This document shows positions 1 through 36,955 of a stretch of DNA of 36,955 nucleotides, piece after piece; position 1 is the stretch's first letter, and every line of letters starts with the position of its first letter. The position numbers and the translations under genes are program-made. The notes beneath the pieces were generated by a model, which ran no database searches, was not told where the DNA came from, and saw only the letters and a program-made list of their open reading frames with translations. This DNA comes from Nitrospirota bacterium (GTDB lineage: Bacteria > Nitrospirota > Thermodesulfovibrionia > Thermodesulfovibrionales > Magnetobacteriaceae), in NCBI GenBank assembly GCA_015233895.1, contig JADFXG010000033.1, forward strand, positions 1-36,955, read 5' to 3'.

Positions 1-236
1 TCTTCAGTGACACCGTCTTTATCAAATACACAGTCTTCTTCAGTGACACCGTCTTTATCAAATACACAGTCTTCTTCAGTGACACCGTCTTTATCAAATA
101 CACAGTCTTCTTCAGTGACACCGTCTTTATCAAATACACAGTCTTCTTCAGTGACACCGTCTTTATCAAATACACAGTCTTCTTCAGTGACACCGTCTTC
201 TTCAGTGACACCGTCTTCTTCGGTCATTCCGTCTTC
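1..236. repeat. 36-bp tandem repeat (about 5 units) followed by 18-bp units
   Basis: Five near-perfect copies of a 36-bp unit (TPSLSNTQSSSV in the + frame) run from base 1 to about 180. They are followed by 18-bp derivatives encoding SSSVTP. Unit lengths are multiples of three, so the frame stays open. There are no spacers, so this is a minisatellite and not a CRISPR array. Confidence 0.85.
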
Positions 237-525
237 CTTTTCTGTCATTCCTGCGGAGGCAGGAATCCACTCCCTTAAAGTCAACTTTTCCGATAAACTC
301 GCCGGTGATTATTACGACGATTTAGTGAAGAATTCAGGCGGCGGTTTAACTGAATATGAAGAGGCATTCTATCACTACCACAAAGCAGGAGTAAAAGATA
401 AGATTAATGAAATCGGAGCAAGACTATCTAACTATTATTATAACAGCTCATTATATGCAACAGCCTTCTATTATTGTAAAGCCGTTTACAAATTGCTCGG
501 GTTGGAGTCGGATTTAAATGTTTTA

Positions 526-676
526 ATACCAAGTAGCGCTCAAAAAAGTATAACAATCCATCCTCCCCATCCCCTTCCTCTAAAGTAGGGGCAGCCCCCC
601 GTGGCTGCCCTGAAGTCACAATAAAGGGCAGGCACAGGGGCCTGCCCCTACAACTTCTATGACTGCTACTTGGTAT
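526..676. mobile_element. Small ATACC-ended inverted-repeat element (R1) inside the TPR gene
   Basis: The ends are ATACCAAGTAGCGCTC on the left and GACTGCTACTTGGTAT on the right, an imperfect inverted repeat with ATACC/GGTAT termini. The interior is G/C-rich and holds the inverted motif AGGGGCAGCCCC / GGGGCCTGCCCC. There is no ORF of its own, so it is MITE-like. Its ends match those of the other ATACC-type elements in this window. Confidence 0.7.
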
Positions 677-1141
677 AACTCATATGGGTTTAATTCTTAA
701 AATGTATGGCGATCTTGACGGGGCATTAAAGATTTATTTAGAGGTTGAAAAAATAGTGAGAGCTAAAGGCGATAAGACGAATGAAGGGATTACTTTAAAT
801 TGTATCAGCCAGATATATCATGACAAAGGCGATTATGACAGCGCGATTAAGTATCTCCTTGAGAGTTTAAAAATAGCGAGAGAGATTGGCGATACATACG
901 GGGTTGCCGTTACTCTTTTTAACCTTGCGGTGTTATACATGAAAACCGGCAAACCTGTGGAATCGGCACAGTGCCTGAAAGAGGTGACAGAAATTAATAA
1001 GACGTTAAAGAGTTATGAAGTGTCACAGGCGTTGAAGAGGCAAGGGATAGAGGAGTAGGGTCGAATAATTATTCGCCCCTAATATAAAAGCAATAACGCA
1101 TTGGAGCATCCCTGGAGAGAAATCCCCTAAGAAATCATAGT

Positions 1142-2212
1142 TCAGATAAAATTAACATGCTCAGGCGGATGTTGTAGTTCCCAGAGATATGCGTTAACGG
1201 AATCCATCCGGCAGTTTAACCGGCACTCGTTTATATCAAGTTCGTCTCTGATCATTTTAAGGACATCCTTTCGCCGCTGGCTCTCCCAAACCTCTTTGAA
1301 TGTATTGTCAATAACGTTGCCGTAGTAAAATCTGTCGTCTTTGAGGTGCTCAAGGCAGCTCCACAGGCCGCCTGCAGAGTCAATGTAGGCCCAGAAGGGC
1401 AGTGCATTACAGTGGTTATAGCGTTTTACTCCCTCATCCCACTTTTTCATTGTGTTGATACGGACTATAACGCTGAAGTTTTCTGTGTTGTATCCTTTAA
1501 GCTCATTGGCAAGGTGCAGGTAATCGGCATATCGTATGTCTTTGTACTTTTCATGCGTGCTGTGCGGATGATGCGAGTACGGTTTTATTACGAGATAGTT
1601 CATGCCAATCTCTGAGGCAACTTGTGTGAGCGTTACAGCCTCGCTATGGTTTTCCGGCAGACAGAGCATCTGCATACCGAGTGTGCACTTGTAGTTATTG
1701 CGTTTTTTGATAATGGCGGCTTCTTTCATATTGGCGATAACCGTGTCAAAATCGCTCTCTTTAGTGCGGTGAATTTTAGCGTACGTTTCCTTTGTGCCTG
1801 CGGCAATGCTGACCTTTATCCACTCGGCGTGTTTTAAGGCAACAGCTGCAATATCCGGTGTGAAGAACACCCCGTTTGTGGTCATTGCAACATCAATGCC
1901 GGCGGTCTTTGTATGAGTTATAATCTGCGGCATATCCCTGTGCAGAAACGGCTCACCCTCGCCGGCATAATTTATGCTCTTAATGCCAAGTGAGGCCATC
2001 TCGGTCACTCTTTCCATGAGGACGGAGGCATTGATAAACTGCCGCTTATAGCCCATAAAGTCCAGACCGCAAAACGTACACCTGTGGTTACAGGTGCCTG
2101 AGGGGCTGATTTCCAGGTATATCGGATACACGTCGTCGCCGTTAAGCCAGCTGTTAACTCTGTCAACGTGGTAAATCAGCTTATGGCTGTCTATCCGGTA
2201 CTTATCGGTCAC
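1142..2212 (-). CDS. Radical SAM/SPASM-type protein
   Basis: 356 aa with a GTG start. Cys41, Cys45 and Cys48 form the CX3CX2C motif (CNHRCTFC) that binds the SAM-cleaving 4Fe-4S cluster. AGEGEP near residue 100 matches the GGEP motif that contacts SAM. A C-terminal set of cysteines (HCNALPFWAY, WSCLEH, NECRLNCRMD) looks like a SPASM domain holding auxiliary clusters. The substrate cannot be read from sequence; relatives act in peptide or polysaccharide modification. A second radical SAM gene of the same layout, with the motif at the same residues, lies at 34309-35379. The gene is divergent from the small ORF at 2376, with an AT-rich palindrome between them. Confidence 0.88.
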   Translation of the reverse strand: MTDKYRIDSHKLIYHVDRVNSWLNGDDVYPIYLEISPSGTCNHRCTFCGLDFMGYKRQFINASVLMERVTEMASLGIKSINYAGEGEPFLHRDMPQIITHTKTAGIDVAMTTNGVFFTPDIAAVALKHAEWIKVSIAAGTKETYAKIHRTKESDFDTVIANMKEAAIIKKRNNYKCTLGMQMLCLPENHSEAVTLTQVASEIGMNYLVIKPYSHHPHSTHEKYKDIRYADYLHLANELKGYNTENFSVIVRINTMKKWDEGVKRYNHCNALPFWAYIDSAGGLWSCLEHLKDDRFYYGNVIDNTFKEVWESQRRKDVLKMIRDELDINECRLNCRMDSVNAYLWELQHPPEHVNFI

Positions 2213-2301
2213 AGACAGTATTGTAACACGCGGGAAGGGCGTTAATCCATAAAAAAGCTAAACAAGATCCATTTTGCAATCTCCCTCTTCGTAAACCTTG
2301 C

Positions 2302-2327
2302 TATTATACTATTATTATAGTATAATA
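2302..2327. promoter_or_regulatory. AT-rich inverted repeat between divergent genes
   Basis: A perfect 11-bp inverted repeat, TATTATACTAT / ATAGTATAATA, has a 4-nt loop. It carries a TATAAT-like hexamer on each strand and sits between the radical SAM gene (leftward) and the small ORF at 2376 (rightward). It could be a divergent promoter or operator. Confidence 0.4.
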
Positions 2328-2375
2328 TGATTAACTACTCATAAACGAAACAGGATAGAAGATGGTAACGATTAA

Positions 2376-2633
2376 ATGGAAGGATTGTCATTACGCTATG
2401 TAACAGTATTGATTTATTTACCGGAGTATTACAATTTGTCTGAGAGCGGAAAGAGAAAGAAAATTGAGAGAAAGAAATTCTCACAAACTGCTGAGGAAAT
2501 TGCGCTGGATATATCCGGCGGCGGTACGTGGCATAAAGAATCTCCCCGCTGCTACAGACACAAGGATGGTGTTTGGTATGATGAGGAATACGGTTATAGC
2601 GTATGTAAAGGAAAAGTTATTGAAGCGATTTGA
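2376..2633 (+). CDS. Small uncharacterised protein
   Basis: 85 aa. The middle section (VTVLIYLPEYYN, then KFSQTAEEIALDISGGGT) looks like a conserved small hypothetical family known to me only as uncharacterised. The last third (HKESPRCYRHKDGVWYDEEYG) is less convincing and may reflect a frameshift or decay. There is no clear Shine-Dalgarno sequence before the ATG. It ends 15 bp before a GAGACC element, so the 3' end may have been altered. No function can be assigned. Confidence 0.4.
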   Translation: MEGLSLRYVTVLIYLPEYYNLSESGKRKKIERKKFSQTAEEIALDISGGGTWHKESPRCYRHKDGVWYDEEYGYSVCKGKVIEAI

Positions 2634-2647
2634 ACAGATTGCAATTT

Positions 2648-3207
2648 GAGACCGTTGCAAAAATATTATAACACCAAAGTTGAGTTCAAAAATATAACAA
2701 AATGTTATAGAAAAAGGATGAGATTGCCACACCCCCTGCGGGGGTTCGCAATGACGGCGTGGGCTGTGCGTGGGCGTACCTATCCGTCATTACGAGGAGC
2801 GATAGCGACGTGGGCTGTGCGTGGGCGTACCTATCCGTCATTACGAGGAGCGATAGCGACGTGGGCTGTGCGTGGGCGTACCTATCCGTCATTACGAGGA
2901 GCGATAGCGACGTGGGCTGTGCGTGGGCGTACCTATCCGTCATTACGAGGAGCGATAGCGACGTGGGCTGTGCGTGGGCGTACCTATCCGTCATTACGAG
3001 GAGCGATAGCGACGTGGGCTGTGCGTGGGCGTACCTATCCGTCATTACGAGGAGCGATAGCGGCGTGGGCTGTGCGTGGGCGTACCTATCCGTCATTACG
3101 AGGAGCGATAGCGACGTGGTAATCTCATCATTATTATATTTTAGGCTGCTACTCGGTATTAATTGGGAAATACTTTTCCCACATTTTGGGAATTTTGCAA
3201 CGGTCTC
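2648..3207 (+). mobile_element. GAGACC element copy 1, expanded (7 internal units)
   Basis: Bounded by the 15-bp inverted repeats GAGACCGTTGCAAAA / TTTTGCAACGGTCTC and flanked on both sides by AATTT, a perfect 5-bp target duplication. It is 560 bp, which is the 254-bp basic element plus six extra 51-bp units. No transposase is encoded; long frames inside it are repeat artefacts. It differs from most copies in not lying in an ATACC-N5-GC site. Confidence 0.9.
2759..3115. repeat. 51-bp tandem repeat, 7 units, inside GAGACC copy 1
   Basis: Seven units of 51 bp begin GTGGGCTGTGCGTGGGCGTA. The sixth unit ends GGCGGC instead of GCGAC. The unit length keeps several frames open on both strands and produces spurious repetitive ORFs. 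Single-unit versions occur in most other copies. Confidence 0.95.
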
Positions 3208-3222
3208 AATTTACGTGAAGTT

Positions 3223-3238
3223 TGTTCCACGTGTTGAA
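3223..3238. promoter_or_regulatory. Possible parS-like half site
   Basis: TGTTCCACGTG matches the left 11 bases of the classic parS consensus (TGTTNCACGTGAAACA). The right half is imperfect (TTGAAC). It lies about 3.3 kb from the ParB gene. It could be a ParB-binding site or chance. Confidence 0.2.
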
Positions 3239-3308
3239 CCGGTTGTTGTGCGGGTGGAGCTGTAACCAAAACATTTTAATTATTATCTAAATTTAGGAGG
3301 GAATAACA

Positions 3309-3491
3309 ATGGTGACAAGGAAAAAGGATGAAAAAGCACCAAACGGGCGTATTACTTTGTTTGCAGCGATTAACGAAGACCAGTACGATGCGTTAAAATA
3401 TCTCACTTATAAAAAGAAGAAATCTCTTGCTGAAATTACACGCGAGGCCATAGATGTATATCTAAGCACGGTGGAAAAAGAATCGGCCTAA
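3309..3491 (+). CDS. Ribbon-helix-helix protein, orphan antitoxin-like
   Basis: 60 aa. A strong Shine-Dalgarno sequence (AGGAGGG) lies 8 bp before the ATG. The pattern RITLFAAINEDQYDALKYLTYKKKKSLAEITREAIDVYL (split here: RITLFAAINEDQYDALK, then SLAEITREAIDVYL) is a beta strand followed by two helices, as in CopG/MetJ-type RHH DNA-binding proteins. No toxin follows on the same strand; the next gene is a convergent YafQ-like toxin. It is probably an orphan antitoxin or a small regulator. Confidence 0.65.
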   Translation: MVTRKKDEKAPNGRITLFAAINEDQYDALKYLTYKKKKSLAEITREAIDVYLSTVEKESA

Positions 3492-3553
3492 AAGACTGAA
3501 AACGGAGGCAGCTGACCACTGGTCTATCCGGTATTTATCCATAGTTGCTGTCT

Positions 3554-3823
3554 TCAATCGAAAAGGTCTGAATGCGTGCCGCTACGCTCAAAAATTATAC
3601 TCTGGCCGTCTATCTTGTAAATCAACAGCCAGTCAGGTTTTATGTGACATTCTCGCCGTCCGGCGTAATTACCTTTAAGCGGATGGTCTTCATACTTTGG
3701 ATCAAGCGTTCCTCCGTTGCCAGGTTGCATCATGATTTCTGATAATTGTTTTAAATCGGCGCCGCGCTTTAGCATCTGCTTAATGTCTTTCTTAAACTGC
3801 CCGGTTCGAACAGGCTTGTACAT
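3554..3823 (-). CDS. YafQ-family mRNA interferase toxin
   Basis: 89 aa, in the RelE/YafQ superfamily of ribosome-dependent mRNA endonucleases. YafQ hallmarks are visible: an N-terminal QFKKDIKQMLKRG helix, DHPLKGNYAGRRECHIKPDW, LLIYKI and a terminal RSGTHSDLF. The histidines of HPLKG, CHIKPDW and THSDLF match the catalytic set of the family. Its ATG shares one base with the stop of the 245-aa gene upstream, so the two are translationally coupled and the larger protein is the probable antitoxin. No ordinary DinJ-type antitoxin is present. Confidence 0.85.
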   Translation of the reverse strand: MYKPVRTGQFKKDIKQMLKRGADLKQLSEIMMQPGNGGTLDPKYEDHPLKGNYAGRRECHIKPDWLLIYKIDGQSIIFERSGTHSDLFD

Positions 3824-4560
3824 TATTCGTGAATTACCAAGTCTTTCAACAAATCATCAATGCTCTCAAACCGGGTTAAGTCCTCTTCTCTGTCAGTCTT
3901 TTCGAAAGTCTCAAGTGTGGTTTTGTTTGGGCTCCAGCCATATTCAACGAGCATCTTGCCGTATTCATTTAACGCATAAGGCCGTCTACCGGAACTACTT
4001 GAACCACCTTTATACTCTAAGAAACCGGCTGAAAATAACGCATCGGCAACAGGCACATCACTTTGATAGCCCTCACGAAAACTTCTAAGGTACTCTAAAT
4101 CTCCTGTGTAACACCTGTTGATTAAGGATGCCAGACGCATAGCTTCTTTGTAGCCAATATAACCTTTGATGTGTGCGGACATGATGCGGCCAATAATTTT
4201 TGGCTTAACAGTGTCTTCGCTTTTTTCTATTATAAGGAGGATGGTTTCTCCAAAATGCTCAAGCTCTCCATCGCTTTCAAGCCTCTCGGTAAACGCTGTG
4301 CGCTCTTGTTGTGTTGTGGAATCTAAGCCTGTTAAAAAATTCACAATTTTACGGACATAAATCTCATGTCCTATATCCTTTCCGGCTTTCCTGAGAGCAC
4401 TAAGCATACCAAGCACAGGAATACCGTCCAATCCACCAGATTCTATTACCGCATTTACTTCAACAACGTCATCATTGCTGGCGATAAAATCCGTCAATTC
4501 TTTACTGCGCATTGATTCGGCAACCGATGAGGCTGCGCTTTTCTCTAAACTTAACGACAT
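3823..4560 (-). CDS. 245-aa protein with antitoxin-like tail, coupled to YafQ
   Basis: The N-terminal about 200 residues (IPVLGMLSALRKAGKDIGHEIYVRKIVNFLTGL is the core; quoted pieces IPVLGMLSALRKAGKD and EIYVRKIVNFLTGL) resemble an uncharacterised helical family that I associate loosely with Abi-alpha-like phage-related proteins; this is memory, not a search. The last 20 residues (EEDLTRFESIDDLLKDLV) look like the C-terminal neutralising segment of RelE/YafQ antitoxins. It overlaps the toxin gene by 1 bp and starts 27 bp after the ABC ATPase gene. My reading is a large antitoxin whose N-terminal part is an unusual sensor or regulator domain. It could also be an unrelated gene that only happens to be coupled. 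Confidence 0.55.
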   Translation of the reverse strand: MSLSLEKSAASSVAESMRSKELTDFIASNDDVVEVNAVIESGGLDGIPVLGMLSALRKAGKDIGHEIYVRKIVNFLTGLDSTTQQERTAFTERLESDGELEHFGETILLIIEKSEDTVKPKIIGRIMSAHIKGYIGYKEAMRLASLINRCYTGDLEYLRSFREGYQSDVPVADALFSAGFLEYKGGSSSSGRRPYALNEYGKMLVEYGWSPNKTTLETFEKTDREEDLTRFESIDDLLKDLVIHE

Positions 4561-4587
4561 TCTTAATTCTACTATGTAATCTTACCT

Positions 4588-5403
4588 TTAGTAAAGTGCC
4601 CCCGCTGCAAAGTGATATATACCATTAGGGCCTTTATACACCTCAAGCGGTACACCAAACAGTGCCGAGACATTTTGGCTTGTTAAAACCTCCTCCTTTG
4701 GCCCTTGCATAAATATCCTGCCGCCCTTTATCATCACGATATTGTTAATAGACGGTAGCACCTCTTCAATGTGGTGAGTGATAATAATGATTGTGTGATG
4801 CAGGGATACACGAGCCATCAACTCGAAAAACCTCAACTGTGCCGCAACATCAAGACCGGTTGTGGGCTCATCAAGCATCAGCACCTCTGGCTCTGAGATG
4901 AGCGCACGCGCAATCAGACACTGGCGTGCCTCACCGCTTGACATGTCACAGAGGGCATGGTTACGCAGCGATTGAATTTCGAATTTTTCCATCAGCGCAT
5001 CCGCTTTAGCTATCACCCCCACTGTCAGCTCATCCTCCGGCAGATACCCAACGGAGTCGAATAAACCGGTCAGTACGATTTCTATTCCCGGCATATGGGA
5101 TGCCTGGAGTTTGTGTTTTTCGTCCAGATCGTTTGTGATAATCCCAATGTGCTTTTTAACGTCCCAGATGCTGTACCTGGTTTGGCCAAAGAGTTTGACC
5201 GATGGGCCCTTGCCGCTCCAGGCGGCATACGTGTCGCCCGACAGTAGTTTCATAAGCGTGGTTTTGCCTGCTCCGTTTGGGCCTATAATAGCGGTGTGTT
5301 GTCTGTGCGCAATTGACAGTGATATGTCATATAAAATCGGTTGTCCGGACCGGACAACCGAGGCTTGGGTTAATTCAAAAATCTCATCCACAGGCTCCGC
5401 CAT
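4588..5403 (-). CDS. ABC transporter ATP-binding protein
   Basis: 271 aa. Walker A GPNGAGKTT is at residues 41-49, followed by an ABC signature variant MSSGEARQCLIARAL, Walker B VLMLDEPTTGLD and the switch histidine in IIIITHH. The layout resembles lone ATPases of the ModF/YlmA type, and no permease gene is in the window. The signature reads SSGEA in place of LSGGQ, a modest divergence. The start overlaps the end of the SIS-domain gene by 20 bp, so they are one operon. The transported substrate is unknown. Confidence 0.88.
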   Translation of the reverse strand: MAEPVDEIFELTQASVVRSGQPILYDISLSIAHRQHTAIIGPNGAGKTTLMKLLSGDTYAAWSGKGPSVKLFGQTRYSIWDVKKHIGIITNDLDEKHKLQASHMPGIEIVLTGLFDSVGYLPEDELTVGVIAKADALMEKFEIQSLRNHALCDMSSGEARQCLIARALISEPEVLMLDEPTTGLDVAAQLRFFELMARVSLHHTIIIITHHIEEVLPSINNIVMIKGGRIFMQGPKEEVLTSQNVSALFGVPLEVYKGPNGIYHFAAGALY

Positions 5404-5995
5404 CCATTATCGTATCCAGAATCAGGTGGCAGATATACTGATGAATGACCTCCACGATGCCATAGACATTTGAGGGGACATAAAAATTTATACCGCCCTT
5501 TTTTCGCAACGGATTATCCGGTTTAAACCCGGAAAGAGTAATCACAGGACAGGACTTTTTAACTGCCATATCAGCCCCATTTAGGATATTTTTAGAGTTG
5601 CCGGAGCTGCTGATTGCTATCAGGACATCCCCATTATCGGCAAACATTTCAATTGGTTTTTCAAACACAAACTCATAGCCGTAATCGTTTGCGATACAGG
5701 TCAGAAGGGAGGGGTCGTTAAAGGCAGTGGCTTTGATGCGGCCATTTTTCCAGAAATCTATCGCCATATGGCTTGCTATAGCGGCAGAGCCGCCATTACC
5801 GATAAACATCACCTTCCTCCGGCGTTCCTGCGGTTCTGTCTGTAACTGCCTGTGGCCGCTGACCACCACCTCACAGGTTTTTGCAATGCCAGATATGAAA
5901 TCTAAAGACATGCCGGAGGCATCCGTTACTATAATAGCGTCAAGTGCCGCCTTAAAATCAGTGAAGCATTTCTGGGCTGTTTCAGCATATATCAT
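5384..5995 (-). CDS. SIS-domain protein, GmhA-like phosphoheptose isomerase
   Basis: 203 aa. The SIS fold motifs VMFIGNGGSAAIASHMAIDF and VLIAISSSGNSKNIL match GmhA, which converts sedoheptulose 7-phosphate to D-glycero-manno-heptose 7-phosphate for LPS or S-layer glycans. GmhA-like proteins are usually about 190-200 aa, so it is full length. It is the first gene of a leftward run with the ABC ATPase, the 245-aa protein and YafQ. Substrate specificity is inferred; another sugar-phosphate isomerase is possible. The epimerase-like gene at 35889 may serve the same kind of pathway. Confidence 0.8.
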   Translation of the reverse strand: MIYAETAQKCFTDFKAALDAIIVTDASGMSLDFISGIAKTCEVVVSGHRQLQTEPQERRRKVMFIGNGGSAAIASHMAIDFWKNGRIKATAFNDPSLLTCIANDYGYEFVFEKPIEMFADNGDVLIAISSSGNSKNILNGADMAVKKSCPVITLSGFKPDNPLRKKGGINFYVPSNVYGIVEVIHQYICHLILDTIMDGGACG

Positions 5996-6051
5996 TGAAT
6001 GTATTGTAACACGAAAGGCAAGGGGAATAATAAACCGGGGGGACAGAATAA

Positions 6052-6091
6052 GAACTTTTTATCTGCAGATTGCGCAGATTTCCACAGATAG
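6052..6091. repeat. Short interspersed repeat, copy on the minus strand
   Basis: The reverse complement reads ATCTGTGGAAATCTGCGCAA then TCTGCAGATAAAAAGTTCT. It matches, with a few changes, the repeats at 21521-21569 and 25812-25860. Function unknown. Confidence 0.6.
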
Positions 6092-6097
6092 TATCTT

Positions 6098-6501
6098 ATA
6101 CCAATTCGAGACCGTTGCAAAATTCCCAAAATGGGGGAAAAGTATTTCCCAATTAATACCGAGTAGCAGCCTAAAATATAATAATGATGAGATTACCACG
6201 TCGCTATCGCTCCTCGTAATGACGGATAGGTACGCCCACGCACAGCCCACGCCGTCATTGCGAACCCCCGCAGGGGGTGTGGCAATCTCATCCTTTTTCT
6301 ATAACATTTTGTTATATTTTTGAACTCAACTTTGGTGTTATAATATTTTTGCAACGGTCTCTATTCGCAGTCAGAAGTATAACAAGGCGGCAAGGAGAAA
6401 GCGACGCAGGCGTACTTTTACAGGGGATTCCCCTTCAGGGGAGACGTTGAGGAGCTTTTGACGCAGCCAACGAAGTTAGACGATTGAATGCGGATTGGTA
6501 T
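6098..6501. mobile_element. ATACC-ended element R3, carrying a nested GAGACC copy
   Basis: Starts ATACC (6098-6102) and ends GGTAT (6497-6501). The interior begins GCAGTCAGAAGTATAACAAG and ends GACGATTGAATGCGGATT. The same interior occurs at 26414-26797 and, reversed, at 30820-31202. Removing the GAGACC copy at 6108-6361 leaves about 145 bp with no ORF. It is MITE-like. Confidence 0.75.
6108..6361 (-). mobile_element. GAGACC element copy 2 (254 bp)
   Basis: Full 254-bp element in minus orientation with one 51-bp unit. It is nested in R3 as ATACC-AATTC-[element]-TATTC-GC; the 5-bp flanks differ at one base. Confidence 0.92.
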
Positions 6502-6519
6502 TACAACAGAGCAATGTTT

Positions 6520-7419
6520 TCATTGCCTCTCTAATGCTTTAAGCACAACCTTAAGCTCTTTCCGTAAGTCTTTTCTTTCAGCATCAGAGAAATCGCCAAC
6601 ATTGCTCTCTACGGCTCTTAGCGCCTCAGTAAGTTTAGCGCACAGGCGGTGGTGTTCCGCTGCCTGCGGCGTGCCGTTAAATAGCTCTGCCGCCTCTTGT
6701 TTGGTTAGTTTAGAGGTCAGCGCTTTATCAAACACCACATCAAAGTCCGGATGTTCAACGTTTGAAGCCAGCGCATAACCCACAGAGAGACTAACGCGTT
6801 TCTCTCTCAGGGCGTCTTTAACCTTTTGCGGAAGTCTGAGCAAAGTCAGAAGCCGTTGCAGGGTTCTACCGGATTTACCCGATATTTTTACAATTGCGGA
6901 CACTGTGTCTGCAAGTTCAGGGCTGAGTCTTTCTGGAGCTCTGCCGTGCGTTACCAGAGCGTTTATAACGTCATTAGCCGTAGAGTCGCCAACTTTGCTT
7001 ATAAAGTAACGAAAATACCCCTCGGCCTCATCCAGAAAGTTCAGATCCTGCCGGATTATGTTTTCAATTAACTGTATCTCAATAATGTCTGAGTCAGTGA
7101 GATTATGCAGGATGCGTGCCGCAATGGTGGAGAGCCCCAGGGTTTTAGCCGCACGGAGCCGTCTTTCTCCGGCAATAAGGATGAACTTGCCGTCTCTTTC
7201 TGCCACAAGCACAGGCTGCAGCACCCCCTGTCTGCTGACAGAGTCCAGCAGTTGCCCAAAGTGCTTATCCTCACGCATTTCCTGCCTGACCTGAGGTCTT
7301 ACTACGATATCAGAAACAGAGATGGCCACATCAGCGGCATTTGACATCACAGACATAAACCGCGACGATATGTACCCATCCGCCCCCTTTTTTAAAAGTT
7401 CTTTCGTAATCTTAGGCAC
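6520..7419 (-). CDS. parB: ParB-family partition protein
   Basis: 299 aa. The ParB/sulfiredoxin-like nuclease fold carries the box GERRLRAAKTLG (about residues 84-95), followed by IQLIENIIRQDLNFLDEAEGY, a typical ParB helix. A central helix-turn-helix region (SGRTLQRLLTLLRLPQKV) and a charged C-terminus for dimerisation follow. ParB proteins bind parS centromeres, slide as CTP-dependent clamps and activate ParA. The partner parA is not adjacent but at 28566-29408, and this gene stands alone between R3 and the exporter gene. A Noc-like or nucleoid role cannot be excluded, but with the rep gene at 12197 a plasmid partition role is likely. Confidence 0.87.
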   Translation of the reverse strand: MPKITKELLKKGADGYISSRFMSVMSNAADVAISVSDIVVRPQVRQEMREDKHFGQLLDSVSRQGVLQPVLVAERDGKFILIAGERRLRAAKTLGLSTIAARILHNLTDSDIIEIQLIENIIRQDLNFLDEAEGYFRYFISKVGDSTANDVINALVTHGRAPERLSPELADTVSAIVKISGKSGRTLQRLLTLLRLPQKVKDALREKRVSLSVGYALASNVEHPDFDVVFDKALTSKLTKQEAAELFNGTPQAAEHHRLCAKLTEALRAVESNVGDFSDAERKDLRKELKVVLKALERQ

Positions 7420-7489
7420 TGTACAGTCATTATAGTTAATACGGGTGTTTTAATCAAGAATACCTCTGAGGAAATACAGCTGCATCCTC

Positions 7490-9067
7490 TCAGTGTACAC
7501 TTTCAGTGTGCTCGCCTCCTTTTCTGTGTCTCATAATAAGAATCAGCGGCAGATTGAGGATTAACGCAAAAAAGGTTATCATTGACACCTTGTTAAAGGA
7601 AATCATTGAGGCCTGTCTCTGTAATTCCATATAAATAGAGGCATCCGCCGCATGTTTAGCAGCAGCCCCTGTAATACCTCTCGTACCGAAAAATGCAACA
7701 ATTGAGTTAACCGCATTTTGATAATTAAGGTTAAAAGGGTTAAGCCGTCCGATAAGATCAAACTGTGTTGTCTGAGTGCTGCGGGCAAGTATGGTCATAG
7801 CCAGCGATATGCCTATGCTGCCTCCGGTGTTTCTTATGAGATTGAACATCCCTGAGGCATTTGACATGCGTTCCCGCTCGATGTGAGACATGGTGAGAGT
7901 CATAAGCGGGATAAAGAAACATCCGGCCCCTATGCCAAGAATCGCTCTGGGAATCAATACCGCCATAAAGTCGGCGGACAAGTTAAGCTCTGAAAATAAG
8001 AAGGCTGCTGTGCTTGTCAGACACACTCCCACAGCCAGCACATACTTTGGGTTTATCTTTTGCACCAGCACCCCGACAATGGGCATTGTTATAAGCATTG
8101 GCAGCCCACCCAGTCCTATCACCTCCCCTGCAAGCGTTGAATTATAGCCCATAAGCGTTTGAAGATAGAGCGGTAAGAGCACAGTTGTTGCCAAAAAACT
8201 AAAGTACATGGCAAACATCACTGTGCACCCCGTACTGAAGGTAATATCCCTAAACACGCTAAAATCAACAACAGGCTGTTTTATAAAATTTTCAACCACA
8301 ACGAAAACCGCCAGTGAAAACACCGAGATAAACGACAGTATGGTGATAAAATTCGATGCAAACCAGTCCTCCTGCTGTCCCTTATCGAGCACTATCTGAA
8401 GACATCCAAGCCCTACAATAAGAAGCGCAAGCCCTGCGTAGTCTATCCGCATCTTAACCTTTTTCATATACGGCGGGTCTTTAATAAAGACGGAATTCAG
8501 AATAATTGAGAGTATCCCTATTGGGACATTTATATAAAAAATCCACCGCCACGACCAGTTATCTGAAACCCACCCGCCAATAAGGGGGCCGATAATCGGG
8601 GCAAACACAACCCCAAGCCCAAACACAGACATCGCAAGCCCATGCAGCCGGGGGGGGAATGTCTCAAACAGTATGGCGTGAGACAGTGGCTGTAAAGCGC
8701 CCCCTCCAATCCCCTGCATAACCCGGAAAAAGATGAGGCTTTCCAGATTCCACGCCACCCCGCACATAAACGAGCTAAACGTAAACAGTGCCACGGAAAA
8801 AATCAGATACCGCTTTCGTCCAAACAGTTTGCAAAACCACCCCGTAAGCGGTATTATAATTGCATTAGAGACCAGATAGGAGGTCAGAGTCCACGTAACC
8901 TCATCCATCCCTGCCGACAAACTCCCCCTGATGTGATCCAGAGAAACGTTAACAACAGTTGTGTCAACGACCTCGATGAAGGTTGGTAAAATTACGCTTA
9001 ACGCTATCAGCCATCTTTGCAGATTGACATTTCTGTCAGAGGCAGACTGTGTATTTTCGGCACTCAT
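7490..9067 (-). CDS. MFS drug exporter, DHA2 family (EmrB/QacA-like)
   Basis: 525 aa, highly hydrophobic, with about 14 predicted membrane helices as expected for the DHA2 family. Helix 1 contains VVDTTVVNVSLDHI, motif A reads GWFCKLFGRKRYL, and the antiporter motif C reads GLGVVFAPIIGPLIGGW. These proteins use the proton gradient to expel drugs or toxic compounds across the inner membrane, often with an EmrA-type adaptor, which is absent here. The gene is single, between parB and the divergent Panacea pair. Confidence 0.9.
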   Translation of the reverse strand: MSAENTQSASDRNVNLQRWLIALSVILPTFIEVVDTTVVNVSLDHIRGSLSAGMDEVTWTLTSYLVSNAIIIPLTGWFCKLFGRKRYLIFSVALFTFSSFMCGVAWNLESLIFFRVMQGIGGGALQPLSHAILFETFPPRLHGLAMSVFGLGVVFAPIIGPLIGGWVSDNWSWRWIFYINVPIGILSIILNSVFIKDPPYMKKVKMRIDYAGLALLIVGLGCLQIVLDKGQQEDWFASNFITILSFISVFSLAVFVVVENFIKQPVVDFSVFRDITFSTGCTVMFAMYFSFLATTVLLPLYLQTLMGYNSTLAGEVIGLGGLPMLITMPIVGVLVQKINPKYVLAVGVCLTSTAAFLFSELNLSADFMAVLIPRAILGIGAGCFFIPLMTLTMSHIERERMSNASGMFNLIRNTGGSIGISLAMTILARSTQTTQFDLIGRLNPFNLNYQNAVNSIVAFFGTRGITGAAAKHAADASIYMELQRQASMISFNKVSMITFFALILNLPLILIMRHRKGGEHTESVH

Positions 9068-9176
9068 GGATTATTGTAAGAACAGTTGAGCAAATAATGC
9101 AACTAACAAAGAAAGCTTAATCCGCAGAGACATAACTATAAGGCCAATGTTATACTACTGGTAAGGGATTATTACT

Positions 9177-9737
9177 ATGGCCACAGAAAAATTGAAGGAT
9201 TTAATAGCAGCTGTTTTAAGCAAAGCAGGTAAAGTGTCAAAAGTAAAATTGACAAAGCTAATATTGTTTACAGAAATTGAGCATTATAAGAAGACTGGAA
9301 AATCCATAACCGGGTTGTATTTTTTACGATTGCCCTATGGACCGGTAATAGCCTTTTTTGATGAGATGCTTGAGGAGGGGCTTGATATTCTTTGGAGTAA
9401 AGAAACGTCTCTTGTTCCCATATATGAATACGGAGGGAAAAGAAAACAATACTCCTATTATTCTTTTAATGAGCCTTCATTATCTTTAGAATTAAATGAA
9501 ACTATAACCAGTGTAGTCAATACTTATGGAAAAATGACTGGCACGGAGTTGTCTAACATGTCCCATAAGTTACCGGCATGGCGTTATTCAGAACCAAACG
9601 AACCTGTCTATGTATCTGAATTGGCAATTGATACAGACGAAAAATATTTTGCTATGTTAGACATAGTGGAAGAGCTGGACGACACAGAAGATGACTTACT
9701 GGAAGAAGAGATACTCAGAATCCTATCAAAAGCTTAA
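9177..9737 (+). CDS. Panacea-domain (DUF4065/SocA-like) antitoxin
   Basis: 186 aa. KVSKVKLTKLILFTEIEHYK, GLYFLRLPYGPV and SNMSHKLPAWRYSEPNEPVY match the Panacea domain, a versatile antitoxin fold that pairs with many toxins. The Glu/Asp-rich tail (EELDDTEDDLLEEEILRIL) may contact the toxin. The RelE-like toxin gene overlaps its 3' end by 47 bp, and the antitoxin-first order is typical. It is the first gene of a rightward group that ends with the Uma2 gene. Family assignment is by eye. Confidence 0.75.
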   Translation: MATEKLKDLIAAVLSKAGKVSKVKLTKLILFTEIEHYKKTGKSITGLYFLRLPYGPVIAFFDEMLEEGLDILWSKETSLVPIYEYGGKRKQYSYYSFNEPSLSLELNETITSVVNTYGKMTGTELSNMSHKLPAWRYSEPNEPVYVSELAIDTDEKYFAMLDIVEELDDTEDDLLEEEILRILSKA

Positions 9738-10011
9738 AGCAGCGTTTCCTTCACGATTTGTAGAGTTAATAAATGCCAAAGAAGAAATCATTGTGTCCTC
9801 TCCAACAACCAACCCTTTTTTAAAACACAAATTTATAAATATCAGACGTTACAAGGCCGGCAAGATACGAATCATTTATTGCTTATCCACAGAACGAATA
9901 GATATGTGGGAAAATGAACCTGCAGAACCGGAGGTTATGTTTATTTATGTAAGATTGAAAAGCAATAACACTTATGATGATGCTTATAAGTATTTGAATC
10001 AAGCAGGGTGA
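9691..10011 (+). CDS. RelE/ParE-like toxin paired with the Panacea antitoxin
   Basis: 106 aa. KFINIRRYKAGKIRIIYCLS and EPEVMFIYVRLKSNNTYDDAY give the beta-sheet core of the RelE/ParE fold, with the usual basic strand RRYKAGKIRIIY. The ATG chosen at 9691 is inside the antitoxin gene; a later start is possible because no strong Shine-Dalgarno sequence is seen. The target (mRNA or gyrase) cannot be told from sequence. Confidence 0.65.
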   Translation: MTYWKKRYSESYQKLKAAFPSRFVELINAKEEIIVSSPTTNPFLKHKFINIRRYKAGKIRIIYCLSTERIDMWENEPAEPEVMFIYVRLKSNNTYDDAYKYLNQAG

Positions 10012-10091
10012 ACGATGGTTTACTTTAATGGCAGTGGTAAATGTGCTGCCTGTTTAGCGACAAACCAAAACTACCTGTGTTAAAATACCAC

Positions 10092-10613
10092 ATGACGGTT
10101 ATGCAAACTACAGGGAGAGATTTCGATTTAACGGAAATCATCAACGGGGAGGAAATCATGGGGCCCAGTCCATTTATACGGCATCAGGATATAGCAGTGA
10201 AGGTTTTCAGACAAATAGATAGATTCGTTGAACACAATAAGCTGGGATTTGTCTATTTCTCTCCGCTTGACGTTATATTTGAAGAGGGTGAAAACAGACT
10301 TCAACCGGATATTTTGTTTATCAGAAAAGAAAATATGTCTATTATCAAGGATTGGGTAAGAGGGGTGCCGGATATGGTTTGTGAGATAATATCCCCGGGC
10401 AGCTATGAAATGGACACTGAGGTAAAAAAAGCTGTCTATGAGAGATACAAAGTGCCGGAGTATTGGATTGTAATTCCTGAGCTGCTGACTGTTGAGATTT
10501 TAATAATAGAAAACGGCAGATACAAAAAACACTCTTTTGCAGAGCTTGAAGGTGTGGTCACATCTAAAATCATTGAGGGCCTAAAGGTCAACGTTAAGGA
10601 TATATTTGAGTAA
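10092..10613 (+). CDS. Uma2-family (DUF820) PD-(D/E)XK nuclease-like protein
   Basis: An upstream in-frame ATG at 10041 exists, but MTVMQTTGRDFDLTEIINGE from 10092 looks like the natural N-terminus. Family features are GPSPFIRHQDIAVKVFRQI, SPLDVIFEEG, RLQPDILFI, VCEIISPGS and KAVYERYKVPEYWIV. The Asp of QPDILF, the Glu of CEII and the following Lys are the nuclease-site residues. Uma2 proteins are abundant but poorly characterised. The gene ends 3 bp before the convergent bcp gene, so both probably share termination signals. Confidence 0.82.
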   Translation: MTVMQTTGRDFDLTEIINGEEIMGPSPFIRHQDIAVKVFRQIDRFVEHNKLGFVYFSPLDVIFEEGENRLQPDILFIRKENMSIIKDWVRGVPDMVCEIISPGSYEMDTEVKKAVYERYKVPEYWIVIPELLTVEILIIENGRYKKHSFAELEGVVTSKIIEGLKVNVKDIFE

Positions 10614-10616
10614 CCC

Positions 10617-11090
10617 CTACCTCTCCAATTCTGCTAAAACCTCATCCACATGCCCCTTTACCTTCACGTTGTTCCAAACTTTCTTAATTGTACCGTCTTT
10701 ATCAATTAACACCGTGGTTCTGATAGTGCTTATGACAGGCTTTCCATACATGGTCTTTTCACCCCATGCACCGTAGAGCTCTAAAACCTTATGGTCCGGG
10801 TCAGAAAGCAGAGGAAAATTCAGCCCGTGTTTTTCCTTAAACTTAATGTGGCTTGCTATGCTGTCACGGCTTACCCCAAATACCAGAGCTTTTAGTGTTA
10901 ACCTTGCGTAGCTATCTCTGAAATCACAAGATTCCTGAGTACATCCAGGTGTGTTGTCTTTAGGATAAAAGTACAGGATTATTTGCTTTTCCTGCTTTAA
11001 AAGCTCTGACAGGCAGAAATCCCTCTCCCCTGCCGTTTCATCTATCCCGGAAAGGCAGAAATCAGGTGCTTTATCCCCGGTATTTATCAT
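10617..11090 (-). CDS. bcp: Bcp/PrxQ-type thioredoxin-dependent thiol peroxidase
   Basis: 157 aa, the usual family length. The peroxidatic Cys50 lies in NTPGCTQESC with the resolving Cys55 five residues later, as in Bcp. Other family landmarks are LYFYPKDNTPGC, DPDHKVLELYGAWGEK and ISTIRTTVLIDKDG. It reduces hydroperoxides in the cytoplasm with electrons from thioredoxin. It is a single gene with no visible redox operon. Confidence 0.93.
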   Translation of the reverse strand: MINTGDKAPDFCLSGIDETAGERDFCLSELLKQEKQIILYFYPKDNTPGCTQESCDFRDSYARLTLKALVFGVSRDSIASHIKFKEKHGLNFPLLSDPDHKVLELYGAWGEKTMYGKPVISTIRTTVLIDKDGTIKKVWNNVKVKGHVDEVLAELER

Positions 11091-11205
11091 TATGCCATCC
11101 TCCTCTGTTGATTAAATTCATCGAAATGCCACACTTTCATAGCGAAAAAAAATAACGGATTCCAGACTGATAAAACATTAACTGATGAAATGGATACTGT
11201 CTTAG

Positions 11206-11748
11206 CTACTTAATAAGTTTTTCTTGCTTTAGAACTTCTTTTATTTTAGCCTTAAGGTTTTTGTCAAGCCAATCTATAATCAGACCCTCAAAACCACCCC
11301 TGTCTAAAATATAAATAGCTGTATTGCTCTTTAGTTCTTGTTGTACAATAAGACGCACCTCGTCTCTGTCAGGTTTCTTTGCTAACTCGTGTTTAACCTC
11401 TCTGAGTTCCTTATCCATGCGCTTTTGCTCAACTTTTATCGCTGCCACATCAGTTTTTAACTCTGCTACATCTTTTTTCAACACTGCCACATCAGTTTTT
11501 AACTCTGCTACATCTTTTTTCAACACTGCCACATCAGTTTTTAACTCTGCTACGTCTTTTTTCAACACTGCCACGTCGGTTTTTAACTCTGCTACGTCTT
11601 TTTTCAACACTGCCACGTCGGTTTTTAACTCTGCTACATCGTTTTTTATCGCCGCTACATCTTTAACCAGAGGAGCAATAACTTCTTTCATTGCCTCAAT
11701 TACATCTTTTTTAGTAATTGGCTCCTCTTTGGTAATCATATCGTTCAT
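11206..11748 (-). CDS. Coiled-coil protein with 14-aa repeats
   Basis: From the preferred ATG at 11748 (GGGG six bases upstream) it is 180 aa; in-frame starts up to 11787 exist. The centre has about four copies of a 14-residue unit DVAELKTDVAVLKK, encoded by a 42-bp DNA repeat, forming a long heptad coiled coil. The C-terminus (DEVRLIVQQELKSNTAIYIL) is a conserved-looking helix. The protein at 33818 has the same plan with a 7-residue unit. Function unknown; the repeat number probably varies. Confidence 0.75.
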   Translation of the reverse strand: MNDMITKEEPITKKDVIEAMKEVIAPLVKDVAAIKNDVAELKTDVAVLKKDVAELKTDVAVLKKDVAELKTDVAVLKKDVAELKTDVAVLKKDVAELKTDVAAIKVEQKRMDKELREVKHELAKKPDRDEVRLIVQQELKSNTAIYILDRGGFEGLIIDWLDKNLKAKIKEVLKQEKLIK

Positions 11749-12053
11749 TTGTATCCCCATAGTCATATAATAACAATTATTTATCAATTAATCAAGAATT
11801 TAGTTTTTTATTAGTAGCACTCTTTTAATCTGTTTGTCTGGCTCTGTCGTGTTTTTATCATTAATGGATATTAACAAGATACTGACAATAATAACTTCAA
11901 AATCAAAAAAACAACAACAATCTCCCAAAAGTCCGAAAGGTCACACTTTCATAGTGAAAACGCTGGTTGTTATTATTTTAAGATATTTTACAGATTTTAA
12001 AGCTTTTCGGCGTCAAATTAATCAGATTTTACAACCTGTTAGGTACCAGAAAT

Positions 12054-12158
12054 GTCACACTTTCATAGTGAAAAGCCACAGATTCATAGCGAAAGGTCAC
12101 ACTTTCATAGTGAAAGGTCACAGATTCATAGCGAAAGGTCACACTTTCATAGTGAAAG
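12054..12158. repeat. Five tandem 21-bp iterons
   Basis: Five exact 21-bp periods. Two types alternate: GTCACACTTTCATAGTGAAA and GCCACAGATTCATAGCGAAA/GTCACAGATTCATAGCGAAA. The conserved positions are the expected binding sites for the initiator encoded at 12197. Confidence 0.88.
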
Positions 12159-12185
12159 GTCACAGGTTGACAAGTGTGTGACCTT
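12156..12185. promoter_or_regulatory. Inverted repeat upstream of rep, likely autoregulatory operator
   Basis: AAGGTCACA and TGTGTGACCTT form an inverted repeat 11 bp before the rep start. It consists of iteron half sites facing each other, the usual form of the site where Rep dimers repress their own gene in iteron plasmids. Confidence 0.6.
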
Positions 12186-12196
12186 ATGATATTCTT

Positions 12197-13570
12197 ATGA
12201 ATGGAAAAACTACGAGGCTCTACAGGCCGATGACTTTAGCCGGACACAAGCAGTTAGTAGTAAAGTCAAACGACCTGAATGAGGCGCATTACAGGCTGAC
12301 TACAGCTGAACAGAGGATTATCCTGATGATGGTTTCCATGATTCAGCCCGGTGATGATGATTTCCATATCTACAGAATCAAAATCTCTGATTTTTTGGAG
12401 CTTCTTGGCATTAAAAACCAGCAAATGTACACAGAGGTGAAAAAAATAACCAAAGGGCTGATTGAAAAGGTGTTGACGATTAAAAAACCAAAATCAGAAC
12501 TTCAGCTGTCGTGGTTTTCCTCGGCGGAGTATTTTGATGGCGAGGGTTATGTGGAGCTGTGTTTTGACCCTAAACTAAAACCATACCTGCTGGGTTTAAA
12601 GGAATGCTTTGTTAAGTATAACCTCAGAAATGTGATTAAATTAAAAAGCTCTTACGCTATCAGAATTTATGAACTGTTGAAGCAGTATGAGAAAATAGGC
12701 AGGCGCACGTTTGAGGTGGATGAGTTAAAGCTGATTTTAGGAATTAAGCCGGATGAATATGATCTCTATAAGCATTTTAAGAGCAGAGTTTTATCAGCCG
12801 CCAAAAGAGAGTTGGAGGCCATAACGGATATCTCCTTTGAAATCAATGAAATAAAGACAGGCCGCAAGGTGACCTCTATAGAGTTTGTAATAGTTGCCAA
12901 TAAGGGCAGGGAGACTCAGCAGCTGGACATGAGTGTAGTGAAAATGAGTGTGATGGACAGCGTAGTGGAGTCAATGAGTGAAGAGGATAGGGGGATGTTT
13001 GAAAAGATACAGAGCCACTATCAACTGTCACGGGAGCAGGCGTTTGATATAGTGGCAGAGGTGATGCCCAAAAGGGGGCGGGACTACGTGGTGTCGGTGC
13101 TGAAGTACTGCCGCAGTTACTACGAGAGGAAAAAGAATGCGGGTGTGGAGTGCCGGCTGGGGGCCTTGACAATAAGCGCATTTAAAGAGGGCTGGCACAC
13201 ACAGCCGTCTTTGTTTGAAAAGGAAAAAAAACTCAAAGAGCAGCAACAGCAGATAAATGTAAGAGAGGAACGGCTGAAAGGGGAACAAAAGGATGAGGAG
13301 CGTATGGAGCGGCACAGGCGGATAGATAAAGTGATAGGCACTCTGCCTGAGAAAGAACTGGTTGCTGGGTTTATGCCGTGGCTACAAGAAAACGCTATGT
13401 ATTTCTATAAAACTTTCTATCAACCCGGCATGACTCTGAAAAACATGCAAGACTCCCCCCTGAGAATGCAGCTCAGAGACTACGTAGAGGATTTCTACAT
13501 GACGCCACAAGAGGGAACCTCTCAGAAAGTTGAGGAAATTGTGGCAATGCCAACAAAGTCAGACGATTAA
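12197..13570 (+). CDS. repB: Rep_3-family (RepB) plasmid replication initiator
   Basis: 457 aa. Residues about 18-240 fit the two winged-helix domains of Rep_3 initiators: LVVKSNDLNEAHYRLTTAEQ, YTEVKKITKGLIEKVL, LKSSYAIRIYELLKQYE and FKSRVLSAAKRELEAITD. It should bind the iterons at 12054-12158, open the origin and repress itself as a dimer. The C-terminal about 200 residues are an extension with a charged coiled coil (EKEKKLKEQQQQINVREE), longer than usual for the family. It ends 13 bp before the convergent hydrolase gene. Confidence 0.9.
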   Translation: MNGKTTRLYRPMTLAGHKQLVVKSNDLNEAHYRLTTAEQRIILMMVSMIQPGDDDFHIYRIKISDFLELLGIKNQQMYTEVKKITKGLIEKVLTIKKPKSELQLSWFSSAEYFDGEGYVELCFDPKLKPYLLGLKECFVKYNLRNVIKLKSSYAIRIYELLKQYEKIGRRTFEVDELKLILGIKPDEYDLYKHFKSRVLSAAKRELEAITDISFEINEIKTGRKVTSIEFVIVANKGRETQQLDMSVVKMSVMDSVVESMSEEDRGMFEKIQSHYQLSREQAFDIVAEVMPKRGRDYVVSVLKYCRSYYERKKNAGVECRLGALTISAFKEGWHTQPSLFEKEKKLKEQQQQINVREERLKGEQKDEERMERHRRIDKVIGTLPEKELVAGFMPWLQENAMYFYKTFYQPGMTLKNMQDSPLRMQLRDYVEDFYMTPQEGTSQKVEEIVAMPTKSDD

Positions 13571-13583
13571 AGGCTACCCGGTA

Positions 13584-14378
13584 TTATTTAGAAAATATTT
13601 CCTTAAAAAAATCCATTAATGCTATCCACGATCTTTTGTCGGCTTTTTCGTTGTAAGCAACCCCTTTGGAGTTGTCACTGCCAGTTGCGGGATTTGTAAA
13701 GGCATGCACAGCGTTACCATAGAGCACCATCTGCCAGTCCACCTTATCATGCCGCATCTCATCCTCAAAGGCGCGCATCACCTCAGGCGGTGTAAACGGA
13801 TCATCGGCGCCATGCAAGACAAGCACCCTGGTTTTGATATTGCTGTTTGTTGCGTCAGGCGTATCCAAAGAGCCGTGAATACTGGCAACACCAGCAATTT
13901 CCTCGCCAGATCGGGCAAGCTCTAACACTGCCATTCCGCCAAAGCAGTAGCCCATTGCCGCTATCCGCTGCGAGTCTGTATAGTGAACGGATTTTAAGTA
14001 ACTCAGTGCGGCCTCAACGCGCCGGCGCAAAAGAGCACGGTCGTTTTTATATATACCGGCAAGTTTAGCAGCTTCCTCGTTATTTTTAGGGCGAATGTTT
14101 TTGCCATAAATATCTGCTGCAAAAGCGACATAGCCAAGCTTTGCCAGTTGCCGCGCCTTCTCCTCCACAAATTCCCCATGCCCCATCCAGTCGTGCACTA
14201 TCAACACGGCAGGATGTTTTCCCTTTAAGCTTTTGTCATACGCCACATATCCCTCTAAGACCGTATTGCCGTCCTTGTAGTCTATCGTTTTAGAATATAT
14301 AGTTTGGGACGCATCGGAGGCGTATGCAGTTGAGGCAGCGATTAAAAGCGCTGCTATTATATAAATGGCTTTTTTCAT
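13584..14378 (-). CDS. Secreted dienelactone hydrolase-family protein
   Basis: 264 aa. The N-terminus MKKAIYIIAALLIAASTAYA is a clear signal peptide, so the product is exported to the periplasm. The alpha/beta-hydrolase core carries the nucleophile Cys145 in GYCFGG, the acid Asp192/193 in GADDPF and His225 in AVHAF. Cys in place of Ser is typical of dienelactone hydrolases; the real substrate is unknown. Single gene, convergent with rep. Confidence 0.88.
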   Translation of the reverse strand: MKKAIYIIAALLIAASTAYASDASQTIYSKTIDYKDGNTVLEGYVAYDKSLKGKHPAVLIVHDWMGHGEFVEEKARQLAKLGYVAFAADIYGKNIRPKNNEEAAKLAGIYKNDRALLRRRVEAALSYLKSVHYTDSQRIAAMGYCFGGMAVLELARSGEEIAGVASIHGSLDTPDATNSNIKTRVLVLHGADDPFTPPEVMRAFEDEMRHDKVDWQMVLYGNAVHAFTNPATGSDNSKGVAYNEKADKRSWIALMDFFKEIFSK

Positions 14379-14631
14379 GGTAAGCTCCTTTTTTTTTGAT
14401 ATTATTGTTACTGAATTTTAAACAGGATGTGTTGTGTTTGTCAACACCATGAAGCCGTGTTGATAAGCAAACTGCTGAAGTGATAGAATAGGGCAATAAA
14501 CTGTTGAAAAGAGGTAAAAGGATTTTCTCCGTCTATCTTGTTTTTCTTTACTTGCCTTTTTTAGAATAGAATCGTCAAATTCCACAGGTTTCCAATGCTG
14601 GGTCTCAGCAGGAGTATAATGATAAATTATA

Positions 14632-14772
14632 ATGGTGCAATTTTTTAGCGGTCTTAAGGCCGGTAAAACCAAATTGGCCGCTATGAAAGACGCTAAAGAC
14701 TACCTGCGCGCAAACGGCTACGAAAATCCATTTTACTGGGCGCCGTTTATTGTTATGGGCGAGGTTCAGTGA
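14632..14772 (+). pseudogene. C-terminal fragment of a CHAT-domain protein, copy A
   Basis: Encodes FFSGLKAGKTKLAAMKDAKD, then YLRANGYENPFYWAPFIVMG and a stop. This is the last piece of a CHAT (caspase-like) domain, which typically ends FYWAPFVLVG. The N-terminal TPR and protease parts are missing. A near-identical 3' end recurs at 15361-15483, on the other side of a HicBA pair. It is probably not functional. The 250 bp upstream (14379-14631) hold nothing else I can identify. Confidence 0.7.
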
Positions 14773-14819
14773 CAGGGTAAACCACTTGACTATACACACG
14801 TTTTATCTTAGAATAACTA

Positions 14820-15137
14820 ATGCTGTCAACGATTGATTTCAATTTACCTTTCCGGTTAAAAAAGAAGAGCGGCTACGTGGTTGCAGCATGTCCGGTTTTT
14901 GATATAGTTACACAGGGCAGCGATGAACAACACGCTAAAGACAACTTAACAGAAGCCACAAGGCTTTTTCTTCTAACTTGTATCGAAAAGGGTACTATTG
15001 ATGAGGTGTTTAAACAATGTGGATTTGAGCCTTTACGGATTCACAAGAAAAAAACTCAAAACGATAACCGCTATATACATGTTTCATTACCGTTTACAGC
15101 TCATGGCCAAAATGAATGCAACGCTTGTCGCCCGTAA
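14820..15137 (+). CDS. HicB-like antitoxin
   Basis: 105 aa. NLPFRLKKKSGYVVAACPVF then DIVTQGSDEQHAKDNLTEAT is the degenerate RNase H-like fold of HicB antitoxins. It overlaps the HicA-like gene by 22 bp, in the order antitoxin-toxin. HicB neutralises HicA and represses the operon. It lies between duplicated CHAT gene ends. Confidence 0.78.
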   Translation: MLSTIDFNLPFRLKKKSGYVVAACPVFDIVTQGSDEQHAKDNLTEATRLFLLTCIEKGTIDEVFKQCGFEPLRIHKKKTQNDNRYIHVSLPFTAHGQNECNACRP

Positions 15138-15358
15138 AATGGAAAGTCCTGGAGTGTATATTTTTGGAGCTTGGCTTTAAATTACACCGTCAGGAGGGTT
15201 CACATCGTGCGTACTTTAAGCCTGGTGTCATTAGACCTGTTATCATCCCGACGTATAAACAAATAGACGTTGACATCATAAAAAGCAATATGCGAACAGC
15301 TTGCCTTGACAGAGAAACTTATTTCATATTGCTTGAAAAATGCAAAACACGTGGTTAA
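15116..15358 (+). CDS. HicA-like mRNA interferase toxin
   Basis: 80 aa. VLECIFLELGFKLHRQEGSH followed by RAYFKPGVIRPVIIPTYKQI matches the dsRBD-like HicA fold; the catalytic His lies in EGSHRAY. HicA cleaves mRNA and is bound by HicB. The ATG at 15116 is within the antitoxin's final codons, implying translational coupling. Confidence 0.78.
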   Translation: MQRLSPVKWKVLECIFLELGFKLHRQEGSHRAYFKPGVIRPVIIPTYKQIDVDIIKSNMRTACLDRETYFILLEKCKTRG

Positions 15359-15360
15359 AA

Positions 15361-15483
15361 ATGTACTTTAACAGAGAACACCTATTGGCCGCTATGAAAG
15401 ACGCTAAAGACTACCTGCGCGCTAACGGCTATGCCAGTCCATTTTACTGGGCGCCGTTTATTGTTATGGGCGAGGTTCAGTGA
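15361..15483 (+). pseudogene. C-terminal fragment of a CHAT-domain protein, copy B
   Basis: LAAMKDAKDYLRANGYASPF then YWAPFIVMGEVQ and a stop. Over about 100 bp it repeats copy A (14669-14772) almost exactly. The two copies bracket the HicBA genes. No independent function expected. Confidence 0.7.
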
Positions 15484-15567
15484 CAGTCTCCCCCAAATGC
15501 TTAATTCTACCCGGCAGATTCTTCTGGATATGGTAAAATAGTGAAACAGCTATAGAGGAGGTTTGAT

Positions 15568-15816
15568 ATGGCTATAAAAACTTTAAAACTTGAAATTACG
15601 TTTCAGGATTTGCTTGCTATGGTGCAACAACTCGATTCTGACGAAAAACTTTTACTAAAGAATACACTTGAACGTGAAAATGTTATGACGTGGCAGGAAT
15701 TGTTCGGCCAGTCTCTAAAAACGCTTGACGTAAAGAATTCAGAATTTGCAGAAAAAGATGTTAAAAATGATGTAAGCACTGCTATCTTCGAAGTGAGAGC
15801 TGTTGCCAAAAATTAG
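15568..15816 (+). CDS. Small antitoxin-like protein without a toxin
   Basis: 82 aa with a good Shine-Dalgarno sequence (GAGGAGG). ITFQDLLAMVQQLDSDEKLLL resembles the short helical N-terminus of many small proteins found next to RelE or PIN toxins. The next gene, 15 bp later, is the DHS-like enzyme, not a toxin. It is probably a remnant of a lost TA pair or a small protein of unknown role. Confidence 0.55.
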   Translation: MAIKTLKLEITFQDLLAMVQQLDSDEKLLLKNTLERENVMTWQELFGQSLKTLDVKNSEFAEKDVKNDVSTAIFEVRAVAKN

Positions 15817-15831
15817 GATAAAATAACTCTG

Positions 15832-16821
15832 ATGTATTTCAACAGAGCACACCTAAAGCTGCGGGCGCTTTCGGAGCGCGCGCATGATTTAACGACAGAT
15901 GTTATTGTGCCCCTTAGTAGTGGCGGCGATAGCCCGCCGCATCCAACTATGGCGGAAGTGGCGCGCCATATAATAAGCGCAAAAGAGCGGGGAGCTGCCG
16001 TTATTCTTATGATGGGAGGACATGTGATTCGCTCAGGCGTTCAGCGCTTCATCATAGATCTGATGGAACAGGGCTACATCACGTGTATTTCCGGAAACGG
16101 CGCATGTGTCATTCATGACTACGAATTTGCACTGATTGGGGCAACCACCGAAAGTGTCGCCAAATACATTAAATGCGGAGAGTTCGGGCTTTGGAAAGAA
16201 ACCGGATACATTAACGATATAGTCAATGCCGCGTATAAAGAGGGATTAGCAACCCCAGGCGGTTACGGGGGGTCAGCGACCCCAGGTGGCTACGGATTTG
16301 CAATTGGCAAGGCGATTTACGAGGGGAACTTTCCGCATAAGGACATCAGCCTCTATGCGGCAGCGTATCGCCTGAACATTCCGGCCACGGTGCATGTGGG
16401 GATTGGTTACGATATCATAAACGAGTTTCCTAACTATGACGGGGCCGCTGCCGGTGCGCTTTCGTATATGGATTTTCTGCGCTTTACGCAGGTGGTGAGT
16501 TCACTATCGGGCGGGGTGGTGATGAATTTTGGCAGTGCCGTGATGGCTCCGGAGGTGTTTTTAAAAGCCCTTAGCATGGCGCGAAATCGAGGCATTCAAA
16601 GCGGCGAAAAAATCAGCGATTTCACAACCCTTGTCTGCGATCTGCACGAGTTACCGGCTGATTTTACTAAAGAGGCGCCTAAAGACTCCCCTGCCTATTA
16701 CTTCAGGCCGTGGAAAACCATGCTTGTGCGAACGGTCTCTGAGGGCGGCAGGTCATTTTACGTGCGTGGTAAACATGCGGACACAGTGTCCGCACTGTGG
16801 AGAGCCGTTACACAGATTTAG
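15832..16821 (+). CDS. Deoxyhypusine synthase-like uncharacterised protein
   Basis: 329 aa. Stretches such as GAAVILMMGGHVIRSGVQRF, ITCISGNGACVIHDYEFALI and DGAAAGALSYMDFL recall a bacterial family that I place with deoxyhypusine synthase-like NAD-binding proteins; the assignment is from memory. Bacteria lack eIF5A, so the substrate is unlikely to be hypusine; the actual reaction is unknown. An internal duplication, ATPGGYGGS-ATPGGYGF near residues 143-160, looks like a recent in-frame insertion and may affect function. A 19-bp palindrome is embedded in the 3' coding end. The gene follows the small antitoxin-like gene by 15 bp. Confidence 0.55.
   Translation: MYFNRAHLKLRALSERAHDLTTDVIVPLSSGGDSPPHPTMAEVARHIISAKERGAAVILMMGGHVIRSGVQRFIIDLMEQGYITCISGNGACVIHDYEFALIGATTESVAKYIKCGEFGLWKETGYINDIVNAAYKEGLATPGGYGGSATPGGYGFAIGKAIYEGNFPHKDISLYAAAYRLNIPATVHVGIGYDIINEFPNYDGAAAGALSYMDFLRFTQVVSSLSGGVVMNFGSAVMAPEVFLKALSMARNRGIQSGEKISDFTTLVCDLHELPADFTKEAPKDSPAYYFRPWKTMLVRTVSEGGRSFYVRGKHADTVSALWRAVTQI
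16776..16794. repeat. 19-bp palindrome TGCGGACACAGTGTCCGCA, copy 1
   Basis: Perfect 9-bp arms around a central A, inside the coding end of the DHS-like gene. The same sequence occurs at 29421-29439 just after parA, and a near copy is at 25446-25464. Confidence 0.85.
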
Positions 16822-16829
16822 TCCACGGT

Positions 16830-16846
16830 TTTAATCATGCCTGTCA
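16830..16846. repeat. 17-bp direct repeat, left copy, next to a RelE module
   Basis: TTTAATCATGCCTGTCA, identical to 17380-17396. The two copies bracket the TA module at 16848-17302. Confidence 0.85.
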
Positions 16847-16847
16847 G

Positions 16848-17114
16848 CTATTTATACACTTTCCCTCTGAAATCAATTGCATCAACATAGATTGTTTGCG
16901 TTTTGGTGTCAGGCTTCAGAATGATTCGTATCTTACCCTTACGGATACGAAAATAATCTGCCCACTGCCCTTTCAATTTTACAATGTCTATGTTTGTAGG
17001 GGTGCCGGTTATTTTGAGAATGAAATCCTTAATCGAATCCCTGATTCCATCTTCTATACTGTGCTCTTTAATAAACTCAGATGCTCTCTTTGAATATTCA
17101 ATACTCCACTTCAT
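16848..17114 (-). CDS. RelE/ParE-family toxin
   Basis: 88 aa. WSIEYSKRASEFIKEHS, VKLKGQWADYFRIRKGKIRI and YVDAIDFRGKVYK follow the RelE pattern, with the basic strand FRIRKGKIRII. Its start overlaps the antitoxin stop by 4 bp. It is expected to cut ribosome-bound mRNA or inhibit gyrase, and to be held by the small protein encoded just upstream. Confidence 0.82.
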   Translation of the reverse strand: MKWSIEYSKRASEFIKEHSIEDGIRDSIKDFILKITGTPTNIDIVKLKGQWADYFRIRKGKIRIILKPDTKTQTIYVDAIDFRGKVYK

Positions 17115-17302
17115 ACATAAAGCGTTTCTTTGAGAGCGGAGGTTTCCTCCGGTTTTTCATAACGTCTTGAGATGTCTTCTATTTCTTTTTCGGAGGCCTC
17201 TGGAAAGAACATCAGGCGCATCTTTATCAGCTCCTCCTCTAAAGCCTCCTTTACAGACTCCTTAACTATTGCCTTCAGTTGTTCATGGCTTATTGTAAGC
17301 AT
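17111..17302 (-). CDS. Small antitoxin for the RelE-family toxin
   Basis: 63 aa, acidic and helical, MLTISHEQLKAIVKESVKEA then EEELIKMRLMFFPEASEKEI. It is the first gene of the pair and overlaps the toxin by 4 bp (ATGA-type). No DNA-binding motif is obvious. An AAGGAGG-like stretch precedes the start, consistent with a real gene. Confidence 0.7.
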   Translation of the reverse strand: MLTISHEQLKAIVKESVKEALEEELIKMRLMFFPEASEKEIEDISRRYEKPEETSALKETLYV

Positions 17303-17379
17303 TGCTTCAAAAAAACCTCCTTTGCCTCAGGTTGCTATTATGCTATATATTATCACTATTTGATATGAATTGTCGTGGC

Positions 17380-17396
17380 TTTAATCATGCCTGTCA
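17380..17396. repeat. 17-bp direct repeat, right copy
   Basis: Identical to 16830-16846. Flanking bases are also similar, so the alignable repeat is about 23 bp with three differences. Confidence 0.85.
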
Positions 17397-17403
17397 AACA
17401 TTA

Positions 17404-17561
17404 ATACCAGGTTGCGCTCAGAAGAGGAGATTGCCACACCCCCTTCGGGGGTTCGCAATGACGGCGTGGGCTGTTCATGGGCGCCATTATCCGTCATTAC
17501 GAGGAGCGTAGCGACGTCGTAATCTCCTCTTTATATTATAGTTTAGATTGCAACTCGGTAT
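17404..17561. mobile_element. Solo ATACC-ended element R2
   Basis: 158 bp with ends ATACCAGGTTGC and GCAACTCGGTAT. The interior is a diverged copy of the core of the GAGACC element (CACCCCC..GGGGG hairpin, then CGTCATTACGAGGAGCG). It shows that this core exists without the outer GAGACC ends, so the GAGACC element is probably composite. Confidence 0.75.
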
Positions 17562-17642
17562 AACAGTCCCTGCGCTCGCCTGTGACACTTCATAACTTTT
17601 TAACGTCTTATTAATTAAAGCAAAAATATTTTTATAAATATA

Positions 17643-17762
17643 TGTACAATTAATCACATTATATGCTTTAATATCTGCAAATCCATGCCATGCACCCAGG
17701 TTCCCTGATGGTGCGGCGGGACGCTTATAAAAAATATTTCACAACAGCAGGGAGGTAACACC
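17643..17762 (+). promoter_or_regulatory. Conserved 120-bp leader of S53 peptidase gene 1
   Basis: From TGTACAATTAA to the ATG this region is closely similar to 19795-19905 upstream of the second S53 gene. It contains CATGCCATGCACCCAGGTTC, a TATAAAA box near 17727 and a Shine-Dalgarno sequence GGGAGG. It is probably a shared promoter and 5' UTR carried along by the duplication. Confidence 0.6.
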
Positions 17763-19316
17763 ATGAGTAAAAAATCCGAACGCTCGATAGTCAAAGGCAG
17801 TGAACGGGTTCCATTTCACGGGGCGGTAGCTACAGGTCCAATTCATGACGAGGAACGTTTTGAAATCACTGTCCGGGTACGCCGGAAAACTCCTCTTAAA
17901 GATTTAGCAACTGACGGCTCTCAATACCTGACCCATGACACTTACGATGGCGCTGACTCAAAAAACATAGAGTTAGTTAAGGCATTTGCTGAGGAACACG
18001 GCCTCGTAGTGGTTGAAACCAGTGCAGCCAGACGCAGCGTGTTTCTTTCGGGTACGGCAGCTAACTTTTCAAAAGCATTTGAAACAAAAATTGAGCACCA
18101 TGAACACGAGGGAGGCACGTACCGTGGCCGCACCGGCCCATTAACAGTGCCAACCGAATTAGCGGATGTCATTGAGGGCGTATTTGGAATAGACAACCGC
18201 CCGGCAGCCAGGCCGCACTACCAGCACTCCATGCCAACCCACGGTATTGGCATCACACCTCACGGCTCTGGCACCTCATTCACTCCTCCGGAACTGGCAA
18301 AACTATACGACTTTCCAACCGGCGTGGATGGCTCAGGGCAGTGCATCGCAATCATTGAACTTGGCGGCGGGTACCGTACCACTGATATCGTAACCTATTT
18401 TCAAAAACTCGGTTTGCCTGTCCCACATGTCCAGGCTGTCAGTGTTGATGGCGCTACCAACAATCCTACAACTTATAATAGTGCCGATAGCGAGGTGATG
18501 CTTGACATAGAGGTAGCGGCTGCCATTGCTCCAAAGGCGCATATTGTAGTCTATTTTGCACCCAACACCGATAAAGGGTTTTTGGATGCTATCACAATGG
18601 CAATTCACGACACTGTCAATAAACCGTCGGTTATCTCTATCAGTTGGGGTGGAGCTGAGAAATATTGGACTATTCAGTCTATGCTCTCGTATAACCAGGC
18701 ATTTCAGACAGCTGCTGCTTTGGGAATAACGGTATTTTGTGCAGCGGGTGATAACGGCTCCGGAGATGGAGTAACGGATGGAAAGGCACACGCTGATTTT
18801 CCGGCATCTGCCCCATATGTGACTGCTTGCGGCGGTACAAAGTTAACAGCCAACGGCAGTATAATATCCAGCGAGGTAGTTTGGAATGAAAACCCAGCCA
18901 CAAGCGCAACCGGAGGCGGCGTCAGCGACTTCTTCCCAGTGCCTGTATATCAAAATAACATAAAGATTCCCTCAGCAAACAATCCCTCACATTATGGCCG
19001 CTGTGTTCCCGATGTTGCCGCCGATGCTGACCCATTTACGGGTTATTTTGTGCGTGTTGACGGACAGTACTTTACTATCGGCGGTACCAGCGCTGTGGCG
19101 CCTTTGTGGGCTGGGTTGATTGCGCTTTATAATCAAAAGTTAGGAAAGCATGTGGGATTTATAAACCCAATAATCTATGGTCCTGCTGTTGTTGGTAAGG
19201 GGTTTTTCCGTGACATAACAAGCGGTAACAACGGGGCCTATCAAGCTAAGCAGGGTTGGGATGCTTGCACGGGTTGGGGCTCGCCTGACGGAGCTAAACT
19301 TCTTAAGGCGTTCTAA
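17763..19316 (+). CDS. S53 (sedolisin/kumamolisin-like) serine-carboxyl peptidase, first copy
   Basis: 517 aa. An N-terminal pro-domain (about residues 10-160; ERFEITVRVRRKTPLKDL and SVFLSGTAANFSKAFETKIE) precedes the subtilisin-fold catalytic domain. The catalytic Glu244 and Asp248 lie in EVMLDIEVAAAIAP, the oxyanion Asp330 in AAGDNGSGDG and the nucleophile Ser443 in GGTSAVAPLWAGL. The end FRDITSGNNGAYQAKQGWDA fits the calcium site. Such enzymes are acid proteases activated by removal of the pro-domain. No signal peptide is visible, so the export route is unclear. A paralogue follows at 19906. The stop codon overlaps the first base of an ATACC element. Confidence 0.92.
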   Translation: MSKKSERSIVKGSERVPFHGAVATGPIHDEERFEITVRVRRKTPLKDLATDGSQYLTHDTYDGADSKNIELVKAFAEEHGLVVVETSAARRSVFLSGTAANFSKAFETKIEHHEHEGGTYRGRTGPLTVPTELADVIEGVFGIDNRPAARPHYQHSMPTHGIGITPHGSGTSFTPPELAKLYDFPTGVDGSGQCIAIIELGGGYRTTDIVTYFQKLGLPVPHVQAVSVDGATNNPTTYNSADSEVMLDIEVAAAIAPKAHIVVYFAPNTDKGFLDAITMAIHDTVNKPSVISISWGGAEKYWTIQSMLSYNQAFQTAAALGITVFCAAGDNGSGDGVTDGKAHADFPASAPYVTACGGTKLTANGSIISSEVVWNENPATSATGGGVSDFFPVPVYQNNIKIPSANNPSHYGRCVPDVAADADPFTGYFVRVDGQYFTIGGTSAVAPLWAGLIALYNQKLGKHVGFINPIIYGPAVVGKGFFRDITSGNNGAYQAKQGWDACTGWGSPDGAKLLKAF

Positions 19317-19785
19317 TACCAATTTGAGACCGTTGCAAAAATATTATAACACCAAAGTTGAGTTCAAAAATATAACAAAATGTTATAGAAAAAGGATGAG
19401 ATTGCCACACCCCCTGCGGGGGTTCGCAATGACGGCGTGGGCTGTGCGTGGGCGTACCTATCCGTCATTACGAGGAGCGATAGCGACGTGGTAATCTCAT
19501 CATTATTATATTTTAGGCTGCTACTCGGTATTAATTGGGAAATACTTTTCCCCCATTTTGGGAATTTTGCAACGGTCTCAAGTAGCTTCCAAAACGGTAA
19601 TATAATGATGCAGAAAAAGGACTGGATCCCGCAACAAGTGCGGGATGACAAAGAGGTGGTGCGGGATGACAAAGGAGGCTGGGGTTCCTATCTTGTCATT
19701 CTGTTCCTATCTTGTCATTCTGTCCCTATCTTGTCATTCCTGCGAAGGCAGGAATCCAGTCCTTTATTAACGGAGTTAACTACAT
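19316..19785. mobile_element. ATACC-ended element R4 (partial) with nested GAGACC copy
   Basis: Begins ATACC at 19316, on the last base of the S53 stop codon. The interior after the nested copy (AAGTAGCTTCCAAAACGG, GACTGGATCCCGCAACAAGT, TCATTCCTGCGAAGGCAGGA) matches the R4 element at 21614-22129 in reverse. The far ATACC-type end is not visible; it seems truncated where the S53 leader begins. Confidence 0.65.
19326..19579 (+). mobile_element. GAGACC element copy 3 (254 bp)
   Basis: Complete element in plus orientation with one 51-bp unit. Context is ATACC-AATTT-[element]-AAGTA-GC; the 5-bp flanks agree at only three positions. Confidence 0.92.
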
Positions 19786-19794
19786 GTACAATTA

Positions 19795-19905
19795 ACGTTA
19801 TTATATGTTTAAATATCCGCAAATCCATGCCATGCACCCAGGTTCCCTGATGGTGTGGCGGGACGCTTATAAAAAGACATTTCACAACAGCAGGGAGGTA
19901 GCACC
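19795..19905 (+). promoter_or_regulatory. Conserved leader of S53 peptidase gene 2
   Basis: Close copy of 17643-17762, including the CATGCACCCAGGTTCCCTGA block, the TATAAAA box and the Shine-Dalgarno sequence. Conservation of the leader as well as the gene indicates a tandem duplication of the whole unit. Confidence 0.6.
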
Positions 19906-21456
19906 ATGAGTAAAAAATCCAACCGTTCGATACTAAAAGGCAGTGAGCGGGTTCCACTTCACGGGGCGGTAGCAACTGGTCCAATTCATGATGATGAGCG
20001 TTTTGAAGTCACAGTCGTGGTACGCCTAAAAACTCCTCTTAAGAATTTGGAGACAGACGGCTCACAATACCTGACCCATGACACGTACGAGGGTGCTGAC
20101 TCAAAAGATATAGAGTTAGTTAAGAAATTTGTAGAAGAGTACGGCCTTATAGTGGTAGAAACCAGCACGGTTAAACGCAGCGTATATGTCTCAGGTACGG
20201 CTGCCAAATTCTCAAAGGCATTTGAAACAAAGATAGAACACTATGAACACGAGGGAGGCACATACCGTGGCCGCACCGGCGCACTAACCGTGCCAACCGA
20301 ATTGGCTGATGTCATTGAGGGTGTATTTGGGATAGACAACCGCCCTGTAGCCAGGCAAAATTACCAGCACTATAAGCCAACCCTCGGTGTTGATATTAAA
20401 CCTCGCGGCACTGGCACCTCATTCACTCCGCCGCAACTGGCAAAATTGTACAATTTTCCAACCGGTTTGGATGGCACAGGGCAATGTATTGCAATCATCG
20501 AACAAGGCGGCGGCTTCAAAACGAGTGATATTCATGCCTATTTTACCAACCTCGGCTTGCCTCACCCTACTGTTAAGGTTGCCAGTGGGAGCAACAATAC
20601 CTCAAGCCCAAATATACAAGAGGTAACGCTTGACATAGAGATAGCGGCTGCAATAGCGCCCAAAGCAGTTATTGCTGTCTATTTTGCCGCATCCAGCTCC
20701 GACGTAGATTTCCTAAATGTCCTTACTAAGGCAGTTCATGACACAATCAATAAGCCGTCGATTATCTCTATAAGCTGGGCTGGAGCAGAGTCAAATTGGA
20801 CAGACCAGATGAAGACCTCGTGTAACAGTGAATTTCACATAGCAGCCGCTTTAGGAATAACAGTACTTTGCGCAGCCGGCGATAATGGCTCAAGGGGCGG
20901 AGTGAATGATGGAAAGGCACATGCGGAATTCCCGGCATCCAGCCCATATGTGACCGCTTGTGGGGGCACAAAGCTAATTGCAAACGGCAACACAATATTT
21001 AGTGAGGAGGTTTGGAATGAAAACTCCGCCATGAGCGCAACCGGAGGCGGCGTGAGCGATTTCTTTGGCGTACCGGCGTACCAAAATAGCATAAAAGTGC
21101 CCTCAGTAAACGATTCCACACATTATGGCCGCTGTATTCCTGATGTTGCTGCTGATGCGGATCCGTTTACAGGTTATTCAGTGTACATTAACGGGCAGGA
21201 TACATCAGTTGGCGGCACAAGTGCAGTGGCGCCTTTGTGGGCAGGGTTGATTGCGCTGATTAATCAAAGCTTAAATCAAAACTCAATGAAAAATGTTGGA
21301 TTCCTAAATCCAAAAATCTATGGCTCTCTTCGTATGGGTACTTTCCGTGACATAATAAGCGGTAACAACGGGGGCTATATAGCTAGTAAGGGTTGGGATG
21401 CTTGCACGGGTTGGGGCTCGCCAAACGGAGCGAAACTTCTTGGCGCTCTAAAATAG
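19906..21456 (+). CDS. S53 (sedolisin/kumamolisin-like) serine-carboxyl peptidase, second copy
   Basis: 516 aa, a close paralogue of the preceding gene with all catalytic residues kept: Glu239 and Asp243 in EVTLDIEIAAAIAP, Asp326 in AAGDNGSRGG and Ser439 in GGTSAVAPLWAGL. The pro-domain is intact. The two proteins differ most around the start of the catalytic domain and near residue 230, which may shift specificity. There is no recognisable signal peptide. Both genes appear intact, so both are probably active proteases. Confidence 0.92.
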   Translation: MSKKSNRSILKGSERVPLHGAVATGPIHDDERFEVTVVVRLKTPLKNLETDGSQYLTHDTYEGADSKDIELVKKFVEEYGLIVVETSTVKRSVYVSGTAAKFSKAFETKIEHYEHEGGTYRGRTGALTVPTELADVIEGVFGIDNRPVARQNYQHYKPTLGVDIKPRGTGTSFTPPQLAKLYNFPTGLDGTGQCIAIIEQGGGFKTSDIHAYFTNLGLPHPTVKVASGSNNTSSPNIQEVTLDIEIAAAIAPKAVIAVYFAASSSDVDFLNVLTKAVHDTINKPSIISISWAGAESNWTDQMKTSCNSEFHIAAALGITVLCAAGDNGSRGGVNDGKAHAEFPASSPYVTACGGTKLIANGNTIFSEEVWNENSAMSATGGGVSDFFGVPAYQNSIKVPSVNDSTHYGRCIPDVAADADPFTGYSVYINGQDTSVGGTSAVAPLWAGLIALINQSLNQNSMKNVGFLNPKIYGSLRMGTFRDIISGNNGGYIASKGWDACTGWGSPNGAKLLGALK

Positions 21457-21520
21457 TGGTGCACTCGACATGATTGCAAAAACGGAGGTATGATTATTTG
21501 TAGGGGCGAATAATTATTCG

Positions 21521-21569
21521 CCCATCTGTATCTGCGAACATCTGCGCAATCTGCGGATAAAAAGTTCTT
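21521..21569. repeat. Short interspersed repeat, copy 2
   Basis: CATCTGTATCTGCGAACATC continuing to GGATAAAAAGTTCTT. It is identical over at least 49 bp to 25812-25860 and is preceded in both by ATTATTCGCC. Related to 6052-6091. The 21457-22165 interval has no credible gene, only repeats. Confidence 0.8.
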
Positions 21570-21613
21570 TAAAAGATATCTATTTGCAGATGACGCAGAT
21601 GAAAGAACTATTT

Positions 21614-22129
21614 ATACCGAGTTGAGACCGTTGCAAAAATATTATAACACCAAAGTTGAGTTCAAAAATATAACAAAATGTTATAGAAAAAGGATGAGAT
21701 TGCCACACCCCCTGCGGTGGTTCGCAATGACGGCGTGGGCTGTGCGTGGGCGTACCTATCCGTCATTACGAGGAGCGATAGCGACGTGGTAATCTCATCA
21801 TTATTATATTTTAGGCTGCTACTCGGTATTAATTGGGAAATACTTTTCCCACATTTTGGGAATTTTGCAACGGTCTCGAGTTGCGTTCAAAGATATAAAT
21901 AAAATACTGGATTCCTGCCTTCGCAGGAATGACAGGATAAGAACCACCCCTTTGTCATCCCGCACCGCCCTTTGTCATCCCGCACCGCCCTTTGTCATCC
22001 CGCACCGCCCTTTGTCATCCCGCACCACCCCTTTGTCATCCCGCACCGCCCTTTGTCATCCCGCACTTGTTGCGGGATCCAGTCCTTTTTCTCCACCATT
22101 ATATTACCTTTTTGGCAGCTACCTGGTAT
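21614..22129. mobile_element. ATACC-ended element R4 with nested GAGACC copy and 20-bp tandem repeats
   Basis: Starts ATACC (21614-21618) and ends GGTAT (22125-22129). After the nested copy it reads GCGTTCAAAGATATAAATAA, CTGGATTCCTGCCTTCGCAG, then six TTTGTCATCCCGCAC units about 20 bp apart, and GTTGCGGGATCCAGTCC. It has no gene. It is the complete form of the element that is truncated at 19316-19785. Confidence 0.75.
21624..21877 (+). mobile_element. GAGACC element copy 4 (254 bp)
   Basis: Complete, plus orientation, one 51-bp unit. Flanks are GAGTT on both sides: ATACC-GAGTT-[element]-GAGTT-GC. This is a perfect 5-bp target duplication inside the R4 end and defines the insertion rule. Confidence 0.94.
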
Positions 22130-22143
22130 TACATAACAATACA

Positions 22144-22156
22144 AAGAGGAAACACT
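22144..22156. repeat. Junction repeat J1 (AAGAGGAAACACT)
   Basis: Exact 13-bp match to 22689-22701, 25394-25406 and 33582-33594, each at the edge of a gene or module. Followed by GGTGCAATC as at 24119 and 33597. Confidence 0.7.
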
Positions 22157-22165
22157 ATGGTGCAA

Positions 22166-22384
22166 TCAGCACAGCAAATCTTTAAGTTCATCAATCGTAA
22201 TGCCTGCTTTTTTGATGATGTTGTTGAGAGTCCCTTTTTTGATTTCCTTATGAAGTGGAACTACCACCGAAATATTTTTCCCCAGATTGTGCATAAATAT
22301 ATGGCTTCCCCGAATGTGATCTACTACATAGCCAATACGTCTCAATGCTTTGACAACATCCTTTCCGGAGAATGTTTTACTCAA
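22166..22384 (-). CDS. hicA: HicA toxin
   Basis: 72 aa. [20 protein letters not shown] then [20 protein letters not shown] and [20 protein letters not shown] are the classic HicA fold; the catalytic His is in RGSHIFM. It cleaves mRNA independently of ribosomes. Its start overlaps the HicB stop by 4 bp. Confidence 0.9.
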
Positions 22385-22596
22385 AGCGTCATTTCCACTT
22401 CTTTCAAAATGACGTCGGGTGTTGATTTTATCTGATTTAGCTTTTCAAGTCCTTCTATATAAGCATGAATCGCTTCTTTGGCGTTTTCAACAGCCTCCTC
22501 CTCAGTATCGCCTTGCGTAAAACAACCATCCAGAGCAGGGACTGTCACGTTAAAACCGCCCTCATCGGCTGGATCAAGTATTACATTGAATTTCAT
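22381..22596 (-). CDS. hicB: HicB antitoxin
   Basis: 71 aa. [20 protein letters not shown] then [20 protein letters not shown] is the standard HicB partial RNase H-like fold. It lacks a C-terminal DNA-binding domain. It is first in the pair, preceded by an AAGGAGA-type Shine-Dalgarno sequence. Confidence 0.9.
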
Positions 22597-22688
22597 AATA
22601 GAAATCTCCTTCTTGACTGCTTTTGCAGTATATATTACTGTAACTTAGTATAATCTAAATGGCCGTTAGCGTCAAATGTAACTGCCAA

Positions 22689-22729
22689 AAGAGGAAACAC
22701 TAATGAGGTTTTAGCGGGCAATGGCTTTT
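22689..22729. repeat. Junction repeat J2
   Basis: AAGAGGAAACACTAATGAGG then TTTTAGCGGGCAATGGCTTT. It is a shortened version of the TPR gene 3' end seen in full at 24848-24906. It separates the HicAB pair from the following RelE module. Confidence 0.75.
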
Positions 22730-22777
22730 GCACAGGACATATAGCCAATAAAACCTCCCCTGTGTTATTATATTTTT

Positions 22778-23044
22778 ATGAGTGGAACGATTATAGAAAA
22801 ACCACCGGAGGCTGTTTTAAGCAATCCCGACGTCGAACGAATCATCGAGATAATGCCGGAGCTGTCTCCTGAGCATATTAAAGAAGCCGCTGATTTCATA
22901 GCGTATCTTGCCGAGAGAGAGCGTAAACATAAAATATTTGTTGAAGAGACTTTGGCCGCTGCCGCTAATCCTGAAAAAATTACCTTTAAAAATTCCAAAG
23001 CCTTAATAAAGGCGGCTCTGGAGTCTGTCTCTGAAAATTCGTAA
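22778..23044 (+). CDS. Antitoxin of a RelE/StbE-type module
   Basis: 88 aa. EKPPEAVLSNPDVERIIEIM and ELSPEHIKEAADFIAYLAER form a helical antitoxin-like protein (DUF2281-type flavour). The toxin frame starts inside its last codons. The C-terminus FKNSKALIKAALESV probably wraps the toxin. Confidence 0.72.
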   Translation: MSGTIIEKPPEAVLSNPDVERIIEIMPELSPEHIKEAADFIAYLAERERKHKIFVEETLAAAANPEKITFKNSKALIKAALESVSENS

Positions 23045-23303
23045 TCTTGACGCTGACAAACCGTTTCTTAAAAAGCTCGGCAAACTATTAAAAAGCTCTC
23101 CGGAGTTAACTGATAAAACAGATACAGTTTTCGATTTACTACAGGAAAATCCTTTTGAGCCTTCTTTGAAAACACATCCTTTGACCGGCTCCTTAAAAGG
23201 CAAATATGCCTGTTCAATTACTAAGGACATTCGTATCATATTTGAGCTGTCAGACAACACAGTTCACCTGCTCAACATAGGCTCTCACGACGAGGTTTAT
23301 TGA
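23031..23303 (+). CDS. RelE/StbE-type mRNA interferase toxin with a probable CTG start
   Basis: 90 aa. KIRNLDADKPFLKKLGKLLK, LQENPFEPSLKTHPLTGSLK, GKYACSITKDIRIIFEL and LLNIGSHDEVY closely follow the RelE/StbE toxin pattern ending in HDEVY. Between the in-frame stop upstream and the conserved region there is no ATG, GTG or TTG; CTG at 23031 has GGAG seven bases upstream. I therefore chose CTG. It overlaps the antitoxin by 14 bp, so low-level coupled translation is likely. Confidence 0.8.
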   Translation: MKIRNLDADKPFLKKLGKLLKSSPELTDKTDTVFDLLQENPFEPSLKTHPLTGSLKGKYACSITKDIRIIFELSDNTVHLLNIGSHDEVY

Positions 23304-23320
23304 TAACAGCAAAAACGTAG

Positions 23321-23383
23321 AGCACAGAGGAAAAGTTAGCGGGTTCAGGCACGAGATGAGGACTTAGCAGGCGCCGGCTTTTT
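23321..23383. repeat. Junction repeat J3, with terminator-like end
   Basis: GCACAGAGGAAAAGTTAGCG through GGCACGAGATGAGGACTTAG and AGGCGCCGGCTTTTT. It is about 85-90% identical to 24848-24906, the genuine 3' end of a TPR gene. AGCAGGCGCCGGCT followed by five T may act as a terminator between the convergent modules. Confidence 0.75.
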
Positions 23384-23816
23384 AAATAATCTCAACGTGC
23401 AGTTGTTTATGAAATGCGTTTGCTATCTTAGTTAAGGTCTTAACTGTCGGATTGGACTTAACGGTGTTTTCAAGCCTCTGATAAACCTGGTAGGTAATTC
23501 CAAGTCTCTGTGCCAGGTCGCTTTGGCTTAATCCCTGTTCCTGCCGTAATTTTCTCAGAAATATCGGAATTGATACTTTGGGCTCCGGCTCAACAAGATA
23601 AATGTTATCCCCTTTTAAATCAGAAGCCTCCGGCACACTGTGGTCTCTTTCAAAAACAACAGCCAAATAACCTGTTAATGCCTCTTTTGCATTGAAAAGA
23701 GCCTGCTCTATTGTCTCACCATCGGTAATACACCCTTTAAGATCGGGAAATTCCACAAGGTAGTCGTTATCCTCTTCTATATAAGTAACAACTGCCGGAT
23801 ATTGAAGTCTTATCAT
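23382..23816 (-). CDS. hicB: HicB-type antitoxin with C-terminal HTH domain
   Basis: 144 aa from the ATG at 23816, chosen because GGGAGGTG lies 7 bp upstream; a longer start at 23846 exists. Residues 1-60 are the HicB domain (YIEEDNDYLVEFPDLKGCIT then DGETIEQALFNAKEAL). Residues about 85-140 are an XRE/Cro helix-turn-helix (LRKLRQEQGLSQSDLAQRLG then ITYQVYQRLENTVKSNPTVK) for operator binding. The HTH sets it apart from the HicB at 22381 and suggests autoregulation. Confidence 0.88.
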   Translation of the reverse strand: MIRLQYPAVVTYIEEDNDYLVEFPDLKGCITDGETIEQALFNAKEALTGYLAVVFERDHSVPEASDLKGDNIYLVEPEPKVSIPIFLRKLRQEQGLSQSDLAQRLGITYQVYQRLENTVKSNPTVKTLTKIANAFHKQLHVEII

Positions 23817-23832
23817 ACAAAAACACCTCCCT

Positions 23833-24054
23833 TCAAATTTTTTCACGTTTTTTTGGCTTTTTCATATCCTCTAAAGTTAACCCTGTCTCTTTGAGTAATT
23901 TATGGAAAAGTCCTTTTTTAAAATCCCTCTTATGAACTGGCACGGAAATTAGCTCTTTCCCTTTTTCCAAAATATGATGGCTGCCTTCAATTTTTTTTAA
24001 CGTCCATCCATATTTATTAAGTATTTTTAGAAATTCCGTATCTTTCACACACAA
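23833..24054 (-). CDS. hicA: HicA toxin
   Basis: 73 aa. EFLKILNKYGWTLKKIEGSH then HILEKGKELISVPVHKRDFK and KGLFHKLLKETGLTLEDM match HicA, with the catalytic His in EGSHHI. Here the toxin is first and HicB follows after 16 bp, the reverse of the 22166 pair. Confidence 0.87.
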   Translation of the reverse strand: MCVKDTEFLKILNKYGWTLKKIEGSHHILEKGKELISVPVHKRDFKKGLFHKLLKETGLTLEDMKKPKKREKI

Positions 24055-24104
24055 ATATTTTACAACATTTATGCTGTGCTGTCAATTAGTTCCAAAAAAG
24101 CCAA

Positions 24105-24141
24105 GAGAGGAAACACTGTGGTGCAATCAAAATGATTGCAC
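24105..24141. repeat. Junction repeat J4 with perfect hairpin
   Basis: GAGAGGAAACACT, then GGTGCAATC-AAAAT-GATTGCACC, a perfect 9-bp stem with 5-nt loop (24119-24141). The same hairpin with loop TATAA follows the same 13-mer at 33597-33619. Confidence 0.8.
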
Positions 24142-24250
24142 CAACGGAGGGGTATCAGAAGGCGATTGATTACTATGAGCAGGCGTTAAAAATAGACAAA
24201 AAGAATTTCGGCGATAACCACCCGAGTGTTGCACGAGACCTTAACAAGTT

Positions 24251-24708
24251 GAGACCGTTGCAAAATTCCCAAAATGTGGGAAAAGTATTTCCCAATTAAT
24301 ACCGAGTAGCAGCCTAAAATATAATAATGATGAGATTACCACGTCGCTATCGCTCCTCGTAATGACGGATAGGTACGCCCACGCACAGCCCACGCCGCTA
24401 TCGCTCCTCGTAATGACGGATAGGTACGCCCACGCACAGCCCACGTCGCTATCGCTCCTCGTAATGACGGATAGGTACGCCCACGCACAGCCCACGTCGC
24501 TATCGCTCCTCGTAATGACGGATAGGTACGCCCACGCACAGCCCACGTCGCTATCGCTCCTCGTAATGACGGATAGGTACGCCCACGCACAGCCCACGCC
24601 GTCATTGCGAACCCCCGCAGGGGGTGTGGCAATCTCATCCTTTTTCTATAACATTTTGTTATATTTTTGAACTCAACTTTGGTGTTATAATATTTTTGCA
24701 ACGGTCTC
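24251..24708 (-). mobile_element. GAGACC element copy 5, expanded (5 internal units)
   Basis: 458 bp, minus orientation, with intact 15-bp ends and four extra 51-bp units. It is inserted in a TPR gene, not in an ATACC end. The flanks are AAGTT and AATCT. The uninterrupted reading frame needs only the right flank, so the left five bases are the added ones. Confidence 0.93.
24343..24597. repeat. 51-bp tandem repeat, 5 units, inside GAGACC copy 5
   Basis: Five 51-bp units. The penultimate unit, counted in element orientation, has the same GGCGGC variant as in copy 1, so the two arrays share ancestry and differ by unit gain or loss. Confidence 0.93.
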
Positions 24709-24847
24709 AATCTGGGAACAGCTTATTACGGCCTTGGCCAATATGAAAAAGCAATTCCATTGTTTAAGCAGAGTTTAGGTATTAGAGAAGAAAAATTAGG
24801 AAATAACCATCCCTACACAAAGAGTGTAAGGAATTATTTAAAGTTAG

Positions 24848-24906
24848 CAGAGGAAAAGTTAGCAAATTCAGGCACGAAATGAGGTTTTAGCGGGCGCCGG
24901 CTTTTG
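24848..24906. repeat. Junction repeat J5 (native TPR gene 3' end)
   Basis: Covers the last TPR codons (AEEKLANSGTK), the stop and GGTTTTAGCGGGCGCCGGCT plus T-rich tail. It appears to be the source sequence of junction repeats J2, J3 and J6. The tail may be a terminator. Confidence 0.75.
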
Positions 24907-24974
24907 GTATAACATTATAGTGTGTTATTATATGCTATGTGGATGGGCAAATTATTAAACAGGAGCATGTACTT

Positions 24975-25187
24975 ATGAAAGTAGCCGACATGACGGTAGA
25001 GCAGCTGGAGACCTTAATTGAACGAGTGGTCGGCAGACTCTTAGACCCCGACTACGGACTTGAAATGAAAGATGAATTTGTAAATAAAGTTCTCAGCTCT
25101 ATGAGTGATAAGGAGGGTTATACGCCGCTTGAGGAGGTAAAAAGAGAGCTTGAACAACATCATATTGAGCAGACAAGCAAAATCTGA
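24975..25187 (+). CDS. Antitoxin of a RelE-type module
   Basis: 70 aa from the ATG at 24975, which has AGGAG nine bases upstream; an upstream start at 24939 is less well placed. MKVADMTVEQLETLIERVVG and GYTPLEEVKRELEQHHIEQT are typical of small helical antitoxins. Overlaps the toxin by 38 bp. Confidence 0.75.
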   Translation: MKVADMTVEQLETLIERVVGRLLDPDYGLEMKDEFVNKVLSSMSDKEGYTPLEEVKRELEQHHIEQTSKI

Positions 25188-25395
25188 TTTAAAAAAGCTT
25201 GATAACTCAATAATTGATAGAATAATCAGAAAAAAGGAATCCTTAAAAGAAAATCCGGTGGCTCTGCCTCTTACCGGTAACTTACAGGGCTGCTATAAAT
25301 TGCCGGTTGGCCAATGGCGAATAATTTATACGATTGACGGCGATGATGTAATTATTCTAAATATTGGCCACAGAAAAGACATTTACAGACACTAA
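25150..25395 (+). CDS. RelE-family toxin
   Basis: 81 aa with a TTG start. ILSRQAKSDLKKLDNSIIDR, LTGNLQGCYKLPVGQWRIIY and IILNIGHRKDIYRH are the RelE core with the family tail GHRKDIYR. The stop codon TAA overlaps the first bases of junction repeat J6. The TTG start may keep expression below that of the antitoxin. Confidence 0.85.
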   Translation: MNNIILSRQAKSDLKKLDNSIIDRIIRKKESLKENPVALPLTGNLQGCYKLPVGQWRIIYTIDGDDVIILNIGHRKDIYRH

Positions 25396-25430
25396 GAGGA
25401 AACACTAATGAGGATTTAGCGGGCATTGGC
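25394..25430. repeat. Junction repeat J6
   Basis: AAGAGGAAACACTAATGAGG then ATTTAGCGGGCATTGGC. Nearly the same as J2 (22689-22729). It follows the RelE toxin stop directly. Confidence 0.75.
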
Positions 25431-25445
25431 TTATGCGTTAGAGTT

Positions 25446-25464
25446 TGCGGACACAGTGTCAGCA
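25446..25464. repeat. 19-bp palindrome, copy 2 (one mismatch)
   Basis: TGCGGACACAGTGTCAGCA, extended by GTT/AAC to a 25-bp imperfect inverted repeat (25443-25467). Lies just after the stop of the leftward HicB gene. Confidence 0.7.
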
Positions 25465-25470
25465 AACTGG

Positions 25471-25710
25471 TTATACAGCGTTAATAACGGTTTTAGCTAT
25501 TTTATTGTGAAGTGTTTTACCGGCATGGAATGGAATAACAATGCGCTCATCTTCTGACAATGTTTCAATATAAAGCGCTATAGCTTCTTTTATATTTGAC
25601 AACACCTCTTTAAATGAATCGCCCTGAGTCTGACATCCATCTAATGCAGGACAGTAAGCGTAATAGCCGCTATCATCTTTCTCTATCAAAACACTGACTT
25701 TATATGACAT
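25471..25710 (-). CDS. Solitary HicB-like antitoxin
   Basis: 79 aa. VSVLIEKDDSGYYAYCPALD then GCQTQGDSFKEVLSNIKEAI is the HicB fold. A good Shine-Dalgarno sequence (AAGGAGGG) precedes the ATG. No HicA is found on either side, so the toxin has been lost or it acts on another HicA, for example that of 22166 or 23833. Confidence 0.82.
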   Translation of the reverse strand: MSYKVSVLIEKDDSGYYAYCPALDGCQTQGDSFKEVLSNIKEAIALYIETLSEDERIVIPFHAGKTLHNKIAKTVINAV

Positions 25711-25811
25711 AGACCCTCCTTATAATTGTCCCTCATATTATAACTCTTAGCAGCTGAGAATTTTTATGCCCTCGTAAAAAATCTCATCAGAAGCAATTAG
25801 AAGATTATTCG

Positions 25812-25860
25812 CCCATCTGTATCTGCGAACATCTGCGCAATCTGCGGATAAAAAGTTCTT
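25812..25860. repeat. Short interspersed repeat, copy 3
   Basis: Identical to 21521-21569. It ends 24 bp before the -35 hexamer of the gene at 25944, so it may have brought or altered upstream regulatory DNA. Confidence 0.8.
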
Positions 25861-25883
25861 ATCTCTTGTTATTAATTATAATG

Positions 25884-25913
25884 TTGCCTAAAGTTAGAAT
25901 TATATGTTATAAT
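25884..25913 (+). promoter_or_regulatory. Sigma70-like promoter of the gene at 25944
   Basis: TTGCCT at 25884-25889 and a perfect TATAAT at 25908-25913, 18 bp apart. The AGGAGGAGG ribosome site follows at 25928-25938. Confidence 0.55.
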
Positions 25914-25943
25914 ATAAATAGAAAATATAGGAGGAGGTGTGTG

Positions 25944-26357
25944 ATGATTTGTGTGATGGCCATTGAGAAGATAGAACACGATATCGAGGAGATCGGTCTG
26001 CCTAAGCCTAAGTATTCGAGATTCCTAGGGTTTATCCCGTTTTACAGGTTAAAAATAGACATTGATTATATTAACGATTACCTTGGTATCAGCATTACCG
26101 ATCTTATTGTACGTGAAAACATTATTAACCCTTTCAAGCGCCAGCTGCTGGCACACCTTGAGAGCATCCACAGGTTGATAAACAAGTTTGGCCACAACAG
26201 TTATACGTATCAGCTGCACATGCTTGTCAATTCCCTCAACGTTAAGATTTATGAGTATCATAACACTTGCAGACATGGCACATTTGGCTACAGAAGTTCC
26301 TCCGACACCATGGCGTATAAACTTGAGGAGCGGCGGCTGCCGGCCTTCAGCAGATAA
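25944..26357 (+). CDS. Unrecognised 137-aa protein
   Basis: ATG at 25944 preceded by an unusually strong AGGAGGAGGTG; the longer frame from 25866 overlaps the promoter and is unlikely. Features seen: KPKYSRFLGFIPFYRLKIDI near the N-terminus and a helical middle (PFKRQLLAHLESIHRLINKF, GHNSYTYQLHMLVNSLNVKI). No membrane helix, signal peptide or known motif. The codon use is ordinary and the frame is intact, so it is likely real. Function unknown. Confidence 0.6.
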   Translation: MICVMAIEKIEHDIEEIGLPKPKYSRFLGFIPFYRLKIDIDYINDYLGISITDLIVRENIINPFKRQLLAHLESIHRLINKFGHNSYTYQLHMLVNSLNVKIYEYHNTCRHGTFGYRSSSDTMAYKLEERRLPAFSR

Positions 26358-26413
26358 TCTGCCGTCAATACCCCCCCCTCTCTGCCGCTCTATATCTGCC
26401 TCATCTATACTCT

Positions 26414-26797
26414 AATCCAATTTGCAGTCAGAAGTATAACAAGGCGGCAAGGAAAAAGCGACGCAGGCGTACTTTTACGTACGTTGAGGAGCTTTTGACG
26501 ATGCCAACGAAGTTAGACGATTGAATGCGGATAGAGACCGTTGCAAAAATATTATAACACCAAAGTTGAGTTCAAAAATATAACAAAATGTTATAGAAAA
26601 AGGATGAGATTGCCACACCCCCTGCGGGGGTTCGCAATGACGGCGTGGGCTGTGCGTGGGCGTACCTATCCGTCATTACGAGGAGCGATAGCGACGTGGT
26701 AATCTCATCATTATTATATTTTAGGCTGCTACTCGGTATTAATTGGGAAATACTTTTCCCCCATTTTGGGAATTTTGCAACGGTCTCGGATTGGTAT
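26414..26797. mobile_element. ATACC-type element R3, second copy, with nested GAGACC copy
   Basis: Interior GCAGTCAGAAGTATAACAAG to GACGATTGAATGCGGAT as at 6098-6501. The left end reads AATCC (variant of ATACC), the right end GGTAT. The nested copy is at the right-hand end, the opposite end to that used at 6108. Confidence 0.75.
26534..26787 (+). mobile_element. GAGACC element copy 6 (254 bp)
   Basis: Complete, plus orientation, one 51-bp unit. Flanks are GGATA and GGATT. Read on the other strand, the site is again ATACC-N5-GC. Confidence 0.92.
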
Positions 26798-26869
26798 TAA
26801 ACTTGCCGGCACAAGACATATTCACACAAAAAGTGGTATCTTAGTAAAATTACCGGAGGGAGGTATGGC

Positions 26870-28573
26870 TTGAAAAAGTTGGGTTTTGACACACTGCGCG
26901 GGCTCTATGAGGACTACCACAGTGAGCTTGTCTCTCTTTGTGATATTTCTGGTGATGTTTATAATACTTTTCTCTCGAAGGGCTATGGTGCTACATTTTC
27001 GGATGTGGAATCGGAGGTCCTTTATATGCTTATTCGCAGGTTTAAACCGGAGGTGGTGTTTGAGGTCTCACCGGATTGCGGTTATTCCACTCACTATATC
27101 CTTCAGGCTCTTACAAAAAATAACCATGGAGAGTGTTACAGCTTTGAATTAAGCAAGACAATCAGAGGAATCCCTACAGAGGACGCCATCTGCGGTGTAC
27201 AGCATAAATCCTCTGATTTAAACCGTTTGCACGTTATCATTGGCGATGCCCGCCTAAACACGCTGAAGATGAATGTCAGCCCTAACTTTGTCTTTATAGA
27301 CAGTTGCCATGATGATTATTTTGCAGAGTGGTACATAAAATCCCTGTTTCCGCAATGCAGTGGCCCGGCACTGATTCATGACATCATGTGCCCAAAGGGG
27401 ACGCCGGAGTTTTCAACTGAGTCGTACTATGTAGAGAATCAACTGATAAAGACAAAATGCCCACATGTTTTTATAGGAGATTTTGATTTTTTCTTTGAGG
27501 ATGAAAGGGGAAAAATGTCCCTGGCTCAGCGCAGAAATATGTACTCAAATGCCCTTTTTATAGAGGACTGTTCACACTTTAAAAACCAGGATTTTGAATC
27601 TGCCAAAGATCTGGTTACAGAGTATTTTTCTAATTGCAGTGACGCGTGGAAAATACAAAGCTCTCAGGTATCTGAGTGGAAAAACAATAAAGAACTTACG
27701 GGCAGCAATATAAAAAGCAAGGGTGCGCCTGTCTTTACCAGAGAGCAGTATGCCAAAATTTTTGAAATGTTTCCACTGACCTTTACACATGAAACGTTGC
27801 TTGATAACTCACAGGAGAGACAATCAAAAATCGATGTTATTAACTCAAACATAAACTCCATTTCAGACCTGTACTCGTTTGTTGTGGTAAAGCCAAAAAT
27901 TAAGGACGTTGCCAAATATATTGACAATACCAGTTTTGTAACCTGCACTGGAGACAATAACCCTGTTGAAATCTATTACCTGCTCTCTAACATGCAAAAC
28001 CCAGCTAAGTACTACAAGGACAAAGGTATTGACGATACGATAATCAAAAATCCGGATGTTGCAACTTTCTGGAAACTCAAAATCATAGAGTCTATTAACG
28101 AAAGCAGCCAGTGGAAATATGAACAGATTAAGCCTGTTTTACCGGAAATAAGGAACTCTTTAATATATAACAAATACCTGGCCTTACAGATTATCGCCGA
28201 GCCTTCACTATTAAGCAGCATAATATCTGTAATTTTCTTAAATTATAACGCACTGGATGATAAGAGATATCCAATCCTCTACAGGTACATAACGTTTATA
28301 CTAAAAAAATATAATAACTATCTCGGAGAGGAATTAAAATCTGAATTACAGAAAAATCTTCTGTTTTTAGCAGAAAATACAAGAAAAGCTGCCTTTGATT
28401 CCTCAACGGAGCTGTTGCTGTCCGGACAGTTGAAGTTGTCATTTATGCTTTACAGAAATTACACAAAGCACAACAGAGTAAGTTTAAAAGAAAGGCTTAT
28501 TTATTTCAGACAGATAAAGACAAAAATCAAGGATTTCTTAAAGAGCCGCCTTGTTGGAGTGTTTAGTGGCTAA
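26870..28573 (+). CDS. Class I SAM methyltransferase-like protein with long C-terminal extension
   Basis: 567 aa from TTG at 26870, with GGAGGGAGG seven bases upstream; the nearer ATG at 26865 hits a stop after two codons. Residues about 55-170 resemble the Methyltransferase_24 type: EVVFEVSPDCGYSTHYILQA (motif I), LHVIIGDARLNTL and PNFVFIDSCHDDYFAEWY. Glycine-poor motif I (EVSPDCG) is a divergence. The remaining about 350 residues are mostly helical with no domain I recognise. Its stop overlaps the parA start by 8 bp. In glycan clusters such proteins may modify sugars; here the role is unknown. Confidence 0.65.
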   Translation: MKKLGFDTLRGLYEDYHSELVSLCDISGDVYNTFLSKGYGATFSDVESEVLYMLIRRFKPEVVFEVSPDCGYSTHYILQALTKNNHGECYSFELSKTIRGIPTEDAICGVQHKSSDLNRLHVIIGDARLNTLKMNVSPNFVFIDSCHDDYFAEWYIKSLFPQCSGPALIHDIMCPKGTPEFSTESYYVENQLIKTKCPHVFIGDFDFFFEDERGKMSLAQRRNMYSNALFIEDCSHFKNQDFESAKDLVTEYFSNCSDAWKIQSSQVSEWKNNKELTGSNIKSKGAPVFTREQYAKIFEMFPLTFTHETLLDNSQERQSKIDVINSNINSISDLYSFVVVKPKIKDVAKYIDNTSFVTCTGDNNPVEIYYLLSNMQNPAKYYKDKGIDDTIIKNPDVATFWKLKIIESINESSQWKYEQIKPVLPEIRNSLIYNKYLALQIIAEPSLLSSIISVIFLNYNALDDKRYPILYRYITFILKKYNNYLGEELKSELQKNLLFLAENTRKAAFDSSTELLLSGQLKLSFMLYRNYTKHNRVSLKERLIYFRQIKTKIKDFLKSRLVGVFSG

Positions 28574-29408
28574 GATAATAACGGTAATCAATCAGAAGGG
28601 TGGGGTGGGAAAGACCACCGTGGCCGTGAATCTTTCCAGTTTTATGTCTGAGTATTTTGAGAAAATCCTGCTGCTGGATTTTGATCCGCAATCGGATGCC
28701 TCCGTGTGGTTGTGTAAAGACTACGGCAATCCGGTAAGCCAGATTAGCACTCAGCAACGTACTCCAAAAATCGAGGATATTCTGCGTTTTGGCCTGAAAA
28801 ATGATCTTGACGACAGTGCCGTAAGACAAGAACTTAAAGAGCTTGCGTTAGCCGCAGTGTCCGGGCATAACCCTGCCGTTGTCACCACATCCTTAAACCT
28901 GGACCGGATAGACCGGGAAATGACAGGCATTGGGGAGCGTAAGGCTGCCGCTAAACTTATTGAAACCATTAAAATCATATCCGAGGACTATGACCTTGTG
29001 CTGATTGATACGGCGCCCTACATCTCAAACCTTCACTATATTGTAGTGAGTGCCTCAGATTACATTTTGATTCCAATAACTCTGGATGCAACGGCAATCG
29101 GAGGCGGCGGAAACGTGATAAACCTGATACTCTCAGACGTCAGAAAGTACTACAGCAATCCCGGGGTTTCGGTAATTGGAGTGCTGATAAATAATTACGA
29201 GAAGGTGTCAAACATATCAAAGGCTATGGAGGATATGGCCCTTGAGGTGTTTGGCGATTTGATATTTAAAACCCGGATCAAAGCAGCCGTAAAACTCCGT
29301 GAGCTACCCATACTAAACTCCACGCTGGATAAGGTCTATCCCAAACTCCCCTTGTCTCAGGACTTTAAAGACCTGGCGCTTGAGATATACACCAGAATGC
29401 GTGGGTAA
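28566..29408 (+). CDS. parA: ParA-family partition ATPase
   Basis: 280 aa from GTG at 28566 (GGAG seven bases upstream); this gives the canonical N-terminus MAKIITVINQKGGVGKTT. Deviant Walker A KGGVGKTT is at residues 11-18, LLLDFDPQSDAS gives the A' motif and DLVLIDTAPYISNLH the Walker B. No N-terminal HTH, so it is the short ParA (type Ib or chromosomal) form. It should polymerise or form gradients on DNA with ATP and interact with a ParB. The only ParB in the window is 21 kb away at 6520. It is translationally coupled to the methyltransferase-like gene. Confidence 0.9.
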   Translation: MAKIITVINQKGGVGKTTVAVNLSSFMSEYFEKILLLDFDPQSDASVWLCKDYGNPVSQISTQQRTPKIEDILRFGLKNDLDDSAVRQELKELALAAVSGHNPAVVTTSLNLDRIDREMTGIGERKAAAKLIETIKIISEDYDLVLIDTAPYISNLHYIVVSASDYILIPITLDATAIGGGGNVINLILSDVRKYYSNPGVSVIGVLINNYEKVSNISKAMEDMALEVFGDLIFKTRIKAAVKLRELPILNSTLDKVYPKLPLSQDFKDLALEIYTRMRG

Positions 29409-29420
29409 GTTATAGGTATT

Positions 29421-29439
29421 TGCGGACACAGTGTCCGCA
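29421..29439. repeat. 19-bp palindrome, copy 3, after parA
   Basis: TGCGGACACAGTGTCCGCA, perfect, starting 13 bp after the parA stop. Same as 16776-16794. Confidence 0.85.
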
Positions 29440-29559
29440 AGATGGAAGGCAGAGAATCAGGGAAAAGGGATTTATCCGCAGATGACGCAGATGGACGCAG
29501 ATAAATTAAATAATCAGCACCGCTTTATTATATACTACAGAGGAGATGGGGGAAATTGG

Positions 29560-29787
29560 ATGCCGCTTGATTTAAGCAGTTTACGGAAAGCGTTGTTGTA
29601 CTTAGGGGGCGCGCTTGAGTTTGCCGCAAGCGCAAAGGCGGCGGCACTGTCTGAGACGGAGCGGGACGTCATCAGGGCCGGAGTTATTCAGAATTTTGAG
29701 TTTACATATGAGCTGTCGTGGAAATTCATCCGCTCAGAGTGGACGTCGTTGACTGGCACAGATGCTCCCCAGAGTTCAGAGAAATAA
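29560..29787 (+). pseudogene. Truncated HI0074-type nucleotidyltransferase substrate-binding (HEPN) protein
   Basis: MPLDLSSLRKALLYLGGALE and VIRAGVIQNFEFTYELSWKF match the N-terminal half of HI0074-family proteins, which pair with a MNT-type nucleotidyltransferase. It has a good Shine-Dalgarno sequence (AGGAGA) but stops after 75 aa, where family members run to about 130. No partner follows. Upstream, 29461-29510 is a CAGATGACGCAGATG-type short repeat. Confidence 0.6.
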
Positions 29788-29858
29788 CCGGACAGCGTTA
29801 CGAGGTGATTTGAAAGAGTATCACAGTAAACACTGTTGTGCAATCAAGTTACAAAAGA

Positions 29859-30053
29859 TTATTTGTACTGGGCATGAGTTCCAATCACAGCCTTTTCAGA
29901 GACGGCATCAAGCCTGCCTGACCTTACATCTTGTTCAAATTCTGCATCCCATTTTGCAGAATCAAATTTCTCTTCAAACCAAACCCTGAATTGAACTAAC
30001 TCCTCTTGTGATAAACTTGATACTGCCTTTTCAATTTCCTGTACTTTTGACAT
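29859..30053 (-). CDS. Small addiction-module antitoxin-like protein, toxin absent
   Basis: 64 aa with GGAGGTG upstream of the ATG. VQEIEKAVSSLSQEELVQFR then VWFEEKFDSAKWDAEFEQDV is a common small antitoxin normally followed by a RelE toxin. Here the downstream sequence (29788-29858) has no toxin but contains a version of the junction motif (AAACACTGTTGTGCAATC near 29827). Confidence 0.7.
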   Translation of the reverse strand: MSKVQEIEKAVSSLSQEELVQFRVWFEEKFDSAKWDAEFEQDVRSGRLDAVSEKAVIGTHAQYK

Positions 30054-30112
30054 ATTTCACCTCCTGTAACGCCTTTGTATCAAGTATGTTGTCCGCCATT
30101 TAATCAGTGTAA

Positions 30113-30490
30113 TCATAGTCCGGAATGTTTGCGTTTTTGTTCCCGTTCTGTTTCTGCTGCAAGCTCTGCGCGGCAGAGTGTTTCCAAAGCGGGCAGCTCA
30201 TCTATCACAACGCGCCACAGCACATTGTTTGAAACCCGTTCGTAGTTATGCCGTAACACATTACCAATGCCTGCCACTTTCTGCCATGGAATTTCCGGAT
30301 GCCGCTCCTTAATTTCAACAGGCAGATGGCGGCTCGCCTCTGAGATAATTTCAACGCCGCGCTCAATGAGCCATTGTTTGCGCCTGTCAGCGTCATAGGC
30401 CTCAAGCGTTAACCCGGACATTTCGATGTTAATAAGCTCAATGGCTTCAATAATGTCTGTCAGGCGCGGCACGGGCGAGGGATTTGTCAC
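30113..30490 (-). CDS. HEPN-domain (DUF86, HepT-like) protein
   Basis: 125 aa. IIEAIELINIEMSGLTLEAY, WLIERGVEIISEASRHLPVE and IPWQKVAGIGNVLRHNYERV match HepT. The usual RNase motif RN-x3-HxY is here GNVLRHNY, so the first Arg is Gly; a subgroup of DUF86 shares this. It follows the MNT gene with adjoining stop and start, forming a HepT/MntA module in which MntA AMPylates HepT. Confidence 0.82.
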   Translation of the reverse strand: MTNPSPVPRLTDIIEAIELINIEMSGLTLEAYDADRRKQWLIERGVEIISEASRHLPVEIKERHPEIPWQKVAGIGNVLRHNYERVSNNVLWRVVIDELPALETLCRAELAAETEREQKRKHSGL

Positions 30491-30784
30491 TTAAAACACC
30501 TGAATTGCAGATGCCTCGATTTGCTCCCGCAGCATCTTGTGCAAACTGTCGCGCGTCATGATGTCTGTCTTGCAGCCAAGAATCTGAGCCGCTGCATTCT
30601 TTACATCCATTAGCTCAAAGAGGCCAAACTTTCCTACTTCATAGTCAAAAAACAGATCCACATCAGAATTCTCATTAGCCTCATTGCGCGCAGTTGATCC
30701 AAACATGTAAAGACTCTCCACCCCAAGCCGCCTGAGTTCGTCTTCATGTTGTTTTAACAGGCTTATGGCCTCGCTGCGTTGCAT
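30491..30784 (-). CDS. MNT-type nucleotidyltransferase (MntA-like) antitoxin
   Basis: 97 aa. The motif GSTARNEANENSDVDLFFD has the GSx10DxD signature of minimal nucleotidyltransferases. In MntA/HepT systems this enzyme adds AMP to a HepT tyrosine to silence it. It is the first gene of the pair, directly adjoining HepT. Confidence 0.88.
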   Translation of the reverse strand: MQRSEAISLLKQHEDELRRLGVESLYMFGSTARNEANENSDVDLFFDYEVGKFGLFELMDVKNAAAQILGCKTDIMTRDSLHKMLREQIEASAIQVF

Positions 30785-30819
30785 TTCATATATTATAACA
30801 CATGTGGCACTTTACGCCT

Positions 30820-31202
30820 ATACCAATTTGAGACCGTTGCAAAAATATTATAACACCAAAGTTGAGTTCAAAAATATAACAAAATGTTATAGAAAAAGGA
30901 TGAGATTGCCACACCCCCTGCGGGGGTTCGCAATGACGGCGTGGGCTGTGCGTGGGCGTACCTATCCGTCATTACGAGGAGCGATAGCGACGTGGTAATC
31001 TCATCATTATTATATTTTAGGCTGCTACTCGGTATTAATTGGGAAATACTTTTCCCCCATTTTGGGAATTTTGCAACGGTCTCAAGTTGCATTCTATCGC
31101 CTAACTTTGTTGGCATCGTCAAAAGCTCCTCAACGTACTAAAAGTACGCCTACGTCGCCTTCTCCTTGCCGTCTCGTTATGCTTCTGACTGCTACTTGCT
31201 AT
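30820..31202. mobile_element. ATACC-type element R3, third copy, with nested GAGACC copy
   Basis: Starts ATACC at 30820. After the nested copy it carries the reversed R3 interior (TTGTTGGCATCGTCAAAAGC, CTTCTCCTTGCCGTCTCG) and ends GCTACTTGCTAT. It ends 4 bp before the stop of the Roc-COR-TIR gene. Confidence 0.75.
30830..31083 (+). mobile_element. GAGACC element copy 7 (254 bp)
   Basis: Complete, plus orientation, one 51-bp unit. Site ATACC-AATTT-[element]-AAGTT-GC; flanks differ at one base. Confidence 0.92.
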
Positions 31203-31206
31203 GCCG

Positions 31207-33393
31207 CTACTTCACAAGATAATCCATTAATTCCTCAAACGTCTTGCTATTGTAAAACTCTGTCCTTCTGAGGCCTGTGATTAAAAAAGGAGTATCATAA
31301 TCATCTCTGTCCTCCAATTTCAGGGGTATAACTTTTTGTTTTGTTGTTTCAGTAATTACTCTGTGTAAAACCGCCTCATATTCGGCTCTGCACCAGTTTG
31401 ATTTCCCAAGTGCGGGACTTAGGCAGACCAAAACGTGCTTACTGGCTTGTAGTCCGTCTTCTATTTTGTTAACAATCCCATCGCCAAAGCCTATCTGCTC
31501 ATGGTCAATCCAATAGGTTATTCCTCTGCTTTTAAACTTTGGCAAAATTCTATCCGTAATAAAATCAGCATCCTTTGAACTGTGGCTGATAAACACATCA
31601 AATTTACTATCTCCCATGCTTTTTGAATCCTCCTCCTTTTTTCTCCTTTCCGTAGTTTCAATCCCGTTAAGAAGTTCTTTAACTGACACCGCCTTTGTTG
31701 ATTCCATGCAAGAAAATTCGCTCTTTCCTTCTATTTCAAACTTACGAACATTTTCATATTTATATACTGACGGGCAATTTCCCGTACACGTACACGGTAT
31801 CAGTAAATCCACTTTCAGCTTCTTTATCTTATCGTTAATTGTATCGAAATGCTGCCTTATGAGCCAGAGAAACTCCCGTTTGCTTTCGCCTGTTACCGTT
31901 ATATCTATCAATCTTTTTGACTCATCCGCTTTGATATACGCGGAGGTTTTTTCTGTCTCTGTTTCTTTACTTAAAATAACTCCCTCTCTCCAGCATTGGT
32001 ATTTATCATTATCTCTTTTGATTAAATCATGAACCCGGACTATAAAATGCGGCATCACATTTTTAGGTAAAAACTCATATTGGTACAAGACATGCGTACA
32101 GGTAGTAAAATCATCATCAACGTCTATCGGCTCTCTGGGCAAGACGCTTGGGATGATGTAGTTATTTGTATCTCCCATAGCAAAGGAGAGTTCAAATTTT
32201 CTCATGAGCCTCAAAAGGGTAGGGTATTGAGATGCAGGATAACCGTCCATATCTTTCCAGATTTCCGGCAGGTCGTCCTCGCATAAAACACCTTGCTTCA
32301 GTTTTTTTGACGCTACCACTTTATAGACCGCATGAGTGCCCCAGGCGGGTTTTATTATCAGTGTGTTACGTAAAATGACGTCGTCTTTAAAATGCAGAAA
32401 TACTCCCAAATCGTGAAGATATTCGGCAAGCAGGCTTTCCTCACTTTCAGTTATTTTGTGCTTTTTGCAGAGTTTATTAAATTCTGAATAATCTATATAA
32501 TTTCGTGTGTCGTCTTCTAACACCTCCCTTACCTTGCGCCATGAGCTGAACCATTCTGTGCCCATAAGAGGGAGCTTAGCCGCCACATCGCCGATTACAT
32601 TCTTCAATTTACTAAAAGAATCGGGTCCCTTTCTAGGAGTTTTGGAACTTACCTTAAGGAACCCCATGATATTGGGAAATTTCGTTTTTAAGTCTTTGAA
32701 GTTAATCTCTTCAATATACGTATCACATTTATTCAGGACTAAAATGATCGGGCTGTCCTCACCAAAGGCTTTTATAACATTGAGCCAGTCCTCGATTCTG
32801 CCAAAGACCGCCTCTTGTCTTGCGTCCCAGACAAGCATATAGACGGAGCGCTTGGTTAAGAAAAACTGATGTGTTGCGTGATATATCTCTTGCCCACCGA
32901 AATCCCATACATTGAGTGTGATTTCATTGCCGCCATTTTGACTAATCTTTAGTTTTTTGATCTCTATTCCTTCGGTTGACTTCTGAGTATCTGAAAAACT
33001 GTTATCAGTAAGCCTTCTTAAAATACTTGTCTTTCCTACTCCGCCCTGGCCTACAATTATAAGCTTTGCCTCGTATAATTTTGTTATAACAGTTGTTTTC
33101 TTGTTTAGCAATTCAAAATATTCTCTTATAGCATGAATACCCTTAGAGGCAATTTCTATCGGCGGGGTTTTAAGCGGGTTATCTGATACAAAAAAATCTG
33201 TTAGTTTATTAAGCTTTCCAATCTCATGCGGCAGTGCTGTTAGTTGGTTGTTATAAATATCAAGCGTTTGTAAATTATTAAGATTTCCAATATCAGGGGG
33301 CAGCGTTGTCAGTCCTCTGTTTGATAAATCTAAATAAGTTTCACTATCTCTATACGCTCTATTGATTATTTCTAATAGTTCATTTTCATCCAC
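31207..33393 (-). CDS. LRR-Roc-COR-TIR protein (bacterial Roco family)
   Basis: 728 aa. Residues about 17-80 are leucine-rich repeats ([20 protein letters not shown]). The Roc GTPase follows with Walker [10 protein letters not shown] (115-123), switch motif DFGGQ (164-168) and NKCD (221-224). The COR region spans about 270-570 and includes a Cys cluster PCTCTGNC. The C-terminus is a TIR domain (about 598-728): [15 protein letters not shown], and [12 protein letters not shown] with the catalytic-type Glu671. TIR domains often hydrolyse NAD or make signal nucleotides. The architecture is like an NLR: a sensor, a GTPase switch and a TIR effector. It is a single gene with no partner, beside a HepT/MntA module and repeats. 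A defence role is inferred. Confidence 0.9.
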
Positions 33394-33817
33394 CTCAAAT
33401 CAGCCTCCCCTTTATAGAACACACAATGGAAATCATTTTCCATAGGTGTTATTTTACAGGGTTTGGGAGTATTTTGCAAATTTTAGAAGATGGTTTGACG
33501 CGCACGGCGTTGGAGCAGTCTTTTAGACTGCTCCGCAACGTTTGGGATAGTAGTTTTTTATATCTGAAACACTGAAGTCAAAAGAGGAAACACTGTGGTG
33601 CAATCTATAAGATTGCACCAACGGGTTTGGGAGATACACACGGATAAACACAGATGATAGGTATTTAATTTTTATCTGTGTTCATCTGTGGTTGCAATTC
33701 TCATGTTGGATGTGGGGGAGGCGCAGATGAAATCTCTTAAGAAATCATAGTCCGTCATTTAATCAATTAAATCATAGTTCAGAAACGTTTGGGGAATTGC
33801 ACCAACACAGGATAATC
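33394..33817. other. Gene-free interval with hairpins and a junction-repeat copy
   Basis: No credible ORF. It contains the hairpin GGAGCAGTC-TTTTA-GACTGCTCC (33512-33534), the 13-mer AAGAGGAAACACT (33582-33594) with the GGTGCAATC hairpin (33597-33619), and an inverted repeat AACACAGAT / ATCTGTGTT (33647-33682). It looks like collected scars of earlier insertions. Confidence 0.65.
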
Positions 33818-34195
33818 TTAAGCGCTTTTCTTATCAGAGGAGGAAGGGAACGCCTCCTGAATTTCCTCTTTGACTATTTTTCTTACGCTTACCCCAATTT
33901 TTTCAATATAGTCAACCATCCTGACATTGAACTCGTCTTTAGTGAGACAGTTATCCAGCCTTGCCTCAACCTTGTCAAACCGCTCGTCAACCTTGTCAAA
34001 CCGCTCGTCAACCTTGTCAAACCGCTCGTCAATCTCAGTGAATTTCGTGGTCACCATACGTTTGAAGTCGTGAAAGTCGTTCATATAGTTGTAAAACAAA
34101 AAAGCAAGCCTGTCAGGCGGCTGTGTTTGGGCTAAGATCTCATCAAGAACCTCTACGACTATCTTTTTGATTTCGTTTTTATCTGTTGTCTGCAT
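33818..34195 (-). CDS. Coiled-coil protein with DERFDKV repeats
   Basis: 125 aa. AGGAGGAAGG precedes the ATG. The N-terminus (NEIKKIVVEVLDEILAQTQP) is helical and the centre has three copies of a 7-residue unit DERFDKV from a 21-bp DNA repeat, giving one heptad per unit. The end is KEEIQEAFPSSSDKKSA. It follows the same plan as the protein at 11206-11748. Function unknown. Confidence 0.7.
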   Translation of the reverse strand: MQTTDKNEIKKIVVEVLDEILAQTQPPDRLAFLFYNYMNDFHDFKRMVTTKFTEIDERFDKVDERFDKVDERFDKVEARLDNCLTKDEFNVRMVDYIEKIGVSVRKIVKEEIQEAFPSSSDKKSA

Positions 34196-34308
34196 ATATG
34201 TGCCTTCCTCCTATGTATTATCTTATAGTTAAATTATGTTGCGTGTCAAGACGCTATAAAACGGCAGCACTTATAGCAACTCCTCATGGTTTTGTTATAT
34301 ACTACTCT

Positions 34309-35379
34309 ATGAGCCGACTATACACCAAAATGAAGGTTTTCCATTTTAAGGAAAAACTGGACTCGCTGCCTATTAGCACTACTGAGATTTTGCCTCCTAT
34401 CCACATACGGATAAAACCGACAAATGTCTGTAACCACAACTGCCGGTACTGTGCCTACAGGGCGGATAATCTCCAGCTCGGTAAGGATATGAACAAGCGG
34501 GATTTTATTGCCCGCACTAAGATGCTTGAAATTGTAGAAGACATTATTGATATGGGAGTAAAGGCGGTTACATTTAGCGGAGGCGGTGAGCCCCTGGTCT
34601 ATCCATATATCACTGAGACTGCGCTGAAACTTGCGGCCTCTGGCGTTAAAATTGCCACTCTTACGAACGGCTCAAACCTGATGGGAGAAGCCGCTGAAGT
34701 GTTTGCCCAACATGCCACATGGGTGCGGGTGTCAATGGATGGCTACGACGACGAAAGCTACACCCACTACCGTGGCGTTAAGCACGGCGAGTTTACCAAA
34801 ATTATGGAAAATCTGCAGAATTTCAAAAAACTGGGCGGCAAATGCTACCTTGGCGTCAGCTTTATCATAGACAAAGACAATTGCAACAAGGTATATGAGT
34901 TTACCGGAAAACTCAGGGATGTTGGAGTTGACAGCGTTAAAATCTCCCCGTGCATTGTCAGTAACGAGGGCGCTCAAAATAACGCCTACCATAAGCCGTT
35001 TTTTGAATCAGTAAGAGAACAGGTAGCAAGAGCAAAGGCGGATTTCTGTAACGAACACTTTGAAATTTTTGACTCCTACCATGCCCTTGACGAGAAATTT
35101 AAAAAAGACTACACATGGTGTCCGTACCTTCAAATACTGCCGGTAATCGGGGCAGACTGTAATGTGTATTCCTGTCAGGATAAGGCGTATAACCTTGAGG
35201 AGGGACTGATTGGATCTATCAAAGATGTTCGCTTTAGCGATTTTTGGTGTTCCAATAAAGCGAACTTTTTTAAAATAAACCCTTCAAAAGTCTGTAACCA
35301 TCACTGTGTGGCAAATGAAAAAAACATGCTTGTGCTGGACTACCTTGAGGCTAATATGGAACATCTGGGATTTGTGTAG
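34309..35379 (+). CDS. Radical SAM protein with SPASM-like C-terminus
   Basis: 356 aa from the ATG at 34309; the frame extends upstream over the neighbouring promoter and an ATG at 34330 is also possible. Cys41, Cys45 and Cys48 (CNHNCRYCAYR) bind the SAM cluster, and FSGGGEPLVYPY is the SAM motif. C-terminal cysteines in WCPYLQILPVIGADCNVYSC and KVCNHHCVANEKN suggest an auxiliary cluster. Length and motif positions equal those of the gene at 1142, hinting at a common family. Substrate unknown; the downstream epimerase-like gene suggests glycan or sugar-nucleotide chemistry. Confidence 0.85.
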   Translation: MSRLYTKMKVFHFKEKLDSLPISTTEILPPIHIRIKPTNVCNHNCRYCAYRADNLQLGKDMNKRDFIARTKMLEIVEDIIDMGVKAVTFSGGGEPLVYPYITETALKLAASGVKIATLTNGSNLMGEAAEVFAQHATWVRVSMDGYDDESYTHYRGVKHGEFTKIMENLQNFKKLGGKCYLGVSFIIDKDNCNKVYEFTGKLRDVGVDSVKISPCIVSNEGAQNNAYHKPFFESVREQVARAKADFCNEHFEIFDSYHALDEKFKKDYTWCPYLQILPVIGADCNVYSCQDKAYNLEEGLIGSIKDVRFSDFWCSNKANFFKINPSKVCNHHCVANEKNMLVLDYLEANMEHLGFV

Positions 35380-35419
35380 TGATTGCATTTTGTATTAAAA
35401 AGTATTACTATATAATACT

Positions 35420-35647
35420 ATGAAACTTGCAAAGGTGACTATATCTGCAAAGGTGGACAGCAGTATTGTTGACTCTTTAGAGGGCTATGCCAAAGAGTTG
35501 CAAGTTAGCAAAAGTTGGATAGTTCAACAGGCCTTAAAGCAGTATTTTGATAAATATGATGAGCATTTAAGTGATATGCGAATTGCCTCTCTCACAGAGG
35601 GCATATCTCATGATGACGTTTTAACAGAGTATGGCCTTTCAGATTAA
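35420..35647 (+). CDS. RHH (CopG-type) antitoxin
   Basis: 75 aa. KVTISAKVDSSIVDSLEGYA then KELQVSKSWIVQQALKQYFD is a ribbon-helix-helix domain for operator binding, followed by an acidic tail for the toxin. Overlaps the toxin by 17 bp, antitoxin first. Confidence 0.87.
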   Translation: MKLAKVTISAKVDSSIVDSLEGYAKELQVSKSWIVQQALKQYFDKYDEHLSDMRIASLTEGISHDDVLTEYGLSD

Positions 35648-35882
35648 ATGGGACATGAGGGCTTACAGGGAATTACAACAGATTGCCGTTAAAGATGCCG
35701 TGGAAATTTTAAACGCCTTAAACATCCTCCGTGATAAACCGCACGAGGCTGGCAAGCATCTGGAGGGCAAGTTTAAAGGTAAGTACAGGCTGCGAGTGGG
35801 AAATTACCGGATTATTTATTGGATAGATAATACCACTGTGTGGATAATAACGGTTGGCCACAGAAAAGATATATACAGATAA
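35631..35882 (+). CDS. RelE/ParE-family toxin
   Basis: 83 aa. FQIKWDMRAYRELQQIAVKD, LEGKFKGKYRLRVGNYRIIY and IITVGHRKDIYR give a textbook RelE core and tail. Paired with the RHH antitoxin by overlap. The tail GHRKDIYR is shared with the toxin at 25150. Confidence 0.9.
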   Translation: MAFQIKWDMRAYRELQQIAVKDAVEILNALNILRDKPHEAGKHLEGKFKGKYRLRVGNYRIIYWIDNTTVWIITVGHRKDIYR

Positions 35883-35888
35883 ACACAG

Positions 35889-36695
35889 ATGAGAGAAAAC
35901 ACTCTGATAACCGGCTCACGAGGCGATATTGGTTCCATGCTGTATGGGCTTTATAAACAGCACAACCTGCCCATTGAGCCGTTTAATGCTGATACTGCAC
36001 CGGATACCGCTACCGGTGTGATTATCCACATGGCCGCTAAATCCCCGCCCTCTGGTGCTGATGACATATTGAATTCCAATATCGTGTATCTTAAAAAAGT
36101 CGTTGACTATGCCCTCTCTCACGGCATTGACAGGATGATATATTTCTCTGCCGTCTCAGTCTATGGCAGCCAAAACAAAGAGGATCTTGCCGAGACGGAT
36201 TTCTTAAACTCCCCTGGAATATACGGGGCCTCTAAACTCTTTGGAGAGACATATCTTAAAGAGAGCGCTCTGAAACATGTGCTGGCTATCCGGTTTCCGG
36301 GGATTCTGGGCGTTAAAAACACTACCAACATTCTGGGCAGATGTTTTGTTAAACTCAAACACAACGAGGACATTGAAATCACAAACCCGCACAGGCTATT
36401 CAATAATTTTATATGCGTAGAGAATATTTTTGACTTTTTTACCTCACTTAAAGGGGATTCCCCTAAATTTGACGTTATAAATGTTGCTTCGGATAAAAAT
36501 ATGACCCTCTTTGAAATCGTAACTTTTATGAAGACGCTTTTGAATTCAAAATCAAAAATTATAGAAAATGGCAAAAAATCGGATTTTTTCAATATCTCCA
36601 CGCAAAAAGCTCAAACGCTCTACGGCTTTAAGCCATATGACGCAAAGGCGGCAGTAGAGCTGTGGGTTAAAAACAGAATTGCAAGTGATGTTTAA
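35889..36695 (+). CDS. NAD-dependent sugar epimerase/dehydratase-like protein (extended SDR)
   Basis: 268 aa. The N-terminal LITGSRGDIGSMLYGLY is a Rossmann nucleotide-binding motif close to GxxGxxG. FSAVSVYGS and YGASKLFGETYLKESAL give the Ser and YxxxK active site of extended SDRs. RFPGILGV and FNNFICVENIFDF fit the sugar-nucleotide family. It starts 6 bp after the RelE toxin, so it may be co-transcribed with it. Likely substrate is a nucleotide sugar for a surface glycan, possibly linked with the GmhA-like protein and radical SAM proteins. Confidence 0.87.
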   Translation: MRENTLITGSRGDIGSMLYGLYKQHNLPIEPFNADTAPDTATGVIIHMAAKSPPSGADDILNSNIVYLKKVVDYALSHGIDRMIYFSAVSVYGSQNKEDLAETDFLNSPGIYGASKLFGETYLKESALKHVLAIRFPGILGVKNTTNILGRCFVKLKHNEDIEITNPHRLFNNFICVENIFDFFTSLKGDSPKFDVINVASDKNMTLFEIVTFMKTLLNSKSKIIENGKKSDFFNISTQKAQTLYGFKPYDAKAAVELWVKNRIASDV

Positions 36696-36823
36696 TAAAG
36701 AATATCTCTGAGGTTTTCCTCTAACTCTTCAAGTGTTTCACCCTGGGTCATGTAATCCGGATATTTTTCCAAATATCCAAGCCACATACCCTCATTCTGC
36801 CAATATACGTATCTTTCCATCAT
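36692..36823 (-). CDS. Truncated HicB-like antitoxin
   Basis: 43 aa, too short for most gene finders. MMERYVYWQNEGMWLGYLEK then YPDYMTQGETLEELEENLRD is the HicB N-terminus (TQGETLEEL). AAGGAG precedes the ATG. It stops where family members continue for 20 or more residues, and overlaps the convergent epimerase stop by 4 bp. No HicA is visible; it may lie beyond the window or be lost. Confidence 0.65.
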   Translation of the reverse strand: MMERYVYWQNEGMWLGYLEKYPDYMTQGETLEELEENLRDILY

Positions 36824-36840
36824 ACTCCTTATACCGAGTT

Positions 36841-36955
36841 GAGACCGTTGCAAAATTCCCAAAATGTGGGAAAAGTATTTCCCAATTAATACCGAGTAGC
36901 AGCCTAAAATATAATAATGATGAGATTACCACGTCGCTATCGCTCCTCGTAATGA
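36841..36955 (-). mobile_element. GAGACC element copy 8, cut by the window end
   Basis: Starts with the end in minus orientation, in the site ATACC-GAGTT-[element]. The sequence matches other copies up to the window edge; the number of 51-bp units cannot be seen. Confidence 0.88.

Follow-up and report, generated by a model that had tools for sequence, protein, structure and literature searches.

The window analysed here, i.e. the whole 36,955-nt stretch of the Nitrospirota bacterium contig JADFXG010000033.1, carries a YafQ-family toxin gene preceded by an open reading frame for a 245-aa protein. This arrangement raises two questions. Is the 245-aa protein an antitoxin of the DinJ type, and what is the role of its long N-terminal part? 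The features on which the answers depend are as follows.

3554–3823, minus strand: YafQ-family toxin, 89 aa (PF15738; alignment with PDB 4ml2; dN/dS)
3823–4560, minus strand: putative chimeric antitoxin, 245 aa (open reading frame; homology of tail and N-domain; dN/dS 0.35 against L010, a locus in another genus)
3826–3930, minus strand: predicted DinJ-type neutralising tail, residues 211–245, PNKTTLETF... (identity to the tails of L013 and L014; tail-profile survey)
3937–4560, minus strand: N-terminal 208-aa domain (N-domain) of an unnamed family (standalone homologues end here; no match to a known family)
3937–4143, minus strand: probable winged-helix subdomain, about residues 140–208, boundary approximate (model of L045, transferred by alignment)
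3554–4596, minus strand: whole block, probably transferred, ~1043 bp, beginning 36 nt before the ATG and ending with the YafQ stop (homology to L010 begins and ends at these edges)
4566–4595, minus strand: promoter-like TTTACT-N18-TAGAAT (conserved at unrelated loci; 9 of 12 consensus matches, from a consensus scan only)

The 89-aa protein matches Pfam family PF15738 over positions 1–88 of the 88-position profile (E = 1.5e-31; 109 bits, cut-off 30), and in its alignment with the YafQ structure 4ml2 (2.1e-19) His47, His60, Asp64, His84 and Phe88 are conserved. We take these residues to be the equivalents of His50, His63, Asp67, His87 and Phe91 of E. coli YafQ, which are presumably catalytic or conserved ones. 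Placed by its family, the 89-aa YafQ is a putative ribosome-dependent mRNA-cleaving toxin. As the earlier note described, its start shares one base with the stop of the 245-aa gene, in the form TAATG (TAA + ATG).

A DinJ-type C-terminal tail is present in the 245-aa protein, directly upstream of yafQ. The antitoxin-like end proposed from the sequence is real and homologous to DinJ, but it is longer than the 20 residues claimed and comprises residues 211–245. This segment is 77–78% identical to the tails of L013 and L014, which are ordinary 88-aa ribbon-helix-helix (RHH) DinJ antitoxins of a sister genus; L013 matches PF04221 (7.2e-14) and its gene is directly followed by YafQ. When the 245-aa protein was searched against 395 Nitrospirota genomes, three further fused proteins were matched and, as separate hits, the ends of small antitoxins; residues 211–245 matched the DinJ tails of related genomes with E values of about 1e-11. 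A tblastn search of plasmids with this protein matched residues 211–243 to a Zymomonas plasmid protein annotated as RelB/DinJ, and matched residues 10–213 to standalone "hypothetical proteins" on plasmids, e.g. in Aminobacter (35%) and Synechococcus (34%). The standalone proteins terminate where the DinJ tail starts in the 245-aa protein. Since they stop there and the tail homology begins, the fusion point (...GKMLVEYG / WS / PNKTTLETF...) is clear. Unlike L013, the 245-aa protein has no PF04221 RelB/DinJ match in Pfam; it would function like DinJ, yet by profile it lies outside the RelB/DinJ family. An assembly artefact was rejected as the source of the fusion, since other genomes also contain it as an open reading frame.

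No Pfam, NCBIfam or PADLOC family was found for residues 1–208, nor any convincing PHROG or PDB sequence match, and Panacea did not occur among the Pfam matches down to E = 1 for the full protein or E = 10 for the N-domain. A resemblance of the N-domain to Abi_alpha was also unsupported, with 0 of 13 family members matching Abi_alpha in Pfam; together, the 13 members diverge too much for their alignment to be used in scans. Relatives of the N-domain are located on conjugative plasmids, on IncFIB replicons with dnaE (phage-plasmid-like) and on a few IMG/VR viral contigs, one of the eight viral-contig scans, that of the phage-plasmid subset, giving relatives. They are also present in 14 of 5426 E. 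coli genomes, and the single one that was read adjoins tail-fibre genes. This is the standalone N-domain gene of E. coli M8 (L083, 8001–8642), which lies in a cargo-like stretch of the chromosome, in a prophage region. The description of the first part of the protein as uncharacterised and possibly phage-related was thus a fair one, the N-domain being a separate family of ~208 residues with members in all these settings. Standalone N-domain genes have no consistent toxin neighbour.

The model of the full 245-aa protein was poor (pLDDT 48) and was left out of the fold search. Instead, the E. coli relative L045 was modelled from a five-sequence alignment, giving a mean pLDDT of 65.6, with about 72–88 over residues 121–210 and, except for the last three residues, over the probable winged-helix part. 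The model has a helical part followed by a helix-hairpin-helix end, and the 50 best-scoring structures for it are mostly MarR, ArsR or TubR winged-helix proteins (Z 5–6 over about 60 residues, rmsd 2.3–3.1). A Foldseek search against the PDB gave no match below 0.001. Because the Z values are modest, the winged helix is a lead rather than proof. We propose that the N-domain probably consists of a helical part and, C-terminal to it, a MarR-like, DNA-binding-like winged helix, and the modelled structure points rather to a winged helix than to a sensor.

The fusion and the toxin belong to one block. L010 holds a complete fusion and an intact YafQ with the same block edges as in the window, and its neighbours on either side are cobalamin genes (names read from translations). 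L011 has the same left edge and the greater part of the block's length, but its fusion contains a TAG and its YafQ is frame-shifted. In total, the block is present at unrelated loci in three genomes, its edges coinciding with the gene pair; both genes are intact in two genomes only, the copies in G241 and on contig C51 being broken. The latter copy (L008, G000:C51, 1467–1740) is a second, degenerate version of the gene pair within the home genome, in which most of the N-domain has been deleted between two GAAT sites with the reading frame kept; it contains a TAG, and YafQ is disrupted. Between genera the dS of the module is about 0.6 whereas that of cbiB is saturated, which suggests that the block was probably transferred horizontally as a unit. 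The −10 box of the promoter-like element ends 5 nt before the ATG of the 245-aa gene, and a leaderless mRNA is therefore predicted.

The dN/dS of YafQ against L010 is 0.28 (bootstrap 0.15–0.47), and the values for the N-domain are 0.25 (0.15–0.39) and 0.37 (0.25–0.54). With all bootstrap limits below 0.6, these codon comparisons indicate that the fusion and the toxin are under purifying selection. The earlier idea of an antitoxin tail on a different N-terminal domain is hence borne out by the homologous tails, the standalone homologues ending at the fusion point, the conserved multi-locus block and the purifying selection.

According to the earlier note, a separate DinJ elsewhere that neutralises this YafQ, together with a 245-aa protein that does not bind it, would speak against the proposed pairing. 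In the 65-contig assembly of the home genome, a RelB search detected no intact DinJ; the sole match was a truncated remnant of an RHH DinJ at C10:9388–9489. DinJ was recovered from the related genomes that served as positive controls, G325, G132, G148 and G381. The two other YafQ-family pairs read in the home genome have DUF2281-like antitoxins that lack the DinJ tail.

The N-domain also occurs with another toxin. L025, on contig JADFYB010000056.1 of a Nitrospirae MAG from the same genus, has the same N-domain (86%) at the corresponding place, flanked by an ABC-transporter gene and a radical-SAM-like gene, as read from translations. After its N-domain, this protein keeps the DinJ tail for ~26 residues from its start and continues with a second, UPF0175-type tail (76% to L030). 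The toxin that follows is of the PIN family (PF01850, 2.1e-10) and stands in place of YafQ. The toxin and the tail are thus, as far as sequences tell, exchangeable on one N-domain, as in this sister species. The L025 block may be an independent insertion, since it is positioned differently relative to the neighbouring repeats. In a survey with a profile of the 33-residue DinJ tail, 40 of the 395 Nitrospirota genomes were matched. Most N-terminal parts at the tail loci read are RHH domains. At L057, L059, L068 and L071, the tail is located on a 37–39-aa N-terminal part of one kind, beside YafQ (for L057 and L059, the same genes as L016 and L019, respectively, the DUF2281 matches are weak and below the Pfam cut-off); at L073 it is on another short helical part, with YafQ after it; the remainder have the 208-aa domain. 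YafQ follows nearly all tail loci read that are not at contig ends.

Compared with known systems, the window pair shares with the type II DinJ–YafQ pair of E. coli (PDB 4ml0, 4q2u) the toxin family, the gene order, the gene overlap and the C-terminal neutralising tail, the last predicted here. In contrast, its antitoxin has a 208-aa domain instead of the RHH DNA-binding/dimerisation domain and has no Pfam RelB match. Classical antitoxins are built from two modules, one that binds DNA and a linear one that neutralises the toxin, and the multidomain PanA (Panacea) antitoxins have Phd-C, PAD1 or ZBD as linear neutralising regions (PMC10440598). On our analysis, the window pair fits this modular logic, with an uncharacterised N-domain. 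As in PanA, a non-classical domain bears a linear neutralising segment that can be exchanged, and the toxins vary; unlike in PanA, the N-domain has no Panacea or other convincing Pfam match, and the tails come from DinJ and UPF0175. UPF0175–PIN pairs such as L031 in G096 are of the type from which the L025 tail and toxin come, but the UPF0175 domain is intact in L031, whereas the L025 protein has the 208-aa domain and a partial DinJ tail in its place. The DUF2281-like antitoxins with a DinJ tail (L057, L059, L068 and L071) likewise have a non-RHH N-terminus that bears the tail and precedes YafQ, although this N-terminus is only 37–39 aa long.

We consider it probable that the locus is a type II pair with a chimeric antitoxin, in which the DinJ tail neutralises the toxin and the N-domain is a carrier and probable repressor, the whole being a mobile and exchangeable unit. 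The best reading of the 245-aa protein is a type II antitoxin whose ribbon-helix-helix has been swapped for another, probably regulatory, domain. In this mechanism, an unrelated protein of ~208 aa would have acquired the C-terminal tail of DinJ at its end and so taken the place of the RHH DNA-binding/dimerisation domain. Judging from homology and the known complexes, the tail would fold onto YafQ and block its active site as in DinJ–YafQ, while the N-domain would carry and stabilise the tail. Autoregulation could come from the C-terminal winged helix of the N-domain, which would probably repress the pair's own promoter, and any sensing from the helical part, which may set the timing of antitoxin inactivation; these two activities and the neutralisation of YafQ are what we infer for the 245-aa protein. 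The pair would move between loci as one ~1 kb unit. The sequences themselves show the fusion, the homology of the tail, the unit structure, the selection and the exchange. Counting against this reading are the small number of genomes (two) in which both genes are known intact, the modest scores of the winged-helix model and the inconsistent neighbourhood of the standalone N-domain genes.

How much the N-domain contributes may be questioned. A Phd-C tail fused to SUMO suffices to neutralise its toxin, a SUMO tag being enough for a functional tail (PMC10440598), and the carrier seems to matter little, since the DinJ tail is found on several unrelated N-termini. The 3′ half of dinJ–yafQ might therefore have been fused by chance to an existing gene, with an N-domain that stabilises the tail and is not regulatory. 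We regard such a passive carrier as somewhat unlikely, because the N-domain is itself under purifying selection, was retained in the sister species despite the change of tail and toxin, and has a winged-helix-like end in the model. Rather unlikely is an abortive-infection trigger, in which the N-domain would sense the entry of a phage or plasmid and release the toxin: standalone relatives do occur in phage, prophage and plasmid cargo regions and a sensor role has been proposed for Panacea (PMC10440598), but the N-domain lacks a PADLOC match, none of the 13 family members matches Abi_alpha in Pfam, and no ligand or trigger is known.

It is very unlikely that the locus is a decaying relic of an accidental fusion, with a YafQ that is non-toxic or neutralised by another antitoxin. 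The broken copies L008 and L011 and the further YafQ-family pairs of the home genome would suit such a relic. However, two genera have intact frames with a dN/dS of about 0.3, the YafQ residues aligned with 4ml2 are conserved, the search of the home genome detected no intact DinJ, and the two other pairs read there use DUF2281-like antitoxins lacking the DinJ tail. The chimeric type II antitoxin is thus the reading we retain. With little probability, it could be extended to a general chassis, in which the 208-aa domain, as helical sensor plus winged-helix repressor, would bear exchangeable toxin-specific tails and toxins and form a new Panacea-like hub antitoxin domain, the standalone phage and plasmid forms being regulators of the same operators or signals.

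These loci form a natural domain-swap series. At least four types of N-terminus bear the same neutralising tail next to YafQ, and a single N-domain is combined, at loci that correspond between sister species, with tails and toxins from two unrelated families. The DinJ tail on the N-termini of L057, L068, L071 and L073 represents further partner swaps. The series allows a direct test of whether linear neutralising tails are portable and evolve by grafting, and it brings to light an antitoxin architecture missed by DinJ searches.

The window contains a second YafQ-family toxin (23046–23297), which together with an 88-aa antitoxin with a weak DUF2281 match makes up an ordinary-looking pair at 22778–23297 on the plus strand. 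Direct repeats, both tandem and dispersed, that translate as 'TDRYAHAQPTSLSLLV' or 'GCAWAYLSVITRSDSDV' are located at 2646–3265 and 6059–6354 of the window, with copies in L003 and L025. They are found in many places in this genus, and the fusion–YafQ block sits among them.
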